Positions 1-64,000 of a stretch of 64,000 nucleotides of DNA are shown here, in pieces. How positions within the stretch are numbered: position 1 is the first letter of the stretch; each line of letters opens with the position of its first letter. The notes under the pieces are model-generated. The model saw only the letters and a program-made list of their open reading frames with translations, was not told the origin of the DNA and made no database searches. Location: NCBI GenBank assembly GCA_031292515.1, contig JARLGZ010000054.1, positions 62,001 to 126,000 of the forward strand. The letters run 5' to 3'. This DNA comes from Puia sp. (GTDB lineage: Bacteria; Bacteroidota; Bacteroidia; Chitinophagales; Chitinophagaceae). The position numbers and the translations under genes were made by a program.

Positions 1-1
1 C

Positions 2-391
2 AAATTCGATGCCAATTCCACGCTAAAGCGTCTGCAAAACCGTTATCGCCTCGTCGTTATGAATGACGATACGTATGAAGAGGTGGTGACCTTTAAATTA
101 TCCCGTTTGAGCGTTTATGTGTTTCTCAGCACGGTTTTTGTGCTGTTGACAGGGCTTACGGTGGCCTTGATCGTTTTTACGCCGTTGAAGCTATATATTC
201 CGGGTTATGGTGATATGAGCAATACGAAGGACCTCCGTGAACTAAAAATACGGACCGATTCGTTAGAGCAGCAGGTGAGATACAAAGACCAGTATTTGCA
301 GAGCATAAGGAATGTATTACAGGGAAGTTCCACGGTGAAAATGGATACGACGATGCTGAACATCCCCAAAGCGGAGAAAATTAACGATTAA
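2..391 (+). CDS. Membrane-anchored coiled-coil protein, 5' end outside window
   Basis: The frame is open from base 2, and codons before the internal ATG at 59 encode a KRLQNRYRLVV-type stretch. That is the usual cytoplasmic N-terminus of the Bacteroidota membrane proteins that precede bactofilin genes, so the true start is very probably upstream of the window. One membrane segment (about residues 19-40 counted from Met59, rich in V/L/F) is followed by TPLKLYIPGY and then a short coiled coil. Relatives usually carry a periplasmic M23 (LytM) peptidase domain after this; here the protein stops about 70 residues past the membrane, so no peptidase domain is present. The bactofilin 12 bases downstream suggests a shared role in envelope shape. 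The role is inferred; the family resemblance is seen. Confidence 0.7.
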   Translation, partial: KFDANSTLKRLQNRYRLVVMNDDTYEEVVTFKLSRLSVYVFLSTVFVLLTGLTVALIVFTPLKLYIPGYGDMSNTKDLRELKIRTDSLEQQVRYKDQYLQSIRNVLQGSSTVKMDTTMLNIPKAEKIND

Positions 392-403
392 AATCTGATA
401 CTT

Positions 404-871
404 ATGTTTAATGGAAAATCCAAATCTGATGCGTTGGGCGAATCACCCGTCAGCGCAAGCGCCAGCCTTATCGGGGCAGGGACCACTATGAAGGGCGATA
501 TTACCAGCAGCGGCGATCTTCGGATCGATGGCGCTCTGTCCGGGAATATCCACTGCACAGCCAAAGTCGTCATCGGGGCCAACGGGGTCGTCAATGGGGA
601 CATCAACGGTCAGCAGGCTGATATCATGGGCAAGGTTACCGGCACCATTTCGGTCAAAGACCTTCTTCAATTAAAGGGTGGCAGTACGGTGAATGGCAAT
701 ATAAAAGCCGCTAAACTACAGATAGAGCCTTCCGCGACGTTCAACGGCGAATGTCATATGGCTGTGACCGGCAATAGTGCTCCTGCCGGAAACAAGGCGG
801 AATCCAAATCGGAAGCCAAGGCGGAAAAGATGGAGGTCAAACATGGCGGGATCGCCCTCTCGGCCGGATAA
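404..871 (+). CDS. Bactofilin (polymer-forming cytoskeletal protein)
   Basis: A 155-residue protein with the central bactofilin beta-helix (about residues 20-110). It shows the periodic G/V/I pattern GTTMKGDI, LRIDGALSGNI, VVIGANGVVNGDI, ADIMGKVTG. Flanking tails are polar; the C-terminal tail is Ala/Lys/Glu-rich. Bactofilins self-assemble without nucleotide into filaments at the inner membrane and recruit cell-wall enzymes. The gene lies 12 bases after the membrane protein gene, and its last 29 bases overlap the start of the AtpZ gene, so the genes are probably translationally coupled. Confidence 0.92.
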   Translation: MFNGKSKSDALGESPVSASASLIGAGTTMKGDITSSGDLRIDGALSGNIHCTAKVVIGANGVVNGDINGQQADIMGKVTGTISVKDLLQLKGGSTVNGNIKAAKLQIEPSATFNGECHMAVTGNSAPAGNKAESKSEAKAEKMEVKHGGIALSAG

Positions 872-1226
872 GCCTGGAAAGCCGGCTATACCTGAAAAAC
901 AGGCTACACCTGAAAAACAGGACAAGCGTGAAAGCCCGGATAAGCCTGAAAAGTTGAATAAACCGGACAAGCCTCAAAACCCGGATAAGCCTCGTATGGT
1001 AAAAAAAATACCCGTACAGGATAACCGTGCCATCCTGTTAAAATATGCGGGATTGGGGGGCCAACTCTGCGTGGCGGTAGGATTGTCCGTATTTGCCGGC
1101 CTCAAAGCTGATAAATGGGTGAAAACTTCTTTTCCCTTATTCGCCTGGGTCTTACCTTTGCTCGTCATTGTGGCTCTTATTGTAAAACTAATCAAAGACA
1201 CATCGGGAAATGGGGGACAGCATTAA
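843..1226 (+). CDS. AtpZ/AtpI-family protein with a Lys/Pro-rich N-terminal extension
   Basis: The C-terminal 75 residues (from MVKKIPV) are a typical AtpZ/AtpI-like protein: short basic start, then two membrane helices (GLGGQLCVAVGLSVFAG and FAWVLPLLVIVALIVKLI). Such proteins assist F-type ATP synthase assembly or Mg2+/Ca2+ transport. I chose the ATG at 843 because a GGAGG lies about six bases upstream and the frame stays open. This adds a roughly 50-residue extension of PDKPEK/PEKQ-type repeats encoded by degenerate 18-base repeats. A start at 996 giving only the conserved part is possible. The gene overlaps bactofilin by 29 bases and the next gene by 17. No atpB follows, unlike the usual Bacteroidota order. 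Confidence 0.75.
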   Translation: MAGSPSRPDKPGKPAIPEKQATPEKQDKRESPDKPEKLNKPDKPQNPDKPRMVKKIPVQDNRAILLKYAGLGGQLCVAVGLSVFAGLKADKWVKTSFPLFAWVLPLLVIVALIVKLIKDTSGNGGQH

Positions 1227-1641
1227 AAAGGATTTGGAACCGGGCAATCATCTCCTGAGAGCCTGGCAGCCCATTCTTGTCATTTTTGTAATCGTAAACC
1301 TGTTTTTACTGAGCTCGAAAGTTTGGCTGGCGCAATGGAAACTCGATTCCGTGGTGATCATGATCGGCAACCTGATCCTCTGCGCGGTGACCGCATTCTC
1401 ATTCCATCTAAGCATAAAGGCCTTATTCCATCAGAATATACAGGCATTCCTGCGTATGGTATACAGCGGGATGTTCCTTAAAATGGGTGTTTGTGTCGTC
1501 TCCGTGCTCGTGTGGCACTTCGTCGATCCGGGAAGCATAGGACGCCTTTCGGTCATGGCTTTCTTTGCTCTTTACCTGTTATATACGTTTACGGAAGTAG
1601 CCCTGTTGATGCGTTTGAGCAAGCAGAAAAAAAATGCCTAA
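1210..1641 (+). CDS. AtpI-like four-helix membrane protein
   Basis: A 143-residue protein with four predicted membrane segments: PILVIFVIVNLFLLSSKVW, VVIMIGNLILCAVTAFSF, MFLKMGVCVVSVLVWHF and LSVMAFFALYLLYTFTEVAL. A small protein of this type sits between AtpZ and atpB in many Bacteroidota and is loosely called ATP synthase subunit I. The start at 1210 overlaps AtpZ by 17 bases and the end overlaps the SprT-like gene by 8, so the operon is tightly coupled. The ATP synthase genes themselves are absent downstream. Function is inferred from position only. Confidence 0.65.
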   Translation: MGDSIKKDLEPGNHLLRAWQPILVIFVIVNLFLLSSKVWLAQWKLDSVVIMIGNLILCAVTAFSFHLSIKALFHQNIQAFLRMVYSGMFLKMGVCVVSVLVWHFVDPGSIGRLSVMAFFALYLLYTFTEVALLMRLSKQKKNA

Positions 1642-2272
1642 GAAAGAAGCCCCGCTCGCATATCTGGAACGATTCATACCCAAGGGAGCCGCCGGGCTTG
1701 TCATGGAATACCTGCATCATTATCGTGTCCATCTCACGATCACCAGGGAACGGAAAACGGTCCTCGGTGATTATCGCCATGCCACGACAACCCAGAACCA
1801 CCGGATCAGCGTAAACGGTAACCTGAATAAATACTCCTTCCTGATTACCCTCGTCCATGAACTCGCGCACCTGGTGACTTTTATGGAATTTGGCAACCGG
1901 GTACAGTCGCATGGTAAGGAATGGAAAGGGGTCTATCGTAAAATGCTGGAGGACTTTATGCGGCTGCCCATCTTTCCGGACGATATTCTCGCGGCTTTCC
2001 GGCGGACGCTTCATGACCTTCCGGCCAGCAGCTGTGCGGATGAAGGATTGATGCGCGTCCTCCGCAAGTATGACGAAAATACCGGCGGCCTGCTCCTCGT
2101 CGAACAAATCCCCGAAGGGGGGCTTTTCGAGGTTGAAGACGGCAGGGTGTTCCGCAAAGGGAAAAAATTACGAAAACGCTATCAATGTGTGGAAGTTTCG
2201 ACGGGAAAATTGTATCTTTTCAGTGCTATTTACGAGGTGAAACCGTCTCCTGCGAAAAAGATCCCCACCTGA
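1634..2272 (+). CDS. SprT-like zinc metalloprotein
   Basis: A 212-residue SprT-like protein. The zinc motif HELAHLVTF (HExxH, about residues 74-78) is followed by HGKEWKGVYRKML, the third-ligand region typical of SprT. The C-terminal half resembles the zinc-ribbon-like part of the family (RKGKKLRKRYQCVEVSTGKLYLFSAIYEV), though the full cysteine set is not evident. Eukaryotic SPRTN relatives digest DNA-protein crosslinks; the substrate of bacterial members is not established. The gene overlaps the AtpI-like gene by 8 bases and is the last of the operon. Confidence 0.85.
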   Translation: MPKKEAPLAYLERFIPKGAAGLVMEYLHHYRVHLTITRERKTVLGDYRHATTTQNHRISVNGNLNKYSFLITLVHELAHLVTFMEFGNRVQSHGKEWKGVYRKMLEDFMRLPIFPDDILAAFRRTLHDLPASSCADEGLMRVLRKYDENTGGLLLVEQIPEGGLFEVEDGRVFRKGKKLRKRYQCVEVSTGKLYLFSAIYEVKPSPAKKIPT

Positions 2273-2372
2273 CCCCCCGTCGTTTCCGCCCGTTTTTATT
2301 CCGATGCCGTGCTTTATAACAGATAACAGGAAGACAATAGGAATATTGGCTCCGCCGAAGAAGATATCGTTT

Positions 2373-2861
2373 CTACAGGTCCTTTAACATCCAGATTCCG
2401 CAACCGAAATGACCGGTATTGCCCAGCGGGCCATCGAGAAAGCGAAATCCAAACTTTTCATAGACAGAAACGGCCTTCTTAAGTTCCGGCATCGTCTCCA
2501 GGTATACGCGACGAAACCCGGTGTCTTTTGCCGTTTGCAGGCACTTTTCTATGAGCGCCCTGCCAAGACCCAGCCCCCTGGCCGCCGGAGCCAGGTACAT
2601 CTTCACCAATTCGCAGGTATCCTCCGGCAGGCCATCGGAAGGGTAGATCCCTCCTCCGCCCGCCAGTTGTTCGTTTACAAGGGCCACATAGTAGATACTT
2701 TTGGGAACGCCCGCAAATAACCCCGAGAGATGATCGGTGGTCTCGTCGTAATAAACGGTGCCCGGTTTATTGGCGCCGAATTCGGCGAGCGCAGACCTGA
2801 TGATTGCCGCCATAGCCTTGTTGTCGCCGGATTGAAGAAGCCGTATGGCAATCGTGTCCAT
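2373..2861 (-). CDS. GNAT-family N-acetyltransferase
   Basis: A GNAT fold is clear: the acetyl-CoA loop LGRALIEKCLQTAKD preceded by LAPAARGLG (motif A), GFRRVYLETMPELKKAVSVYEKFGF (motif B), and a C-terminal strand. I place the start at the ATG at 2861 (MDTIAIRLLQ). The longer frame to 2885 adds MTIHYLRS, which is encoded by the repeat array and is not part of the fold. Substrate unknown. The small membrane-peptide gene lies about 45 bases upstream on the same strand, separated by the repeat. Confidence 0.85.
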   Translation of the reverse strand: MDTIAIRLLQSGDNKAMAAIIRSALAEFGANKPGTVYYDETTDHLSGLFAGVPKSIYYVALVNEQLAGGGGIYPSDGLPEDTCELVKMYLAPAARGLGLGRALIEKCLQTAKDTGFRRVYLETMPELKKAVSVYEKFGFRFLDGPLGNTGHFGCGIWMLKDL

Positions 2862-2870
2862 TGAGCGAAG

Positions 2871-2910
2871 ATAGTGAATAGTCACTACTCACTGCGGACT
2901 ACTCACTAAC
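2871..2910. repeat. AGTAGTGAGT-family intergenic repeat
   Basis: Copies of the ACTACTCACT/AGTGAGTAGT unit lie between the 3' end of the small ORF and the start of the GNAT gene. The array starts within the last codons of the small ORF. The same family recurs at 7631, 18295, 39772 and 53583. Confidence 0.7.
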
Positions 2911-2989
2911 TCAGCCAGGCCATTAAGGTATACAGGAAAATCACAGAGAGGATCATGATGCCGATAAAGGGTTTGTCAGCGTTTTGCAT
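2906..2989 (-). CDS. 27-residue single-span membrane peptide (putative)
   Basis: An ATG at 2989 opens a 27-codon frame with a polar start (MQNADKPF), one hydrophobic helix (IGIMILSVIFLYTLMAWL) and a TAG stop. It looks like a genuine small membrane protein: helix at the length of one bilayer crossing, Lys/Asp before it, Trp near the far end. I do not recognise a named family. Its stop lies inside the repeat array, as for other genes here. It could be co-transcribed with the GNAT gene. Confidence 0.5.
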   Translation of the reverse strand: MQNADKPFIGIMILSVIFLYTLMAWLS

Positions 2990-3115
2990 AGTCGAAGCTT
3001 GTTAGAAGGTTTAGCATAGGGATTTACGAATATTTAACGGGGCGACGCTTAAAAAAGTATGCCAGACCCCAAAAAGATCCCTATGGCCATGACCGGACCA
3101 TCAATCCGGAGGAGA

Positions 3116-3142
3116 CCGGTTCGGAACCTGGTTCTGAACCGG
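3116..3142. repeat. Inverted repeat downstream of the NIPSNAP gene
   Basis: CCGGTTC at 3116-3122 pairs with GAACCGG at 3136-3142, with a GGAACC/GGTTC-rich loop. It lies 3' of the minus-strand NIPSNAP gene but lacks a T tract, so it is at best a weak terminator or an mRNA 3'-end hairpin. Confidence 0.4.
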
Positions 3143-3176
3143 GTTCGGAGATGCTTATAATCGGTTCCTCAAACGC

Positions 3177-3983
3177 TTATAAATCGGAATAATCCGTCGG
3201 ACGCAGGAAGAAAATATCGGCTTTTGACACGTTATGCTGGTATTCGGGGGAGGCTACCAGCTTTTTCCAAAACGGATCTTCACCAAAGGTCTTCCAATGT
3301 GCTTCGCGGGAGGCCATGTTGTCGAAGGTCGTCATATACATCAGGTTGGGCATATGGCTTCCGGAAAGGACTTCGGCGTAAAATACGGCATTGAATCCCA
3401 ATCTCTTGAACAGGGGAACCTCTCCGCCCTCGTTGAACATCCGCACTTTGTTGGCGTGCAGTTTTTCCGTGGGTCCCTCATAACTTCTCAGTTCATAGAT
3501 CCTTTCGGAACGGGCCGTACCCAATGCGGGGGCCTGCAGGACCGGCATATCCGGAAAGGCCTGCAACAGGATCGTTTCAATCCGGCTATAAGGGGGATCG
3601 TTGTGGGCTGCGTCCAGGTAATCTTTTCCGTCCGCCAGGTATTGATTGTCTTTCTCCAGGAGAGACGGCAATTTTACAAACTGATCGACAGACCGGAAGG
3701 GGATCAGCAGGTAAATGCGCCGGACGGCGGCGGTATCGTTGCCGAGGGCTTTGAAGACACCCACCTGGGCGATACCCAACCTGTGCAGCGCCGGCAAAAA
3801 AGCAGCCTGCAAATATTTGTCCACAGTCTGTTCCTGTTCTTTGGTCTTTAACTGGTAGACGCGGATGGAATAAAACTCTCTTTTCGGGGGAGCGCTGGTA
3901 GCGGGCGTGGCAAAAAGGGAAGAGCTTGTTGTCAGTGAAAGGAGGACTAGTGATAGGAGGACTAATGATAGTATCCGGTTCAT
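3177..3983 (-). CDS. Secreted NIPSNAP-family protein
   Basis: A 268-residue protein with a signal peptide (MNRILSLVLLSLVLLSLTTS, containing a duplicated LSLVL unit) and two ferredoxin-like NIPSNAP domains. The first begins REFYSIRVYQLK, the second RIYELRSYEGPTEKLHANKVRMF; the latter contains the NEGGEVPLFKRLGFNAVFYAEVL stretch typical of the family. The start is taken at the ATG at 3983; the frame is open further upstream but gives no signal peptide. NIPSNAP domains bind small ligands or protect mitochondria in eukaryotes; bacterial secreted members are uncharacterised. Confidence 0.85.
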   Translation of the reverse strand: MNRILSLVLLSLVLLSLTTSSSLFATPATSAPPKREFYSIRVYQLKTKEQEQTVDKYLQAAFLPALHRLGIAQVGVFKALGNDTAAVRRIYLLIPFRSVDQFVKLPSLLEKDNQYLADGKDYLDAAHNDPPYSRIETILLQAFPDMPVLQAPALGTARSERIYELRSYEGPTEKLHANKVRMFNEGGEVPLFKRLGFNAVFYAEVLSGSHMPNLMYMTTFDNMASREAHWKTFGEDPFWKKLVASPEYQHNVSKADIFFLRPTDYSDL

Positions 3984-4167
3984 CGTGTTTGAATTATCGG
4001 CTAATGTAAACAAAAGCCATCTTTCCCCGCTGTTTTTATAATACCGCTCCTGTAATAACCACGGTAGGACGCTCTTCGGGGTCATATATTAGAAAATAAT
4101 CATTTTTTTTGTTTTTTTTAAATGATAATGCTATAATTTCACTAAAAGGGAAGGCTCCTTAAAATGA

Positions 4168-4695
4168 TTGTCTGATAAACATTATATTTTGGAGAAAACG
4201 ATCACCAAAGAAATCCTGAAAAACGCAATTTCCACCGGTAAACAGCCAGCTATTGAATTCTTATACACGGAGTATGGCGCCATGCTGTACGGCTATGTGT
4301 TACAATTTACCCGGGACCAGCAGGAAGCAGAGAACTTATTGGTGAGTATCTTCACTTACCTTTCTTCTCATTTGACGGAGGCCTGTAATTCCGGGCTGGG
4401 TGTTTATTGTTGGTTGCAGTCTGAAGCCCGCAAGATCATTTTGAGGGAGAGAGGCCCGGATGCTTCGGCGCTACTTGACGAGGGCCGGGGGGACCTGCAG
4501 GAGACCGCTTCCGGGAAGAGCTGTTATTTCTCCCTGTTGGGGGAGGCATCCCATGAGCAGCAATGGATCTTTCGCGAACTTTTTTTGGCCGGGAGAGGCA
4601 GGGAAGAGGTGGCAGGGCAATTGGACAAAGACCTCCCTTATATAGACAAGCAATTGAAAGAGAGCCTCCTGATCATTAACAGGAACCTGGTATGA
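4168..4695 (+). CDS. Sigma-70-like (ECF type) factor, TTG start
   Basis: A 175-residue protein resembling ECF sigma factors. A region-2-like helix set lies at about residues 26-66 (AIEFLYTEYGAMLYGYVLQF, then QEAENLLVSIFTYL). A weak region-4-like part lies at about 130-172, with EVAGQLDKDLPYIDKQLKES in the HTH position. The region-4 match is poor, so DNA recognition may be altered. No ATG fits the N-terminus; the frame begins with TTG at 4168. The gene pairs with the membrane protein at 4746, as expected for a sigma/anti-sigma couple. Confidence 0.65.
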   Translation: MSDKHYILEKTITKEILKNAISTGKQPAIEFLYTEYGAMLYGYVLQFTRDQQEAENLLVSIFTYLSSHLTEACNSGLGVYCWLQSEARKIILRERGPDASALLDEGRGDLQETASGKSCYFSLLGEASHEQQWIFRELFLAGRGREEVAGQLDKDLPYIDKQLKESLLIINRNLV

Positions 4696-4748
4696 ATCAA
4701 ACGGGAGCCTGTATCAATCAAACAGGAACCTGACCTGAATCAAACATG
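4679..4748 (+). repeat. Degenerate direct repeats across the sigma-gene stop codon
   Basis: Three imperfect copies of an ATCAAAC-GGGAGCCTG / CAGGAACCTG unit run from the last codons of the sigma-like gene through its stop to the ATG of the next gene. Confidence 0.6.
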
Positions 4749-5237
4749 AACATCGAAAAATATATAGAGACCGGGATCATCGAGGCCTATGTGATGGGGT
4801 TGGCCGACCATTCGGAGAGACGGGAGTTCGAACGGATCCTGCCGACTTCTCCGGATCTGCAGCAGGCCCTGCTCAATTTCGAGTTGAAAATCGAGGGGTT
4901 GGCCATGCGTCATTCTTCTCCGCCCCCTCCCGGGACCTGGGAACTGATACAGGACCGCATCCGTGAATTGCCGGCTATCAGGCCTCCGGCGAAGGAAAGA
5001 CAGGCGGGGTCGCAGAATGGGAATGGCGGGGGGACGCCTGAGGAATTCATCTCCATACAAGCGATTTCCTCCACCCATATAAAGATCCACAAACATTGGA
5101 AGACGGCTTTCATCACGGTCTTTATCCTCTCCAAGATATTCCTGGCCCTGGCCATTTATTTCTTCGTTGAATACCGGCACGCCCAAAAGGATATCCGGCA
5201 GTTGCAGGAGCAGGTCGATAAGGTCCCGGCCAAATAA
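4746..5237 (+). CDS. Anti-sigma-factor-like membrane protein
   Basis: 163 residues. The N-terminal part (about 1-75; MNIEKYIETGIIEAYVMGLA, then SERREFERILPTSPDLQQAL) matches the cytoplasmic anti-sigma start of Bacteroidota RskA-like proteins, where YVLG/YVMGLA and the E-R-E-F-E motif are common. A Pro/Gly-rich linker, one membrane helix (AFITVFILSKIFLALAIYFFV, about 118-138) and a short coiled coil (HAQKDIRQLQEQVDKV) follow. It lies 50 bases after the sigma-like gene. No RskA outer domain is present, so the extracytoplasmic sensor part is minimal. Confidence 0.6.
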   Translation: MNIEKYIETGIIEAYVMGLADHSERREFERILPTSPDLQQALLNFELKIEGLAMRHSSPPPPGTWELIQDRIRELPAIRPPAKERQAGSQNGNGGGTPEEFISIQAISSTHIKIHKHWKTAFITVFILSKIFLALAIYFFVEYRHAQKDIRQLQEQVDKVPAK

Positions 5238-5240
5238 AAT

Positions 5241-5272
5241 TTTGGAGATATACCCGTCCTCGATTAATTTTG
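5241..5272 (+). promoter_or_regulatory. his operon promoter (TTTG-N20-TAATTTTG)
   Basis: TTTG at 5241-5244 and TAATTTTG at 5265-5272 match the Bacteroidota -33/-7 consensus (TTTG, TAnnTTTG) with 20-base spacing. The predicted start of transcription is about 5278-5281, only a few bases before the leader ATG at 5283. Confidence 0.7.
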
Positions 5273-5282
5273 TGCCTCATTT

Positions 5283-5333
5283 ATGATTACCAACAGACAT
5301 CATCATCACCATTTTTTCTTGCTACCAGGGTAG
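5283..5333 (+). CDS. hisL: Histidine leader peptide (hisL), 16 residues with five His in a row
   Basis: ATG at 5283, stop TAG at 5331; the peptide reads MITNRHHHHHFFLLPG. The five consecutive His codons (5298-5312: CAT CAT CAT CAC CAT) would stall ribosomes when charged tRNA-His is scarce. The stop codon lies within the antiterminator strand GGTAGGCC (5329-5336). A promoter-like box ends 10 bases before the ATG, so translation must begin nearly leaderless. The peptide is directly followed by an attenuator and hisG. Classic leader-peptide attenuation is known for enteric his operons; its assignment here rests on the sequence. Confidence 0.88.
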   Translation: MITNRHHHHHFFLLPG

Positions 5334-5393
5334 GCCGGTGATGTTTTGTCTGACAAAATAGAACTAGAAAAAGGGCTTACCGCAAGGTAGGCC
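5322..5393 (+). promoter_or_regulatory. his attenuator: competing RNA structures
   Basis: Four segments are visible. CTAC (5322-5325) can pair with GTAG (5330-5333). GGTAGGCC (5329-5336) can pair over 8 bp with GGGCTTACC (5374-5381 used). That last segment is also the 5' arm of the terminator. The antiterminator strand and the terminator 3' arm (5386-5393) are identical 8-mers, so they compete for the same partner. A ribosome finishing at the TAG would cover 5329-5336 and favour termination; a ribosome stalled on His codons would leave it free. Confidence 0.8.
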
Positions 5394-5403
5394 CTAATTT
5401 TTT
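5372..5403 (+). terminator. his attenuator terminator
   Basis: A 10-bp stem (5372-5381 with 5386-5395, one G-U pair) is closed by a GCAA tetraloop and followed by AA and six T. Confidence 0.9.
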
Positions 5404-5456
5404 GTGGAAAGGCAAACCATCCCCGGCAAATGGATAAGCCCGGGTAAACAAACAAC

Positions 5457-6311
5457 ATGAAATTAAAAATTGCAATTCAGAAGTCGGGTCGTTTATACGA
5501 GGACTCGGTAAAGCTGCTGAAAGACTGCGGCATCGATCTCAAGAACGGGGTCAACAAGCTAAAGACGGAATCCGACAATTTCCCGATGGAGATCTATTTT
5601 CTCAGGGATGACGATATCCCCCAGTATGTGGAAGACGCGGTGGCCGACATCGGGATCGTCGGAGAGAATGTGCTGCTGGAAAAGAACAAAAAAGCGGAGA
5701 TCGTCGAACAGCTCGGTTTTGGCAAATGCCGCTTATCGGTGGCAGTGGGCAGGGGAGAAAAATACGATGGCGTGCAGTTCCTGGAAGGGAAAAAGATCGC
5801 GACGACCTATCCGGTGCTGGTACAGCGCTACCTCGACACCCATAAGATCAACGCCGAGATCCATGAGATCAGCGGTTCTGTGGAGATAGCGCCGGGCATC
5901 GGGCTGGCCGATGCAATCGTCGACCTGGTCAGCAGCGGGTCCACGCTCTTTATGAATGGCCTCAAAGAAGTCGAGACAGTGCTGAAATCACAGGCCGTAC
6001 TCATCCGAAACGCCCAATTGGGCGCCGCGCAGCAGGAGATCCTGGACAAGCTGCTTTTCCGTATCCGTGCTGTGAAGAAGGCGAGGAACAACAAGTACGT
6101 CCTGCTGAACGCTCCCAACGACCAGTTGGAAGAGATCATCCGGTTGCTGCCAGGCATGAAGAGTCCGACGGTATTGCCTTTGGCCGAACCGGGGTGGAGC
6201 AGCGTACATAGCGTGCTGAGTGAAAATGAATTCTGGGATATCATCGAGAAATTGAAATCGGCGGGCGCCCAGGGCATCCTCGTGGTGCCGATCGAGAAAA
6301 TGATTATATGA
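5457..6311 (+). CDS. hisG: ATP phosphoribosyltransferase
   Basis: Catalyses the first, committed step of histidine synthesis: ATP + PRPP to phosphoribosyl-ATP. At 284 residues it is the long form. The catalytic type-II PBP-like fold begins LKIAIQKSGRLYEDSVKLLKD. The PRPP loop is in IVDLVSSGSTLFMNGL (about residues 157-172). The C-terminal about 75 residues form the ACT-like regulatory domain (LNAPNDQLEEIIRLLPGMKSP, ILVVPIEKMI) used for feedback inhibition by histidine in long-form enzymes. It is the first structural gene after the leader-peptide attenuator. Its stop TGA starts a short direct repeat (TGAcAAGGAAG, 6309-6345). Confidence 0.96.
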   Translation: MKLKIAIQKSGRLYEDSVKLLKDCGIDLKNGVNKLKTESDNFPMEIYFLRDDDIPQYVEDAVADIGIVGENVLLEKNKKAEIVEQLGFGKCRLSVAVGRGEKYDGVQFLEGKKIATTYPVLVQRYLDTHKINAEIHEISGSVEIAPGIGLADAIVDLVSSGSTLFMNGLKEVETVLKSQAVLIRNAQLGAAQQEILDKLLFRIRAVKKARNNKYVLLNAPNDQLEEIIRLLPGMKSPTVLPLAEPGWSSVHSVLSENEFWDIIEKLKSAGAQGILVVPIEKMII

Positions 6312-6358
6312 CAAGGAAGCGACTGCCTGATAAGGAAGTGATTCCGTAATTTCTGTTT

Positions 6359-7645
6359 ATGAAGATCATCGATATAAGAAATATCCACGTGGCTCCCGGA
6401 CTGCTCTCCCGGCCTGTCCTGGACAACCGTTCCCTGGAGCTGTCGGTGGCGAATATCCTCAAAGAGGTGAGGGACAACGGCGATGAAGCGGTGAAGAGGT
6501 TTTCCCTGATGTTCGACAAGGCTGCCGTGGATCACCTGGAGGTCAGTTCCGCGGAGATCAGCGCTGCCGCCGCTCAAATAAGCCCGGAACTGAAAGCGGC
6601 CATTCAACAGGCCGGAAAAAATATCCGGGTCTTTCATGAGAGCCAGCTTTATAAAGAGGCTCCGATCGAAACGATGCCGGGCGTTTTTTGCTGGCGCAGG
6701 ACGGTAGCCATCGAAAAAGTAGGACTATACATCCCGGGAGGAACGGCTCCCTTGTTCTCTACACTGCTCATGCTCGGTATCCCTGCTTCGATCGCGGGTT
6801 GCAAGGAGATCATCCTGTGTTCGCCGCCCGATGCGAAGGGCAATCTGCACCCGGCGATCCTGTTCGCAGCATCGGTGGTAGGAGTGACGAAGATCTTCAA
6901 GGCCGGCGGTGTACAGGCCATAGCCGCTATGGCTTATGGCACGGCTTCCATACCCCGTGTATACAAGATATTTGGTCCCGGTAATCAATACGTCACTTGC
7001 GCAAAGCAACTGGTTCAAAAAGACGGTGTGGCGATCGACATGCCTGCCGGCCCCAGCGAAGTGGCCGTCTTTGCGGACGACACGGCCAATCCGTCATTTG
7101 TGGCCGCGGACCTCTTGTCACAGGCCGAGCATGGACCGGATAGCCAGGTCATCCTGGTAAGTTCTTCGGCTTTGATGGTAGACAGCATATTGAAGGCGCT
7201 GGCCGGTCAGCTCGAAGAACTGCCCCGCAGGGATATTGCGCGGAAGGCGCTGGAAAACAGCCGCGCATTCCTTGTAGATGGCCGCCGTGAAGCAATGGAC
7301 CTGCTGAATGAATATGCACCGGAGCATCTTATTTTGGCCTGCGGGGATCCCGAAGAACTCGCCGGGCAGGTAGTCAACGCCGGATCCGTCTTTCTCGGCC
7401 ATTTTTCGCCCGAGAGTGTCGGAGACTATGCCAGCGGTACGAACCACACCCTGCCTACCAATGGATATGCCCGGGCTTACTCCGGTGTCAGCGTGGATAG
7501 TTTCGTCAGGAAGATCACCTTCCAGCAACTGACAAAGCAGGGGCTGCTGGGTATCGGCAAGACAGTAGAACTCATGGCGGAGGCGGAAGGGCTGCAGGCC
7601 CATGCGAACGCGGTAAAACTGAGGAGGGAAAGTAGTGAGTGGTGA
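6359..7645 (+). CDS. hisD: Histidinol dehydrogenase
   Basis: Performs the last two steps of histidine synthesis, L-histidinol to L-histidinal to L-histidine, with NAD+ and zinc. 428 residues, full length. Family signatures are seen: GLYIPGGTAPLFSTLLML, GPGNQYVTCAKQLV, DMPAGPSEVAVFAD, DLLSQAEHGPDSQ and the catalytic/zinc region NEYAPEHL plus GDYASGTNHTLPT. It lies 47 bases after hisG. The stop codon falls inside a repeat array. Confidence 0.97.
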   Translation: MKIIDIRNIHVAPGLLSRPVLDNRSLELSVANILKEVRDNGDEAVKRFSLMFDKAAVDHLEVSSAEISAAAAQISPELKAAIQQAGKNIRVFHESQLYKEAPIETMPGVFCWRRTVAIEKVGLYIPGGTAPLFSTLLMLGIPASIAGCKEIILCSPPDAKGNLHPAILFAASVVGVTKIFKAGGVQAIAAMAYGTASIPRVYKIFGPGNQYVTCAKQLVQKDGVAIDMPAGPSEVAVFADDTANPSFVAADLLSQAEHGPDSQVILVSSSALMVDSILKALAGQLEELPRRDIARKALENSRAFLVDGRREAMDLLNEYAPEHLILACGDPEELAGQVVNAGSVFLGHFSPESVGDYASGTNHTLPTNGYARAYSGVSVDSFVRKITFQQLTKQGLLGIGKTVELMAEAEGLQAHANAVKLRRESSEW

Positions 7646-7688
7646 GTAGTCAGTAGTGAGTGGTGAGTGGGGGCAGGAAGTAGTGAGG
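7631..7688 (+). repeat. GTGAGTAGTCAGTAGTGAGT-family repeat at the hisD stop
   Basis: The array starts in the last codons of hisD (AGTAGTGAGTGGTGA) and continues as GTAGTCAGTAGTGAGTGGTGAGT. It is rich in TAG/TGA in several frames. Confidence 0.75.
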
Positions 7689-7798
7689 AGGCCCTTCCGG
7701 CGGGATGCTCAGTAGATAATGAGTGACGGATATTGACAGAATTTGCCGGGCGGTAATGGCAGATACAAAAAATATAGGTAGTTTAAATTTTGAATACG

Positions 7799-8848
7799 AT
7801 GTTTAAGGTTGAAGAATTGTTGAGACCCAATATCCGGCAGCTGGTTCCTTATTCCTCCGCCAGGGACGAGTTCAAAGGCGAAGCGCAGGTATTCCTGGAC
7901 GCGAATGAGAACAGTCTCGGTTCGCCCCTTACGAGGTGGTATAACCGCTACCCGGACCCTTTGCAGGCGAAGGTCAAGCAGGCGCTCAGCCAGATAAAAG
8001 GCGTCCCACCGGAACACATTTTCCTGGGCAATGGCAGTGATGAATGCATCGATATCCTGTTTCGCGCGTTTTGCAACCCCGGAAAGGACAATGTGATCAT
8101 CAATCCGCCTACCTATGGGATGTATGAGGTTAGCGCGCACATAAACGATATCGAGGTCCGACGGGCGGTATTGCAGGATGATTTTCAGCTTGACCTGGTG
8201 CATCTCGAGAACCTGGTGGATGAGAATACCAAGATCATCTGGATCTGTTCGCCGAACAACCCCACTGCCAATTCCATGAACCGGGAGGACGTCGAGATCG
8301 TGCTAAACAATTTTGCCGGGCTGGTAGTGGTCGATGAGGCTTATATCAATTTCTCGCGTCATAAATCCTTTATCCAGGAGCTGAAGGATTATCCGAACCT
8401 TGTCGTGTTGCAGACGCTTAGCAAGGCCTGGGGCCTCGCGGGCCTCCGTCTCGGTATGGCTTTTGCAAGTACGGCCATCATAGATGTCTATAACAAGGTC
8501 AAACCGCCCTATAATATCAGCCAGGCCACCCAGGAACTGGTCCTGCAGGCGCTGGGCGAAGTAGAGCAGGTAAATGAGATGATCCGGATATTGGTGTCGC
8601 AGCGGGAGCAATTGGCCAAAGACCTTGCCGCCTTGCCGCTTGTGTCAAAGATCTATCATTCCGACGCTAATTTTCTGCTGGTCAAAGTGTCGGATGCAAG
8701 AAGGGTCTACGATTATCTCCTGGAACAGGGCATCGTCGTCAGGGATCGCAGTAAAGTGGAACTTTGTGAAGGCTGCCTGCGGATTACCGTCGGCACTGAA
8801 AGGGAAAATAAGGATTTGATAGCATCCCTGAAGCAGTTTCTATCATAA
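7799..8848 (+). CDS. hisC: Histidinol-phosphate aminotransferase
   Basis: A PLP-dependent class I/II aminotransferase converting imidazole-acetol phosphate to histidinol phosphate. 349 residues. Visible features: substrate loop VFLDANENSLGSP, GNGSDECIDILFRAF, SPNNPTANSMN, VVDEAYINFS and the PLP-lysine segment LQTLSKAWGLAGLRLGMAF, and RVYDYLLEQGIVVRDRS near the end. I use the ATG at 7799; a TTG nine bases upstream is in frame but less likely. It lies about 150 bases after hisD, across the repeat. Confidence 0.96.
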   Translation: MFKVEELLRPNIRQLVPYSSARDEFKGEAQVFLDANENSLGSPLTRWYNRYPDPLQAKVKQALSQIKGVPPEHIFLGNGSDECIDILFRAFCNPGKDNVIINPPTYGMYEVSAHINDIEVRRAVLQDDFQLDLVHLENLVDENTKIIWICSPNNPTANSMNREDVEIVLNNFAGLVVVDEAYINFSRHKSFIQELKDYPNLVVLQTLSKAWGLAGLRLGMAFASTAIIDVYNKVKPPYNISQATQELVLQALGEVEQVNEMIRILVSQREQLAKDLAALPLVSKIYHSDANFLLVKVSDARRVYDYLLEQGIVVRDRSKVELCEGCLRITVGTERENKDLIASLKQFLS

Positions 8849-8895
8849 GAAGATGTAAATTGTTTGTTCATTTCCTCATAAAATAAATCAACTAT

Positions 8896-10230
8896 ATGAA
8901 AAAGTTTTTAGCGAACTTTCTCCCGGTGAGAGCAGCCTGGCTCATTTTGTGCGGCTGTATACTGGCCTTTAGCGCCTGTGCCGGAGACGCCGCCAGGGAT
9001 ACTTCAAAAGTGGCCACAGCCGCTGACAATGGTTCAGGTACCGGCGCACCCAACGACGACGGTTTGATCCTGCCTGCTGGGTTTACGGTAACGACTTTTG
9101 CGGAAGGCCTCGGAAAGGCCAGGCATATCGCCGTCGCCCCAGACGGGACTGTGTTTGTAAAACTCGCCAAATTGAAAGACGGCAAAGGCATCTATCGTCT
9201 CCGGGATACCAATGGAGACGGCAAGGCCGATGCGATAACCGGCTTCGGCAGCTTTACAGGAACGGGTATGACGGTGAGAAGCGGATACCTCTATGCGTCT
9301 TCCGATGAAGAAGTGTTTCGCTATAAGCTGGACGATAAAAATAATGTCGTGAACCCGGACCAGCCGGAGAAGATCGTCACCGGGCTCCTCTCGCGCGGAG
9401 AGCACGAGGCAAAAGCCATCACCCTCGACTATGATGGCAACCTCTATGTGAATATCGGCGCTTATTCGAATGCCTGCCAGGTGCAGGACCGGACCAAAGG
9501 GTCGCCGGGCATGAGACCTTGTCCGATCCTGGATTCCGCCGGTGGTATCTGGAAATTCAAAGCCGATAAGCCAGGTCAGACCTATGGAGACGGAGTCCGT
9601 TATGCGACGGGTTTGCGCAATGTGGTAGGACTGGACTGGAACAAGGCTACCAACAGCCTGTTCGTCATGCAGCACGGTCGCGACCAGTTGCACGACCTGT
9701 TTCCGGATATGTACGATCAGAAGCAGAGCGCCGAATTGCCTGCCGAGTGTATGTATGAGTTGCATCAGGGATCGAACGGCGGCTGGCCATATATTTATTA
9801 CGATGAGTTCCAGAAAAAGAAGATCCTGGCCCCGGAATTCGGAGGAGATGGCAAGAAGACTGCCGGCGAAGATGCGCAAGATCCCGTGATGGCATTTCCG
9901 GGGCACCTGGCTCCCAACGGATTGCTGTTCTATACCGGCGACCAGTTTCCTGCGAAATATAAGAATGGCGCTTTTATCGCCTTTCATGGCTCCTGGAACA
10001 GGGCGCCCGAACCCCAGAAAGGATTCTTTGTGGTCTTTGTTCCTTTTCAAAATGGCAAGCCCTCCGGCGACTGGGAAGTATTTGCCGACAATTTCTCCGG
10101 CAGCCCGGCGTTAACGGCTTCCGGCCGCGCGCAGCATCGTCCCTGCGGCCTCGCCCAGGCGCCCGATGGCTCGATCTATGTCACAGACGACTCGAAGGGA
10201 ACGATCTGGAAGATCTCCTATAAGAAATAA
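8896..10230 (+). CDS. Lipoprotein sugar dehydrogenase (PQQ-dependent, sorbosone-dehydrogenase-like beta-propeller)
   Basis: 444 residues with a lipoprotein signal (LAFSAC, Cys about 28). A six-bladed propeller follows, with repeated IAVAPDGTVFV, LDYDGNLYVNIG, GLRNVVGLDWN, LAPNGLLFYTGDQFP and LAQAPDGSIYVTDDSKGTIWKI. This is the layout of soluble glucose/L-sorbosone dehydrogenases, which oxidise aldoses using PQQ. Two Cys (CQVQ, PCPI) may form a disulfide. It sits between hisC and hisB together with a cytochrome c, the likely electron acceptor, although neither belongs to histidine synthesis. Substrate not predictable. Confidence 0.82.
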   Translation: MKKFLANFLPVRAAWLILCGCILAFSACAGDAARDTSKVATAADNGSGTGAPNDDGLILPAGFTVTTFAEGLGKARHIAVAPDGTVFVKLAKLKDGKGIYRLRDTNGDGKADAITGFGSFTGTGMTVRSGYLYASSDEEVFRYKLDDKNNVVNPDQPEKIVTGLLSRGEHEAKAITLDYDGNLYVNIGAYSNACQVQDRTKGSPGMRPCPILDSAGGIWKFKADKPGQTYGDGVRYATGLRNVVGLDWNKATNSLFVMQHGRDQLHDLFPDMYDQKQSAELPAECMYELHQGSNGGWPYIYYDEFQKKKILAPEFGGDGKKTAGEDAQDPVMAFPGHLAPNGLLFYTGDQFPAKYKNGAFIAFHGSWNRAPEPQKGFFVVFVPFQNGKPSGDWEVFADNFSGSPALTASGRAQHRPCGLAQAPDGSIYVTDDSKGTIWKISYKK

Positions 10231-10276
10231 GTTGTTTCCGGGAAATGACAACATCATATTATAAATTAGGGAACTG

Positions 10277-10783
10277 ATGATCGGAAAATGGACTGTGCTT
10301 TGTTCTATGGCAGGTTTGCTATCAGCCTGCGCGCTATTATCCATGACTGCAAAAGATGACGCCCCGCGCCGGCCATACGGAGTCTTACAGAACGCGACGG
10401 GTATAAAGCAGCATACGACAGGTGTAAAGCAGAACGTCACGGGTATAAAGGCGTCCATCGAGCGGGGAAAAAAAGTATACGCGGAGCAATGCCTCTCCTG
10501 TCATCAGGTCGATGCCATGGGCGTGTCCGGCATGACGCCTCCGCTTGTAAAGACCAAATGGGTATTGGGCGACAAGACGACGCTGGTGCAAATTGTGCTG
10601 AAAGGCCTGACGGGGGAGATCGAAATCGACGGAGATACCTATCATAATGTGATGGCTCCTCACAGCGAACTCAGCAACCAGCAGATAGCGGACGTGCTCA
10701 CCTATGTAAGGAGCAGCTTCGGCAACAAGGCAAGGGCGATTACCCCGGCGGAAGTTGCAGCGATACGGGCGAAGACTAAATAA
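10277..10783 (+). CDS. Exported c-type cytochrome
   Basis: 168 residues. An N-terminal signal (MIGKWTVLCSMAGLLSACALL; SAC could be a lipobox) is followed by a linker with a threefold repeat (ATGIKQHTTGVKQNVTGIK). The single-haem cytochrome c domain has CLSCH (haem attachment), and VMAPHSELS supplies the axial Met. It starts 46 bases after the sugar dehydrogenase, so it probably accepts its electrons and passes them to the respiratory chain. The repeat linker looks like a recent tandem duplication (24-base units). Confidence 0.88.
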   Translation: MIGKWTVLCSMAGLLSACALLSMTAKDDAPRRPYGVLQNATGIKQHTTGVKQNVTGIKASIERGKKVYAEQCLSCHQVDAMGVSGMTPPLVKTKWVLGDKTTLVQIVLKGLTGEIEIDGDTYHNVMAPHSELSNQQIADVLTYVRSSFGNKARAITPAEVAAIRAKTK

Positions 10784-11172
10784 ACGCCAATAAACGCTAA
10801 TGAACGCCAAGGTGAAACGAGAAGGGACGAGCAGGGGAGACGCACTAATGAACGCGAACAGAGATCCCGATGGGACGCGAAGAGAGGATCGCGAAAAGAC
10901 ACTAAGAATGAGACGCTGGCGGAAGCAAATGGAAATGCCGGAAGCAAACGGAAATACCGACAGACCCGGATGAGTGGACATGAATTCATGAGGACCGGAA
11001 GACGAGTGAGAGCCGGAAAGCTGAAGAGACACGAAGACTGAAGAGACAGGAAGACTGAAGAGACAGAAAATTTGATGAGACAGGGAAATTGAAGAAAGAG
11101 GAAGGTTGAAGAAAAAGAGTGGAAAAGACAAAAGGACAGGATAAACGAAACAAAGAACAACAAAACAAACGG
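10781..11172 (+). repeat. 389-base purine-rich degenerate repeat spacer
   Basis: It begins at the cytochrome stop codon with TAAACGCCAA TAAACGCTAA TGAACGCCAA. Other short unit families follow (GGAAGCAAATGGAAATGCC/GGAAGCAAACGGAAATACC; GACTGAAGAGACAGGAA repeated) up to the hisB ATG. Almost no pyrimidine runs occur. I see no convincing gene or promoter box in it. Confidence 0.65.
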
Positions 11173-12312
11173 ATGAAGAGAATACTATTTATTGACAGGG
11201 ACGGCACGCTGATCAAGGAAGCCCCTCCGACTTACCAGGTCGATTCTTTTGAAAAATTGGAGTTCTATCCCTATATGTTCGATTATATGGGCCGGATAGC
11301 CCGGGAGTTCGACTATGAACTGGTGATGGTTACCAACCAGGATGGGTTGGGAACGGCGTCTTTTCCCGAGAACACTTTCTGGCCGGTGCAGGAATTGGTG
11401 ATGAAGAGCCTTTTGAATGAAGGAATCCCTTTCAGCGCCGTACACATAGACAGGACATTCCCCGCCGACAACGCACCTACCCGCAAGCCGGGCATCGGGA
11501 TGCTTACCGGCTATCTCGACAACGAGCAATATGATATCGCCAATTCCTATGTCATCGGCGATCGCATCACGGATGTTCAACTCGCAAAGAACCTCGGCTG
11601 CAAAGCCATCTGGCTCAATAACGACCCTTCTCTCGGCGGCGCCGAAGTGAATGATACCCGGAAAGACCTGGATGAGGTAGTGGCACTCGAAACGACCGAG
11701 TGGGGTAAGATCTATGAGTTTATGAAACTGGGTCTCAGACGGGTCGTGCATGAACGCAATACCAGTGAGACGCAGATCCTGATCGATCTGAATATCGACG
11801 GAAGCGGCAAGGCGCAGATCGTCACGGGCCTCGGTTTTTTCGATCATATGCTGGAGCAGATCGCCCGTCATGGTAAGATGAACCTGACCCTGCGTGTAAA
11901 CGGAGACCTCCATATCGACGAGCACCATACTATCGAAGATACCGGGATCGCCCTGGGCGAGGCTTTTGGCAAGGCCCTGGCGGATAAAAGAGGGATGGAA
12001 CGCTATGGCTTCGCCCTTCCTATGGACGAGGCGGACGCTAAAGTGCTGATAGACTTCGGGGGCAGGAACTGGATCGTATGGAATGCCGAATTTAAGCGCG
12101 AGGCCATCGGCGAAATGCCGACGGAAATGTTCTTTCATTTCTTCAAGTCTTTCTCCGACGCGGCGAAATGCAACCTGAACATCGAATGCCACGGCGAGAA
12201 CGAACATCACAAAATCGAGGCGATCTTCAAGGCCTTTGCAAAAGCCATCCGCATGGCGGTAAAACGGGATCCCCTTAGCAATTACCTGCCGAGTACGAAG
12301 GGGGTGTTATAG
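11173..12312 (+). CDS. hisB: Bifunctional histidinol-phosphatase / imidazoleglycerol-phosphate dehydratase
   Basis: 379 residues, two enzymes in one chain. The N-terminal HAD phosphatase (about 1-165) has [18 protein letters not shown] and [16 protein letters not shown]. The C-terminal IGP dehydratase (about 190-379) has [32 protein letters not shown] and [21 protein letters not shown], the manganese-binding His motifs. It therefore does the dehydratase and histidinol-phosphatase steps. The start is the ATG at 11173 ([12 protein letters not shown]); the frame is open upstream but only into repeat sequence. It is separated from hisC by the two redox genes. Confidence 0.96.
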
Positions 12313-12380
12313 GAATGCCCGGAAGATGCTCGATCCGAATTAGATTGCCTTTTTGTATCTTCGTTCTTCAAACAAGGTTC

Positions 12381-12593
12381 ATGATACGAGATGCAAACGC
12401 TTATATTTTGCATGATAAGGACTGGCAGGGGTTTAGAGATTTAATCATCGCGGAAAAAAACGAAAATCTTCAGCAGGAGATAACGATTTTTCCCTTCGTA
12501 AACCCATCAGATTCCCATCATAGCGCGATTGTCAGCGTATCTGCGACTGCAGATCGCCCGGTCGAATCTTATGGAGCCATTCCGCTAGTGTGA
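12381..12593 (+). CDS. Hypothetical small protein
   Basis: A 70-residue frame beginning MIRDANAYILHDKDWQGFRDL that ends five bases before the SecB-like reading frame. No motif or family is recognised. Composition is protein-like (acidic/aromatic), but the C-terminal 20 residues (SATADRPVESYGAIPLV) look irregular. It might be a decayed partner of the neighbouring pseudogene. A longer frame from 12315 is not supported. Confidence 0.35.
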   Translation: MIRDANAYILHDKDWQGFRDLIIAEKNENLQQEITIFPFVNPSDSHHSAIVSVSATADRPVESYGAIPLV

Positions 12594-12597
12594 TGAA

Positions 12598-13040
12598 TTG
12601 CAGACAATACGATTTGGGTGGTCCAAAATTTCGACCGACGAGTTTGCTGTGACCGATGTAAAATATGATCCGGGGGCTGCGGGCGAAATGAAAATATTTA
12701 TCTCCATCGAAGGAGCGGAAACAGAAAAGGAAATCATAGTGCAGGTCAAATGCATATTCAACCAGGAAGAAAATCTGTTACTGGTCATATCCGCCTCTTC
12801 CTACTTTGCCATCGATCCAATGGATTGCGAAAAAATGTATGACAAAGAGAAACGGATGGTTACCCTTCCTTTGTCACCGGCGCTCAACCTGACGAGTCTT
12901 GAGGTAAGCACGTTAAGGGGCATTCTTCACGCAAAAACAAAGGTCTTCCGATGAATTCGATGATTGTTCCACCCATCAACGTATCAGACCTTATAAAAAC
13001 CGATCCGGTAATCAATTTTGGTCAGGAGGGTCAGCCCTGA
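12598..13040 (+). pseudogene. SecB-like protein, frameshifted near its C-terminus
   Basis: From a TTG at 12598 the frame gives 118 residues resembling Bacteroidota SecB-like beta-sheet proteins (KISTDEFAVTDVKYDP, EKEIIVQVKCIFNQEENLLLVI, SLEVSTLRGILHAKTK). It then ends at a TGA (12952-12954). The neighbouring frame continues directly: GLPMNSMIVPPINVSDLIK, the expected SecB-family C-terminus, to a stop at 13040. One missing G in AAAGG(G)TC near 12942 would restore one reading frame. Either a decayed gene or a sequencing error. Family assignment is by resemblance only. Confidence 0.5.
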
Positions 13041-13153
13041 TATTACCGGTCTCTTTACGGGGTTTGTCAACGCCGTTTTGATGCTTTGGTGGCTTGACGT
13101 CAGGATGGTGATGACCGGGGCTCCTATAGAAAAACAAGTCTCCCTAAAAAAAA

Positions 13154-13185
13154 TTTGGATGAATCATTTTCTCCCCCCATCTTTG
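13154..13185 (+). promoter_or_regulatory. trp operon promoter (TTTG-N20-CATCTTTG)
   Basis: TTTG at 13154-13157 and CATCTTTG at 13178-13185 fit the -33/-7 consensus (one mismatch, C for T) with the same 20-base spacing as the his promoter. The predicted transcript would begin at about 13191, beside the leader ATG (13193). Confidence 0.55.
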
Positions 13186-13192
13186 CGGGGCA

Positions 13193-13255
13193 ATGAACAA
13201 TCAATTTGTAAGTAAAGTGTGGTGGTGGCATACAAACTCCGAGCGGGGCAAGTAA
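13193..13255 (+). CDS. trpL: Tryptophan leader peptide (trpL), 20 residues with three Trp in a row
   Basis: ATG at 13193, TAA at 13253. The peptide begins MNNQFVSKV, then WWW (codons 13220-13228), then HTNSERGK. Three tandem Trp codons, a stop close to a GC-rich antiterminator strand, and a strong terminator 28 bases further on before trpE are the layout of a trp attenuator. The promoter-like box ends only 7 bases before the ATG, so, like hisL, it should be translated almost leaderless. Confidence 0.85.
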   Translation: MNNQFVSKVWWWHTNSERGK

Positions 13256-13302
13256 TGCTATTGTTGCATCATTACCATATTGGGCCCCCGAGAATCGGGG
13301 GC
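13237..13302 (+). promoter_or_regulatory. trp attenuator: competing RNA structures
   Basis: CTCC (13237-13240) can pair with GGGG (13245-13248). GGGGC (13245-13249) can instead pair with GCCCC (13284-13288), the 5' arm of the terminator. The order of elements is the same as at his: control codons, protector, antiterminator overlapping the leader end, terminator. The antiterminator helix is short (5 bp, all G-C). Confidence 0.65.
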
Positions 13303-13311
13303 TTTTTTTTT
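13284..13311 (+). terminator. trp attenuator terminator
   Basis: GCCCCCG (13284-13290), loop AGAAT, CGGGGGC (13296-13302), then nine T. Confidence 0.9.
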
Positions 13312-13548
13312 ACCGCCGCCGAAGCAGGATGTGAATCGGGGTAGATCCGGGGTGCCGACCGGAAGTAAAAAAGAGCCGGGGGTAAGCGAAAAGCGGCAGA
13401 GGATCGGGGGAAAACAAGCCTGGCAGCAATATGGAAAAGAGCGCAACGACTCAACCGAAAAACTCAACGAAAAAGCTCAATAACCTGGCCCAATAACCCA
13501 GCGCGACGAAAACATAACAACGCAAAAGAACACGGTAAAAAATAACGG

Positions 13549-14970
13549 ATGAAAAGGATCGAGATAAAAACGACATACAGAAAGCTTCTCTCGGATATCT
13601 ATACGCCGGTAGGTATCTACCTCCGCCTGCGGGACCGTTTCCGGGACACCATCCTGCTGGAAAGTACCGACTACCAGGCCGCGGAAAATAGTTACTCTTT
13701 CATTTGCATAAACGCCATCGGCGGAATCGAGATCACGGATACCCGGCGCGTGGAATATAAACTGCCGGGCCGTAAACCGGAGGGAGAACTCATCAGGAGC
13801 GCGGAAGACGTCCCGCGTTTATTGTGGGAGTTCATGCAGAAATTCGATGTGAAGACATCCGAAGAGAAACCCGTCAGAGCCGTCCAGGGGCTGTTCGGTT
13901 ATACCTGTTTTGATGCCGTACAGTTCTTTGACACGGTCCGCCTGGAAAAGACGAACAACCAGCCTCCCGTCATACCGCTGATGCGCTATCGCCTCTACCA
14001 GTACGTCATCGCCGTCAACCATTTCAAGGATGAACTCTATCTCTGTGAAAACGAGGTCGGAGGGCTGGAAAGCGAGGTGGCATTGGTGGAATCCCTGATC
14101 AAAAGCAAAGACGTGCCGGTGTACCCGTTCTACAGGGCCGGTGAGGAGGTCTCCAATATGGATGACGAGCAATACAGGGAGATGGTCCGGGAAGGCATCC
14201 GGCATTGTTACCGGGGTGATGTGTTCCAGATCGTGCTCAGCCGCCGTTTTCAGCAGGCATTCCGGGGGGATGAATTCAATGTTTACCGGGCCCTTCGGAG
14301 CATCAACCCGTCTCCTTATTTGTTTTTCTTCGATTATGGCGATTATAAACTGATGGGTTCTTCCCCCGAATCCCAGTTGATCATACAGCAGGGCAATGCC
14401 ATCGTCCACCCGATCGCCGGCACTTTTAAACGGACCGGAGATGAAGCTGCCGATCGGGAAATAGCGGCGAGGCTCCTCGAAGACGCCAAAGAGAACGCAG
14501 AACATGTCATGCTGGTGGATCTTGCCCGTAACGACCTGAGCCGCTCCTGCGATGACGTGAAGGTGGTACACTACCGGGAAGTGAAATTTTATTCGCATGT
14601 CATTCACCTGGTCAGCGAAGTACATGGGAAAGTCAGACCGGGGAGCAACCCGTTCGAATTGCTGGCGGTCACTTTTCCGGCCGGCACGTTGAGCGGGGCT
14701 CCGAAATTCAAGGCTATGGAACTGATAGACAGCTATGAGCCCACCGCAAGAAGCTACTACGGCGGCTGTATTGGTTTTATGGGCTTCGATGGCAGTTGCA
14801 ACCAGGCCATCATGATCCGGAGCTTTTTAAGCAAGCAGAATACACTGACCTACCAGGCAGGGGCGGGTGTCGTAGCGGCGAGCAACCCGGAAAACGAGTT
14901 GCAGGAAGTCAATAACAAATTGGGCGCGCTGAAGAAGGCGATCGCCTTTGCGGAAGAGATCTCGAAATAA
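13549..14970 (+). CDS. trpE: Anthranilate synthase component I
   Basis: 473 residues; converts chorismate and ammonia to anthranilate. Chorismate-binding domain signatures: YREMVREGIRHCYRGDVFQIVLS, FFDYGDYKLMGSSPE, HPIAGTFKRTG, HVMLVDLARND, FPAGTLSGAPKFKAMELID, YYGGCIGFMGFDG and YQAGAGVVAASNPENELQEV. It is the first gene after the trp attenuator and precedes trpG by 18 bases. The ATG at 13549 fits the family N-terminus. Feedback inhibition by tryptophan is expected from the family. Confidence 0.96.
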   Translation: MKRIEIKTTYRKLLSDIYTPVGIYLRLRDRFRDTILLESTDYQAAENSYSFICINAIGGIEITDTRRVEYKLPGRKPEGELIRSAEDVPRLLWEFMQKFDVKTSEEKPVRAVQGLFGYTCFDAVQFFDTVRLEKTNNQPPVIPLMRYRLYQYVIAVNHFKDELYLCENEVGGLESEVALVESLIKSKDVPVYPFYRAGEEVSNMDDEQYREMVREGIRHCYRGDVFQIVLSRRFQQAFRGDEFNVYRALRSINPSPYLFFFDYGDYKLMGSSPESQLIIQQGNAIVHPIAGTFKRTGDEAADREIAARLLEDAKENAEHVMLVDLARNDLSRSCDDVKVVHYREVKFYSHVIHLVSEVHGKVRPGSNPFELLAVTFPAGTLSGAPKFKAMELIDSYEPTARSYYGGCIGFMGFDGSCNQAIMIRSFLSKQNTLTYQAGAGVVAASNPENELQEVNNKLGALKKAIAFAEEISK

Positions 14971-14988
14971 ACAACTAAATCAAAAAAA

Positions 14989-15564
14989 TTGGCCAGCGTA
15001 TTAGTATTCGACAACTACGATTCATTCACGTACAACCTGGTGCATCTCGTTGAAAAGATCTTGCATCAGAAAGTCACCGTGGTCCGTAACGACCAGATTC
15101 CTTTGGAGGCGGTAAAAGCATACGACAAGATCATCCTCTCGCCCGGACCGGGCATCCCGGAGGAAGCAGGCCTGCTCCTGCCCCTGATCAGGGAGTACGC
15201 TCCTTCCAAATCCATACTGGGTGTTTGCCTGGGCCACCAGGCGATCGGCGAAGCATTCGGTGGCAAACTCGTCAACCTCACTAAAGTGTATCATGGGGTC
15301 GCCACCCCCATAAAACTCGCCGGGCAGGCAAAAAGCCCCCTGTTTGAAGGGCTGCCCCACAGCTTTTCGGTCGGTCGCTATCATAGTTGGGTGCTCAGCG
15401 AGGAAGGATTCCCCGCAGGGCTGGAGGTGACGGCAACGGACGAGAGCAACCTCATCATGGCGCTTCAGCATCGTACTTATGATGTACAAGGCGTACAGTT
15501 CCACCCGGAGAGCGTCCTGACGCCTGAGGGGGAAAAGATCATGCGCAACTGGTTGAAGCAATAA
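14989..15564 (+). CDS. trpG: Anthranilate synthase component II (glutamine amidotransferase), TTG start
   Basis: 191 residues supplying ammonia from glutamine to TrpE. N-terminus VLVFDNYDSFTYNLVHLVEK, oxyanion region ILSPGPGIPEEAG, nucleophile Cys79 in GVCLGHQAIGEAFGG, and catalytic His/Glu in VQFHPESVLTPEG. No ATG fits; TTG at 14989 is used, giving a shorter, weaker initiator than trpE. Its stop TAA opens a direct repeat (TAAGGCCA-type units to about 15634). Confidence 0.95.
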   Translation: MASVLVFDNYDSFTYNLVHLVEKILHQKVTVVRNDQIPLEAVKAYDKIILSPGPGIPEEAGLLLPLIREYAPSKSILGVCLGHQAIGEAFGGKLVNLTKVYHGVATPIKLAGQAKSPLFEGLPHSFSVGRYHSWVLSEEGFPAGLEVTATDESNLIMALQHRTYDVQGVQFHPESVLTPEGEKIMRNWLKQ

Positions 15565-15634
15565 GGCCAGCGCAACGAGCCATAGGAGTAAGGCCATAGG
15601 AGTAAGGCCAGCGGTTTAAGACCAGCAGTGTAAG
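15561..15634 (+). repeat. TAAGGCCA direct repeats at the trpG stop
   Basis: Four degenerate units (ATAAGGCCAGCG, GTAAGGCCATAGGA, GTAAGGCCAGCGG, TTAAGACCAGCAG) start with the trpG stop codon. The remaining spacer to trpD (15743) is purine-rich with no other feature seen. Confidence 0.6.
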
Positions 15635-15742
15635 ATGAGAAGTGTGAGACAGGAACAATGAGGGGGCGCGGGCAGTGAGGTTATGGAAATGACAAAGATG
15701 ATTTGAAAGTGATAAATATGAAATCCAGGAAATGAAAAGACA

Positions 15743-16741
15743 ATGAAAAAGATACTGCAATATTTATTCGAGCACAAGACCCTGTCCCGGCAGCAGGCCC
15801 GGGAGGCCTTGGTGAACATTTCAAGGGGCGCTTATAACGACAGCGAGATAGCGGCTTTTATCACCGTATTCCTGATGCGCAGCATCACGATCGACGAATT
15901 ACAGGGGTTTCGCGATGCCCTGCTGGAGTTGTGCGTCCGGGTCGATCTGAACGGTCACGAAGTGATCGATATCGTAGGGACAGGGGGAGACGGGAAAAAT
16001 ACCTTTAATATATCTACCCTGTCCTGCTTTATCGTGGCGGGTACCGGTCAGAAGGTGGCCAAACATGGTAATTACGGCGCCTCTTCCATCAGCGGCGCCT
16101 CGAACGTCATGGAGCAGCTGGGCTATGTCTTTAAAAACGACGCGGCAAGGCTCAACAGGGAAGTGGAAGAAGCAAATATCTGTTTCCTGCACGCTCCGCT
16201 CTTCCATCCAGCCCTGAAGGCCGTCGGCCCTATCCGGAAAAACCTGGGGCTGCGCACTTTTTTTAACATGCTGGGGCCGATGGTGAACCCCGCTTTCCCG
16301 AAGTTCCAATTGGTCGGCGTCTACAACCTTGAGATGGCGAGGGTCTACAACTACCTGCTTCAGCAGTCCGAGGGGGTATTCACCATCATCCATAGTCTCG
16401 ACGGATATGACGAGATCTCCCTGACGGGAGATGCCCGCATCATTTCCAACGAGGGCGAAAAGATCATGACCCCTGAACAATTGGGCAAACGAATGGTAAA
16501 TCCTGCCGATATTTACGGTGGGAATACGGTGGAGGAGGCGGCCAGGCTTTTTGAGAAGATATTGAAGGTGGAAGGCAGCTGGGCGCAGAACGCGGTCGTG
16601 CTTGCCAATGCAGCCATGGCTTTGCATTGTACCGGAGCCTATAAAGACTATGATGGCGCCTACGAGGCTGCCGTCGAGAGCCTGGAGAGCGGCAAAGCCT
16701 ACCGGGCCCTTCAAAAATTGATCGCTTTGCAAAAGAATTGA
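15743..16741 (+). CDS. trpD: Anthranilate phosphoribosyltransferase
   Basis: 332 residues; joins PRPP to anthranilate. Signatures: DIVGTGGDGKNTFNISTLS (PRPP loop), VAKHGNYGASSISGASNVMEQLG, FLHAPLFHPALKAVGPIRKNLGLRTFFNMLGPMVNP and HSLDGYDEISLTG. Full length. About 180 bases separate it from trpG. Its last codons and stop form the first unit of a direct repeat. Confidence 0.96.
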   Translation: MKKILQYLFEHKTLSRQQAREALVNISRGAYNDSEIAAFITVFLMRSITIDELQGFRDALLELCVRVDLNGHEVIDIVGTGGDGKNTFNISTLSCFIVAGTGQKVAKHGNYGASSISGASNVMEQLGYVFKNDAARLNREVEEANICFLHAPLFHPALKAVGPIRKNLGLRTFFNMLGPMVNPAFPKFQLVGVYNLEMARVYNYLLQQSEGVFTIIHSLDGYDEISLTGDARIISNEGEKIMTPEQLGKRMVNPADIYGGNTVEEAARLFEKILKVEGSWAQNAVVLANAAMALHCTGAYKDYDGAYEAAVESLESGKAYRALQKLIALQKN

Positions 16742-16791
16742 TTTTATAGAAGAATCGATTTTGCACAAGAATCGATTTTGCGCAGGAATTG
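16729..16791 (+). repeat. GAATCGATTTT direct repeats at the trpD stop
   Basis: Units GCAAAAGAATTGATTTT, AGAAGAATCGATTTT, GCACAAGAATCGATTTT and GCGCAGGAATTGA. The first contains the trpD stop codon. Confidence 0.65.
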
Positions 16792-16814
16792 ACAAGGACG
16801 ACATCAAGGACGAT

Positions 16815-17627
16815 ATGAATATTTTAGATAAGATAATAGCACACAAGAGGTTAGAAGTCTTTGGCCGGAAAGGGGCGCTCCCGGTGAAGGAACTGGAAAA
16901 GAAGCCCTTCTTCACGAGGACAACCTACTCTCTCCGGGAGTTTTTGACGGACCCCTCCCGGACGGGGATCATTGCCGAATTCAAACGCCGGTCCCCTTCA
17001 AAAGGGGTTATTAACGATACGGCCGATGTCGCCGAGGTGACGAAAGCCTATGCCACCCACGGGGCATCCTGTCTTTCTGTGCTGACGGACGGGTCATTTT
17101 TTGGCGGAAGTACCGGAGACCTGGAAAAGGCGCGGGTAAACGCGATCCCTATTCTCCGGAAGGATTTTGTGATCGACGAATACCAGGTGGTCGAAGCCAG
17201 GGCCATGGGCGCCGATGTGATCCTCCTGATCGCGGCTTGTCTGACACCGGTGGAAGTCAGACGCCTGGCGGCTTTTGCAAAAAGCCTGCAACTGGAAGTC
17301 CTGCTGGAAATCCATAATGAGGAAGAGTTGGGGCATATTTGTGAAGACACCAGCCTGATCGGTGTCAATAACCGGGACCTGAAGACCTTTACGGTAGATG
17401 TCCAAAGGTCTGTTGAACTCAGTGAGAAGATTCCCGAGGGCAAGATCATGATATCCGAGAGCGGTATCAGCCAGGTGGATACGATTGTACGGTTGAAGAG
17501 CTCCGGGTTCAGGGGCTTCCTGATCGGGGAGAATTTTATGAAGGACAAAGATCCCGCCTCGGCCTTTGAGAAGTTCACGGGAAAACTGAAGTCTGCGATT
17601 GCCATTGCCCCATTTTTTAACCATTAA
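16815..17627 (+). CDS. trpC: Indole-3-glycerol phosphate synthase
   Basis: 270-residue TIM barrel closing the indole ring from CdRP. Signatures: IIAEFKRRSPSKG (catalytic Lys), GASCLSVLTDGSFFGGS, PILRKDFVIDEYQVVEARAMGADVILLI, LEVLLEIHNEEEL, IGVNNRDLKTF, MISESGIS and GFLIGENFM. The start is ATG 16815 (MNILDKIIAHKR); the frame extends to 16761 but only through repeat sequence. The end lies 37 bases before trpF. Confidence 0.96.
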   Translation: MNILDKIIAHKRLEVFGRKGALPVKELEKKPFFTRTTYSLREFLTDPSRTGIIAEFKRRSPSKGVINDTADVAEVTKAYATHGASCLSVLTDGSFFGGSTGDLEKARVNAIPILRKDFVIDEYQVVEARAMGADVILLIAACLTPVEVRRLAAFAKSLQLEVLLEIHNEEELGHICEDTSLIGVNNRDLKTFTVDVQRSVELSEKIPEGKIMISESGISQVDTIVRLKSSGFRGFLIGENFMKDKDPASAFEKFTGKLKSAIAIAPFFNH

Positions 17628-17664
17628 AATTCTTTCGCCTGTCGCGAAAGACCAGGAGGGGCTT

Positions 17665-18303
17665 ATGAGAGTAAAAGTCTGCGGAATGACCCAACTTGAC
17701 CAGGTCAGGCAGCTCGATGAAATGGGAGTAGATTTTGCCGGGTTTATCTTTTACCCAAAATCCCCGCGTTATGTCGTCCGGCATCTTTCCGGCGAACAGC
17801 TCAAAAAGGCAAAGCTGAAACTGGGTAAGGTGGGGGTCTTCGTAAATGCCACCTATGATGAGGTCATGAAACAGGTCGACAGCTACGGGCTGGATATGAT
17901 CCAGCTGCATGGCGATGAGACACCGCGATTCTGTGAGCAGTTAGCAAACTACATAACGGTCATCAAGGTCTTCAGACTGGGAGAGGATGATCCGATAGAC
18001 TGGCTGATCCGGCCCTACCAGGAATCCTGTGATATGTTCCTCTTTGATACCGAAGGAGTGGGGTATGGGGGAACGGGCAAGAAGTTTAACTGGGATGTGC
18101 TGAAAGCCTCGGTGATCGATAAACTGTTTTTTCTGAGCGGGGGCATCGAACCGGGAGATGTCGGGAGGCTGAAGGTCTTCGCAAAGGAACCCGTGGCGAA
18201 GAAACTATTTTCCATAGATGTCAATAGTAAATTCGAGTTGAATGCAGGCGTAAAGGATCTCAAAAAGATCAGGACAATGCTGGATGAATTTAAGAGTGAG
18301 TAG
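17665..18303 (+). CDS. trpF: Phosphoribosylanthranilate isomerase
   Basis: 212-residue TIM barrel. Signatures: RVKVCGMTQLDQVRQL, GVDFAGFIFYPKSPRYV, GVFVNATYDEVMKQV, IQLHGDETPRFC and LSGGIEPGDVGRLK. The start is the ATG at 17665, preceded by an unusually clear AGGAGGGG about six bases upstream. Monofunctional, separate from TrpC. The final codons and stop fall in the largest GTGAGTAGT array of the window. Confidence 0.95.
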   Translation: MRVKVCGMTQLDQVRQLDEMGVDFAGFIFYPKSPRYVVRHLSGEQLKKAKLKLGKVGVFVNATYDEVMKQVDSYGLDMIQLHGDETPRFCEQLANYITVIKVFRLGEDDPIDWLIRPYQESCDMFLFDTEGVGYGGTGKKFNWDVLKASVIDKLFFLSGGIEPGDVGRLKVFAKEPVAKKLFSIDVNSKFELNAGVKDLKKIRTMLDEFKSE

Positions 18304-18420
18304 TCAGTAGTGAGTGGTGAGTAGTCAGTAGTGAGTAATGAGTAATGAGTAGTGAGTAATGAGCGGTGAATAATGAGTAGTGAGTGAATAATGAGTAATG
18401 AGTGAGTAGCGAGTGGGTGG
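18295..18420 (+). repeat. Largest GTGAGTAGT/GTGAGTAAT array, at the trpF stop
   Basis: About 125 bases built from GTGAGTAGT, CAGTAGTGAGT and GTGAGTAATGA units, dense in TGA/TAG/TAA in all forward frames. It includes the trpF stop codon. Not a CRISPR: units are 9-12 bases with no spacers. Confidence 0.85.
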
Positions 18421-18560
18421 AGGCAGTGACTAGTGATTTGAGGGTTGACAAATAAATAGAGACGAACAGACAAAAGAGACGAAGCGGAAAGACGGGGGGC
18501 TGAAGATGTCCAATCAATGAAAATGATAAAGAGAAAAAAAAAGAGAAAAAAGAGAAAAAG

Positions 18561-19802
18561 ATGACAACGACAAAAAATATTGCAGAAACCGGGACAGCCG
18601 GGAAGCCGGTCCGGAGCTACCGCTCGCCGGACGAGCAGGGTTACTATGGAAAGTTCGGCGGCGCCTTTATCCCCGAGATGTTGTATCCCAACGTGGAGGA
18701 ATTGCGTACGCGATACCTGGAGATCATGCACGAGGCCGCTTTTCAAAAAGAGTTTCGCGCCCTCCTGAAAGATTATGTCGGTAGGCCTACACCGCTCTAC
18801 CTGGCAAAACGGCTGAGCCGGAAATATAACACGAATATCTATCTCAAACGGGAAGATCTCTGTCATACCGGCGCCCACAAGGTGAATAACACGGTCGGGC
18901 AGATCCTGCTGGCGCAGCGTCTGGGGAAGAAGCGGATCATCGCGGAGACAGGAGCCGGCCAGCATGGAGTGGCCACGGCCACCGTCTGCGCCCTGAAAGG
19001 CATCGAGTGCATCGTTTATATGGGTGAAAAAGATATCGAGCGGCAGGCGCCGAACGTAGCCCGCATGAAGATGTTGGGCGCCAGGGTGATCCCCGCGGTC
19101 AGCGGGAGCAAAACGCTGAAGGACGCAACGAACGAAGCCATCCGGGACTGGATCAACAACCCGCATGATACGCATTATATCATCGGTAGCGTAGTAGGTC
19201 CACATCCTTACCCGGACATGGTCGCCCGTTTCCAGAGTGTCATCAGTGAAGAGATCAGGGTACAGCTGAAAGAGACGACCGGCAAGGAACTACCGACACA
19301 TGTAATGGCTTGTGTAGGAGGCGGCAGCAATGCGGCGGGCACCTTCTACCATTTTCTCGATGAGCTGAACGTGGAGCTGATCGCGGTAGAAGCGGCCGGT
19401 CATGGGGTGACCAGTGGCATGAGCGCCGCAACCACCCGGCTTGGCAAACCCGGCGTCCTTCATGGCAGCCGGAGCCTGGTGATGCAGACGGCCGATGGGC
19501 AGGTCGTAGAACCGCATAGTATCTCGGCCGGACTGGATTATCCCGGCATCGGACCCTTGCATGCACACCTCTATGAGAGCGGACGCGGCACTTTCCTGAG
19601 TGCAACGGATGAAGAGGCGCTTGCAGCTGCTTTTGAACTGGCAAAACTGGAAGGGATCATCCCGGCCCTGGAATCTTCTCACGCGCTGGCCGCATTGGAT
19701 CAGTTGCAACTGAACGAGAAGGATACGGTCGTACTCTGCCTGAGCGGGCGGGGTGATAAGGACCTGGCGACCTATATGCACGCTATGGGGACCGGTGAAT
19801 GA
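18561..19802 (+). CDS. trpB: Tryptophan synthase beta chain
   Basis: 413 residues; PLP enzyme joining indole and serine. Signatures: [47 protein letters not shown] (PLP Lys in HTGAHK), [56 protein letters not shown] and [11 protein letters not shown] long, repeat-derived spacer separates it from trpF. The N-terminal about 20 residues are variable. Confidence 0.97.
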
Positions 19803-20002
19803 AAGATGGGAGAACACGAGGAAGAAGATAGAGCGGAATAAGGATGCGACAAAGAAGGGATGGGCCGGGGACAAAGAGTGAGGGGGATCGTGAATAGATG
19901 TCAACAGGCGACAAAATCGGAAGAAAGAACAAAATCGGAAGAAAGAGTAACAGCGAGAGAAAGAATAATAGAAAAGAACAATAGCGTATAAAGAATGATC
20001 GT

Positions 20003-20773
20003 ATGAGCCGGATACAGCAGTTATTTGCAAAGAGCGATAAAAAAGTCCTGAACGTATATTGCACGGCGGGATTTCCTGCCCTGGACAGCACTCTTCGGGT
20101 CATGAAGGCCCTGCAGGACAACGGAGCCGACCTGATCGAACTGGGCATGCCTTACAGCGATCCCCTGGCGGACGGACCGGTGATACAAGCCAGCGGCGGC
20201 AAAGCCCTGGAAAACGGGATGACCATCGCTACCTTGTTCAGCCAGTTGAAACAATTGAGACCGGCCATCAGGGTTCCGGTGCTGCTGATGGGATATATGA
20301 ATCCCGCCCTTCAATACGGGTTTGAGAAATTTTGCAAAGATGCGGCATCCGTTGGAGTGGACGGGCTGATCCTGCCGGATCTCCCCATTTATGAGTTCGA
20401 AACGGAATACGGCGCGATCATAAAGAAATATGGGCTGGACTTTATCTTCCTGGTGACACCGGAGACTTCCGAAGCCAGGATCCGTAAAGTCGATGAACTG
20501 AGTTCCGGCTTCGTATATGCGGTATCCTCCTCTTCTATTACCGGCAAGGACAAAAATATGGACGGACAGCAGGGGTATTTCGAAAGGCTGGAGAAGATGC
20601 GGCTGAACAACCCGGTGCTCGTGGGGTTTGGTATCAAAGACCATACGACTTTTGAAACCGCCTGCAAGCATACCCGCGGGGCCATCATCGGAACGGCCTA
20701 CATACAGGCGCTTGAGAAAAATCCAGATATCGAAACGGCGACAAAACATTTTCTAACTTCTATCCTGCAATAG
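20003..20773 (+). CDS. trpA: Tryptophan synthase alpha chain
   Basis: 256 residues; releases indole from indole-3-glycerol phosphate. Signatures: YCTAGFPALDSTLRVMKAL, GADLIELGMPYSDPLADGPVIQ (catalytic Glu/Asp), LLMGYMNPALQYG, GVDGLILPDLPIYE, FLVTPETSEARIRKVDELSSGFVYAVS and PVLVGFGIKDH. It lies 200 bases after trpB across an AGAAAGAA-rich spacer. Its stop TAG opens two copies of AGATCCGGTT. It is the last trp gene before the his genes resume. Confidence 0.96.
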   Translation: MSRIQQLFAKSDKKVLNVYCTAGFPALDSTLRVMKALQDNGADLIELGMPYSDPLADGPVIQASGGKALENGMTIATLFSQLKQLRPAIRVPVLLMGYMNPALQYGFEKFCKDAASVGVDGLILPDLPIYEFETEYGAIIKKYGLDFIFLVTPETSEARIRKVDELSSGFVYAVSSSSITGKDKNMDGQQGYFERLEKMRLNNPVLVGFGIKDHTTFETACKHTRGAIIGTAYIQALEKNPDIETATKHFLTSILQ

Positions 20774-20827
20774 ATCCGGTTTCAAAGATCCGGTTCCGGG
20801 AACAGCCCGCAAGGGGGAATAAAACTT

Positions 20828-21439
20828 ATGAGCATAGTCATCGTAAAATATAATGCCGGGAATATCCAATCGGTGCTGTATGCGCTGGATAGGATCGGCA
20901 TACAGGCCGTTGTAACCGACGATCATGAACAGATACTGTCCGCCGACAAAGTCATCTTCCCGGGAGTGGGAGAAGCCAGCACGGCCATGAAGTATCTCGA
21001 AGAAAGAAACCTGGACAAGCTGATCCGCGATTTGCGACAGCCGGTGCTGGGCATTTGCCTGGGTATGCAGCTCATGTGCCGGTATAGCGAGGAAAACGAC
21101 ACCGCTTGTCTGGGGATCTTCGAAGAGGAGGTGAAGAAATTCACTCCTTCGGAAAGCCAGGTTGCCGGGGGAATAAAGGTTCCGCAGATAGGATGGAACA
21201 CGATTTACGATCTCCGGACCGATCTTTTCAAGGGCCTCGGGGATCAGTCCTATTGTTATTTCGTACATGGGTATTATGCGGCCCTGGGCGAGCATACTAT
21301 CGCGACGACCGATTATGTGCAGCCTTATAGTTCCGGGCTTCACCGGGGGAATTTCTATGGCGTCCAGTTCCACCCGGAGAAGAGCGCCGCAGCAGGGGAG
21401 CGGATACTCACTAATTTCTGCCAGGTGATAGACAAATAA
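20828..21439 (+). CDS. hisH: Imidazole glycerol phosphate synthase, glutamine amidotransferase subunit
   Basis: 203 residues; gives ammonia to HisF. Signatures: [30 protein letters not shown], nucleophile Cys in [14 protein letters not shown] (about residue 76), [19 protein letters not shown] and catalytic GVQFHPEKS. It lies 54 bases after trpA and continues the his order interrupted after hisB. Confidence 0.96.
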
Positions 21440-21462
21440 TATTAAAAAGAAACAGACCCATT

Positions 21463-22581
21463 ATGCAGATCAAAGAGGCGCCCCTCGATCAGGTCCTGAA
21501 GATGAGGCAGACGGTGATGTATCCTTATCTTCCCCTCGAAGAGGTAAGGATAAAGGAGGATCCCATTGGCACGCATATCGGGTTGTACGTGGAGGAAGAG
21601 CTGGTTTCCGTGATCTCGGTTTTTGTCGAAGGAGATGAGATGCGGTTTCGGAAATTCGCCACGCAGACGCATCTGCAGCGCAGAGGCTATGGCACGCAGT
21701 TGTTCCTCCATGTCCTGAAGCTGGCGGAGACCCTGCAGTGCAGAAAGCTGTGGTGCCTGGCGCGGGTGTCCGTCAAGGGCTTTTACGAGAAATACGGGTT
21801 TAAGACCGTTGGGGATGTCCAGTACAACAAAGGCATCGATTTTATAAAAATGGAAAAGACAAGTAGCATGGAGGTGATTCCGGCGATCGATATCATCGAT
21901 GGCAAGTGTGTCCGCCTGACGCAGGGCGACTATGCGCAAAAGAAGATTTATAACGAAGACCCGTTGGAAGTGGCGAGGGAATTCGAAGACGCCGGTTTGC
22001 GGCGGCTGCATCTCGTAGACCTGGATGGGGCCAGGGAGGGAGCCGTAAAGAATTGGAAAGTGCTGGAAACGATCGCCGGCAAGACGGCCCTGGTCATCGA
22101 CTTCGGAGGAGGGATAAAGACCGCGAAGGATGTCGACATCGTGCTGAATTCGGGTGCGAAACTGGCTACGATCGGCAGCATCGCCGTAAAGAACGGCGCC
22201 GTATTCCTCGACTGGCTGCAATCATACGGGGCGGACAAATTCCTCCTGGGAGCCGATGTCAAGGGAGAGAAGATTGCCGTCGGTGGCTGGCTCGAGACGA
22301 CCGATCTCTGGGTCTATGATTTTATCGGGGACTATCTGCAAAAGGGAGTGAAACAGGTGTTTTGCACGGACGTCGGCAAGGATGGCCTGCTGGAAGGACC
22401 TTCGCTGGAGTTGTACCGGAATATCCTGGCGAAATTCCCGGGTCTGCATTTTATCGCCAGCGGGGGAGTCAGCAATATCGACGACGTTCACCAACTGGCG
22501 GAGATCGGCTGTTCCGGGGTGATCATCGGCAAGGCGATCTATGAAGGCCGGATCTCGCTGCGACAGTTGTCGGGGATCTGA
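21463..22581 (+). CDS. hisA: GNAT acetyltransferase-HisA fusion (ProFAR isomerase)
   Basis: 372 residues in one uninterrupted frame. Residues 1 to about 130 are a GNAT domain ([21 protein letters not shown] with the acetyl-CoA loop, [19 protein letters not shown]). Residues from Met136 are a complete HisA barrel: [74 protein letters not shown] and [13 protein letters not shown]. HisA isomerises ProFAR to PRFAR. The junction is FIKMEKTSS, and an ATG at 21868 begins HisA exactly, so internal initiation could also yield free HisA. Substrate of the GNAT part unknown. Confidence 0.9.
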
Positions 22582-22676
22582 GGTCCTGTATGCCTGCATT
22601 CCGCAGACCCGCAGACTGACGCATCGACGCATCGGACAGCGCGAACCATCAACCATGTATAAAAAAAGATAAGATC

Positions 22677-23435
22677 TTGCTTACAAAACGTATCATACCC
22701 TGTCTCGATATCCGGGATGGGCGCACCGTAAAAGGCGTGAATTTTGAAAATATCCGCGATGCCGGCGACCCGGTGGAACTGGGCGCCCTCTATGCCCGGG
22801 AAGGAGCCGACGAACTGGTATTCCTGGACATCACGGCTACCATCGAGAAGAGAAAGACCCTGCGGGAACTCGTGAACCGGATCGCACACCATATCAATAT
22901 CCCCTTCACGGTGGGCGGAGGGATCAGCAGCGTCGAAGACGTCTCCGTGCTGCTGCAAAACGGAGCCGATAAGATTTCCGTAAATACCTCGGCCTATAAG
23001 AGACCCTTGCTGGTGAAGGAACTGGCCAGGGAGTTTGGCAGCCAGTGCGTGGTGCTGGCGATTGATACCAGACAGGAGGCCGATGGGGAATGGTATGTGT
23101 ACCTGAACGGTGGAAGGACGCCTACCGGCCGGAAGACGACCGAATGGGCAAAGGAAGCCGTAGATCTCGGGGCGGGGGAGATCCTGCTTACTTCGATGAA
23201 CCATGACGGTACGAAGAGCGGGTTTGCCCTGGATATTACAAAAAAATTATCAGTGTCCCTGCCCGTCCCTATCATTGCATCAGGAGGAGGAGGCACGATG
23301 GAGCATTTTTCCGCTGTTTTTCAGGACGGACACGCCGACGCCGCCCTGGCAGCCAGTATTTTCCACTTCAAAGAAATTGCGATTCCGGAATTAAAAGGAT
23401 ATTTGCAGAAGCAAAAAATTCCGGTGCGTATATGA
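22677..23435 (+). CDS. hisF: Imidazole glycerol phosphate synthase, cyclase subunit, TTG start
   Basis: 252-residue barrel making imidazoleglycerol phosphate and AICAR with HisH. Signatures: [21 protein letters not shown] (catalytic Asp), [60 protein letters not shown] (catalytic Asp) and [13 protein letters not shown]. The start is TTG at 22677; no ATG fits. A five-codon mini-frame (ATG at 22655) ends just before it. Confidence 0.96.
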
Positions 23436-23511
23436 GCGGCCAGATTTGGAAGAAGAAGGAATTACTACGGACGAAATAGGGAGTATTTGAAGTATTGTTA
23501 AAATTGACTAT

Positions 23512-24108
23512 GTGAAAATAGATTTTGAAAAATATGCCGATGGCCTTGTTCCCGCTGTTATACAGGATCATGAGACGCACAAGGTATTGATGCTGGGGTT
23601 TATGAACGGCGAGGCGCTGGAAAAGACCCGGGAGGAAGGAAAAGTTTCTTTTTTCAGCCGTTCGAAGAAACGGATCTGGACGAAAGGGGAGGAGAGTGGT
23701 AATTTCCTGCTGGTGAAGAGTATCGCCGTGGACTGCGACCAGGATACCCTCCTTATCAAGGTGGAACCCCTGGGCCCTGTTTGTCATACAGGGGCCGACA
23801 CCTGTTGGGATGAAACGAACCATAAAGAGGAATTTTTGTTCCAACTGGAGGAGGTCATCGACCAGCGCAGGTACGCTTCACCCGATGAATCTTATATAGC
23901 CCGCCTGTTTGCAAAGGGACTCAATAAGATCGCGCAAAAGGTCGGGGAAGAAGCGGTGGAAATGGTGATTGAAGCCAAGGACTCCAGTGACGATCTGTTC
24001 CTGAACGAGTCGGCCGACCTGCTGTTCCATTACCTGATCCTGCTCAATGCCAAAGGGCATACACTGCAGGAAGTGGTAAATATATTGCAGTCCCGTCATA
24101 AAGGATAA
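23512..24108 (+). CDS. hisI: Bifunctional PR-AMP cyclohydrolase / PR-ATP pyrophosphohydrolase, GTG start
   Basis: 198 residues carrying both early steps. The HisI cyclohydrolase half (about 1-105) has VLMLGFMNGEALEKT, GKVSFFSRSKKRIWTKGE, DCDQDTLLIKV and the zinc cysteines CHTGADTCW. The HisE half (about 108-198) is a MazG-like helical pyrophosphohydrolase: KGLNKIAQKVGEEAVEMVIEAK, NESADLLFHYLILL. It starts with GTG at 23512. Last his gene, completing all enzymes of the pathway within the window. Confidence 0.96.
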   Translation: MKIDFEKYADGLVPAVIQDHETHKVLMLGFMNGEALEKTREEGKVSFFSRSKKRIWTKGEESGNFLLVKSIAVDCDQDTLLIKVEPLGPVCHTGADTCWDETNHKEEFLFQLEEVIDQRRYASPDESYIARLFAKGLNKIAQKVGEEAVEMVIEAKDSSDDLFLNESADLLFHYLILLNAKGHTLQEVVNILQSRHKG

Positions 24109-24325
24109 GAGGCAGCCATCGAACAAGGATCAGGCAAAGAGAGGCAATCGGGAAAGGATCAATCAGCAAATAGTCAATCGGGGAAACGGACCGATCGGGA
24201 AACATCGGACAAAACGGATCAACCGGGAAATAGCAAACCAAAGAGAGCCGACAAAAAAATATAATCTGACAAAAGGGATAATAATAATCTAACAAAATAG
24301 ATAATAAAGAGAACAAAACAGTCTT
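24109..24325 (+). repeat. Degenerate A-rich repeats after hisIE
   Basis: Short units such as AATCGGGAAAGGATCAATC, GATCGGGAAAC and ATAATAATCTAACAAAATAGATAATAAA fill the spacer from the hisIE stop to the next ATG. No gene or terminator hairpin seen. Confidence 0.5.
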
Positions 24326-25459
24326 ATGAAAAAGCTTCTTACGATACTGGCGTTTTTACCCCTGTTAGCCGTTGCGCAGGGGACAGGTGCGAAGGGAACC
24401 GCGAAGACGGTCACGAAAACGACCGGACCGGGATTCGTTGTTGACGGCTCGGTCAAAGGTCTCGCCGAAGGTTCCAGGGTATTCCTCACCGATGCGAACA
24501 ATCCTTCGGACACCCTCGCAAAAGGATTTGTCAGAGCAGGGAAATTTGTGCTGAAAGGACATGTAAAAGAGCCGAACCTCTATGAAATAAACTTTGGGAG
24601 TGCGAAGAAGAAGTCTCCCTTATTCCTGGGCAATGACCCCGTCACCATCACCGGGTCGGTCGAAGACCTCAAGGGCCTGAGCGTCACGGGTTCCCCCTCA
24701 AACGACGACTTCGTAACGTTTCAGCAGACTTTCAACCCGTATTTTGCCAAACTGAATGCATTGGGCCAGATGGCCAACTCCCCCGATGGCGCCAAGAAAG
24801 GCGATTCCATCTCCCGCGTTTATAAAGGCGTCGTCGATACGATAGAAACCGCCCTGGACCAGTTCATCCAGGACAAGCGGTCTTCCTACGTTTCTCCCTT
24901 CGTAATGATCGTGCTGGCCCAGTTAAACGACGACCCGATGCGGCAGGAAAAGAGATTTGGAGCGCTGGCGCCCGAAATTCAGGCCAGCTTCTATGGTCAG
25001 TACCTGCAGAAACAGATTGCCGAGGCCAAGATAGGCGCGATCGGTACGCCTGCGATCGATTTTAGCCAGAACGATACGGCGGGCAGACCCGTCGCTCTCT
25101 CTTCTTACAAAGGGAAATATGTACTCGTCGACTTCTGGGCCAGCTGGTGCGGTCCCTGCCGGATGGAGAACCCCAATGTGCTCGCCACCTTCAACAAATT
25201 CAAGAACAAAAATTTCACCGTGCTCGGGGTGTCATTGGACAAGGCCCGGGACCCCTGGCTGAAGGCTATCAAGGATGATCAACTGGCCTGGACCCAGGTC
25301 AGCGATCTCAAATTCTGGTACAATGAGGTCGCGGTGAAATATCATATCCAGAGCATTCCCCAGAATTTCCTCATCGATCCGGATGGGAAAATAGTCGGAA
25401 GAAACCTTCGCGGTTCCGAGCTCCAATCGAAGCTCTGCGAATTATTGGGTTGCAACTAA
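24326..25459 (+). CDS. Exported TlpA-family thioredoxin with DUF4369-like N-terminal domain
   Basis: 377 residues. Signal peptide (MKKLLTILAFLPLLAVAQG), then a DUF4369-like beta-rich domain (about 35-130; VDGSVKGLAEGSRVFLTD, GKFVLKGHV), a helical linker, and a C-terminal thioredoxin fold. The fold starts IGTPAIDFSQNDTAGRPVALSSYKGKYVLVDFWASWCGPC (active-site CGPC near residue 275) and has the cis-Pro in SIPQNFLIDPDG. Such proteins reduce periplasmic disulfides in Bacteroidota. Located after the his genes but with no functional link seen. Confidence 0.88.
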   Translation: MKKLLTILAFLPLLAVAQGTGAKGTAKTVTKTTGPGFVVDGSVKGLAEGSRVFLTDANNPSDTLAKGFVRAGKFVLKGHVKEPNLYEINFGSAKKKSPLFLGNDPVTITGSVEDLKGLSVTGSPSNDDFVTFQQTFNPYFAKLNALGQMANSPDGAKKGDSISRVYKGVVDTIETALDQFIQDKRSSYVSPFVMIVLAQLNDDPMRQEKRFGALAPEIQASFYGQYLQKQIAEAKIGAIGTPAIDFSQNDTAGRPVALSSYKGKYVLVDFWASWCGPCRMENPNVLATFNKFKNKNFTVLGVSLDKARDPWLKAIKDDQLAWTQVSDLKFWYNEVAVKYHIQSIPQNFLIDPDGKIVGRNLRGSELQSKLCELLGCN

Positions 25460-25504
25460 CCTGGATACCACTTTACTGATTTATCCGGATATCAGTGCCG
25501 GATA

Positions 25505-26593
25505 TCAATGACTAAATTTGGTGGATTCCCGTTCGATTAATTTTCCGGCAAGACTCACCGTTGTTGGGATATGATTATTTTTTTTGATGCGTCTCATCGC
25601 CAATTCAAGACTGATACTTGCCATTTCTTCGCAAGGCTGCAGATAAGTCGTAAGCGGATACTTAAGGTATTGAGAATACTTCATATCGTCACAACCACAG
25701 ATTAAACAGTCTGAGGTGGGCTTTATATTGATTTTTTCCAGTGAAGAAAGCAGCTCTGCAGCGGTGGAATCATTGGCGCATATGATGCCGGTCTTACCCG
25801 TTTCGATCTTCATTGTCTTTATGAAATCGATGTCTAAAGGATCTCCGCAAAATATGTTCTCATCTGTAAATTTTAGGTGATTGCTCAATACCTTATCTCT
25901 TACGCCGGATAAACGCAGGTCTACCGAATTTGCCGAATTTGGCCGATAGAAAAAATGAATCATCTCGCAGCCTTTGCCGATGAGGTGCTGCGCCATGACC
26001 CCACCCGCAAGAAAATTATCTAACCAGATTATATCATAGCCATCGGCTTCAGGTTGATTTTTTAAACCCCGGTCTATTAAAACAAGGGGGATACGGGCGC
26101 CAATTATTTTGTTGAATATCCTCAGGTTTATTTCATCCGCATCAGGCAACCGCTCAAGTGGGGAAAACAGGATCGCATCGACTTTTTGTGACAGGTAGTT
26201 TTCGCAATCCTGCTCGATCTGCGATTTTCTGATCTCCGCATTACTGGCCGTAGCGCCCTCCCACAAATAATTTATCTCACTTTTCCTTGATGATTTCAAT
26301 AACTGGTCATTGATGACTATAAAAATTTCCGATTCGCCGGAGCTTGGCAATAATAGCCCGATTGTATAGGTCGATTTGGCATTATTGTAAATGACCTGCG
26401 ATCCATACCCCCTTGTTTTCTTGATGTATCCGTTGTCTTGCAATTGGTTATATACTTTTGCAATGGTGGGACGCGATACGGAATATTGCTTTGCAAGCGC
26501 CTCTTCGGAAGGCAGCAATGTTCCGTTTTTGTAGACACCCTTAAGAATGCCTTCCTGTAAGGATTCAAATATACCAGACTGTTTGCTACGCAA
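25505..26593 (-). CDS. GntR-type repressor with LacI-like sugar-binding domain, TTG start
   Basis: 362 residues. The N-terminal GntR winged helix (about 1-70) has GVYKNGTLLPSEEALAKQYSVSRPTIAKVYNQL and YIKKTRGYGSQV. The C-terminal periplasmic-binding-protein-like sensor (about 78-362) has TYTIGLLLP, VDAILFSPL, IPLVLIDRG, GGVMAQHLIGKG, GIICANDSTAAELL and PLTTYLQPCEEM. No ATG fits; TTG at 26593 precedes the first helix. It is divergent from the fructan-hydrolase genes and shares an inverted motif with their promoter, so it probably represses them and itself until a fructose-containing sugar binds. Confidence 0.85.
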   Translation of the reverse strand: MRSKQSGIFESLQEGILKGVYKNGTLLPSEEALAKQYSVSRPTIAKVYNQLQDNGYIKKTRGYGSQVIYNNAKSTYTIGLLLPSSGESEIFIVINDQLLKSSRKSEINYLWEGATASNAEIRKSQIEQDCENYLSQKVDAILFSPLERLPDADEINLRIFNKIIGARIPLVLIDRGLKNQPEADGYDIIWLDNFLAGGVMAQHLIGKGCEMIHFFYRPNSANSVDLRLSGVRDKVLSNHLKFTDENIFCGDPLDIDFIKTMKIETGKTGIICANDSTAAELLSSLEKINIKPTSDCLICGCDDMKYSQYLKYPLTTYLQPCEEMASISLELAMRRIKKNNHIPTTVSLAGKLIERESTKFSH

Positions 26594-26671
26594 TGGTTGT
26601 AAGCTTTTGTCCTTATAAAAAGATTAGACTGCCTTTTCGCTCCGCTCCTTAAGGCAATATAAATGTAAAGA

Positions 26672-26681
26672 TAATGTAAAC
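26672..26681 (-). promoter_or_regulatory. Candidate GntR operator near its own gene (TAATGTAAAC)
   Basis: TAATGTAAAC on the plus strand is the exact reverse complement of GTTTACATTA at 26860-26869. A second AATGTAAA copy lies at 26662. It is placed about 80 bases before the regulator start. Confidence 0.45.
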
Positions 26682-26830
26682 TTTTTGTCAATTTATAAAG
26701 ATTGGTTTGGATTTCTTCAACAAGCTGATAATTAGCTTGTTTTTCGATGAGTACGATTTTTAAATAAAATATTTTAGCTGTGTTTTTATCTTTTATCATA
26801 TTTAATGCCCACTATTGTTATCTAAATTTT

Positions 26831-26869
26831 TATATTTGGAAATGTAATGATAAATTTATGTTTACATTA
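26831..26869 (+). promoter_or_regulatory. Promoter and candidate operator of the GH32 operon
   Basis: TATATTTG (26831-26838) matches the -7 box. The operator-like GTTTACATTA (26860-26869) lies just after the expected transcription start, with AATGTAA at 26841 as a second half-site. A convincing -33 TTTG is not seen. Confidence 0.45.
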
Positions 26870-26895
26870 ATTACTCCTTTCTAAACCTGGTATTG

Positions 26896-29091
26896 ATGCG
26901 GAAGCCCATATGTTATTTAGCTGCTTTTTTGTTTTTGTTTACGTCTTTCTTATTGTTTACGTCCTGCAGCAAGCCGGGAGTATTGCGGGATGCTGTCGCA
27001 GCGTGGCCCTTTTCCGACTTAAACGATCAGGCCGGCTTGAACTCCCAATTGCGGCAGCAAGGCGCGGTACAATTCGTTGATCTGACAGGTGATGAAAAGC
27101 GTGCTTCAGAAAATGACGGCGGCGACGGAAAAGCTGTGTATCTGGACGGTTCTTCCTGGTTTTCCGCAGGCCAGGGAGCAAATGGAGAGCTTAATATAAC
27201 CGGCAAAGGGATTACCCTGTTCGTTAGAATGAAGGCGGATACCATAAAGGAATATTCACCCCTGCTGACCAAATCGGGTAACGATCAAAATATGGCCTAC
27301 AGCATAGCCCTGCATAAAGAGGAAGGGGACGTATACATTGAGGCGATGCTGGGAAGTGATGATATTGGCGGCGCGCACCTTTTAAAGTACAGGGTACCAA
27401 AAGAAGAATGGTTAAAATGGCATGATATATTGTTTCGCTTCAATGGCAAAATCTCGGAACTGTATATAGACGGCGTTCTACGGGACAATGAGGTTACGGT
27501 AGGCGAGACCAGGGATTGGAATCATCAGCCCGTATTGATTGGCGCTCAGTATAAGCTGCCTTATACATCCGGCGACAGTGCTAAAAATAGTATCGAATCC
27601 ACCTTTAAAGGATGGATCGATTGTGTGGCCATCTGGAATCAATACGTAACGGATGACAAGGTCGCCTCCCTGTCGGGTGCAACGCAATTAAAAAATGACG
27701 GATTACCGGAATATTATAAAGAGAAATACAGGCCGCAGTTCCACTTCACAGCACGGAAAAACTGGTTAAACGATCCCAATGGCCTGGTTTATTACAATGG
27801 AACTTATCACTTATTCTTTCAGTACATGCCTCCCCACCGGCATGGCGCCTACAAAGATTGGGGACATGCGATCAGTAAGGACCTGGTCCACTGGGAACAG
27901 GTCCCGCAGCATATAACCCCCCATAAGGTCTGGGGCGGATGCTGGTCCGGATCCGCGATAGTAGACCTAAACAATGCCTCTCGTTTTCAAACCGGATCCG
28001 AAAAACCAATTATCGCCTTCATTACAAATGGCGGTAGCCCGGACGATGGATTTGGCCCCAAGTGCACCCAATGCATAGCCTATAGCACGGATGGCGGAGA
28101 AACATTTACCTACTACGACCAAAATCCGGTCATCAAAAATATAAACGGCTCCAACCGCGATCCGAAAGTAGTTTGGGATCCCAAAAGCAGGAAGTTTATC
28201 CTATCGCTTTATATGGATAAGGATAATGATTACGGATTGTTCTCATCCGCCGATTGCAAGAATTGGGAATATTTATCGACGGTTTCACTCAAAGGGGTGA
28301 CTGAATGCCCGGGTTTTCAACCATTGCCGGTCGACGGGGACACCAGTAAAATGAAATGGTTGCTTTTCGGAGCAAACGGTCATTATGTCGTCGGATCGTT
28401 TAATGGTAAAACCTTTACACCCGAAACCGATGTGCAGACCATCGACTACGGTAAAAATTTCTACGCAGCGCAAACCTGGAATAATTCCCCCGATGGTAGA
28501 TGTATCCATATAGCCTGGATGCCCACGAAGCCTTATCCCGGTATGCCGTTCGAACAGCAAATGACTTTCCCCACCGAGTTAAGCCTACAGACGACCCCGG
28601 CGGGCATACGTGTCTTCAGGACGCCGGTCAAAGAGATCAGCAACCTTTACGACAAGGAAGTGAAATGGCAGAAGACCCTTACCAGCCAGTCGGAAAATCC
28701 GCTGAAAGACCTAACAAATGATCTGTACGATATTAGCCTGGAGGTGGATGTCCGGAAAGCCGCATCCTTTAATATAATGGTAAGGGGAGCCACCATTCAT
28801 TACGATGCTGTCAGGCAGATGATTTCCTTCGGCGGCCCCACCGTAGACAGTGCAAAGACCAGCCGGTCGATTAACCTGGGCGAAGCCCCCTTGCGGTTGG
28901 CCAATGGAAAGGTTAAATTGCGGATATTGGTGGACAGAACTACGGTAGAAATATATGGCAACGATGGACAGGTGGTGCTTTCTTCCTGCTTTATGCCCGA
29001 AGAAGCGATGTCGTATGCCCTCACTACCGATGGGGAAATAAATGCCGTCGCCCGGATTCACTCTTTAAAATCTGCCTGGGGAGGCCATTGA
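26896..29091 (+). CDS. Lipoprotein GH32 fructan hydrolase (levanase/inulinase type) with LamG-like domain
   Basis: 731 residues. Lipoprotein signal (LLFTSCSK). A LamG-like jelly-roll domain (about 55-260) has the AVYLDGSSWFSAG and WIDCVAIWNQYVTDDKVASL signatures. The GH32 five-bladed propeller follows with all three catalytic motifs: WLNDPNG (nucleophile Asp near 292), RDPKVVWD (near 420) and ECPGF (acid/base Glu near 469). A C-terminal beta-sandwich (VDRTTVEIYGNDGQVVLSS) completes the enzyme. It cleaves beta-fructosyl bonds, most likely levan or inulin, at the cell surface. Divergent from the GntR regulator. Confidence 0.92.
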   Translation: MRKPICYLAAFLFLFTSFLLFTSCSKPGVLRDAVAAWPFSDLNDQAGLNSQLRQQGAVQFVDLTGDEKRASENDGGDGKAVYLDGSSWFSAGQGANGELNITGKGITLFVRMKADTIKEYSPLLTKSGNDQNMAYSIALHKEEGDVYIEAMLGSDDIGGAHLLKYRVPKEEWLKWHDILFRFNGKISELYIDGVLRDNEVTVGETRDWNHQPVLIGAQYKLPYTSGDSAKNSIESTFKGWIDCVAIWNQYVTDDKVASLSGATQLKNDGLPEYYKEKYRPQFHFTARKNWLNDPNGLVYYNGTYHLFFQYMPPHRHGAYKDWGHAISKDLVHWEQVPQHITPHKVWGGCWSGSAIVDLNNASRFQTGSEKPIIAFITNGGSPDDGFGPKCTQCIAYSTDGGETFTYYDQNPVIKNINGSNRDPKVVWDPKSRKFILSLYMDKDNDYGLFSSADCKNWEYLSTVSLKGVTECPGFQPLPVDGDTSKMKWLLFGANGHYVVGSFNGKTFTPETDVQTIDYGKNFYAAQTWNNSPDGRCIHIAWMPTKPYPGMPFEQQMTFPTELSLQTTPAGIRVFRTPVKEISNLYDKEVKWQKTLTSQSENPLKDLTNDLYDISLEVDVRKAASFNIMVRGATIHYDAVRQMISFGGPTVDSAKTSRSINLGEAPLRLANGKVKLRILVDRTTVEIYGNDGQVVLSSCFMPEEAMSYALTTDGEINAVARIHSLKSAWGGH

Positions 29092-29194
29092 GAAGCATGT
29101 TCCTGAAGTCTGCCAGTATATTTGTTTGAGACTGCCTGCAGTTGTCTGAGACTGCCAGTATTTGTCTGTTTTTAAAATCACTAAACCGCCGGAA
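29092..29194 (+). repeat. GTCTGAGACTGCCAGTATTT direct repeats between the two hydrolase genes
   Basis: Units AAGTCTGCCAGTATATTTGT, TTGAGACTGCCTGCAGTTGT and CTGAGACTGCCAGTATTTGT are imperfect copies of one 20-base unit. They start shortly after the GH32 stop codon. Confidence 0.6.
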
Positions 29195-31288
29195 ATGAAA
29201 TCGATGTTCGTGCCTGTATTAGCCTGCCTTTTTGCTTTTCAATGGGGGATTGCACAGTCCGGTCCCGGACCTGCCGGACCAGCCGCTACTGCCGCTAAAA
29301 TGAAACTATTAAGTCCCTATTTTCTATTTAAGGCAAAAAACGCTCCCCAAAGCATCCTGAACAAGGATACCTCCAAAGCCAGTTTCCCTGGCGGAGAAAA
29401 AAGAGAAGATGGCTTCACGATAAGGATGTTGGTAAATTTTCGGGAATTTACCCGGGAGCAAACGATTTTGGAAATGCCGGGCATTCTGTCGGTAAAGCTT
29501 AAACAAGCAGATCCTGCCGTCCGGGACAGGCAAAATTACCCCGCTTTTGCCCTGCCTGATGGTCGCGTTCCTGTTTTGGAAGCGGGCATCACATTGACTG
29601 CCCCCGTTGAGAAGCCTTTCAAACGGGAAATGGATATTGGGTTTCCCCTTGCCGGGCTGACACACCCATGGGGCGAACATGAAGTGATTTTGAATTTTAC
29701 GGGTAGCCGGTGGACGATGTATGTAGATAACCAGGTGATGGATAATGATTTTGCCATTGGGTATCCCCAATGGAGGGACGAAAATGACTGGCAGATCAAT
29801 TCCGCTTATGTAAGCCAGGCCACCCTGTCTTTCCCGGCAGTTGTCGCGGAAAGAGATACCTCAAAGAACAATAACCTGGCCCCCGATGTGCAATACTGGA
29901 CTCCCCGCGGACATAATGCGTGGGTAGGGGATGTTGCCACCCTTTATTACCAGGGACGCTACCACGTTTTTTATCTCTTTGACAGAAGGCATCACAACAG
30001 CAAATTTGGCGTGGGCGGACATTATTTCGAGCATTTCTCCACCACCGATTTTAAAACATGGACGGAACACGAAGCCGCCGTGCCGATAGAAGAGCAATGG
30101 GAAACCATCGGGACAGGCACCCCTTTCGTATTCGACGGCAAACTGTGTATTGCTTACGGGTTGCATACCTCGCGTATTTATCCGAACGAAATGACGATGA
30201 GCTCCCAACAAAAAAATTACTATGAACAGCATGGGAAAACCGGCGCCTTCCCATTCGATCTCGCCAAAGGGTATCCTTCCGGGGCAAGCTATTCTGTCAG
30301 CCGGAACGGTATCGATGAGTTTAAAAAATCGAAACAACTGTTTCATTTTTGCGAAAACCCGAGCGTTTACATCGATCCCGAAGGGAAATTAAAAATGATT
30401 GCCAACTTCGGGGCGAAAGGAATATGGACATCAGAAACCCTGGACAGCAATTGGCGCAGCCTCGATCCCGATTTCCCCCCTGGCGGCGACTGTACGTTTT
30501 ATTTCCGTTGGGGAAAATTCGACTATATTATCGGGGGATTTGTGCAGCTGTATAGCAAGCCTGTCGGTGCCGGCGACAGCGGTTGGATCGACATGGTCAA
30601 AGAAGGGCGTGATTTCTACGACGGTATCAATGTGCCCGCTATCACAAAGATCAAAGATGGAAGGTTTTTAATGGCCGGGTGGTTTCCTATCCGTAATGGC
30701 TGGGGAGGGCCCCTGGTGATACATGAGCTGATCCAATATCCGGATGGAAGGATCCGCACCAAATGGATGAAAGAACTGATACCCGATACCAGGGATACTG
30801 TACTCCTGGCTAAACGAATCGACAAAACAGTTTCCTTTCCCGTTAAAGACCGCTCTTTTATCCTCAGTTTCGATGTCTATCCAAAAAAGAGTAAACCCGG
30901 GAAACTGGCCGTGTCCTTTTTATCCTCCGGGAAGAACGAATACGATAACGCTTGTGAATTCCAGATCAGACCGGGCGAATTGACCGCTCAATACGGCGCC
31001 GCATCGAAGGATTCGTTCTCCGCCCCGGAACTATCATTGAGACAAGGAGGGGCGCCACAAAGCGTTCGGAATTATGCCGTTGAAAATCTAACAGGGATCA
31101 ATAAGCCATTTCAGGTCAGGATACTGGTAAAAAGCACTCCCAAACTGGGGGGATCCATTTTCGATACGGAAATAGCAGGCCAAAATACCATGATCTCCTA
31201 TAGGCAGGATCTTATTGTTGAAAACATATCGTTTAACCTGCAGGAAACTGATATACGCAATATTAAAATCATGAAAGTCGAAGAGTGA
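29195..31288 (+). CDS. Exported five-bladed propeller hydrolase related to GH32/GH43
   Basis: 697 residues. Signal peptide (MKSMFVPVLACLFAFQWGIAQS), a beta-sandwich region (to about 215), then a propeller-like domain: HNAWVGDVATLYYQGRYHVFYLFD, FSTTDFKTWTEH, GTGTPFVFDGKLCIAYGLH, FCENPSVYIDPEGKLKMI and FLMAGWFPIRNGWGG. The layout is that of GH32-like enzymes, but WLNDPNG is replaced by AWVGDV and no standard RDP motif is seen, so the catalytic set differs. Start at ATG 29195. Together with the GH32 gene upstream it forms a two-gene fructan locus without SusC/D. Confidence 0.65.
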   Translation: MKSMFVPVLACLFAFQWGIAQSGPGPAGPAATAAKMKLLSPYFLFKAKNAPQSILNKDTSKASFPGGEKREDGFTIRMLVNFREFTREQTILEMPGILSVKLKQADPAVRDRQNYPAFALPDGRVPVLEAGITLTAPVEKPFKREMDIGFPLAGLTHPWGEHEVILNFTGSRWTMYVDNQVMDNDFAIGYPQWRDENDWQINSAYVSQATLSFPAVVAERDTSKNNNLAPDVQYWTPRGHNAWVGDVATLYYQGRYHVFYLFDRRHHNSKFGVGGHYFEHFSTTDFKTWTEHEAAVPIEEQWETIGTGTPFVFDGKLCIAYGLHTSRIYPNEMTMSSQQKNYYEQHGKTGAFPFDLAKGYPSGASYSVSRNGIDEFKKSKQLFHFCENPSVYIDPEGKLKMIANFGAKGIWTSETLDSNWRSLDPDFPPGGDCTFYFRWGKFDYIIGGFVQLYSKPVGAGDSGWIDMVKEGRDFYDGINVPAITKIKDGRFLMAGWFPIRNGWGGPLVIHELIQYPDGRIRTKWMKELIPDTRDTVLLAKRIDKTVSFPVKDRSFILSFDVYPKKSKPGKLAVSFLSSGKNEYDNACEFQIRPGELTAQYGAASKDSFSAPELSLRQGGAPQSVRNYAVENLTGINKPFQVRILVKSTPKLGGSIFDTEIAGQNTMISYRQDLIVENISFNLQETDIRNIKIMKVEE

Positions 31289-31341
31289 TCGGGTGATCTT
31301 CATCTGAAAATACCCGATCGTATCGTCAACCCGGTTTGTTC

Positions 31342-33816
31342 TTATTCCGTCCGCAGTGCGTTGATCGGGTTGGCCACCGCAGCCTTTAGGGCTTGTATGC
31401 TGACGGTTACCAACGCGATGCCGATGGCTGCGATACCCGCCAGGATGATCATCCATACGCTGAATGAGATCCGGTAACTATAATCCTGCAACCACCTGTG
31501 CATAAAATACCAGGCAATGGGAGAAGCGATCAGGATCGCCAGTGCGACCAATGCAAGGATGTCCCTCGTCAGAGTCGCCACGATATTGCCGATGCCCGCA
31601 CCCAATACTTTGCGAATGGCGATCTCTTTGCGACGTTGCTGGGCCGTAAAAGCCGCCAGACCGAATAATCCCATGCAGGAAATAAAAATGGCGATCGCCA
31701 TGGCTGTTCTCATGATTTGCGCGGTCTTTTGTTCCTTGTCATAAAATTTGGCGATCGTCTCGTCGAAGAAGCGGTATTCAAATTTCTCGTTCGGATAGAC
31801 CTGCTTCCATTGGTTTTTAATCGCCGCCAGGGCCGCTTCAAAATGATCTATTCCTTTGCCGGATGAAGCGAGCTTTACATTGATGACGCGGGAGTTTCCG
31901 TTGGAAGCGCTCATAAAGACCGGGGTAATCGCCTCATGGAGAGATTGCGTATGGAAATCCGCCAGCACGCCCACGATCGGCCCGCTCTTCTCGAAACGGG
32001 TATCCGACATGGCCGGTTTCAGCAACTGTCCCACCGCGTCCGTTGGCTTTTTGAAACCCAGGGCCTTTGCGGCGGTCTCGTTGACGAGGAATTCTTTGAT
32101 GGTATCGCTTTTTTCGAGGTTTCGTCCCGCGACCAGTTTCAAATCGAAGAGGGAAACGAAATTTTCATCGAAGATCTCCATCTGCGATCGTATCTCCTTG
32201 CTGCCGGTCGCCGGGCAACTAAGGAAGGTACGGGAATGATCCTTATCGGCGGGGGTACCCATACTGACGCTTACGAAACTTACTTCCGGTAACTGCCTGA
32301 TCTTTTCGGCCAGCAGGTCTTTTTTCTCCGGGCCATAATTCCAGCCTGTCCGGATAGTCAGGATGGCGTCGTAGTTGAAGCCCATGTCCTTGTTGAGCAT
32401 ATAGTGGATCTGCCGACCGATCACCAGGGTAGAGATGATCAGCACGAGCGAGATGGTGAATTGAAAAACGATCAGGGATTTGCGCAGATAGCTTTTCCGG
32501 TTCAATGGCTGGGTGCCCGTTCCCTTTAAGCTGAGGGCCGGCGAGAAAGCCGAGAGTACCCGGGCGGGATAGAAGCCGGCTAACAGGGAAGTGACGATCG
32601 TGACTCCTGCCAGAAAGATCCAGACGCCCCGGGAAGACAGGTTCAGGGTTACGCCGGGAGGTATATAATCATGAAAGGCGCCGAGCGTCGGCCGGGTGAT
32701 CAGCAGCGACAGCAATACGGCAAAGAGGGTTAGTATCAGGGTCTCGCTTAAGAACTGGATAACCAGGCTGCCGCGGCTGCTGCCCAATACCTTCCGGATC
32801 CCGGTCTCCTTTGCTCGCTGCATGGATTGTGCCGTGGACAGATTGACAAAATTGATGGCGGCAATCAACAGGATGAAAACGGCGATCCCCATCAGCCCGT
32901 AAAGCGTCGGTAAATGCGCGTGTCGGGAATACGTGTCATCGTAGGCTGCATTGAAATGGATATCGGAAAACGGTTGCAGGCCGATACTGACCTTTGCATC
33001 ATGGCCCAGCTTCAGATGCTCTTTTACAAGGGGCTCGATTTGTGCGACGATCCGCGATGGCGCTACGCCTTTGGCCAGCTTCACGAATGTCTGGTTGGTC
33101 TGTTGCCACATCTGCCAGTTGTCTTCCCCGCCTTTCAAAAAACTGCTTTTTATAGTCGCCGAAGAGATAATGTCCCGGAAGCCGAAATCGGTATTTTGAT
33201 GCCATGCCTTTACGATACCGGTTACCACCACATGCAGGGAGTCTTCGTAGTCGATCTGCCTGCCCAGGACCTTGTCAAAAGGGATATCCCCGAAATAGCG
33301 CCTTGCCTCCTCATCCGTCAGCACGACCTTGAAAGGTCCGTCGAGGGCAGTAGCCGCATCGCCCGCCAGCCAATGATATTTAAAGACCTCGAAATAGGTG
33401 GGGTCCGCCAGAATGACCGGTGAGACATCTTCCTTCTCTTTTGGCTGCTCGAACCGCCGGGGTTCGGGCGTGCCGTCGGGGATCGTGACCCCGCAATAAT
33501 AATTATGAAAGGCGGCGACTTTTTCGATCCCGCTGAGTCCGTTCCGGATAGCCTCCGTCATCGGGAGGGGAATGGAAGCGTTGGGTGTTTTCTCCCCGGT
33601 ATTTCGCTGGAATTCCGAGACCATCCGGTAGATGCGCTCCTTGTCGGGGTGGAAGCCATCATAGCTCAACTCGAAACTCGTCACCAGGAAGATGATCAGA
33701 CAGGCGCTGATGCCGAGGGCAAGCCCCAGGATATGGATGCTGGTATAAAACTTATGTTTTACCAGGTTGCGCCAGGCGATCCGGAAATAGTTTTTTAGCA
33801 GCAGTGGGTTGGCCAT
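31342..33816 (-). CDS. FtsX/MacB-type ABC permease (stand-alone)
   Basis: 824 residues starting MANPLLLKNYFRIAWRNLVKHKFYT, the usual N-terminus of Bacteroidota permeases of this class. Layout: membrane helix 1 (LGLALGISACLIIFLVTSF), a periplasmic MacB_PCD domain, an FtsX domain (GIAVFILLIAAINFVNLSTAQSMQRAKETGIRKVLGSSRG), a middle helix, a second periplasmic domain, and a second FtsX domain (GLFGLAAFTAQQRRKEIAIRKVLGA). No ATPase gene is adjacent. Family members act in tripartite export or mechanotransmission; the substrate is unknown. Upstream is an ACGAA/TTCGT palindrome. Confidence 0.9.
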   Translation of the reverse strand: MANPLLLKNYFRIAWRNLVKHKFYTSIHILGLALGISACLIIFLVTSFELSYDGFHPDKERIYRMVSEFQRNTGEKTPNASIPLPMTEAIRNGLSGIEKVAAFHNYYCGVTIPDGTPEPRRFEQPKEKEDVSPVILADPTYFEVFKYHWLAGDAATALDGPFKVVLTDEEARRYFGDIPFDKVLGRQIDYEDSLHVVVTGIVKAWHQNTDFGFRDIISSATIKSSFLKGGEDNWQMWQQTNQTFVKLAKGVAPSRIVAQIEPLVKEHLKLGHDAKVSIGLQPFSDIHFNAAYDDTYSRHAHLPTLYGLMGIAVFILLIAAINFVNLSTAQSMQRAKETGIRKVLGSSRGSLVIQFLSETLILTLFAVLLSLLITRPTLGAFHDYIPPGVTLNLSSRGVWIFLAGVTIVTSLLAGFYPARVLSAFSPALSLKGTGTQPLNRKSYLRKSLIVFQFTISLVLIISTLVIGRQIHYMLNKDMGFNYDAILTIRTGWNYGPEKKDLLAEKIRQLPEVSFVSVSMGTPADKDHSRTFLSCPATGSKEIRSQMEIFDENFVSLFDLKLVAGRNLEKSDTIKEFLVNETAAKALGFKKPTDAVGQLLKPAMSDTRFEKSGPIVGVLADFHTQSLHEAITPVFMSASNGNSRVINVKLASSGKGIDHFEAALAAIKNQWKQVYPNEKFEYRFFDETIAKFYDKEQKTAQIMRTAMAIAIFISCMGLFGLAAFTAQQRRKEIAIRKVLGAGIGNIVATLTRDILALVALAILIASPIAWYFMHRWLQDYSYRISFSVWMIILAGIAAIGIALVTVSIQALKAAVANPINALRTE

Positions 33817-33899
33817 GAGATCTTTTTTGGATGTTGCCGAAAAAGCATGCCAGTCGCATAGTAAATTGACATTCAATAAACGGCGCATATTGGCCGTCT

Positions 33900-33913
33900 A
33901 CGAATATGTTCGT
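33900..33913. promoter_or_regulatory. Candidate operator upstream of the FtsX-type permease
   Basis: ACGAATATGTTCGT, an inverted repeat with 5-bp arms, lies 84 bases before the permease ATG. Bacteroidota FtsX-type permeases are often under small repressors, but no regulator gene is adjacent here. Confidence 0.35.
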
Positions 33914-33987
33914 TTGTGATACAGCCACCGTTCGGATTTGATGTCAAAATGACTCGTCCCGCAAAACCGGGTCGTCTGTTGGGGGAG

Positions 33988-34045
33988 TGTCTTTTTTTGG
34001 AAAAAAAACGATTTACATGTAAATCGAAAAAAATCAAAAAAGACA
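33988..34045. promoter_or_regulatory. Nested palindrome: TGTCTTTTTT ... CGATTTACATGTAAATCG ... AAAAAAGACA
   Basis: The 18-base core (34009-34026) is a perfect palindrome. It is flanked by A tracts and by an outer inverted repeat TGTCTTTTTT (33988-33997)/AAAAAAGACA (34036-34045). It may be an operator, a bidirectional terminator-like cruciform or a protein-binding bend site. Confidence 0.5.
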
Positions 34046-34056
34046 TACCCTTCCCC

Positions 34057-34080
34057 GGAAAACCCGGTTTATCGACCGGG
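34057..34080 (-). terminator. pdxJ terminator
   Basis: On the minus strand CCCGGT-CGATAA-ACCGGG (34080 down to 34063) is followed by TTTT. It lies about 50 bases after the pdxJ stop. Confidence 0.6.
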
Positions 34081-34129
34081 CTGTCGGAACTCTCACTACC
34101 GAACCTATGTTAATTGGAACTCTTGCCTG

Positions 34130-34846
34130 CTATTGCAACTGCCTTTTATAGAGTTGGATGGCGTTCTCGTATCCCAGGTACAAGGCGTCGCTGATCAGGG
34201 CATGGCCGATGGAGACCTCGTCGAGGCCGGGTATGTGGTGGGCAAAGTATTGGAGGTTCTGCAGATCGAGGTCGTGTCCGGCATTGAGCCCCAGGCCCAA
34301 CTCCCCGGCTCTTTTAGCGGCGGCGACATAGGGGGCGATGGCCTTTTCACGATTGTCGGCATATTCCCGGGCATAGGCCTCGGTATAGAGCTCGATCCGG
34401 TCCGTTCCCGTGAGGGCGGCTCCCTCGACCATCTCCAATACAGGGTCTACGAAAATCGAGACCCGTATGCCGGCCTTTTTAAAAACGGCGATCATCTCCG
34501 TCAGGTAGTCCCGGTTTTTGAGTGTATCCCATCCGTGGTTGGACGTGATCTGGTTCAGCGCATCGGGGACGAGGGTTACCTGGTGGGGCTGGACGTTCAA
34601 CACAAGCTCCACGAATTTTTGCTCCTGGCAGTTCCCTTCGATATTGAACTCGGTGGTGATGATTTTCCTGATGTCATAGACATCCTGGTAGCGGATATGC
34701 CGCTCGTCCGGGCGGGGATGCACGGTGACACCGTCCGCCCCGAATCGCTGGGCGTCCACAGCTGCTTTTACCACGTCGGGATTGTTGCCTCCGCGACTGT
34801 TGCGGATCGTCGCGAATTTATTGATGTTTACGGAAAGTTTCGTCAT
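34130..34846 (-). CDS. pdxJ: Pyridoxine 5'-phosphate synthase
   Basis: 238-residue TIM barrel forming pyridoxine phosphate from 1-deoxyxylulose-5-phosphate and aminoacetone phosphate. Signatures: [109 protein letters not shown] and [11 protein letters not shown]. Full length. Confidence 0.96.
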
Positions 34847-34864
34847 ACCGCAAAGGTAGGCTTC

Positions 34865-35131
34865 TTACTCTTTTAATAATCTGGCCGCATAGAGACTTTC
34901 GCCGTCCGTATTCTTTATATCCAGATGATAGTTCCCCGTATCGAGGGAATGCAGGTTATCGATGGCGATCTTATTGACCCCTTTGCTGAGACCGGCGCCT
35001 AATATGCGGATGATCTTTGAGTTTTGAAGGTTTGCCAGGAGTATGATGCAATCGTCGCTGTCCGCGGAATTGATCTCGATGTTGATGATCCGGTTAAACG
35101 GATTGGGATTCACGGAGATTTCAGTAGCCAT
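34865..35131 (-). CDS. Stand-alone T9SS C-terminal-domain-like protein
   Basis: 88 residues (ATG at 35131, MATEISVNPNPFNRIINIEI) that consist almost entirely of what looks like a type A T9SS sorting domain: NPNPFN near the start, LANLQNSKIIRILG, and a GNYHLDIKNTDGESLYAARLLKE tail (G-Y-x-L, then the K/R-L-x-K-x end). No signal peptide and no cargo domain. It lies 18 bases upstream of pdxJ on the same strand. Either a remnant of a larger secreted protein or a free domain. Confidence 0.6.
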   Translation of the reverse strand: MATEISVNPNPFNRIINIEINSADSDDCIILLANLQNSKIIRILGAGLSKGVNKIAIDNLHSLDTGNYHLDIKNTDGESLYAARLLKE

Positions 35132-35373
35132 AACTTTTAGTGTAACGGGGTTTAAATAATGGGTTAAAGTCATCCATTACTTTGCCAGGTTGCAAATCAT
35201 TTATAATCAAACTACTATCAGCAATAAAAAAATGCATATTTCCCAAACCGGGAATCGTTGCGCGGTAAATGGGAAAAATCACAAGGTAATATTACTAAAA
35301 AGATTTCGGAAAATACCATGGGTGATTGATCATTTTCCGGTCTATGCCGGCCGCTTTCAATTTATGCCGCCTT

Positions 35374-37860
35374 CTAAAACCGGGCGACCAGCTTCAGGTT
35401 GAGCAATCTGGGAGTGAGCCGGTTGGGCATCGCGTAGGTGGTATTTGAAAAATCCTTTATCAGCAGATAAGAGATCGTATTAGCCCGGTCGATGAGGTTG
35501 AAGACCTCCAGGGTGGCCCAGATATTTTCAAAATTGCGGAAGGGACTGTGGCTGCGGCGGTTCGCCTTCTCGCTATCCAGCAGTAAGGCGCTAAACCCGA
35601 CGTCTATACGAATATATGGGTCGATGGTAAGCGCGTTCCGGTATTTTACGCTGCCGGGAATGTTGAAAGGCAGGTTACTGCCATAGATAAAATTGAGGAA
35701 GGCTTTGAGGTTTTTATTGGTGGGAAGATAATCCTGCAGGAACATGCCGAATGTCAGCAGCCGGTCCGTCGGTCTGCGTACCCACCCGGCCTGTTTTCGG
35801 ACGCTGTCGACCGGCTGGTTCAGTGAATCCAGCGTATAATCATAATAATAGGCGTTGTTCAGTTTTTCCATGGTCTTCATAAAGCCCAGGCTGATCCAGC
35901 TTTCCGCATCTTTTACCAGCTCGCCGAACAGGCGGAATTCGACACCGGTGGCAAAGGCCCTGGCATCATTCTGCCCGGAGTATTGGATATGCACATTGTC
36001 GATATCATACGAGACGACCCGGTTCATGCCTTTGTAGTAGGCTTCGGTAGTGAAACGGAAGGGGCGGTCGCCCATTTTGAAATTTTTATCCATGCCGGCT
36101 ACGACCTGCCAGCTTCGTTGCGCTTTCAGGGCCGTATTGAGGGTCCCGTCGGGTCTTACCATTTCGCGGTAGAAAGGGGGTTGGTCATAGATACCCGCCG
36201 CCCCGCGATAGATGATGTCTTTATCGGATCCCCTGGGTTTCCAGGAGAAGCCGATCCTCGGCGAGACGAGAAATTCATGGTTGAGGTTGTTGTAGTTATA
36301 CCGGGCTCCTCCCTGCAGGGTGAACCCGCTGGAATCGCGGAAGACGATGTTATCCTGTATATACCCGGTAGTACGTATGATATCCAGGTCGTCGTTGGAA
36401 CGCTCGACGCTGCTCAGGGCCGGTACCCCGGGCGAATAGGGGAGGGAGTAGCCGGCGGAATCCTCATATTCCCATTGGTCCAGGGTGCTGTGTACGACCT
36501 GTTTTTCAAGACCGACGCCCCACTGGATGAAATGAGCGCCTTTTTCAAGATAGCCTTTATGCGTGGCGTTCCAGACCGAGATGTCCAGCGCGTTTCGCGC
36601 ATAGTTCTGGTAGGTGCCCGCTCCGAGGGGGTTGACGATCTGGCCATAGGTGGAGCTGCTCTTGTCAAAATCCCTTTCACCAAAGAGGTAGTTGGCGATG
36701 ATGTCGTAGGATTCATTTTCCTTGTCTTCAAACCGGGAGACCATCCATTTGAGCCGCAAGTCTTTCCTGACCTGTCGGGTCCAGGCCAGACCCAGCAGGT
36801 TCGTCTGGTATTTGTCGATTTCCTCTCCGTTGAAATTGATATTAAGCGCGAGGTCTTCCGACAGATAAGGGGAGAAGACGGCGGTAGTCAGTTGACTCGA
36901 CTGCGGGATCAGGGTGAACTTCGTCTGTGAGAAGGTTCCCATAAACTCCAGCAAGTCTTTGGAGCCCGGTTGATAGGTGAGCAGGGCTTGTATATCCGCA
37001 GAAGACGGGATATAGTTTCCCGTGGTCGCCTGGCTGCTGAGGAGATTCTTGTTGGTCCTGTTCCGGACGCCAAGCAGGTAGGTGAATTTCTTGCTTTTCC
37101 CGCCCGTGCCTTCGAGGTGGAGACCCTGTTCCAACAGGCCTGCGTAGACCGAGCCGCCGAACTCCCGCGGTTTCCTGTACTGGATGTCCAGCGCCGAAGA
37201 CATCTTGTCTCCGTATTTTGCCTGGAAGCCGCCCGTATAGAAACTGACGTTGCGAGTCATTTCCGGGTTGATAAAGCTCAGCCCTTCCTGTTGGGCATTG
37301 TTGACCAGGTAGGGCCGGAATACCTCGAAATCGTTTACGTAAATGAGGTTCTCGTCATAGTTGCCGCCCCTGACCGAATACTGGGAAGTCAGTTCGTTAT
37401 TCGAACCTACAAAGATTTTTATGAGGCTTTCGATGCCGCCGGTGGGGCTTGGGATATTGATGGCATCCTTCGGATTGATCTTCACCAGGCCGGCTTCCGT
37501 TCTGTCACGCTGGTCCGTTATGACCACTTCTTTCATCTGCGTCGGTCTTCTTTCCAGCCTTACGACGGTCCGTTCTTCCTCTCCTTCGTTGAGGAGGAAA
37601 TGCTGTTGTTCGGTTTTATAGCCTGTAAACGAAAAGACCAGGGCGAAGGCTTTTCCGGCGGGTACCCGGATATGAAAGGTCCCGGAATCCGAGGTCATGA
37701 TGCCCGACTGCCTGCCCAGGACAATCACGGAGACACCCGGGAGAGGGTTCTCGTTTTCGTCGAGGACCTTACCGGAAACAAAGCCCGCTTTTTTTTGCGC
37801 CAGCGACGACAGGAAAGACGATAAACACAATACCAGCAGAACAGTCAGTCGGGTTCTCAA
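35374..37860 (-). CDS. TonB-dependent outer-membrane receptor
   Basis: 828 residues. Signal peptide (about 1-21), CarboxypepD_reg domain (about 26-105; GFVSGKVLDENENPLPGVSVIV), plug domain (about 115-230; VKINPKDAINIPSPTGGIESLIKIFVG, QYSVRGGNYDENLIYVNDFEVFRP) and a long beta-barrel ending in the aromatic terminal LNLKLVARF. No SusD partner is adjacent, so it is probably not a glycan SusC. Barrel segments such as WVRRPTDRLLTFGMFLQDYLP match TonB receptors found alone in Bacteroidota. Ligand unknown. Confidence 0.93.
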   Translation of the reverse strand: MRTRLTVLLVLCLSSFLSSLAQKKAGFVSGKVLDENENPLPGVSVIVLGRQSGIMTSDSGTFHIRVPAGKAFALVFSFTGYKTEQQHFLLNEGEEERTVVRLERRPTQMKEVVITDQRDRTEAGLVKINPKDAINIPSPTGGIESLIKIFVGSNNELTSQYSVRGGNYDENLIYVNDFEVFRPYLVNNAQQEGLSFINPEMTRNVSFYTGGFQAKYGDKMSSALDIQYRKPREFGGSVYAGLLEQGLHLEGTGGKSKKFTYLLGVRNRTNKNLLSSQATTGNYIPSSADIQALLTYQPGSKDLLEFMGTFSQTKFTLIPQSSQLTTAVFSPYLSEDLALNINFNGEEIDKYQTNLLGLAWTRQVRKDLRLKWMVSRFEDKENESYDIIANYLFGERDFDKSSSTYGQIVNPLGAGTYQNYARNALDISVWNATHKGYLEKGAHFIQWGVGLEKQVVHSTLDQWEYEDSAGYSLPYSPGVPALSSVERSNDDLDIIRTTGYIQDNIVFRDSSGFTLQGGARYNYNNLNHEFLVSPRIGFSWKPRGSDKDIIYRGAAGIYDQPPFYREMVRPDGTLNTALKAQRSWQVVAGMDKNFKMGDRPFRFTTEAYYKGMNRVVSYDIDNVHIQYSGQNDARAFATGVEFRLFGELVKDAESWISLGFMKTMEKLNNAYYYDYTLDSLNQPVDSVRKQAGWVRRPTDRLLTFGMFLQDYLPTNKNLKAFLNFIYGSNLPFNIPGSVKYRNALTIDPYIRIDVGFSALLLDSEKANRRSHSPFRNFENIWATLEVFNLIDRANTISYLLIKDFSNTTYAMPNRLTPRLLNLKLVARF

Positions 37861-37955
37861 TGACGAGCTTTTTTGGATGATCGAAATTAGCGAGATTCAT
37901 CTACACCCCAAAAACGCAAATACCCGGAAAATATGTTTATTTTCCAGGCAATAAA

Positions 37956-38978
37956 ATGAAATATTTCGTGTACAAGCTCCTGTTTGTTCGTTTTCCCGGT
38001 ATCCAGTTGTTTCCCGGTATCCAGTTGTTTCGCGGTGTGCTGCTGTTTCGCGGTGTGCTGCTGTTTTCCGGTATGCTGCTGTTTGCCGGATGCCAGGGCG
38101 GCGGCAGTCCTTCCCCTCACACAAGGGATTCACTTTTTTCCGATTTACCCGAAGAAGACGGGTTGACCGGATCTTCAAAGAAGAACGCGGTGACCGGGCT
38201 GGACACCTCGATGCTATCCCTGCGGGCAAGCAGGGTCGTGGCCCTGACGGACGCCTTCAGCCAGGACTGGAAGATAGACGAAGCCGACGAGGCTCACTGG
38301 AACGGGATCTTCTGGGATTCCACGGATAATATCAGGCGATTCCCGGGTCTGGCGCTCTTCAGGGATTTGAGCTTTACTGAAAATGCGCGTTTTACGATCA
38401 GGATGGGACAATGGCAGCTGGACAAGGAGAAAAAGGAATTGCAGCTCCGGTTTAACGACGGTTCCCGCAAGACCTATTCGATTCGCCAGTATTCGTTGAC
38501 GGCGATCAGGCTCGATTGGAAGAAGGACGGCGAGCGTAACCCGGCGAACCTCAGGCTTTCGGCCGATGGACTGGTATACAAACGGCCAACCGAAGATCCC
38601 TACCATCCTGTCAATAACCAATGGCGCATCAAGCCGCAGGCCTCCGAGACCGAGCCCCAGATCCGGGCCCGTTTAAAGGGATATGTGCATTTCTATTCGC
38701 TTTTTTTCCGGGACAACCGGCTCCGCCAGTCGAAAGAAATATCTTATGAAGGGCTTCCGGCCTGTTTGGTATGGTATAACGGGGGCATCGGCATGCCGGA
38801 CAAGGGCGCCCTGGACCACCGGTGGATAGATTGTTTCTACTCCGAAGCGGAAGCGATGGAGGGGTTTGCGATATTGGAGGGGATCCTGGGAAAGCACGAT
38901 CTGAAATGGCCGGAGCATCCTACCAGTTGGATCAAACAGACCTATGAAGTGCTGGATCAGATCTATGCCAAAATATAG
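37956..38978 (+). CDS. Lipoprotein of unknown function with a repetitive signal peptide
   Basis: 340 residues. The signal region contains five tandem copies of a six-residue unit (FPGIQL, FPGIQL, FRGVLL, FRGVLL, FSGMLL) before the lipobox LLFAGC. The DNA has matching 18-base tandem repeats at about 37990-38088, so the hydrophobic core is unusually long. The mature part has WQLDKEKKELQLRFNDGSRKTYSI and a C-terminal half (LKGYVHFYSLFFRDNRLRQSKEISYEGLPACLVWYNGGIG) like uncharacterised Bacteroidota lipoproteins. Divergent from the TonB receptor. Confidence 0.75.
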   Translation: MKYFVYKLLFVRFPGIQLFPGIQLFRGVLLFRGVLLFSGMLLFAGCQGGGSPSPHTRDSLFSDLPEEDGLTGSSKKNAVTGLDTSMLSLRASRVVALTDAFSQDWKIDEADEAHWNGIFWDSTDNIRRFPGLALFRDLSFTENARFTIRMGQWQLDKEKKELQLRFNDGSRKTYSIRQYSLTAIRLDWKKDGERNPANLRLSADGLVYKRPTEDPYHPVNNQWRIKPQASETEPQIRARLKGYVHFYSLFFRDNRLRQSKEISYEGLPACLVWYNGGIGMPDKGALDHRWIDCFYSEAEAMEGFAILEGILGKHDLKWPEHPTSWIKQTYEVLDQIYAKI

Positions 38979-39076
38979 CCGGGCATAGTCATGCCGTTGA
39001 TCCGGCTACGGAGCAACGGCCTTTAATCAATATCCGTCTAATCGTCGTCCTTTAAGGGTCGCCCTTTAATCGTCCT

Positions 39077-39727
39077 TTAATCGGAGTACTTAAGGGTTTT
39101 AATGGCTTCTTTTGGATCGGGGGCCTGGAACACGGTGCTCCCGGCTACCAGTACATCGGCTCCCGCGTGAAGGATGCTGGCCGCGTTTTCCAGTGTCACG
39201 CCGCCGTCTATGGAAATGAGTGTCTTCAGTCCCCGCTCATGGATCATTTTTTTCAGATTCCGGATTTTCTGGAACGTGTGCGGAATAAACACCTGTCCGC
39301 CGAATCCTGGATTTACGCTCATGATCAGGACGATGTCGATATCCTGCAGGATATCGGAGAGCAGTTCGACGGGGCTATGGGGGTTGATAGCGACACCGGC
39401 CTGCATCCCCAGGGATTTTATCTGCTGGATGTTGCGGTGCAGGTTCCGGCAGGCTTCCAGGTGTACGCTGATATGGTCCGCGCCGGCTTTGCGGAAGGCT
39501 TCGGTATATTTCTCCGGTTCCTCGATCATCAGGTGTACGTCACAGGGCTTGCCCGTCGCTTTGCGGATCTGTTGGATAATGGGCAGGCCAAAACTGATAT
39601 TGGGGACAAAGCGCCCATCCATCACGTCGAGGTGAAACCAGCTGGCTTCGCTCTCATTGAGCATTTTGCATTCTTCTTCCAGTTTCAGGAAATTGCATGC
39701 CAGCAGGGAAGGAGCGATGAGTGCCAT
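39077..39727 (-). CDS. rpe: Ribulose-phosphate 3-epimerase
   Basis: 216-residue barrel interconverting ribulose-5-phosphate and xylulose-5-phosphate. Signatures: ALIAPSLLACNFLKLEEECK, FHLDVMDGRFVPNISFG, CDVHLMIEEPEKY, GADHISVHLEA, GVAINPHSPVELL, VLIMSVNPGFGGQVFIPHTFQKIR, ISIDGGVTLENAA and VLVAGSTVFQA. Start at ATG 39727; a second ATG six bases upstream is possible. Confidence 0.96.
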   Translation of the reverse strand: MALIAPSLLACNFLKLEEECKMLNESEASWFHLDVMDGRFVPNISFGLPIIQQIRKATGKPCDVHLMIEEPEKYTEAFRKAGADHISVHLEACRNLHRNIQQIKSLGMQAGVAINPHSPVELLSDILQDIDIVLIMSVNPGFGGQVFIPHTFQKIRNLKKMIHERGLKTLISIDGGVTLENAASILHAGADVLVAGSTVFQAPDPKEAIKTLKYSD

Positions 39728-39771
39728 GATCATTTACGGTTTAATGTTGTTCAAAAATAGACGGAAATAGC

Positions 39772-39795
39772 CAGTAGTCAGTGGTGAGTAGTGAG
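39772..39795. repeat. GTGAGTAGTCAGT-family repeat between rpe and the TPR gene
   Basis: CAGTAGTCAGTGGTGAGTAG plus TGAGT lies just 3' of the minus-strand TPR gene stop. Relative to that gene it is in the opposite orientation to the other copies. Confidence 0.65.
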
Positions 39796-39800
39796 TTTTT

Positions 39801-40898
39801 TTAAGTTCCGCGAACCCTTTTGAGGGCTTCCCGGGCTTCGGTGAATTGTTTGTCCAGCCCGATGGCCCGTTCATAGAAGGGGGCTGCTTCGGTTTTCCTG
39901 TTTTCGGCTTCATAGCAACGTCCGATCCAGAAATAGGCGTCCGGGTAGGTGTTGGAGACCGTGACCGCCATCTGGAAGACATTCCGGGCATCTTCATATT
40001 TTTTCTGCTTGAATACGGCGATCCCTTTTTCAATATAGGCATCCGTGAATTTCCAGTCCCGGTGTATGCAGGTGTCGAATTGGACGATGGCGGCGTTGTA
40101 TTGTCGTGTATTCGAGTAATAAATGCCTTTTATGAAGAAAGGATCCGTCTGTTCGTGCGCCGAATCCTTCCGGATGATTTCGTCGCAAAGCTGCAGGGAC
40201 AGTTTGTTGGCGTTTTCGGCATAGAGGTGCGCCAGTTCGAGGGCATAGGTATTGATGGGCTGTATCGACCAGGCCTTTCGAAGCGAGGCGATGGCTCCTG
40301 CCGTGTCTTTGCCCTGTTCGAGCAGGAGGCCTCTCTCATACCAGGATTCGAAGTCGGTGGAATCGGCTTCCAGCATCGAATCGTATAGCTTCAGCGCTTC
40401 ACCGATATTGCCCGATTGCGTGTAGACTTCGCCCAGCATCTTTTTGAAGGTGTCGTCGCCCGGGAATTTCTGTATGCAATCCCTAAGCAGTTTTGCGGCT
40501 TCCGCCGGTCTGTTGAGGATGGAAAGCGTGGAACCATAGCGGAGGCCGGTCTCTTCGTCAGGACGGAGCGCCCAGGCGCTCCCGAAATCCACCGCGGCAA
40601 TCTCATGCTGATTATTGCGTGACAAAAGGTCTCCCCTTCGCAGGTAGAGCCCGGCGTCTTTTGGAAACCGGCGGATACTATCGGTCAGGGCCGCATACGG
40701 TGGCTGTTGCAGGATCTTGGCCGGTCCTTTGTCTTCCGGAGAAGAAGGGTTGGAGTTGTTGCAGGCCGTGAATAGCAACAGACAGGCGGCGATGACAGGC
40801 AGCCATCCGGAGGCAAGGGAACCCTGCCGCTTACAGCGTGATCCTCCCGCGGCCCGGGACAGCAACCCGGGAAACCCGTTTTTTAATGACTTGATCAT
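39801..40898 (-). CDS. TPR-repeat lipoprotein
   Basis: 365 residues from ATG 40898 (MIKSLKNGFPGLL). Signal with lipobox LLFTAC, then seven or so tetratricopeptide repeats: AGLYLRRGDLLSRNNQHEIA, AEAAKLLRDCIQKFP, GEALKLYDSMLEADSTDFESWYERGLLLEQG, QYNAAIVQFDTCIHRD, KYEDARNVFQMAVTV and YFWIGRCYEAENRKTEAAPFYERAI. TPRs mediate protein contacts; such lipoproteins often serve gliding, T9SS or envelope assembly, but no partner is evident here. Confidence 0.88.
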   Translation of the reverse strand: MIKSLKNGFPGLLSRAAGGSRCKRQGSLASGWLPVIAACLLLFTACNNSNPSSPEDKGPAKILQQPPYAALTDSIRRFPKDAGLYLRRGDLLSRNNQHEIAAVDFGSAWALRPDEETGLRYGSTLSILNRPAEAAKLLRDCIQKFPGDDTFKKMLGEVYTQSGNIGEALKLYDSMLEADSTDFESWYERGLLLEQGKDTAGAIASLRKAWSIQPINTYALELAHLYAENANKLSLQLCDEIIRKDSAHEQTDPFFIKGIYYSNTRQYNAAIVQFDTCIHRDWKFTDAYIEKGIAVFKQKKYEDARNVFQMAVTVSNTYPDAYFWIGRCYEAENRKTEAAPFYERAIGLDKQFTEAREALKRVRGT

Positions 40899-41097
40899 AT
40901 ACAAAACTAACCGATTCCTGCAATTTATCGTTTTGCTGTTTTTTGTCATTTTACTGTTTTTTATCGCGTTGCAGTTTGAGGTTTGGACTTTGTGCGTTTA
41001 CTTTGCCTCTGCTTCTGAACGACAGGACTTCTGAAGTACAGGACATCGGGGGCATTCTTTCAATTTATCCGGTCATTCTAATTTTAACTACTTCTAT

Positions 41098-41562
41098 ATG
41101 CAAACGGGACTACTTCATCTGCACAACCTGCTTCGCTGGATCATTTTGATCTTACTGGTACTATCGATCGTAAAAAGTTTCTCCGGTTGGCGGGGTAAGA
41201 AGGCTTTCAGCCCGGGAGATGCGAAATTATGGTTGTTCACGATGATCTCGGCGCATATCACGCTGCTGATCGGGTTATTTCAATTGCTGGCAGGACGTTT
41301 CGGGATCCTGACGACCCAACTGCCCGAAGGGGTCTCGGTCATGAAGGACAAGTTCTTTCGTTTTTATTGGGTTGAACATCCCTTTGGCATGATCGTGGCG
41401 ATCGTCTTTATCACCCTGGGAAGGGGCATGGCAAAAAAGCCTGTCAGCGACGAAACAAAATACCGAAAGGCCTTTGTCTTCTTCCTGATAGCCCTGGTCT
41501 TTATCCTGGCTTCCGTTCCCTGGCCGTTCCGCGAAATCATCGGGAGACCTTTACTACCCTAA
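41098..41562 (+). CDS. Four-helix membrane protein (cytochrome-b-like)
   Basis: 154 residues with four hydrophobic helices: LLRWIILILLVLSIVKSF, WLFTMISAHITLLIGLFQLL, EHPFGMIVAIVFITLGRG and KAFVFFLIALVFILASVPWPF. Conserved-looking His residues lie in or near helices 1-3 (HLHNLLRW, SAHITLL, VEHPFGM), suggesting haem ligation as in small cytochrome-b-type proteins of Bacteroidota. Function not established. It overlaps the convergent phosphodiesterase gene by 4 bases at the 3' end. Confidence 0.6.
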   Translation: MQTGLLHLHNLLRWIILILLVLSIVKSFSGWRGKKAFSPGDAKLWLFTMISAHITLLIGLFQLLAGRFGILTTQLPEGVSVMKDKFFRFYWVEHPFGMIVAIVFITLGRGMAKKPVSDETKYRKAFVFFLIALVFILASVPWPFREIIGRPLLP

Positions 41563-42059
41563 ACCGATCTTTTCCCGAGCTCGATCACTTCGCAGTCTTT
41601 TAGATTGCTGCCATCCACGGTAAAACGAATCAGCGTCCTGACCGCATGCCATCCCTGGTTGCCCGCCGCTCCCGGGTTCATGTGAAGACATTGCAGTTTC
41701 TCATCGAACAAAATCTTCAGGATATGCGAATGCCCGCAGATAAATAATTGCGGAGGATCCGCCGTTAGTTCCTTCCTGACCGTCGGGTTGTATTTGGGGG
41801 GATAACCGCCGATATGGGTCATGAATACTTCCACCCCCTCACAGCGCCACCTGGATTTCTCCGGATAGAGGCTGCGGATATCCTGACCGTCGATATTGCC
41901 GTAGACGCCGCGGAGCGGTTTGAAATCTCCGAGTCGTTTGGCCAGCGCTGCCGTCCCGAAATCCCCGGCGTGCCAGACCTCGTCGCAGGCTTCGAAATGC
42001 CGGAAGATATTTTCATCCAGGTAGTGATGCGTATCGGAGAGGAGGCCAATTCGTTTCAT
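41559..42059 (-). CDS. YfcE/MJ0936-type metallophosphoesterase
   Basis: 166 residues. Metal-binding motifs of calcineurin-like phosphodiesterases: GLLSDTHHY (D-x-H), HAGDFGT (GD), VYGNIDGQ (GN replaced as GNID), FMTHIGGYPP and FICGHSHI (GHSH). MJ0936-like enzymes hydrolyse phosphodiesters. Convergent with the membrane protein gene, overlapping 4 bases. Confidence 0.9.
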   Translation of the reverse strand: MKRIGLLSDTHHYLDENIFRHFEACDEVWHAGDFGTAALAKRLGDFKPLRGVYGNIDGQDIRSLYPEKSRWRCEGVEVFMTHIGGYPPKYNPTVRKELTADPPQLFICGHSHILKILFDEKLQCLHMNPGAAGNQGWHAVRTLIRFTVDGSNLKDCEVIELGKRSV

Positions 42060-42151
42060 TCGTTCCCGCTTTGTTTATTTGTGAAGGGTTCTTTTCGATC
42101 CGCGCGACTATTTGTTTCCCGCCCTCGCTGCTATTTGTTTTGCGACCCCTG

Positions 42152-42391
42152 CTACTGCTTGTTTCCCGACGATTTGTTTTTCGACACCTTCCCCGACGTG
42201 ACGCCTTGCCGGGTATAAGTCTTGAAATATCCGCATTCTTTGATGATCTCCTTGTAGTAGACCGGTAAAATGGACAGAATGCCGATCCGCTTTTCCCGAA
42301 GGGTATAAAGAGCTGACGGAACGCCGATACCCGTTGAGGGAATACCGGGAGACTTGAAAAATGCGGAACGAGAGACGGAACGGGTCGGCAA
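42152..42391 (-). CDS. Small hypothetical protein (79 residues, TTG start)
   Basis: The stretch STGIGVPSALYTLREKRIGI followed by LSILPVYYKEIIKECGYFKTYTRQG has a strongly protein-like pattern, with tyrosine/isoleucine-rich alternation and charged breaks. The frame starts with TTG and ends in repeat-derived sequence (VSKNKSSGNKQ). No family recognised. A competing frame on the same strand (42108-42395) is less protein-like. The rest of 42060-42562 holds no other gene. Confidence 0.4.
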   Translation of the reverse strand: MPTRSVSRSAFFKSPGIPSTGIGVPSALYTLREKRIGILSILPVYYKEIIKECGYFKTYTRQGVTSGKVSKNKSSGNKQ

Positions 42392-42439
42392 ACAAATAAT
42401 TTTTGTAAAGGTAGGCAGGAAATTAAATTCGGTAACTTT

Positions 42440-42535
42440 ATCACAGCGATTGTGATTTCTGGATGACTACGATCTTTAAATGATTGCGATCTCTGAAGGA
42501 TCACGATCTCTGTAGGATTGTAATCTCTATTTGCT
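42440..42535 (+). repeat. GATCTCTGAAGGATTGC-type direct repeats before hmgA
   Basis: Four degenerate units of about 19-20 bases (TGATTTCTGGATGACTAC, GATCTTTAAATGATTGC, GATCTCTGAAGGATCAC, GATCTCTGTAGGATTG) lie just upstream of the hmgA ATG. Confidence 0.6.
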
Positions 42536-42562
42536 ATCGGTTTCTGTATTAACGATCAGCTT

Positions 42563-43720
42563 ATGCCATATTACCGCCAACTGGGGGCCATCCCCCATAA
42601 ACGTCACACACAGTTCCGTAAACCGGATGGCTCTTTGTATGCCGAACAATTGTTTTCTACCGAAGGTTTTTCCAACGATTCCTCTTTATTGTATCACTGC
42701 CATCCGCCGACCGCGATCATTTATACGGACGCGCCCGTGGATGCGATGCCCCGGATCGCGGAAGAGAAGATGCTGCAACACCGCTGTTTCGAGGGGTTCC
42801 ATATCAGGCCGGAGAAAGACTTCCTGGAGAGCAGGAAGCCGGTGCTGGTGAATGGTGATTGTCAGATCGTGCTGGCCGCCCCCGCAGAAAGCATGAAGGA
42901 CTATTTCTATAAGAATGCGGATGCCGACGAGATGATCTTCGTGCATGAAGGCAGCGGGGTCTTGCGGACGATGTACGGGAATATCCCTTTCTCGTACGGG
43001 GACTACCTCGTCATTCCCCGCGGGACGATCTACCAGATGGATTTCACGGGGAGCGACAACCGCCTGTTCATCGTAGAATCCTTCAGCCCGATCCGGTTTC
43101 CAAACAAATACCTGAGCCGTTATGGACAGCTCCTGGAACATTCCCCTTATTGTGAACGGGATATCCGTCCTCCGCTGGATTTGAAGACGGTGGATGAGAA
43201 AGGGGACTTTCTGATCCGGACGCGCAAAAAGGGGCGTATCTACGGGATCCACTATGGCCATCACCCCTTCGATATCATCGGTTGGGACGGATGTTGCTAT
43301 CCGTTTGCCTTCAGCATCCATGATTTCGAACCCATTACCGGCCGTGTGCACCAGCCGCCGCCTGTTCACCAGACTTTTGAAGGCCATAATTTCGTTGTCT
43401 GTTCCTTTGTTCCAAGACTCTTCGACTACCATCCCTTGTCCATCCCGGCGCCCTATAATCACAGCAATATCGATAGCGACGAACTGCTGTATTATGTTGA
43501 CGGCGATTTTATGAGCCGGAAAAATGTGACCCGGGGTATGATCACGCTTCATCCGGGAGGCATCCCGCATGGCCCGCATCCGGGGTCTGTCGAAAAAAGC
43601 ATCGGAGCACGGGAGACCCGGGAACTGGCCGTCATGATAGATACTTTCCATCCCCTGATGCTGACCGTGGAGGCCCTGAAAATCGAAAATCCGGGGTATA
43701 CGATGAGCTGGGTGGAATAG
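42563..43720 (+). CDS. hmgA: Homogentisate 1,2-dioxygenase
   Basis: 385 residues. Opens the ring of homogentisate to maleylacetoacetate in tyrosine/phenylalanine breakdown, using Fe(II). Cupin-like barrel with EGSGVLRTMYGNIPFSYGDYLVIPRGTIYQMDF. The C-terminal iron region has HQTFEGHNFVVCSFVPRLFDYHP and a HPGGIPHGPHPG segment (His and Glu ligands). N-terminus MPYYRQLGAIPHKRHTQFR is the family start. No hppD or fahA lies alongside, so the rest of the pathway must be elsewhere. Confidence 0.94.
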   Translation: MPYYRQLGAIPHKRHTQFRKPDGSLYAEQLFSTEGFSNDSSLLYHCHPPTAIIYTDAPVDAMPRIAEEKMLQHRCFEGFHIRPEKDFLESRKPVLVNGDCQIVLAAPAESMKDYFYKNADADEMIFVHEGSGVLRTMYGNIPFSYGDYLVIPRGTIYQMDFTGSDNRLFIVESFSPIRFPNKYLSRYGQLLEHSPYCERDIRPPLDLKTVDEKGDFLIRTRKKGRIYGIHYGHHPFDIIGWDGCCYPFAFSIHDFEPITGRVHQPPPVHQTFEGHNFVVCSFVPRLFDYHPLSIPAPYNHSNIDSDELLYYVDGDFMSRKNVTRGMITLHPGGIPHGPHPGSVEKSIGARETRELAVMIDTFHPLMLTVEALKIENPGYTMSWVE

Positions 43721-43782
43721 ACAGGATTGCGGCGCCGCCTTTTCCCGGGAAGGTATAAAGGCAGGAATGCCTGATTTGAAAG

Positions 43783-45474
43783 TTATTCCGAGAGAGGGCC
43801 GAGCATGAATGCGGGAAGAAAAGACAAGGCGTTAAGGACGATGATCATCAGCAACAGGAACAGGCCGAATGTTGCAGAGTCAGCCGGCAAACTTCCCTTC
43901 GACGGCGGGATATATTTTTTTTGCTGTAACAGGCCTGCGATCAATAGGGCTCCGGCAATAGGCACAAATCTGCCTGACAACATCGCAAAGCTGGTGGTCA
44001 GGTTCCAGAACGCCGTATTATTATTCAGTCCTGCGAAGTTGGACCCGTTGCCTGCTACTGCGGAGACATATTCATACAGCATAGTGGTAAAGCCATGAGG
44101 CCCGGTATTGGACAGCCAGTTTAGCCCGTGATTGCCGCCGGGATAGTGGATATAGACATAAGAAGCCAAGGCGGCAAAAAGCAAGGGAACCATCATCTGT
44201 GCCACCGTGACCCCTACGGCGACCTGCATTTCGCGGATCCCTATTTTCCTGCCGAATATTTCAGGGGTTCTGCCGATCATCAGCGTGCCGATGAAAACGG
44301 CGATGACCAGGTAGATGAACATATTTATCCAGCCGGTGCCAAGTCCCCCGTAGAAGGCGTCGATCTGCATACCCGTCAACATGAATATTCCGCCTAAAGG
44401 CATATAGCTGTCATGTACGCCTGTTGTAGTCCCGGCCGGGATCGCCATATTCACGCCACTGTAGAACGCGGAATAAAAGCTTCCATATCTTGCTTCTTTT
44501 CCTTCCATATTTCCGCCCGTGTTGTCGATGCCCATTGCAGTAAGGGCGGGATTGCCTTTTGCTTCCTGTATGATGATGGGAAGGGTTATCAGCACCAACC
44601 CGACTGCCATCACGATAAAAATCATCCGGCTGAAGCGCCTGGCATTGAGATAGTGCCCTATGCAGAAGACAAATGCCATCGGCAGAAGCAGGACGATGAG
44701 CGTATGGAGGACAAATGTTAAGAAATCCGGATTTTCAAAAGGGTGCGCATCGTTGGCGCCGAAAAAACCCCCACCGTTGGAACCCAGCTCTTTGATGGGG
44801 ATCATGGCTGCCACGGGCCCTCTGGCGACATGGATCGTATCGCCCTGCAGGCCGGTAATGGTTTGAGGGCCTTCGAAAGTCATCGGCATCCCGCTGAACA
44901 CAAAGAGAATAGCCGCCAGGAGAGACAAGGGAAGTAGCACCCTGGTAAGAGAACGGACAAAATCCTTATAAAAATTACCCAGATCCGAGGTCGTTTTGTT
45001 TGACAGTCCCCTGATGGCCGCGACGCCGGCTGCCAGGCTTGTCGCGGCGCTTACAAACTGCAGGAACATAAAGACGGCCAGCTGCGATAGATAGGTTGCG
45101 CCCGTTTCTCCTGAATAGTGCTGCAGGTTGGCGCTCGTTAGGAAGCTTACCGCCGAATGAAGTGCAAGAGACCATCCCATCGAGGGATTGCCGGAGGGGT
45201 TGAGAAATAACCTGCCCTGGAGAAGAAGGATAACAAGACCCCAGGCAAGCCAGATGCCATTGATGACCAGTATGGCGGAGAGATACTGTCTCCAGTTCAT
45301 TCCGGTTTTGCTGCTGATCCCGCAGACTCTGTAGAGGAAGTTTTCTGCGGGATTCAGAAAATCAAGAGCCGTTTTTTGATCTTTATATACTTTACTCAGG
45401 TATTTCCCGAGTGGTATTGCCAGCAATACGGCAATGCCGAAAATAATAATGCTGCCGATGGAGTTTTGTAGCAT
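43783..45474 (-). CDS. kdpA: Potassium-transporting ATPase subunit A, orphan
   Basis: 563 residues, full length, with the four P-loop selectivity regions expected of KdpA (for example TSANLQHYSGETGATYLSQLAVF, ELGSNGGGFFGANDAHPFENP, MPLGGIFMLTGMQIDAFYGGLG, ALASYVYIHYPGGNHG, and NGSNFAGLNNNTAFWN). It selects and moves K+ in the KdpFABC pump. I chose ATG 45474 (MLQNSIGSIIIFGIAVLLAIPLG); a GTG 15 bases upstream is in frame. No kdpB or kdpC follows: the gene ends 62 bases from the convergent hmgA. Confidence 0.93.
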   Translation of the reverse strand: MLQNSIGSIIIFGIAVLLAIPLGKYLSKVYKDQKTALDFLNPAENFLYRVCGISSKTGMNWRQYLSAILVINGIWLAWGLVILLLQGRLFLNPSGNPSMGWSLALHSAVSFLTSANLQHYSGETGATYLSQLAVFMFLQFVSAATSLAAGVAAIRGLSNKTTSDLGNFYKDFVRSLTRVLLPLSLLAAILFVFSGMPMTFEGPQTITGLQGDTIHVARGPVAAMIPIKELGSNGGGFFGANDAHPFENPDFLTFVLHTLIVLLLPMAFVFCIGHYLNARRFSRMIFIVMAVGLVLITLPIIIQEAKGNPALTAMGIDNTGGNMEGKEARYGSFYSAFYSGVNMAIPAGTTTGVHDSYMPLGGIFMLTGMQIDAFYGGLGTGWINMFIYLVIAVFIGTLMIGRTPEIFGRKIGIREMQVAVGVTVAQMMVPLLFAALASYVYIHYPGGNHGLNWLSNTGPHGFTTMLYEYVSAVAGNGSNFAGLNNNTAFWNLTTSFAMLSGRFVPIAGALLIAGLLQQKKYIPPSKGSLPADSATFGLFLLLMIIVLNALSFLPAFMLGPLSE

Positions 45475-45496
45475 GATGTTTAGCTGCACCCTTTAT

Positions 45497-45610
45497 TTAG
45501 TGGGTCACCACGCGACAAATTACTCCAACCACGATCATCAGCAAATAGATGGCGTGAAGGAGTTGGTAAGGTTTTGGCTCTTTTACGAGCCGCTGCAAAT
45601 ACGCTTTCAT
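45497..45610 (-). CDS. Small single-span protein upstream of kdpA (KdpF-position)
   Basis: A 37-residue frame (ATG 45610): basic N-terminus MKAYLQRLVKEPKPYQLLH, one hydrophobic helix (AIYLLMIVVGVICRVV) and stop. It ends 8 to 23 bases before kdpA depending on the start used. It occupies the place of kdpF but is longer and different from the usual 25-30-residue KdpF, so only the position supports that name. Confidence 0.5.
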   Translation of the reverse strand: MKAYLQRLVKEPKPYQLLHAIYLLMIVVGVICRVVTH

Positions 45611-45645
45611 TTTTCCTGTTTCCCATCCCGGCGCCAAAAGACGTG

Positions 45646-45661
45646 CCCCGCATTAGCGGGG
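45646..45661 (-). promoter_or_regulatory. GC-rich hairpin in the kdp leader
   Basis: On the minus strand CCCCGC-TAAT-GCGGGG, followed by CACGTCTTTT. It lies 35 bases before the small ORF. It may be a terminator-like leader element or just mRNA structure. Confidence 0.4.
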
Positions 45662-45815
45662 AAGGAGGTTTTATGATAATATGCTGTAAATAAATTGATT
45701 GTGACATCCCGAGAAGTCTTGACGAAGAATAGTGCCTTTTTGTGGTCTGTCAAATTGGGCTATTCTTTTTCAAAATGGGGTTGTCCCGGCGGAAAACTTG
45801 GCTCGGCGGAAAACT

Positions 45816-46418
45816 CTATTCTTTGATCGATATACCTCCGGGCGACGAAGGGATCCCATTGGGGTCATAAGGGCACTTAAACTTGCCGTTTGTAACGGAT
45901 AATATCTGGGAAAGGTCCTTCGTTTTTATGGTCGCATTAAAAGTGCCCGCCATGATCCCCTTCACGCCGTCGAGTTGTGTCAGTACAAAACTTCCATCGG
46001 AATTATTGACCGTAGGCTGGGTTCCATAAGCGGTAGTACTGTTGCCATAGGCCAGGGCGTTATAGTACGCCGGGTTGAAATAGGATTCCGTATTGAGATT
46101 GGCTGCTTTGTTAAAGATCATTTCGAGCGCCGTAGAATCCTTTCCTACCACCTGGAGACCGACTACCGCGATGTAGGTCGATGAACCACCGGCCAGCACG
46201 GCCGCTCCGTTCTGGAGATTGACATTGGCAGCCCAGCTCTTGCCGTTGATATCCGCCGTGAGATAATAGGCCGTATCCAGGCCGGCGCCGGGTGCATTGC
46301 CGCTGCTCCCTCCGCTTTTTTTGCAGTTTTGGAGGCAGGGGAGCAGGAAAAGCAACAAAAAAGGGAGAGAGGAGCGGAGGCGTTGAAGTTTTGTAAACAT
46401 CAGATTTGTGAACATCAT
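45816..46418 (-). CDS. DUF6252-like lipoprotein
   Basis: 200 residues. Hydrophobic signal with a Cys at LPCLQNC (lipidation plausible), then a beta-rich domain: YYLTADINGKSWAAN, VVGLQVVGKDSTALEMIFNKAANLN, GSFVLTQLDGVKGIMAGTFNATIK and VTNGKFKCPY. The opening (T-A-x-I-N-G-x-x-W) and closing (x-G-T-F-x-x-x-x) motifs match small DUF6252-type Bacteroidota lipoproteins of unknown role. Confidence 0.75.
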   Translation of the reverse strand: MMFTNLMFTKLQRLRSSLPFLLLFLLPCLQNCKKSGGSSGNAPGAGLDTAYYLTADINGKSWAANVNLQNGAAVLAGGSSTYIAVVGLQVVGKDSTALEMIFNKAANLNTESYFNPAYYNALAYGNSTTAYGTQPTVNNSDGSFVLTQLDGVKGIMAGTFNATIKTKDLSQILSVTNGKFKCPYDPNGIPSSPGGISIKE

Positions 46419-46617
46419 AAAAAGTTTTAGGTGTTATGAGTATTGGGTGATTCTTTTTCGCACGGAAATTATTCCGGACTGGTTTAGCGGGGCATTGGAC
46501 GGGAATACGCAAATTTCCGAAGCCCGCGGGCGCGGAAAAATACCTAGTTCTAACTATTTTTTCCGGGCGGCCGGCATTTTTCAGGATGCAGTCATATTAT
46601 GGTAAATTGCCTGGATT

Positions 46618-48813
46618 ATGAACCCTCAAATGAAGCGACTAATTGCAAGCCGCCTGTCAACCCTGCTCGTCCTCCTTGTTTTTTCCCGGGAGGCTGGCGC
46701 CCAGGGCAAGCCGGCGGATACGGCATCGACCCATGACAAGACCTCCTTTCAGATAGCCGCACCCTGGAAAGCGGCGTATGACGTCCGTTCGGACATCGCC
46801 ATCGTCTATGGCATGAACGGCAGCTTTCCGGAAAGGGTAAAATCCTATCGGGACAGGGGGTATAATGTACAGTTCATGACGGGCATCGCCTGGGGGGAAT
46901 ACCAGGATTACTTTGCGGGCCGCTTCGACGGGAAGACCCACCCGGAAGATGGTCAGGTGCGGCAGAATGGCGATACGGTCTGGCATGGCAAGGGTGTGCC
47001 CTATGTGGTACCTTCGCCGTCCTATCTGGCATATATGAAGTCATTGGTGAAAAGGGCTATCGACGGCGGTGTCACTGCCATCTATCTCGAAGAGCCGGAG
47101 TTCTGGGCCAAATCCGGTTACAGCGATTCTTTCAAAAAAGAATGGCAGCACTTCTACGGTTTTCCCTGGATGGCGCAACACGAATCTCCCGAAGCCACCT
47201 ACCTCTCCTCGAAACTGAAATATCATTTATACTTTAACGCACTCAAAGAGGTCTTCAGCTATGCCAAAACCTATAGCGAAGGGAGGGGCGCCCGCGTAAA
47301 ATGTTATGTGCCCACACACTCCCTGCTGAATTATTCCGCCTGGGAGATTGTCAGCCCCGAGGCCAGCCTGGCTGCCTTGCCGGGTATGGACGGTTATATC
47401 GCGCAGGTTTGGACCGGCACCTCCCGGGAGCCGACTTATTTCGACGGCGTAGAGAAGGAACGGGTCTTCGAAAATGCATTTCTCGAATACGGATCCATGC
47501 TTTCCATGACGGCGCCTACCGGTCGAAGGATCTATTTCCTGACCGATCCTATCGAAGACTATCCCCGCACCTGGGACGATTACCGCCGGAACTATGAAGC
47601 TACTTTTACCGCCGAACTCATGTATCCCACCGTCGACCATTTCGAGGTGATGCCCTGGCCCAATCGGATCTACCAGGGCAAATTCAAGGTGGAAAACAGT
47701 GATTCCCTACAGCCGATTGCACCCGACTTCGCCACTCAGATGCAGGTGATGGTCAATTCGCTCAATAATATGCCTCTTTCGGGAAACCGCGTGAACGGGT
47801 CGCCAGGAATCGGGGTGCTGGTATCGAATTCCATGATGTTCCAGCGCTTCCCAACGCACAAGGGATATGAAGATCCGCAGCTTTCCGATTTCTATGGCAT
47901 GGTCCTGCCCTTACTTAAAACCGGGGTCCCGGTTGAGACGGTACATATGGAGAATCTTTCTTTTCCAGGGACTTTACAGGGAATCCGCGTATTGGTCATG
48001 AGTTATTCCAATATGAAGCCGCCTTCGGCAGAGGTGCACAGGCGACTGGCCGACTGGGTGAAGAAGGGTGGGATGCTGATTTACTACGGCCGGGATCAGG
48101 ACCCGTTCCAGGGGGTCAGGGAATGGTGGAATACAAACGGCAATCATTATAGGGCGCCCTCCGAACATCTTTTCCGGCTCATGGGGCTGCACCCGGATGG
48201 TTCGGAATTTTATTCTTTTGGGAAGGGCAAACTAGTCGTAGTCAGAAAGGATCCGAAGGAATTGGTCATGGAGCGGGGAGGCGCAGGCCGGTTCCTGGAA
48301 TTGGTAAAGGCCGCGTATACCCGGTTTGCCAAGTCGGGGCGATTGCAGGCGAAGAACTATTTCTATCTTGAAAGGGGACCTTATACCATCGCCTCCGTCA
48401 TGGACGAAAGCGTAAGCTCCGAGCCGCTGTCGATAGCCGGTCCCGTGATCGATCTCTTCGATCCCTTGTTGCCGGTATTGCCCGCAAAGCAGGTCCGGCC
48501 GGGCGAACAGGCTTTTCTGTATGCTCTTTCCCGGTCGGCGGCAAAAGATCACCCGTCGGTGTTGTGTGCGGCTTCGAGGGTCTATGAGGAGGTTTCGACA
48601 GGGCATTCATACAGTTTCCTGACGAAAAGCCCCTCCGGTACCCAAAATAGTATGCGGATAGCACTACCCGCCGCGCCCCTCGTAACAAAGGTTACGGGGC
48701 CGGATGGCCGCGACCTGGAAGGCGTTTCGGTCTCCTGGGATGCCGACACAAAGACGGTTCTGCTCCGCTTTCAGAACGACTGCGACGGGGTGCGCGTGCG
48801 AATCGAATGGTAA
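46618..48813 (+). CDS. Secreted glycosidase-like protein (TIM barrel plus amidotransferase-like domain)
   Basis: 731 residues with a signal peptide (SRLSTLLVLLVFSREAGAQG). The N-terminal half looks like a (beta/alpha)8 glycosidase fold: GYNVQFMTGIAWGEYQDYF, AIDGGVTAIYLEEPEFWAKSGY (two candidate acidic residues in LEEPE) and HFEVMPWPNRIYQG. The middle (IRVLVMSYSNMKPPSAEVHRRLADWVKKGGMLIYYG) resembles the amidotransferase-like domain of GH42-type enzymes. A small beta-domain ends the protein. No CAZy family can be assigned by eye. Followed by a 3-hydroxyacyl-CoA dehydrogenase-like gene that may act on its product. Confidence 0.55.
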   Translation: MNPQMKRLIASRLSTLLVLLVFSREAGAQGKPADTASTHDKTSFQIAAPWKAAYDVRSDIAIVYGMNGSFPERVKSYRDRGYNVQFMTGIAWGEYQDYFAGRFDGKTHPEDGQVRQNGDTVWHGKGVPYVVPSPSYLAYMKSLVKRAIDGGVTAIYLEEPEFWAKSGYSDSFKKEWQHFYGFPWMAQHESPEATYLSSKLKYHLYFNALKEVFSYAKTYSEGRGARVKCYVPTHSLLNYSAWEIVSPEASLAALPGMDGYIAQVWTGTSREPTYFDGVEKERVFENAFLEYGSMLSMTAPTGRRIYFLTDPIEDYPRTWDDYRRNYEATFTAELMYPTVDHFEVMPWPNRIYQGKFKVENSDSLQPIAPDFATQMQVMVNSLNNMPLSGNRVNGSPGIGVLVSNSMMFQRFPTHKGYEDPQLSDFYGMVLPLLKTGVPVETVHMENLSFPGTLQGIRVLVMSYSNMKPPSAEVHRRLADWVKKGGMLIYYGRDQDPFQGVREWWNTNGNHYRAPSEHLFRLMGLHPDGSEFYSFGKGKLVVVRKDPKELVMERGGAGRFLELVKAAYTRFAKSGRLQAKNYFYLERGPYTIASVMDESVSSEPLSIAGPVIDLFDPLLPVLPAKQVRPGEQAFLYALSRSAAKDHPSVLCAASRVYEEVSTGHSYSFLTKSPSGTQNSMRIALPAAPLVTKVTGPDGRDLEGVSVSWDADTKTVLLRFQNDCDGVRVRIEW

Positions 48814-48900
48814 CACCCAATGGCAACGATCGGATAGCGGCAATTGAATGGTAACAACCGAATGCTAACAATCGAATGCTAACAATCGACCGATAGAATA
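48804..48900 (+). repeat. GAATGGTAACA direct repeats at the stop of the glycosidase-like gene
   Basis: Units GAATGGTAACACCC, CAATGGCAACGATCG, GAATGGTAACAACC, GAATGCTAACAATC and GAATGCTAACAATCG; the first contains the stop codon TAA. Confidence 0.7.
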
Positions 48901-48932
48901 ACTATTCTAGAATAACGATAAAACCCAAAGAA

Positions 48933-49937
48933 ATGCAAGAACGACCATCTCCGGATAAGATCCCGGTAGGAGTGGTGGGGCTGGGTCTGATGGGCTGCAG
49001 CATTGCCACCTGTTTTTTGATCGCGGGGCATCCGGTTACGGCGGTAGCGGCGATTCCTGCCGATCTATTGCAGGCGGAAGACCGTATCACCCGTCATCTT
49101 CAGAGAGCCCGGGAGGAAGGCATCGCCGGGGAGGATCCCGGAAAATACCTGGTAAAGCTCCGGATTACAGAGGACTACACCTGTCTTGCACAGAGTGCGA
49201 TCGTCGTCGAATGTACGATCGAAAATATAGAGATCAAGCGTTCTGTCTACCGGAAGATCGAAGATGTTATCGGCCCCGAAGCCCTTCTCACCAGTAATAC
49301 GTCTGCGATACCCATCAGCCTCCTGCAGCAGGAGACACGCCATCCCCGCCGTTTCTTCGGTCTGCATTGGGCCGAACCCTCCCATACGACCCGTTTCCTG
49401 GAGGTGATCTGCGGGGAGCAGAGCGAGATCGCGAAAGGGGAGTGGCTGTGCAAGCTGTCACAGGGATGGGGCAAGGAGCCGACCCTGGTGCGAAAGGACA
49501 TCCGGGGATTCATAGCCAACAGGCTCATGTATGCGATGTACAGGGAGGCCTGCTTCCTGGTCGAAAACGGTTACGGGACGGTGGAAGACATAGACCGGGC
49601 CTGTCGCAACAACACGGGATACTGGATGACCCTGGCAGGTGTGTTTCGCTGGATGGACCTGACGGGGGTGGCGGCCTATCATACGGTCATGAAGGATTTG
49701 CTCCCGACACTCAGCAACGGCACAGAGATACCCCGGCTGATCGACGATATTGTCAAGGCCGGCGGGAAAGGGGTGTCCAACGCCCGGGGATTCTATGAAT
49801 ATACTCCTGAAGAGGCGCGGCTCTGGGAAGAGACCTATACGGCCTTCGCCTATGAGATCCGCGAGCTGGCGCTGCGTTATCCGGAGGATGTGGTCAGGAA
49901 GAAGCTGGCCGCGGGCAAGACGAATAAACCGGAATGA
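48933..49937 (+). CDS. 3-hydroxyacyl-CoA dehydrogenase-family protein
   Basis: 334 residues. NAD-binding Rossmann start VGVVGLGLMGCSIATCFLIAGHPV (GxGxMG), AIVVECTIENIEIKRSVYRKI, LTSNTSAIPISLL and the catalytic HWAEPSH (His in place of the HFFNP motif). The C-terminal helical domain has DIRGFIANRLMYAMYREACFLVENG and DDIVKAGGKGVSNARGFYEY. Likely oxidises a 3-hydroxy acid or sugar acid rather than an acyl-CoA, given the altered motif. The start at 48933 follows a repeat-filled spacer. Confidence 0.75.
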   Translation: MQERPSPDKIPVGVVGLGLMGCSIATCFLIAGHPVTAVAAIPADLLQAEDRITRHLQRAREEGIAGEDPGKYLVKLRITEDYTCLAQSAIVVECTIENIEIKRSVYRKIEDVIGPEALLTSNTSAIPISLLQQETRHPRRFFGLHWAEPSHTTRFLEVICGEQSEIAKGEWLCKLSQGWGKEPTLVRKDIRGFIANRLMYAMYREACFLVENGYGTVEDIDRACRNNTGYWMTLAGVFRWMDLTGVAAYHTVMKDLLPTLSNGTEIPRLIDDIVKAGGKGVSNARGFYEYTPEEARLWEETYTAFAYEIRELALRYPEDVVRKKLAAGKTNKPE

Positions 49938-49961
49938 GGGGGATGCACCGGTAATTCTTCT

Positions 49962-50060
49962 GCTTTAAAAAACAACAGCTCTTTAAAAGACGAAGGCTCT
50001 TTAAAAGACAATAGCTCATTCATCACTAAAAGGAAAATAGCTCATTCATCAAAAGAAAAC
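49962..50060 (+). repeat. CTCTTTAAAAGACAA / AGCTCATTCATC direct repeats
   Basis: Two unit families (CTTTAAAARACRA three times, ATAGCTCATTCATC twice) fill the spacer before the SdiA-regulated-like gene. Confidence 0.6.
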
Positions 50061-50069
50061 CGATCACCC

Positions 50070-50933
50070 ATGCGATGTCCGAAAAGAGTTTGGCTATTCC
50101 TGCCGCTGATCCTGTTCCTGGGCTGCGATGGACAAAAGAAGCAGTTCGCAAGCCCGCAGGGCTACGATTTGAATAAACCGGAAACATACCCGATGCCGGG
50201 CGTCCTGCATGAAATCTCCGGTATCGCGTTCAATAAAGGCAATAGCGATACCCTCTATGCGGAGCAGGATGAAGTGGGGAAACTATTTCATTTTAAATTG
50301 GGAGATAAAGACCCCATCGTCAGCAGATTCGGTGATAAAGGCGATTTTGAGGACCTGACCTTGTGCCGGGGAACGGTGGTCATGCTCCGGAGCGATGGAG
50401 TCCTTTTCAGCTTTCCGTTGGCAGAGGCGAGTAACCGGGAAGCGGGAAACGTCAGGAAATGGGCAGGATTGCTGCCTCCGGGGGAATATGAGGGGCTCAG
50501 TTCGACGGAGGAGACAGGCCAGCTCGTCGTTCTGTGCAAGCATTGTGGTGACGACAAGACGAGCAAACGCACCAGCGGCTACCTCTTTAGGCTGGGCGCA
50601 GCCGGCGACATTATTTCTTCCGGCCATTTCGAGCTGGATGTGACGCAGATCGAAGCGATCGCCGGCGGCGGCAAGATCCGGTTTCACCCCTCGGCCCTGG
50701 CACAGAACCCGCTTAGCCGGGAGTGGTATATCCTTTCTTCCGTTAATAAGCTGCTGGTCCTGACGGACGAGAACTGGACCGTGAAAAAGGTCTATCCGCT
50801 GAACCCTGTCCTATTTCCCCAGCCCGAGGGCATAGCTTTTGCAAACAACGGAGATCTGTATATCTCCAACGAGCGGAATGAAGCGGCATATGCCACCATT
50901 TTGCGGTTCAGGCGGCTTCAAACAGCGCGGTAA
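50070..50933 (+). CDS. SdiA-regulated-domain-like lipoprotein (beta-propeller)
   Basis: 287 residues. Lipobox LFLGC. Propeller-like repeats: LHEISGIAFNKGNSDTLYAEQDE, DFEDLTLCRGTVVMLRSDGVLFSFP, EYEGLSSTEETGQLVVLCK, HPSALAQNPLSREWYILSSVNKLLVLTD and QPEGIAFANNGDLYISNERN. This matches SdiA-regulated family proteins. Precise role unknown. Confidence 0.8.
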   Translation: MRCPKRVWLFLPLILFLGCDGQKKQFASPQGYDLNKPETYPMPGVLHEISGIAFNKGNSDTLYAEQDEVGKLFHFKLGDKDPIVSRFGDKGDFEDLTLCRGTVVMLRSDGVLFSFPLAEASNREAGNVRKWAGLLPPGEYEGLSSTEETGQLVVLCKHCGDDKTSKRTSGYLFRLGAAGDIISSGHFELDVTQIEAIAGGGKIRFHPSALAQNPLSREWYILSSVNKLLVLTDENWTVKKVYPLNPVLFPQPEGIAFANNGDLYISNERNEAAYATILRFRRLQTAR

Positions 50934-51004
50934 GCAGGCGGCGGCGGCTTTTGGGATTTAATCGGATCTTTCGTATATTCGGAAATAACAAAAAAGCATG
51001 CTAT

Positions 51005-51418
51005 ATGATCAAATTTCATGAATTACAACCGGGAGACATCGTGCTGGCCGAATATGAAGGTCAGCGTACGGAAGGAGAGGTGACCGAACTGAATCGCGAA
51101 GACAAGGAGATATGTATACAGACGCCGGTACAGGAATTCTGGTACACCCCGGACCAATTATTCCCCATACCGCTGGATGAGGAACAACTGAAAAAATTCA
51201 ATTTTGAACGACAGGAAGTCGACGGTTCTGTAAAGTACCTGCGTGGACCTTTCCGGATCCTTTTGCCGGAAAAGGGTAATTTTAGTAATTTTGAGATGTG
51301 GTACCGGGAGGACAGGCGGCATATCACCCAGCCTCTCAACGTGCATGAGCTGCAGAACCATTATCGCCAGATGACAAAGGTCGAATTGACCCGGGCAAGT
51401 GGGGTTTCTGCCAGTTAG
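51005..51418 (+). CDS. Hypothetical conserved-type protein
   Basis: 137 residues from ATG 51005 (MIKFHELQPGDIVLAEYEGQ). The N-terminal half looks like a small beta-barrel (GDIVLAEYEGQRTEGEVTELN, ICIQTPVQEFWYTPDQLFPIPLDEEQLKKF). The second half is ordered but without a recognised motif (GPFRILLPEKGNFSNFEMWYRED, HVHELQNHYRQMTKVEL-like). A longer start at 50951 is not supported. It precedes the ribosomal cluster by 120 bases. Function unknown. Confidence 0.6.
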   Translation: MIKFHELQPGDIVLAEYEGQRTEGEVTELNREDKEICIQTPVQEFWYTPDQLFPIPLDEEQLKKFNFERQEVDGSVKYLRGPFRILLPEKGNFSNFEMWYREDRRHITQPLNVHELQNHYRQMTKVELTRASGVSAS

Positions 51419-51515
51419 TCAGGGGGAAAGACCCGTTTTAGCGTTTTTAGCACTCATTTTTTTTATATAAATTGTATTTTTTACCCGTAGTTTTCATATT
51501 TCGGGTAAATATTCC

Positions 51516-51523
51516 TATCTTTG
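51516..51523 (+). promoter_or_regulatory. -7 box of the infA-rplQ operon (TATCTTTG)
   Basis: An exact TAnnTTTG match 16 bases before the infA ATG, with a weak TTTT at -33 (51491-51494). Confidence 0.6.
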
Positions 51524-51539
51524 CGCTCCCAAAATCTGT

Positions 51540-51758
51540 ATGGCTAAACAAGCACTCATTAAACAAGATGGTACGATCATAGAAGCTTTATCCAATGCTA
51601 TGTTCAAGGTGAAACTGGAAAACGGGCATGAAATATTGGCGACTATCTCCGGGAAAATGAGGATGAATTACATACGTATTTTGCCGGGCGATAAAGTAGG
51701 GGTTGAAATGAGCCCTTATGATTTGACGAGAGGGAGAATTATATTCAGATACAAGTAA
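51540..51758 (+). CDS. infA: Translation initiation factor IF-1
   Basis: 72-residue S1/OB-fold protein that binds the ribosomal A site during initiation. [41 protein letters not shown] and [22 protein letters not shown] are the family sequence. First gene of the ribosomal-protein group in this window. Confidence 0.97.
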
Positions 51759-51769
51759 ATATAAACATC

Positions 51770-51886
51770 ATGAAAGTTCGTGCATCCATTAAGAAGCGCA
51801 GTGCGGATTGCAAGATCGTACGGAGAAAAGGCAAGCTGTACGTCATCAACAAGAAGAACCCTCGTTTTAAACAGCGTCAGGGTTAA
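51770..51886 (+). CDS. rpmJ: 50S ribosomal protein L36
   Basis: 38 residues, [20 protein letters not shown] then [16 protein letters not shown]. The zinc-ribbon cysteines are reduced: only one Cys remains in the usual positions, so this is the zinc-free type. It starts 11 bases after infA. Confidence 0.95.
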
Positions 51887-51926
51887 TCGTAATATTATTG
51901 AATTCGTAAACAAAGTATAATAAATT

Positions 51927-52307
51927 ATGGCACGTATTGCCGGTGTAGACTTACCAAAAAGTAAAAGAGGGGAGATCGGACTTACCTATATCTATGGTAT
52001 TGGCCGTTCTACAGCCCAGTATATCCTTAATCAGGCCGGCATAAGCCTGGATAAGAAGGTGAATGAGTGGAACGATGATGAATTGAACGCCATTCGTAAC
52101 CTGATTACCAATGAATTCAAAGTCGAAGGCGCCCTTCGCTCGGAAGTGCAGATGAATATCAAGCGTTTGCTGGATATCGCCTGCTACCGTGGCTTGCGTC
52201 ATCGTAAAGGCCTGCCCGTCCGCGGACAGCGCACCCGTACCAACAGCCGCACCCGTAAGGGCAAACGCAAGACGGTCGCCGGTAAGAAGAAAATTGCGAA
52301 GAAATAG
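51927..52307 (+). CDS. rpsM: 30S ribosomal protein S13
   Basis: 126 residues: [62 protein letters not shown] and a basic tail. Head protein contacting the P-site tRNA. Followed by a 137-base structured spacer before rpsK. Confidence 0.97.
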
Positions 52308-52356
52308 CAGACTGGCAGATAGCCTGTTGCTTTTTGAAATATGCACCTTTTTTTCT

Positions 52357-52417
52357 GAATCAACTACGGATACCCGGTGCAGGAGGAGGGTTGATTCGGG
52401 TCCCGGTAACGGGAATC
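52357..52417 (+). promoter_or_regulatory. Candidate RNA switch between rpsM and rpsK
   Basis: GAATCAAC (52357-52364) pairs with GTTGATTC (52390-52397). GATTC of that arm (52393-52397) can instead pair with GAATC at 52413-52417 around the small hairpin CCCG-GTAA-CGGG (52402-52413). The two helices exclude each other. Confidence 0.45.
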
Positions 52418-52444
52418 ATTTAAAAATCAGGATTACCTTTATCA

Positions 52445-52849
52445 ATGGCAAAAGCACAAGCAACCAGCGCAAAAGCCGCTGCGAAGAAAAGGATCGTAAA
52501 AGTAGACGTCTATGGAGATGCGCATATCTCCGCCAGTTTTAACAACCTCATCATCAGCATCACCAACAAGCAGGGACAGGTGATCTCCTGGAGCAGCGCC
52601 GGAAAGATGGGTTTCAAAGGCTCCAAGAAAAACACTCCCTATGCCGCACAGATGGCTTCATCCGATGCAGCCAAGACTGCGCTGGATGCGGGATTGAAGA
52701 AAGTAGACGTCTATGTCAAGGGCCCCGGATCAGGACGTGAGAGCGCCATCCGTGCTTTGGCCAACAATGGCATCGAAGTAGTAATGATCAAGGATGTGAC
52801 CCCCCTGCCGCATAACGGTTGCCGTCCTCCTAAAAAACGTAGAGTATAG
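52445..52849 (+). CDS. rpsK: 30S ribosomal protein S11
   Basis: 134 residues. [63 protein letters not shown] and [17 protein letters not shown] are the family signatures. Platform protein near the E site. Ala/Lys-rich start. Confidence 0.97.
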
Positions 52850-52858
52850 ATCCTGAAG

Positions 52859-52951
52859 ATCCCTGCCGGAAGGCCGGGATTTTGGATTTTGTGTATCATA
52901 TATTAAAAGCTGGGTAAGATTCAATTTTTAGATTTTTTAATAATCTTACCC
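52859..52951 (+). promoter_or_regulatory. Two hairpins before rpsD
   Basis: ATCCC(T)GCC-GGAA-GGC(C)GGGAT (52859-52880, GNRA-type loop, then ATTTTGG) is followed by a perfect 10-bp stem GGGTAAGATT/AATCTTACCC (52912-52921 with 52942-52951). S4 (rpsD) regulates its own operon in some bacteria, so a regulatory role is possible. Confidence 0.45.
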
Positions 52952-52980
52952 GGGAACTAAAAAATCTAATCAATAAAATT

Positions 52981-53586
52981 ATGGCACGTTACACCGGTCC
53001 AAAGACCAGAATTTGTCGCATTTTCGGCGAGCCTATCTTAGGCAATGGAAAATATCTAACCAAGAACAGCTTCCCTCCCGGTCAGCATGGACCCACCAAG
53101 AAGCGTAAGGCTCCGGGTGAATATGCGCTCCAGCTGAAGGAAAAGCAAAAAGCCAAGTATACCTATGGCATATTAGAGCGCCAGTTCCGCAAGACCTTCG
53201 AAGAAGCCGTCCGTCGTAAAGGCGTTACCGGTGAAAACCTGATCAAATTGCTGGAAGGTCGCCTGGACAATACCGTTTACCGCCTGGGTATCGCGCCTTC
53301 CCGTCCCGCAGCCCGTCAGCTCGTTACGCACAAACATATTACCGTGAACGGGGAAGTGGTCAATGTTCCTTCCTTCCAGATGAAACCCGGTGATGTGATC
53401 AGCCTGAAGGAAAGCACGCAGGGGAATGCCGGTATCACCGCCCAGATACGTGGCAAGAATGCCAAGTTCAACTGGCTCGATTGGACGGATGCCGGGTTCA
53501 AAGGCACTTTTATCGCTTATCCCGAGCGTGAAAGCGTCCCCGAGAACATTAAGGAGCAGTTGATTGTTGAGTTGTATTCCAAGTAG
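52981..53586 (+). CDS. rpsD: 30S ribosomal protein S4
   Basis: 201 residues: MARYTGPKTRICRIFGEPIL, GQHGPTKKRKAPGEYALQLKEKQKAKYTYGILERQFR, the S4 domain LEGRLDNTVYRLGIAPSRPAARQLVTHKHITVNG and a C-terminal FKGTFIAYPERESVP. Early 16S binder and, in some bacteria, translational repressor of its operon. The stop codon lies in a GTGAGT repeat. Confidence 0.97.
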   Translation: MARYTGPKTRICRIFGEPILGNGKYLTKNSFPPGQHGPTKKRKAPGEYALQLKEKQKAKYTYGILERQFRKTFEEAVRRKGVTGENLIKLLEGRLDNTVYRLGIAPSRPAARQLVTHKHITVNGEVVNVPSFQMKPGDVISLKESTQGNAGITAQIRGKNAKFNWLDWTDAGFKGTFIAYPERESVPENIKEQLIVELYSK

Positions 53587-53610
53587 TCAGTGGTGAGTGG
53601 TGAGTACTGA
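53583..53610 (+). repeat. GTGAGTGGTGAGTAC repeat at the rpsD stop
   Basis: TAGTCAGTGGTGAGTGGTGAGT starts at the rpsD stop codon (TAG). Same family as at 7631 and 18295. Confidence 0.7.
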
Positions 53611-53700
53611 TGAAGATAGTGTTAAGGGATTTGACCCGAAAGCCCTATGAGGATGTAATAAGTTGGTATTAGATTAAAAACGTAAATAGTAAATTTAAAT

Positions 53701-54696
53701 ATGGCCATTTTAAATTTCCAAAAACCGGACAAAATCATTCTTCAAAAAGCGACTGATTTTGAAGCTCAATTCGAATTCCGTCCGTTAGAGCCGGGTTACG
53801 GTGTAACCATCGGTAATGCTTTGCGCAGAGTATTACTGAGCTCTCTGGAAGGATACGCCATCATCGGCGTCAAGATCGAAGGAGCTGATCACGAGTTTGC
53901 TACGCTGAAAGGCGTAACGGAGGATGTGGTGGAAATTATCCTGAACTTAAAACAGGTTCGCTTCAAAAAGAAGGTCGAACAGGAAGTGGGACAGGAAAAG
54001 ATTACTTTAAGCCTTAAGAACAGGACTGAATTCACGGCCGGCACGCTTGGAGAAGCAACTCCCAGCTTCGAAGTCATGAACCCCGGTTTGCTCATATGTA
54101 CCCTGGATTCTTCTGCTAAGCTCGACATCGAAATCACGATCGGCAAGGGCCGTGGATATGTGCCTGCGGAAGATAACAAGCCAAAAGATGCGCCGTTCGG
54201 ATATATCCCTACAGACGCCATCTTTACGCCGATCAAGAATGTCAAGTATTCCATCGAGAACACCCGTGTGGAACAGCGAACAGACTTTGAAAAGCTGATC
54301 ATGGAAGTTTCCACCGATGGCACCATCCATCCGGAAGAAGCCGTTAAACAGGCTTCCCGCATCCTGATCCAGCACCTGATGATCATAACGGACGAGAATA
54401 TCACGTTCGATAACAAGGAAGAGAAGAAGGAAGACCTGGTAGACGAGCAAACGCTCCAGCTTCGCAAGATCCTGAAGACCCCGCTGGAAGATCTCGATCT
54501 TTCCGTTCGTGCCTTCAACTGTCTTAAAGCGGCCAAGATCAATAGCCTGAGCGAACTGGTCACCTACGAACAGGAAGACCTGATGAAGTTCCGTAATTTC
54601 GGACAGAAGTCACTGGCCGAGATCGAACAGGTATTGGGAGAAAGAGGTCTGCATTTCGGTATGGACCTCGGTAAGCTGAAAGTAGACGACGAGTAG
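53701..54696 (+). CDS. rpoA: RNA polymerase alpha subunit
   Basis: 331 residues. The N-terminal dimerisation domain (about 1-230) has PLEPGYGVTIGNALRRVLLSSLEGYAIIGVKIEG and HEFATLKGVTEDVVEIILNLKQ. A linker and the C-terminal domain (about 255-331) follow, with PLEDLDLSVRAFNCLKAAKINSLSELVTYEQEDLMKFRNFGQKSLAEIEQVL, which contacts UP elements and activators. Confidence 0.98.
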   Translation: MAILNFQKPDKIILQKATDFEAQFEFRPLEPGYGVTIGNALRRVLLSSLEGYAIIGVKIEGADHEFATLKGVTEDVVEIILNLKQVRFKKKVEQEVGQEKITLSLKNRTEFTAGTLGEATPSFEVMNPGLLICTLDSSAKLDIEITIGKGRGYVPAEDNKPKDAPFGYIPTDAIFTPIKNVKYSIENTRVEQRTDFEKLIMEVSTDGTIHPEEAVKQASRILIQHLMIITDENITFDNKEEKKEDLVDEQTLQLRKILKTPLEDLDLSVRAFNCLKAAKINSLSELVTYEQEDLMKFRNFGQKSLAEIEQVLGERGLHFGMDLGKLKVDDE

Positions 54697-54709
54697 TCTT
54701 AATTGTATA

Positions 54710-54746
54710 GGCGTTCGGGATTCAATTTCCGGGCGCCGTTTTTTTT
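54710..54746 (+). terminator. Intrinsic terminator between rpoA and rplQ
   Basis: GGCGTTCGG (54710-54718) pairs with CCGGGCGCC (54729-54737) over nine positions including two G-U pairs, followed by GTTTTTTTT. It lies inside an operon normally read through. Confidence 0.65.
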
Positions 54747-54798
54747 CATAATAGTCTTGTAATTCCTGACACGGTACAAGGCTTCAAATCAATCAGTC

Positions 54799-55311
54799 AT
54801 GCGTCACGGAGACAAAATCAAAAATCTTAGCCGTACGGCCTCGCATCGTAAAGCGCTGTTGAGCAACCTGGCTATCCAGTTGATCACACACAAGAAGATC
54901 GTCACCACACTGGCAAAGGCAAAAGCCCTGCGCACTTATGTGGAACCCCTGATCACCAAGGCAAAAGAGAACACCACGCACCAGCGCAGGATCGTTTTCA
55001 GCCATTTGCAGGATAAAGCGGCGATTACGGAACTCTTCGGGCCTATCGCCGAAAAAATTGCCGGCCGCCCCGGAGGTTACACCCGCATCATCAAGTTGGG
55101 AGCCCGTGTCGGTGATAATGCCGAGACAGCCCTGATCGAACTGGTGGATTATAATGAGATCTACGGTAAAGGCAAGGGTGAAGTCAAAGAAGCAGGCAAG
55201 AAGACCCGCCGCGCAGGTGGACGTAAGAAAGCCGGCGACACCAGGACGGAAGCCACTGAAACGACGAAGACCGCGGAAGAACCAAAAACAGAAGAAAAAG
55301 CAGCAGAATAA
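54799..55311 (+). CDS. rplQ: 50S ribosomal protein L17 with acidic/Ala-Lys C-terminal tail
   Basis: 170 residues. The core (1-about 118) is standard L17: [54 protein letters not shown] and [25 protein letters not shown]. The last 50 residues are a low-complexity tail ([20 protein letters not shown]..., then [11 protein letters not shown]), common in Bacteroidota L17. 102 bases after rpoA across a terminator-like hairpin. Confidence 0.96.
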
Positions 55312-55331
55312 ATGTCTGATAGCAAAAATAT

Positions 55332-55365
55332 AAAGGCAAGACTTTTTTTAAGGTCTTGCCTTTTT
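55332..55365 (+). terminator. rplQ terminator (bidirectional)
   Basis: AAAGGCAAGAC (55332-55342) pairs over 11 bp with GTCTTGCCTTT (55353-55363), with a T-rich loop and T tract. It ends the ribosomal operon before carA. Confidence 0.85.
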
Positions 55366-55405
55366 CTTGCCAATTTCTTTTCTTTGCAAAACTTTTCGAT
55401 AAAAA

Positions 55406-56527
55406 ATGTCTACCACCATCTCTCCAAAAACAGCTATCCTCCTTCTTGAAGACGGTTCCGTTCACTATGGCAAGGCCTACGGGGAAATCGGGACCACTTC
55501 CGGGGAGATCTGCTTTAATACCGGCATGACGGGCTACCAGGAAGTATTCACCGATCCGAGTTATTACGGCCAGGTATTGATCATGAATAGTGTTCATATC
55601 GGAAACTATGGAGTAAAGGACAGTGATGTGGAATCGGGGAGCGTAAAGATCAGGGGATTGATCGGGCGCAACCTGGAAGAGCAGTTCTCCCGTAAGCTGG
55701 CGAAGGGCTCTCTCGACGAATACCTGAAGGCAAATCATATCGTCTGCATAGAACGGGTCGACACCCGTGCACTCGTCGCCCATATCCGCGCAAAAGGCGC
55801 CATGAACTGTATCATCTCATCGGAGATATCCGACCTGGAGCAATTGAAGGCAGCGCTGGCGAAAGTTCCCTCCATGGACGGCCTCGAACTGGCTTCCACG
55901 GTGAGTACGAACAAAGAATATGAACTGGGGGATCCCTCTTCGGATATCCGGATAGCCGTGCTGGACTATGGGGTAAAGAAGCATATCCTGCAATGCATGG
56001 TAGACCGGGGCGCCTATGTGAAGGTCTTCCCGGCAAAGACCGCACCCGCAAAATTGAAGGAATTCAAACCCGACGGTTATTTTCTCTCGAATGGTCCCGG
56101 CGATCCCGCGCCCATGGACTATGCCATCGCCGGTGTCAAAGAGATCCTGGCGGAGAGAAAACCCCTCTTCGGCATCTGCCTGGGGCACCAGCTGCTCGCG
56201 CTCGCCAACGATATCCCCACGTTTAAAATGCATCATGGACATCGCGGCCTCAACCATCCCGTCAAGAATATCGTTACCGGCAAATGCGAGATCACCACGC
56301 AGAATCATGGATTTGGGGTAGACCCGTCCGCCGTTAAAAAGGCCGCACATATCGAGATCACCCACGTCAACCTGAACGACGAGTCCATCGAAGGGATCCG
56401 TGTAAAGGGACAGCCGGCCTTCTCCGTTCAGTATCATCCTGAATCCACCCCCGGGCCACATGACAGCCGCTATCTGTTCGATGATTTTATAACGCTAATT
56501 CGCGCTAATAAGGCAGACGCGAAGTGA
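55406..56527 (+). CDS. carA: Carbamoyl-phosphate synthase small chain
   Basis: 373 residues; glutamine-hydrolysing subunit for arginine and pyrimidine synthesis. The N-terminal domain (about 1-150) has AILLLEDGSVHYGKAYGEIGTTSGEICFNTGMTGYQEVFTDPSY and CIERVDTRALVAHIR. The class I amidotransferase has GVKKHILQCMVDRG, FLSNGPGDPAPMDYAI, the nucleophile in FGICLGHQLLALAN (Cys near 256), ITTQNHGFGVD and VQYHPESTPGPHDS. carB is not adjacent. Placement after rplQ is common in Bacteroidota. Confidence 0.96.
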   Translation: MSTTISPKTAILLLEDGSVHYGKAYGEIGTTSGEICFNTGMTGYQEVFTDPSYYGQVLIMNSVHIGNYGVKDSDVESGSVKIRGLIGRNLEEQFSRKLAKGSLDEYLKANHIVCIERVDTRALVAHIRAKGAMNCIISSEISDLEQLKAALAKVPSMDGLELASTVSTNKEYELGDPSSDIRIAVLDYGVKKHILQCMVDRGAYVKVFPAKTAPAKLKEFKPDGYFLSNGPGDPAPMDYAIAGVKEILAERKPLFGICLGHQLLALANDIPTFKMHHGHRGLNHPVKNIVTGKCEITTQNHGFGVDPSAVKKAAHIEITHVNLNDESIEGIRVKGQPAFSVQYHPESTPGPHDSRYLFDDFITLIRANKADAK

Positions 56528-56650
56528 CGCTATGGAGGAAGACGCAAATTATCGCGAATGGAAGAACGCGAATGACGCGAATGGGGTAGGTTTTTAGACG
56601 ATCTTATTTGTTCGCGTTAATTCGCGCTGTTATTTCGCGTAAATTCGTGC
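56500..56650 (+). repeat. TTCGCG/GACGCGAATG direct repeats after carA
   Basis: Units GACGCGAAGTGACGC, ATCGCGAATGGAAGAAC, GCGAATGACGCGAATGG and later TTCGCGTTAATTCGCGCTG, TTATTTCGCG. They begin within the last codons of carA and reach close to aroQ. No gene in between. Confidence 0.65.
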
Positions 56651-56671
56651 ATAGAATAAATCAGCGTTCAA

Positions 56672-57085
56672 ATGCAAGTAGCGATCATCAACGGTCCCAA
56701 TCTCAACCTGCTCGGCACCCGGGAACCGGGGGTCTATGGCAACCAGTCCTTCGAAGATTTCTTCGGGGAACTGAAGACGCAATACCCCGATGTCTCGTTC
56801 AGCTATTTTCAAAGCAATGTGGAGGGAGAACTGATCAATGAATTGCAGCGGGTCGGCTTCAGCTACGATGGGATCCTGCTCAACCCGGGGGGATATACAC
56901 ATACTTCCGTCGCCATCGGCGATGCCATAGCGGCCATCAAGACACCGGTAATCGAAGTGCATATCAGCAATGTCCACGCAAGGGAGGAATTCCGCAGGCT
57001 GTCCCATGTCTCCGCGAAGGCGAAAGGCACGATCGCGGGGCTCGGCCTGAAGGGCTATGAGCTGGCCCTGCGATTCTTTCTTTGA
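56672..57085 (+). CDS. aroQ: 3-dehydroquinate dehydratase, type II
   Basis: 137 residues; dodecameric enzyme forming 3-dehydroshikimate on the way to chorismate. Signatures: INGPNLNLLGTREPGVYG (catalytic Arg and Tyr), QSNVEGELINELQ, LLNPGGYTHTSVAIGDAI, VIEVHISNVHAREEFRRLS (active His) and AKGTIAGLGLKGYELALRF. Full length for the class. Confidence 0.96.
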   Translation: MQVAIINGPNLNLLGTREPGVYGNQSFEDFFGELKTQYPDVSFSYFQSNVEGELINELQRVGFSYDGILLNPGGYTHTSVAIGDAIAAIKTPVIEVHISNVHAREEFRRLSHVSAKAKGTIAGLGLKGYELALRFFL

Positions 57086-57151
57086 TCGGAAATACGCCTG
57101 CCCGCTTCAAAAACTTACCTGATTAGCCGGTTCCGGGAAATGCGTTCTTCG

Positions 57152-57868
57152 CTAGAGAAATACCCGCATAATCAACGCGAAGCCCGTATCCTGTTTCGGG
57201 TCGTCTGTTTTACGCACGATATGAAGTCCATTGGAACTCCAGACTTTGAAGAACTCCCCTTTTTTGTGGGTCTCCACCTCATGTTCGATCTGGGGCAGGA
57301 AAGTGCCTCTCGCGATCCAGCCCAGGTCCCCCTTCGTGGCGGCCTCGCCACCCATGGAATAGGTCATCGTCAATTGTTCAAAACTACCGGGATCGGCCTG
57401 CAGGCGAGCAATGATCTTGTTGGCCAGCGAGTCTGCCACGCGGCGGCTGAAGACAGTGGTGTCGATAAAGATCTGGCTGACGTGATAGAATAGATTGGGC
57501 GCCTTGGAGAGGATCTGCACCAGGAATCGCTTGCCAGGCTGGCCGAAAGGGCCGTAGACCTTTTTTATCTTGCCTTTATAGGCCAGGCTGTCGGCGAGGC
57601 TGCTGAAGGACTTTGTGCGGGTTACTACGATCGTGTCTATCGAAAACCTCTTTTGCAGGATTTGTTTGGCGTACAGGACGGGATTGGGAGATTTTTCCAG
57701 TTCTTCCTTCATCTGCGGCACCGTCAGTCTTAAAGGGGCGCCCGGTTTTGAACCGGCGGGCATTTGAGGGGCCGGGAGCGGGATCTGTGTTCCCGGCGCC
57801 GTCTGCGCGGGACCGGGTGTCGGGAGAAGCAGAAAGGAAAGCAGGAAAACCGGTAAAAAAGATTTCAT
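57152..57868 (-). CDS. Exported parvulin-type peptidyl-prolyl isomerase
   Basis: 238 residues. Signal peptide (MKSFLPVFLLSFLLLPTPGPAQ), Pro/Ala-rich linker, an N-terminal helical region, then a PpiC/rotamase-like domain (about 120-230): LANKIIARLQADPGSFEQLTMTYSMGGEAATKGDLGWIARGTFLPQIEHEV and GEFFKVWSSNGLHIVRKTDD, the parvulin pattern. Assists folding of outer-membrane or periplasmic proteins. The start is ATG 57868; the frame is open upstream but not part of the gene. Confidence 0.88.
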   Translation of the reverse strand: MKSFLPVFLLSFLLLPTPGPAQTAPGTQIPLPAPQMPAGSKPGAPLRLTVPQMKEELEKSPNPVLYAKQILQKRFSIDTIVVTRTKSFSSLADSLAYKGKIKKVYGPFGQPGKRFLVQILSKAPNLFYHVSQIFIDTTVFSRRVADSLANKIIARLQADPGSFEQLTMTYSMGGEAATKGDLGWIARGTFLPQIEHEVETHKKGEFFKVWSSNGLHIVRKTDDPKQDTGFALIMRVFL

Positions 57869-58001
57869 CCGGGGCAATTTAGATATTTCCCGGCACTTTC
57901 CGGGATCATAAATTAGCGTCTTTTTCGTTAACTTAAGGTAGACTCTCCCGGCTTTTGGAACGATTTTCGTTGCCGTTCCGATACAAATAAATGTCATAAC
58001 G

Positions 58002-58655
58002 ATGCGCCTGATCCTTTTTATTTTACCGGTTCTGTTTGCTTTCCGGGGATACTCCCAGTGGAAGGACTATACCATCGGCGTCAAGGGCGACACCTTGAAT
58101 TGCGTGGACCGGCAGGACCGGAGGCAAGGGAAATGGGTCAATCACTACGATGAATTGCGGGGGGAGCCGGGTTATGAGGAAGAAGGCAATTATAAGAATA
58201 ACCGGAAAGAAGGAGTATGGCGTTTGTACACGCTGAACGGAGACCTGGTAGGCGTGGAAAACTACAAATGGGGCAATAAAGACGGCGTCTGCCAATACTT
58301 TACGGAGGCGGGTCAATTGCTGAGAGAAGAAGGTTGGAAGGCGCTGAACCCCGACAAACAATATGATACGGTCGTGGTCGAGGATATCGATAAACCCAAT
58401 ACATTTAAGACGGTGGTCGTAAAGAATGACGGGGCCGCTATCAGGCAAGGCGACTGGAAAACCTACAATCCGCTTACCGGCGCCGTTATGAAAATAGAAA
58501 CCTATACCCTAGGTAAGCTGGAATCCAGAAAAGTCGCCCGCTTAGCGGTGGATTCGACGGGCAGCACCGCTACAAAGCCGAAAGAAGTGCTCGACTTCGA
58601 GAAAAAGACCGGTAAGAAAAAAGTCAAAGTACAAGACGGAAGCGCTGGTTATTAG
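58002..58655 (+). CDS. Exported MORN/YwqK-antitoxin-like repeat protein
   Basis: 217 residues with a signal peptide (MRLILFILPVLFAFRGYSQ). MORN-like/YwqK repeats: RQGKWVNHYDELRGEP, GNYKNNRKEGVWRLYTLNGDLVGVENYKWGNKDGVCQYFTEAGQLLREE and GDWKTYNPLTGAVMKIETYTLGKLESRKV. Role unknown; the YwqK link is by fold resemblance only. Its stop codon directly precedes the operator array of the next gene. Confidence 0.7.
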   Translation: MRLILFILPVLFAFRGYSQWKDYTIGVKGDTLNCVDRQDRRQGKWVNHYDELRGEPGYEEEGNYKNNRKEGVWRLYTLNGDLVGVENYKWGNKDGVCQYFTEAGQLLREEGWKALNPDKQYDTVVVEDIDKPNTFKTVVVKNDGAAIRQGDWKTYNPLTGAVMKIETYTLGKLESRKVARLAVDSTGSTATKPKEVLDFEKKTGKKKVKVQDGSAGY

Positions 58656-58731
58656 TTCGTTTATTTATACGAACTATTGTATAATTCGTATATTTATACG
58701 ATTTGATAAAGTATTCGTATATTTGTACGAA
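58656..58731 (+). promoter_or_regulatory. Three 29-bp-phased palindromic operators over the SatD-gene promoter
   Basis: TTCGTTTATTTATACGAA (58656-58673), TTCGTATATTTATACGAT (58685-58702) and TTCGTATATTTGTACGAA (58714-58731): three near-identical 18-base palindromes starting exactly 29 bases apart. A -7 box TATATTTG (58718-58725) lies inside the third and a TTTA -33 element inside the second, so binding would block transcription. The next ATG is two bases after the last copy, giving a leaderless mRNA. Confidence 0.85.
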
Positions 58732-58733
58732 TT

Positions 58734-59414
58734 ATGAATCGCCCCACTATTCATGCAGTATTAACCGGAGACATTGTGAATTCGACACAATTGGACCCCG
58801 TTAGGGAGCAAAATCTCCTGGATAACCTGGGGGCGATCCTGAAACCCTATAAATTCGAATTTTTCAGGGGGGACAGCTTCCAGGCGTATATAAAAGATCC
58901 CGCAAAGGCCCTGGAGACAGCCCTGCTGTGCCGTACGGCGGCTATTGCAAATGCCAGGCGTGCGGAGGATGGGAACGACACGGCTCCCGAGTCGGACATT
59001 CGTATCAGCATCGGCATCGGGAGCGTAAGCATGCCTGTCGGCACGCTGGGGGCAGCAAAAGGAGCTGCTTTTCTTTTATCGGGCCGTGCTTTTGACGAGA
59101 TGCAGAAGGCAGGCACGAGGCTCTCGATCGTGACGGAAAATGAAATGGCCAATATCGGGCTGGCAGTCATGGCGGACTATATAAATGCCCTCTACGAGGG
59201 GATGACAGACAAGCAGGCCGAAGTGATTATCGCCTTGCTGAAAGGAGAAACGCAGCAGCAGGTGGCAGCGGTCCTGGGCAAATCGAAGAGCACGGTTTCG
59301 CAACTTACGCACTCGGGCAGATGGGCGGAAATAGAAAAATTGTTGGGACAATATGAAAAACTGCTCAATCAATTGCTCGCCGAACTCCATCCTCTCAGGG
59401 AATTCAATCAATGA
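58734..59414 (+). CDS. SatD-family protein with C-terminal helix-turn-helix
   Basis: 226 residues. The N-terminal part (about 1-150) is a cyclase-like domain: AVLTGDIVNSTQLDPVREQNLLDNL, FEFFRGDSFQAYIKD and RISIGIGSVSMPVGTLGAAKGAAFLLSGRAFDEM. The C-terminal HTH (about 170-215) has AEVIIALLKGETQQQVAAVLGKSKSTVSQLTHSGRW. The HTH and the operators immediately upstream suggest autoregulation. It overlaps the DUF3307 gene by 4 bases (ATGA). SatD-type proteins are widespread but of unknown function. Confidence 0.8.
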   Translation: MNRPTIHAVLTGDIVNSTQLDPVREQNLLDNLGAILKPYKFEFFRGDSFQAYIKDPAKALETALLCRTAAIANARRAEDGNDTAPESDIRISIGIGSVSMPVGTLGAAKGAAFLLSGRAFDEMQKAGTRLSIVTENEMANIGLAVMADYINALYEGMTDKQAEVIIALLKGETQQQVAAVLGKSKSTVSQLTHSGRWAEIEKLLGQYEKLLNQLLAELHPLREFNQ

Positions 59415-60118
59415 ATATGACCGGATCGATCTGGCTGATTAAATTACTGCTTGCTCACCTGTTGACGGATTTCCTCCTGCAACCCGGCTCCTGGATAAAG
59501 GACCGCAGTGAGAAGCATTTTGCCTCGCCGAAATTATACCTGCACGGCTTCCTCACGGCATTGGTCGCCTGGGTATTCATAGGCTGGCAGTATTGGATCG
59601 TGGCATTAGTCATCCTCGTGACCCACACGATGATCGACGGATGGAAGTCCTACCGGGCGAAGACCGTCGAATTTTTCATAGTGGACCAACTGCTGCATCT
59701 CGCGGTTATCGCAATATGCTGGTATCTTTGGTTTTTCGACTGGAATGGAGTGCAACGGGCTTTTGTGCAATGGAACGGGGACCGGCATTTATGGATGACC
59801 GTCGCGGCTTTTGTATTCGTGACGACCCCGGCGGGCATCCTGATCGGGGAGCTGACTCGGCAGTGGAGGGATAAACTGGACGATGCGGACCAGAGCCTCG
59901 CGAATGCGGGCAAATGGATAGGCATCGCCGAACGTGTCATCGTCCTGATTCTCGTGCTGCACAATCAATACTCTGCCATAGGGCTGCTCGTAACCGCCAA
60001 GGGCATCATCCGTTTTAGTGAGAAAGACCGGCCGGAGATAAAGACGGAATACCTGGTCATCGGCACCCTGCTGAGCATCGGGATCGCAATCATCACGGGT
60101 CTCGTGACGAAGATATGA
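59411..60118 (+). CDS. DUF3307 membrane protein
   Basis: 235 residues, about six membrane segments. The DUF3307 signature HLLTDFLLQPGSWIKDRSEKHFASPKLYLHG at the N-terminus is followed by ALVILVTHTMIDGWKSYRAKTVEFFIVDQLLHL (conserved Asp/His in the membrane) and IGIAERVIVLILVLHNQYSAIGLLVTAKGIIRF near the end. Usually paired with SatD-family genes, as here with a 4-base overlap; role unknown. Confidence 0.88.
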   Translation: MNMTGSIWLIKLLLAHLLTDFLLQPGSWIKDRSEKHFASPKLYLHGFLTALVAWVFIGWQYWIVALVILVTHTMIDGWKSYRAKTVEFFIVDQLLHLAVIAICWYLWFFDWNGVQRAFVQWNGDRHLWMTVAAFVFVTTPAGILIGELTRQWRDKLDDADQSLANAGKWIGIAERVIVLILVLHNQYSAIGLLVTAKGIIRFSEKDRPEIKTEYLVIGTLLSIGIAIITGLVTKI

Positions 60119-60240
60119 GGCCGCCGGCCGGTATGGAACCCCAGAGATCAACCCAAAGGCCAACCCAAAGAACAACCCGGAGATCAAGCAAAAGAATAAA
60201 GGATATTTTCACCGGCCTGCAAAGGCGCAAAACAAATAAT
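60119..60240 (+). repeat. AACCCAAAGGCC-type direct repeats after the DUF3307 gene
   Basis: Units AACCCCAGAGATC, AACCCAAAGGCC, AACCCAAAGAAC and AACCCGGAGATC start near the DUF3307 stop and fill most of the spacer before the esterase ATG. Confidence 0.6.
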
Positions 60241-61125
60241 ATGAATAAATTTTCAGCCATTATCTTGTTATTGCTTTTTACGGTTGCGGTAAACGCACAG
60301 CAAAAAGTCATCCCCCTCTACCCCGGCGTAGCACCCGGTTCCGAAAGCTGGACATGGAGCGAAACGGAAAACGCCGATAATATGTACCATTCCAACGCGA
60401 TTTTTAATATCAGTAAGCCGACCCTTACCGTATATCCACCCGATAGCGGACATCCGCCGACGGGTACGGCCGTTATTGTCTGCCCCGGCGGTGGCTTTCA
60501 TTCGCTTTCCATCATGCAGGAAGGCTACGCCGTGGTAAAGTGGCTGCAAAGCAAGGGCATTACCGCGTTTTTATTAAAATACCGGCTGATGCACGTCGAA
60601 GGCGGGGATCCTTATAAACAGGAAATCGCCGACCGGACCCGCAAAGGCGCCGATGCCGACCGACTAACGGTGGCCAACATGGCGATCGCCGATGGCAGAC
60701 AGGCGTTGACCTATGTTCGTGCCCACGCGGCGGAATATGGCATTGATCCGAAAAGGATAGGCATCATCGGCTTTTCGGCCGGCGGTGTGATATCGGCGGC
60801 TACCGCTTACAACTATACTCCCGAAAACCGCCCCGATTTTGTCGGTTTTATATATGGCGGGGGCCTGCCGCCCGAAATGCAAAATAAGATTCCGGCCGAT
60901 GCGCCACCCCTGTTCATCGCCGCTGCCACCAACGATACCTACAACCTTGAAATGGCGGCGGTATCGTTGTATAGTTCATGGGTGACTGCCAAACACACAG
61001 CCGAATTGCATATATATGCACAGGGAGGTCATGGCTTTGGCCTGAACAAACAGGGATTGCCCACCGACACCTGGACCGACCGTTTTACCGACTGGATGGC
61101 ATTACAGGGATTTTTAAAGCATTAA
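60241..61125 (+). CDS. Exported alpha/beta hydrolase (esterase/BD-FAE-like)
   Basis: 294 residues. Signal peptide (MNKFSAIILLLLFTVAVNAQQ), then AVIVCPGGGFHSLSIMQEGYAVVKWLQSKGI (oxyanion HGGG equivalent), nucleophile in IGIIGFSAGGVISAAT (GxSxG), APPLFIAAATND (Asp) and IYAQGGHGFGL (His). The arrangement matches acetyl-xylan/feruloyl-esterase-like enzymes (BD-FAE). The start is ATG 60241; a longer frame upstream is repeat-derived. Confidence 0.85.
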   Translation: MNKFSAIILLLLFTVAVNAQQKVIPLYPGVAPGSESWTWSETENADNMYHSNAIFNISKPTLTVYPPDSGHPPTGTAVIVCPGGGFHSLSIMQEGYAVVKWLQSKGITAFLLKYRLMHVEGGDPYKQEIADRTRKGADADRLTVANMAIADGRQALTYVRAHAAEYGIDPKRIGIIGFSAGGVISAATAYNYTPENRPDFVGFIYGGGLPPEMQNKIPADAPPLFIAAATNDTYNLEMAAVSLYSSWVTAKHTAELHIYAQGGHGFGLNKQGLPTDTWTDRFTDWMALQGFLKH

Positions 61126-61284
61126 GAGAGCAGGGGAGAACCCGGGTCATCCGTTTGGCTGTGGAAACTCCCGATGGCATGGTCAGATTCCGATTAAATT
61201 AAATAATTTCGAGCCCTTCCGGACTTTCAATGGGGATCCCGGAACAGGATTTCAGCAATGGTCATTGCTTAAAACAAAAAAAAC

Positions 61285-62367
61285 ATGGCGAATAGAACAG
61301 GTCTTTTGCGCGTACTGGTCGTGGGCTGCGGAAATATGGGCGCTTCTCATGCGATCGCCTATCACCATATCGATGGCTTCGAAATATGCGGCCTGGTTTC
61401 CACCGGAGAGAGCAAGGTAAAGCTCAATGAAAAGCTGGGCGGCGGCTATCCGCTCTTCGACGACTACGAAGCGGCCCTGAAGACCACAAAGCCGGATGCC
61501 GTCTGTATATCCACCTATCCCGATACGCACGAAGGGTTTGCCATCCGCGCCCTGGAACGCGGATGTCATGTATTCATCGAGAAGCCGCTGGCAGATACGG
61601 TGGAAGGCGCCGAACGGGTCGCGAAAGCGGCGAAGAAGGCCGGGAAGAAGCTGGTAGTCGGTTATATCCTGCGTCATCATCCCTCCTGGGAGCGCTTCAT
61701 AGAACTTGCACAGACACTCGGCAAACCCCTCGTGATGCGGATGAACCTCAACCAGCAGAGTCATGGCAATATGTGGACCGTTCACCGCAATCTCATGAAG
61801 AGCCTCAGCCCGATCGTGGACTGCGGCGTGCACTATATCGACGTCATGTGTCAGATGGTTCGTTCCAGACCCGTCCAGGTCAGCGCCATTGGCGCCAGGC
61901 TTACCGGGGAGATCCCGGCCGGCAACTACAACTATGGGCAGTTGCAAATCCGTTTTGAGGATGGATCCGTGGGCTGGTATGAAGCGGGTTGGGGGCCCAT
62001 GATCAGCGAAACCGCTTTCTTTGTGAAAGACGTGATCGGGCCGAAGGGTTCGGTTTCCATTGTCGCGAAGGATGCCGGCGGAACGGGGAAATCCGATTCC
62101 GTGGAATCGCATACCAAGACCGAATCGATCCGGTTCCACCATGCCGATCTCGATAAAAAGGATCAATTCACCCGACCCGACGAATGGATCAACCTCCAGG
62201 ATGAGCCCGACCACCAGGAACTCTGCAACCGCGAGCAACGCTATTTCCTGCGATCCATACAGGAAGACATAGACCTGACAGATCATGTCCAGGATGCCGT
62301 CAACAGCCTGCGGATCGCCTTTGCCTGTGATGAGTCGGTAAGGACGGGGGAGGTGGTAAAACTCTGA
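61285..62367 (+). CDS. Gfo/Idh/MocA-family oxidoreductase
   Basis: 360 residues. Rossmann start LLRVLVVGCGNMGASHAIAY, AVCISTYPDTHEGFAIRALERGCHVFIEKPLADTVEGAERV (EKP motif), then the C-terminal beta-sheet domain with LSPIVDCGVHYIDVMCQMV (catalytic D-x-G-x-H). NAD(P)-dependent oxidation/reduction of a sugar or inositol-type substrate; the specific substrate is not visible. Follows the esterase by 160 bases. Confidence 0.9.
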   Translation: MANRTGLLRVLVVGCGNMGASHAIAYHHIDGFEICGLVSTGESKVKLNEKLGGGYPLFDDYEAALKTTKPDAVCISTYPDTHEGFAIRALERGCHVFIEKPLADTVEGAERVAKAAKKAGKKLVVGYILRHHPSWERFIELAQTLGKPLVMRMNLNQQSHGNMWTVHRNLMKSLSPIVDCGVHYIDVMCQMVRSRPVQVSAIGARLTGEIPAGNYNYGQLQIRFEDGSVGWYEAGWGPMISETAFFVKDVIGPKGSVSIVAKDAGGTGKSDSVESHTKTESIRFHHADLDKKDQFTRPDEWINLQDEPDHQELCNREQRYFLRSIQEDIDLTDHVQDAVNSLRIAFACDESVRTGEVVKL

Positions 62368-62444
62368 TATTTCGTCTTGCAAGCTTTTCAGCCACCTCGC
62401 TCCTGAACCCATAGACTTTCTATGACGCTTTGAAAAATATTTTC

Positions 62445-62488
62445 GTAACTTAAAAGTTACTTATATATTTGGGTAACCTTAAAGTTAC
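62445..62488 (+). promoter_or_regulatory. Operator pair around the -7 box of the NTF2-like gene
   Basis: GTAACTTAAAAGTTAC (62445-62460) and GTAACCTTAAAGTTAC (62473-62488) are near-identical palindromes 28 bases apart. TATATTTG (62464-62471) between them matches TAnnTTTG. A dimeric repressor covering both would shut the promoter. Confidence 0.6.
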
Positions 62489-62496
62489 GAAAATAT

Positions 62497-62874
62497 ATGA
62501 CAGCAATCAAAACGGCAATGACGACGCAGCAGGTAGCCATGCGTTTCAATGAACTTGCACAGCAGGAGAAATGGTTCGACATACAGGATGAGCTTTTTGC
62601 CGATAATGTAAAAAGCATCGATCCGCCAGGCTCTCCCTATTTCGGTTTTGCGGAAGGCAAAGCCGCCGTTCGCAAAAAAGGGGAAGATTTTGTAAAAAAG
62701 ATCGAAGGCGCCCACAGGATGTATACGTCCGAACCCCTTGTAGCCGGCAATCATTTTACGGTGGCAAGAGAGAAAGATATCACCGTGGCGGGATTCGGAA
62801 GAATAGAGATCAGGGAGATCATGCTGTATGAAGTGAAAGAAGGGCAGATCGTATTGGAACAGTTCTTCTATTAG
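62497..62874 (+). CDS. SnoaL/NTF2-like protein
   Basis: 125 residues with an NTF2-like cone fold: VAMRFNELAQQEKWFDIQDELFADNVKSIDPP, GKAAVRKKGEDFVKKIEGAHRMYTSEPLVAGNHFTV and EIREIMLYEVKEGQIVLEQFFY. Such proteins are small-molecule-binding or isomerase-like; function unknown. Under the palindromic control region just upstream; the start at 62497 lies 8 bases after the second palindrome. Confidence 0.85.
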   Translation: MTAIKTAMTTQQVAMRFNELAQQEKWFDIQDELFADNVKSIDPPGSPYFGFAEGKAAVRKKGEDFVKKIEGAHRMYTSEPLVAGNHFTVAREKDITVAGFGRIEIREIMLYEVKEGQIVLEQFFY

Positions 62875-62897
62875 CTGGTGCCGGCAGTTACAGAAAA

Positions 62898-63044
62898 ATG
62901 GATAATAGCGGCAGCTATCCGGACAAAAGCCAGGAAGCCGGCCGCTATTTTATCGAATTTATCGAACCTCGTTATAGCTATCCTTATATCTATCCGGACA
63001 GGAACCCATATCCGGATCGGCGCCTGGGAGGGTTTATCTTGTGA
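62898..63044 (+). CDS. Small Tyr/Pro-rich ORF (doubtful)
   Basis: A 48-residue frame (MDNSGSYPDKSQEAGRYF... with EPRYSYPYIYPDRNPYPDRR) 23 bases after the NTF2-like stop. Proline/tyrosine-rich and without a recognised family. It overlaps the convergent PepSY-like gene by 11 bases. Could be spurious. Confidence 0.25.
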   Translation: MDNSGSYPDKSQEAGRYFIEFIEPRYSYPYIYPDRNPYPDRRLGGFIL

Positions 63045-63513
63045 TGGGCAGTTTCTCCTCTTCCGTCAATTTCCCGTTCATGGAGAAATGCAACCGGGAT
63101 ACCTCCCACTGTCCTTCCGTGTAGTTGTAGATCCTGCGGACATCCATGGTCACCGCCGGCCCCGAATGGCTCTCCGTTTCCCATATCTTGTCGACAATCC
63201 AGTTGGAATAAGAGCATTTTCTGAAGCCCTGCCTGATTTCATCGGGGAGATTTCTTTTACCCCTGATAAATGTTTCGGTTTTGATCCAGTCTCCGTTAGG
63301 GGAGTAATAAGCGGTGGAACGATTGCCGTCCTGCGTGAACGATGCGATATATTCATCCTTGCGCTCTTCCCATTTTCTCAGTTTCCCGGCGGGAAACCGG
63401 TTTGCAAATGCTTGTGATACTTGCTGGGGAACATTGATGGGGCCGTCTTTCTGGGCCATTATATCTTTTGTCAGAACTACTGACATTACGAAAATAAGCA
63501 ACAGATTTTTCAT
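63034..63513 (-). CDS. Exported PepSY-like (BLIP-type) protein
   Basis: 159 residues. Signal peptide (MKNLLLIFVMSVVLTKDIMAQ), then a PepSY-like alpha/beta domain: VPQQVSQAFANRFPAGKLRKWEERKDEYIASFTQDGNRSTAYYSPNGDWIKTETFI and LPDEIRQGFRKCSYSNWIVDKIWETES. Bacteroidota have many such PepSY-like proteins, often near two-component systems; here there is none. Role unknown. Confidence 0.8.
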   Translation of the reverse strand: MKNLLLIFVMSVVLTKDIMAQKDGPINVPQQVSQAFANRFPAGKLRKWEERKDEYIASFTQDGNRSTAYYSPNGDWIKTETFIRGKRNLPDEIRQGFRKCSYSNWIVDKIWETESHSGPAVTMDVRRIYNYTEGQWEVSRLHFSMNGKLTEEEKLPITR

Positions 63514-63739
63514 GTTACACTTTTTGAGAGAATCACCTTGGAAGAGTCCTCTTCCGCAGTAAAGGATTAAATAAAAAGGATTAAATAAGTTTTGATGCGG
63601 ATGCCCGGCGGCCCTGCCGTGCGGGGAACAAAAATTCGCCGTGACGCGTCGCCATACGGTGCAGAATTGTCATTCCGGTCATCGATGATGATGAGAATAG
63701 CATGATCCGGTATTCGGCAGGATCATGCAAAGGAGCCAA

Positions 63740-64000
63740 TCAGGCACAGGGAGGTCCCCGAAGAATGTTGATGGACGGGCCGGAGGAAGAGTAAACAAAA
63801 TCGGAAGAACAGGATACCATCCTGTCGATAGCATAAAATCTTAAAGCCGCAGGGCAGGAGAAGCTGTGTTGGCAGAAGACCTGCATCCTGAAACGCTTAT
63901 CGACGCTAAGATGATTAGGCGTCAGGTGCCAGCCCTGATAATCAGCGGAATGGCCCGGTGTATGCGCGCGAAAATGGCTGTCAGCCGGGATATCGTGAAC
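63740..64000 (-). CDS. C-terminal part of an unrecognised protein, 5' end outside window
   Basis: The minus-strand frame is open from the window edge to a TGA at 63740-63742 (86 codons), ending SSSGPSINILRGPPCA. Codon use and the end pattern look like a real gene end, with Cys/His scattered (VFCQHSFSCPAALRF), but no family is recognised and the frame could be chance. The stretch 63514-63739 holds no feature I can support. Confidence 0.35.
   Translation of the reverse strand, partial: VHDIPADSHFRAHTPGHSADYQGWHLTPNHLSVDKRFRMQVFCQHSFSCPAALRFYAIDRMVSCSSDFVYSSSGPSINILRGPPCA

Follow-up and report, generated by a model that had tools for sequence, protein, structure and literature searches.

A putative histidine leader-peptide attenuator with a near-leaderless layout upstream of hisG in Puia sp. 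(Chitinophagaceae)

The hisG locus and its leader region

The DNA analysed here, which will be referred to as the window, is a stretch of 64,000 nucleotides from Puia sp. and carries a group of histidine biosynthesis genes; all window features described below are located on its forward strand. The first gene behind the presumed switch, hisG (5457-6311), was identified with TIGR00070 (193.5 bits versus a cut-off of 75.75) and is followed by hisD (6359-7645; TIGR00069, 525.7 bits) and hisC (7790-8848; TIGR01141, 366.2 bits), both presumably under joint control with hisG. The hisB gene comes after two non-his genes located between hisC and hisB. These two genes (8896-10230 and 10277-10783, same strand) match heme-binding or cytochrome c families of NCBIfam only weakly, with scores below cut-off. 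Upstream of hisG, an open reading frame (ORF; 4746-5237) ends 3 bases 5′ of a Bacteroidota-type promoter, which was read from the sequence as a −33 element TTTG (5241-5244) and, 20 bases from it, a −7 element TAATTTTG (5265-5272). A ten-base stretch (5273-5282) separates the −7 element from the ATG of a short leader ORF at 5283; the preliminary description of this DNA, which had placed the end of the promoter 10 bases 5′ of this ATG, is exact to the base.

The leader ORF MITNRHHHHHFFLLPG (5283-5333), recognised by its sequence and conservation and putatively translated, comprises 16 sense codons and the stop codon TAG (5331-5333). Five consecutive His codons (CAT CAT CAT CAC CAT, 5298-5312) are present exactly as described before and would represent the sensor, the amino acid they encode being the product of the operon. 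Behind the His codons follow the segments of the predicted switch. Segment a, CTACC (5322-5326), reads CTTACC or CTTGCC in most aligned relatives. Segment b, GGTAGGCC (5329-5336), the 5′ strand of the predicted antiterminator, contains the leader stop codon. Segment c, AGGGCTTACC (5372-5381), would serve both as 5′ arm of the terminator and as 3′ strand of the antiterminator, and is followed by the loop GCAA (5382-5385), segment d, GGTAGGCCCT (5386-5395), the terminator 3′ arm, and a run of six T (5398-5403). Thus, an intrinsic terminator is present between the leader and hisG, ending 53 bases 5′ of the hisG ATG. The 10-bp stem, the GCAA loop and the six T of the preliminary description were confirmed, and the antiterminator 8-mer is indeed identical to bases 1-8 of the terminator 3′ arm; to be added are the two A that separate the stem from the T-run. 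Further segments beyond that description are CTACC and two stretches of leader codons that match the region behind the stop codon (CATCACC:GGTGATG and CAGACA:TGTCTG). CATCACC (5304-5310) lies within the His codons and is able to pair with GGTGATG (5337-5343), the beginning of a candidate protector hairpin strand GGTGATG...TGTCTG (5337-5352) that was derived from the ribosome-free fold of this one sequence.

Folding predictions were made for three parts of the region. The fold of 5371-5402 alone is the terminator (−18.8 kcal/mol, z −4.6). For 5323-5381, representing the RNA before the 3′ arm exists, the fold combines GGUAGGCC:GGCUUACC with an inner hairpin (−18.3 kcal/mol, z −2.7), and for 5278-5402 it consists of the terminator together with a hairpin of CAGACA/CATCACC with TGTCTG/GGTGATG (−40.4 kcal/mol, z −5.0). 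These three folds indicate that the segments can pair in two ways, as is likewise the case in the enteric his leader. Segment c is the strand common to both structures, and since b holds the stop codon, the geometry would place b under a ribosome located at the stop. In the window alone, pairing of b with c was only modestly better than in shuffled sequences (p 0.035), and for a with b only about 4 bp are sterically possible.

Conservation within the family and across the phylum

To the best 80 of 276 hisG relatives from one scan the window was added, resulting in 81 loci. A short ORF with at least three consecutive His at most 400 bases 5′ of hisG was found in 69 of the 80 relatives. With a looser criterion (three His in six residues), a leader was scored in 75 of the 81 loci, window included, and a terminator in all 75. 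One of the six loci without a scored leader (L013) begins 42 bases 5′ of hisG, and two (L024, L029) have kept arms and terminator and failed the ORF criterion. In the remaining three (L038, L039, L078), hisG is located close behind another gene with a similar gene end, NLEVGLL(I/L)NFG....

A covariance model (R1) was built from the 75 sequences and searched in 147 genomes of the family. Matches at E 0.001 were obtained in 130 of the 147, many of the weak ones not being his leaders. hisG was found in 113 genomes, and in 104 of these the matches listed include one on the same strand and no farther than 504 bases upstream of the hisG domain. The proposal that related genomes carry a His-run leader plus terminator 5′ of hisG thus holds for 75/81 loci and 104/113 genomes. 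Of the nine remaining hisG-bearing genomes, one (G224) has a match at a contig end, and in one (G186) the sequence upstream of hisG is only 24 bases long. The other seven are readable: three contain a leader (LHHHHFHT...) resembling that of another family, f5, together with a terminator of CCCGTTTGAG or CCCGTCTGAG type, one has a shortened leader (MKRSHHTHLFAET), one (L222) has a His-rich ORF far upstream only, and two have none. The three loci with a leader and terminator of f5 type (L223, L227, L228) belong to the window's family, suggesting that hisG may have been transferred there together with its attenuator. Among the matches listed for family genomes without hisG in the 147-genome set, none exceeded 55 bits. 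In the genome of the window itself, R1 gave a single strong match, the window locus (102.5 bits). Of five weaker matches (E up to 1), one is the reverse strand of the window locus, and the best of the others (33.3 bits) is the asd leader described below; the pattern CAYCAYCAYCAY occurs at 64 places in this genome.

Across the phylum, hisG was present in 138 of 158 Bacteroidota genomes. The upstream regions of 80 of the 138, one to three per genus, were examined, the window's own genome being among the other 58. A His-rich short ORF 5′ of hisG was detected in 56 of these regions, namely in all 30 of the window's class (seven families) and in 26 of 50 outside this class (f14 9/9, f21 10/10, f32 3/3, f19 2/2, f27 1/2, f22 1/1); the remaining 23 outside-class regions contained none by the same criterion. 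Controls were taken from the window and from the leader loci themselves. Short ORFs with at least three His in six residues were found in 4 of 211 control segments of 600 bases (window, both strands), and none of the 211 contained one with a run of at least four His. Such a run is present in 77 of the 131 loci scored as leaders (75 + 56) versus 0 of their 131 reverse complements, showing that the His-rich leader is not a product of chance. The loosest criterion was passed by 6 of the 131 reverse complements, which is why the single cases and f19 could be due to chance.

Twenty-one of the 131 leaders lack a strong intrinsic terminator by the criterion used (f21 10, f3 5, f8 2, f19 2, f5 1, f9 1). 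These include all ten f21 leaders and all five of f3 (L089-L092, L157). In three of the f3 leaders (L090, L092, L157), visual inspection reveals a weak hairpin, rich in A/T and with T's, which was excluded by this criterion. The stretch behind the f21 leader is unstructured with 25% C and 8% G, and several f21 leaders have a GTG start; these properties make Rho-dependent control possible in f21.

The promoter arrangement was analysed in 80 own-family leaders, comprising the window, 74 loci from the hisG scan and five regions of the phylum set, with the in-frame ATG nearest to the −7 box taken as start codon. An exact −7 box TAnnTTTG ending 3-12 bases 5′ of the start codon was found in 65 of the 80 versus 7 of 2,099 ATGs of the window, and with one mismatch allowed in 71 of 80 versus 85 of 2,099; the median distance in the family is 9. 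A −33 TTTG is located 17-22 bases 5′ of the exact box in 68 of the 73 family leaders having this box, and at the same spacing in 2 of 22 exact boxes anywhere in the window. These data support the proposed near-leaderless layout as conserved within the window's family. In other families the median distance is 5 (f21), 9 (f8), 17 (f5) and 21 (f14), and the different values of f5 and f14 indicate that the layout is not phylum-wide. From the position of the promoter, the transcript is expected to start near 5276-5279, a few bases 5′ of the ATG; with 4-12 bases between box and ATG in most family leaders, the untranslated stretch may range from zero to several bases. In Flavobacterium psychrophilum, leaderless transcripts are reported to make up 5.5% of the mRNAs examined (PMC9723704).

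Covariation was evaluated in an alignment of 75 family elements. In the terminator helix c:d, 99.3% of cells are paired, and the compensatory changes sought there are present with 44 double-change cells versus 10.6 in shuffles (0/500). For the antiterminator helix b:c, 97.5% of cells are paired with 8 double-change cells versus 2.4, and the number of covarying pairs was reached by 166 of 500 shuffles, that is, it is not unusual. Since one strand must fit two partners, few changes are to be expected in b:c; the signal within the family is nevertheless weak. No covariation was detected for a:b in the 75 aligned elements, in which 93.3% of cells are paired. Other families have b and c strands with different letters that still pair (CTCAAGCG:CGTTTGAG, GCGCCGG:CCGGCGC and GCAGGTAG:CTACCTGT). 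The stop-codon region was compared with the terminator 5′ arm across families in the 110 loci that have both a leader and a terminator. The median length of the best duplex was 8 bp in the window's family (p < 0.05 versus shuffles in 69/80), 8.5 bp in f5 (10/10) and 6 bp in f14 (6/9), and the same significance level was found in 4 of 11 loci of the small families f2, f4, f8, f22, f27 and f32. A locus's own duplex was better than 95% of other-family arms in 8/10 cases for f5 and 7/9 for f14, and in only 31/80 for the own family. A search for covariation in the two 8-mers had been suggested; across families, pairing is mostly kept with other letters, whereas the b:c signal within the family is weaker. 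Judged from these sequences, cross-family pairing is the better evidence for the predicted antiterminator.

The proposed switch and its alternatives

We propose that the element acts on hisG and the genes behind it as a ribosome-mediated transcription attenuator controlled by charged tRNA-His, a reading to which we assign a probability of roughly 0.92. The conserved leaders and terminators, the covariation of c:d and the pairing of b with c across families all support control by charged tRNA-His, as originally suggested; stalling, coupling and readthrough are modelled on the known enteric case. Transcription would start a few bases 5′ of the leader ATG, and a ribosome would follow the polymerase into the 16-codon leader. 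With charged tRNA-His scarce, it would stall on the five His codons, its footprint extending no further than the first base of segment a and leaving b (GGTAGGCC) free. Free b might then pair with c (GGCTTACC) before d is made, allowing the polymerase to continue into hisG. If histidine is plentiful, the ribosome would arrive at the stop codon inside b and cover it, c would pair with d, and transcription would end at the T-run. Without a ribosome, the leader codons are predicted to pair with the stretch behind the stop codon, and the terminator would form.

This scheme was evaluated by folding 79 of the 80 family leaders (one lacks a 6-bp duplex) as they would exist before the 3′ arm is made, with the ribosome represented by a 13-base footprint counted from the beginning of the A-site codon. 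When the A site held the first, middle or last His codon, mean b:c pairing exceeded 0.5 in 76, 77 and 77 of 79 leaders, respectively; in ribosome-free folds, 43 of 79 leaders exceeded this value. A ribosome with its A site on the stop codon masks b, and b:c pairing is then zero by construction. In equilibrium folds of the full-length RNA, the terminator exceeded 0.5 in 69 to 79 of the 79 leaders whatever the ribosome state, which rules out a purely thermodynamic switch. The switch would therefore be kinetic, with the decision made during transcription.

The best surviving alternative is translational attenuation, in which the folds hide or free the hisG start and the terminator-like hairpin is incidental. 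Leader-peptide systems in which a hairpin over the ribosome site replaces the terminator have been described (PMC9413887), and two Bacteroidota families have leaders without a strong terminator. The hairpin of the window, however, is a full terminator with 10 bp, −18.8 kcal/mol and T6 that ends 53 bases before the hisG ATG, and all 80 scored own-family leaders are followed by a terminator, which makes this alternative quite unlikely. A slightly smaller chance is left for the His-rich peptide itself being active, for instance in metal binding or as a stable small protein. His runs bind metals, and the Sinorhizobium leader peptide peTrpL has a role in trans (PMC7298713). Against an active peptide, the residues flanking the His run drift among relatives, CTTACC is retained although it is read in two different frames (FLP and TYL), and the position of the stop codon varies (before, inside or behind segment b); the shifted frame over CTTACC and the variable stop position indicate that in this part the RNA, not the peptide, is conserved. 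The trp leaders described below, which carry WWWH in a similar layout, point in the same direction. That the hairpin is simply the terminator of the upstream gene (4746-5237), whose transcripts would stop there as its ORF ends 3 bases 5′ of the −33 element, with a His-rich ORF arisen by chance, is scarcely credible given the conserved promoter between gene and hairpin and a His run that recurs 5′ of hisG in relatives and hardly ever in control segments.

Transcription attenuation by charged tRNA-His thus remains the preferred reading. As such a switch works only if the ribosome follows the polymerase closely, the conserved attenuator would be a ready reporter for coupling. With a promoter so near to the leader, the ribosome would have to load almost at the 5′ end. 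The findings also suggest how much of the phylum may control histidine synthesis.

Sister leaders and comparison with known systems

A second leader is located in the same window 5′ of trpE. The trp leader MNNQFVSKVWWWHTNSERGK (13193-13255) is preceded by a −7-like element CATCTTTG that ends 7 bases 5′ of its ATG, and a strong terminator (13282-13304) with a T-run behind it lies between leader and trpE. A WWWH leader was found in all 21 trp regions analysed (the window and 20 other genomes with a trpE-like gene), and a −7-like box 3-12 bases 5′ of its ATG in 18 of the 21 with one mismatch, exact in 4. By analogy, we consider the WWWH leaders to be a parallel case to the his leader.

A Lys/Thr-rich leader of the KHTKRTKK type with a terminator precedes asd, encoding aspartate-semialdehyde dehydrogenase, in the window's own genome (G000:C137:84794-84903, L212). 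Lys-rich leaders before asd were also among the weaker R1 matches in relatives. Among the asd loci of the family (including L230-L259), an ORF with at least three Lys was located 8-62 bases before a terminator in 21 of 30, whereas the same criterion identified 0 of 13 terminators of the window used as control. In Sinorhizobium, a leader peptide has been proposed for an ORF that contains six Thr and three Lys codons and precedes a gene named aspartate dehydrogenase by the authors (PMC10117765).

Six relatives without hisG (L216-L221) show arms like those of the his switch in combination with a Lys-rich leader. Four of these leaders precede an aminotransferase-like ORF (matches below the NCBIfam cut-offs), the ORF behind another one is presumably an aspartokinase, and the leader of L216, with a TTG start, lies before a different ORF. 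From these sequences it seems that sensor codons were exchanged on one RNA module; because the his model was used to find the six, part of their likeness to the his switch is built into the search. A Lys-rich leader before the aminotransferase as a family-wide rule was rejected, as a terminator was present in only 4 of 24 loci and an ORF with at least three Lys before it in 3, one of which (L264) looks like a gene end.

Taken together, it is conceivable, at somewhat less than even odds for the whole, that near-leaderless leader-peptide attenuators with exchangeable sensor codons form a network in Bacteroidota that has largely gone undescribed. In such a network, the arms CTTACC, GGTAGGC, GGGCTTACC and GGTAAGCCC would be combined with His codons before hisG and, in relatives lacking hisG, with Lys-rich leaders before probable lysine-pathway genes. 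Lys/Thr leaders would act before asd, and the terminator-less leader of f21 would be compatible with control by Rho, the His-codon region forming part of its loading site.

The mechanism itself is textbook knowledge. Within the literature searched, the breadth, the layout and the sister leaders for trp and asd are apparently new; related earlier work is that of Lopatovskaya (2010) and of Vitreschak (2004), the latter reportedly naming Bacteroidetes among the groups with attenuators. In the open-access literature searched, no paper was recognisable as describing a hisG leader element in Chitinophagaceae. The accessible part of a review of his genes in the superphylum mentions attenuation for E. 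coli and Salmonella only (PMC8305728). Outside Proteobacteria, His-leader attenuators are described for Firmicutes (PMC9413887, PMC2965389), the main texts of both papers containing no word beginning with 'bacteroid'. The systems of PMC9413887, whose leader peptides contain runs of three to five His codons and which have a terminator and an antiterminator, resemble the present element as far as their description allows comparison.

Screening of the window and 20 related loci against the Rfam leader families yielded no match at threshold, the only match being a tRNA. With 13.7 bits versus a gathering score of 49 for RF00514 (His_leader), this label was rejected, and the element stands outside that Rfam family. 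It nevertheless shares with the enteric his attenuator a short His-run leader and mutually exclusive antiterminator and terminator structures before the his operon; in E. coli, this leader comprises 18 residues, seven of them consecutive His (PMC3896937). Different from the enteric case are the predicted near-leaderless start behind a TTTG/TAnnTTTG promoter and the stop codon within strand b.

Closest in phylum and gene is a structured 5′ element upstream of hisG in Flavobacteriaceae that was reported from the F. psychrophilum transcriptome, likewise without an Rfam match; the same study reports strong indications that amino-acid operons are preceded by leader-peptide attenuators (PMC9723704). 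Compared with the window, the arms of f5, a family that looks flavobacterial, are different (CTCAAGCG:CGTTTGAG), and its ATG lies farther from the promoter (median 17), the published element being set beside it by its description. Leader ORFs at the 5′ end of the transcript are also reported for the leaderless mRNA rnTrpL of Sinorhizobium meliloti (PMC10117765) and for polycysteine leaderless ORFs acting as attenuators in mycobacteria (cited in PMC13236596), which resemble the his leader of the window in this predicted position but belong to other phyla and involve other amino acids and promoters.
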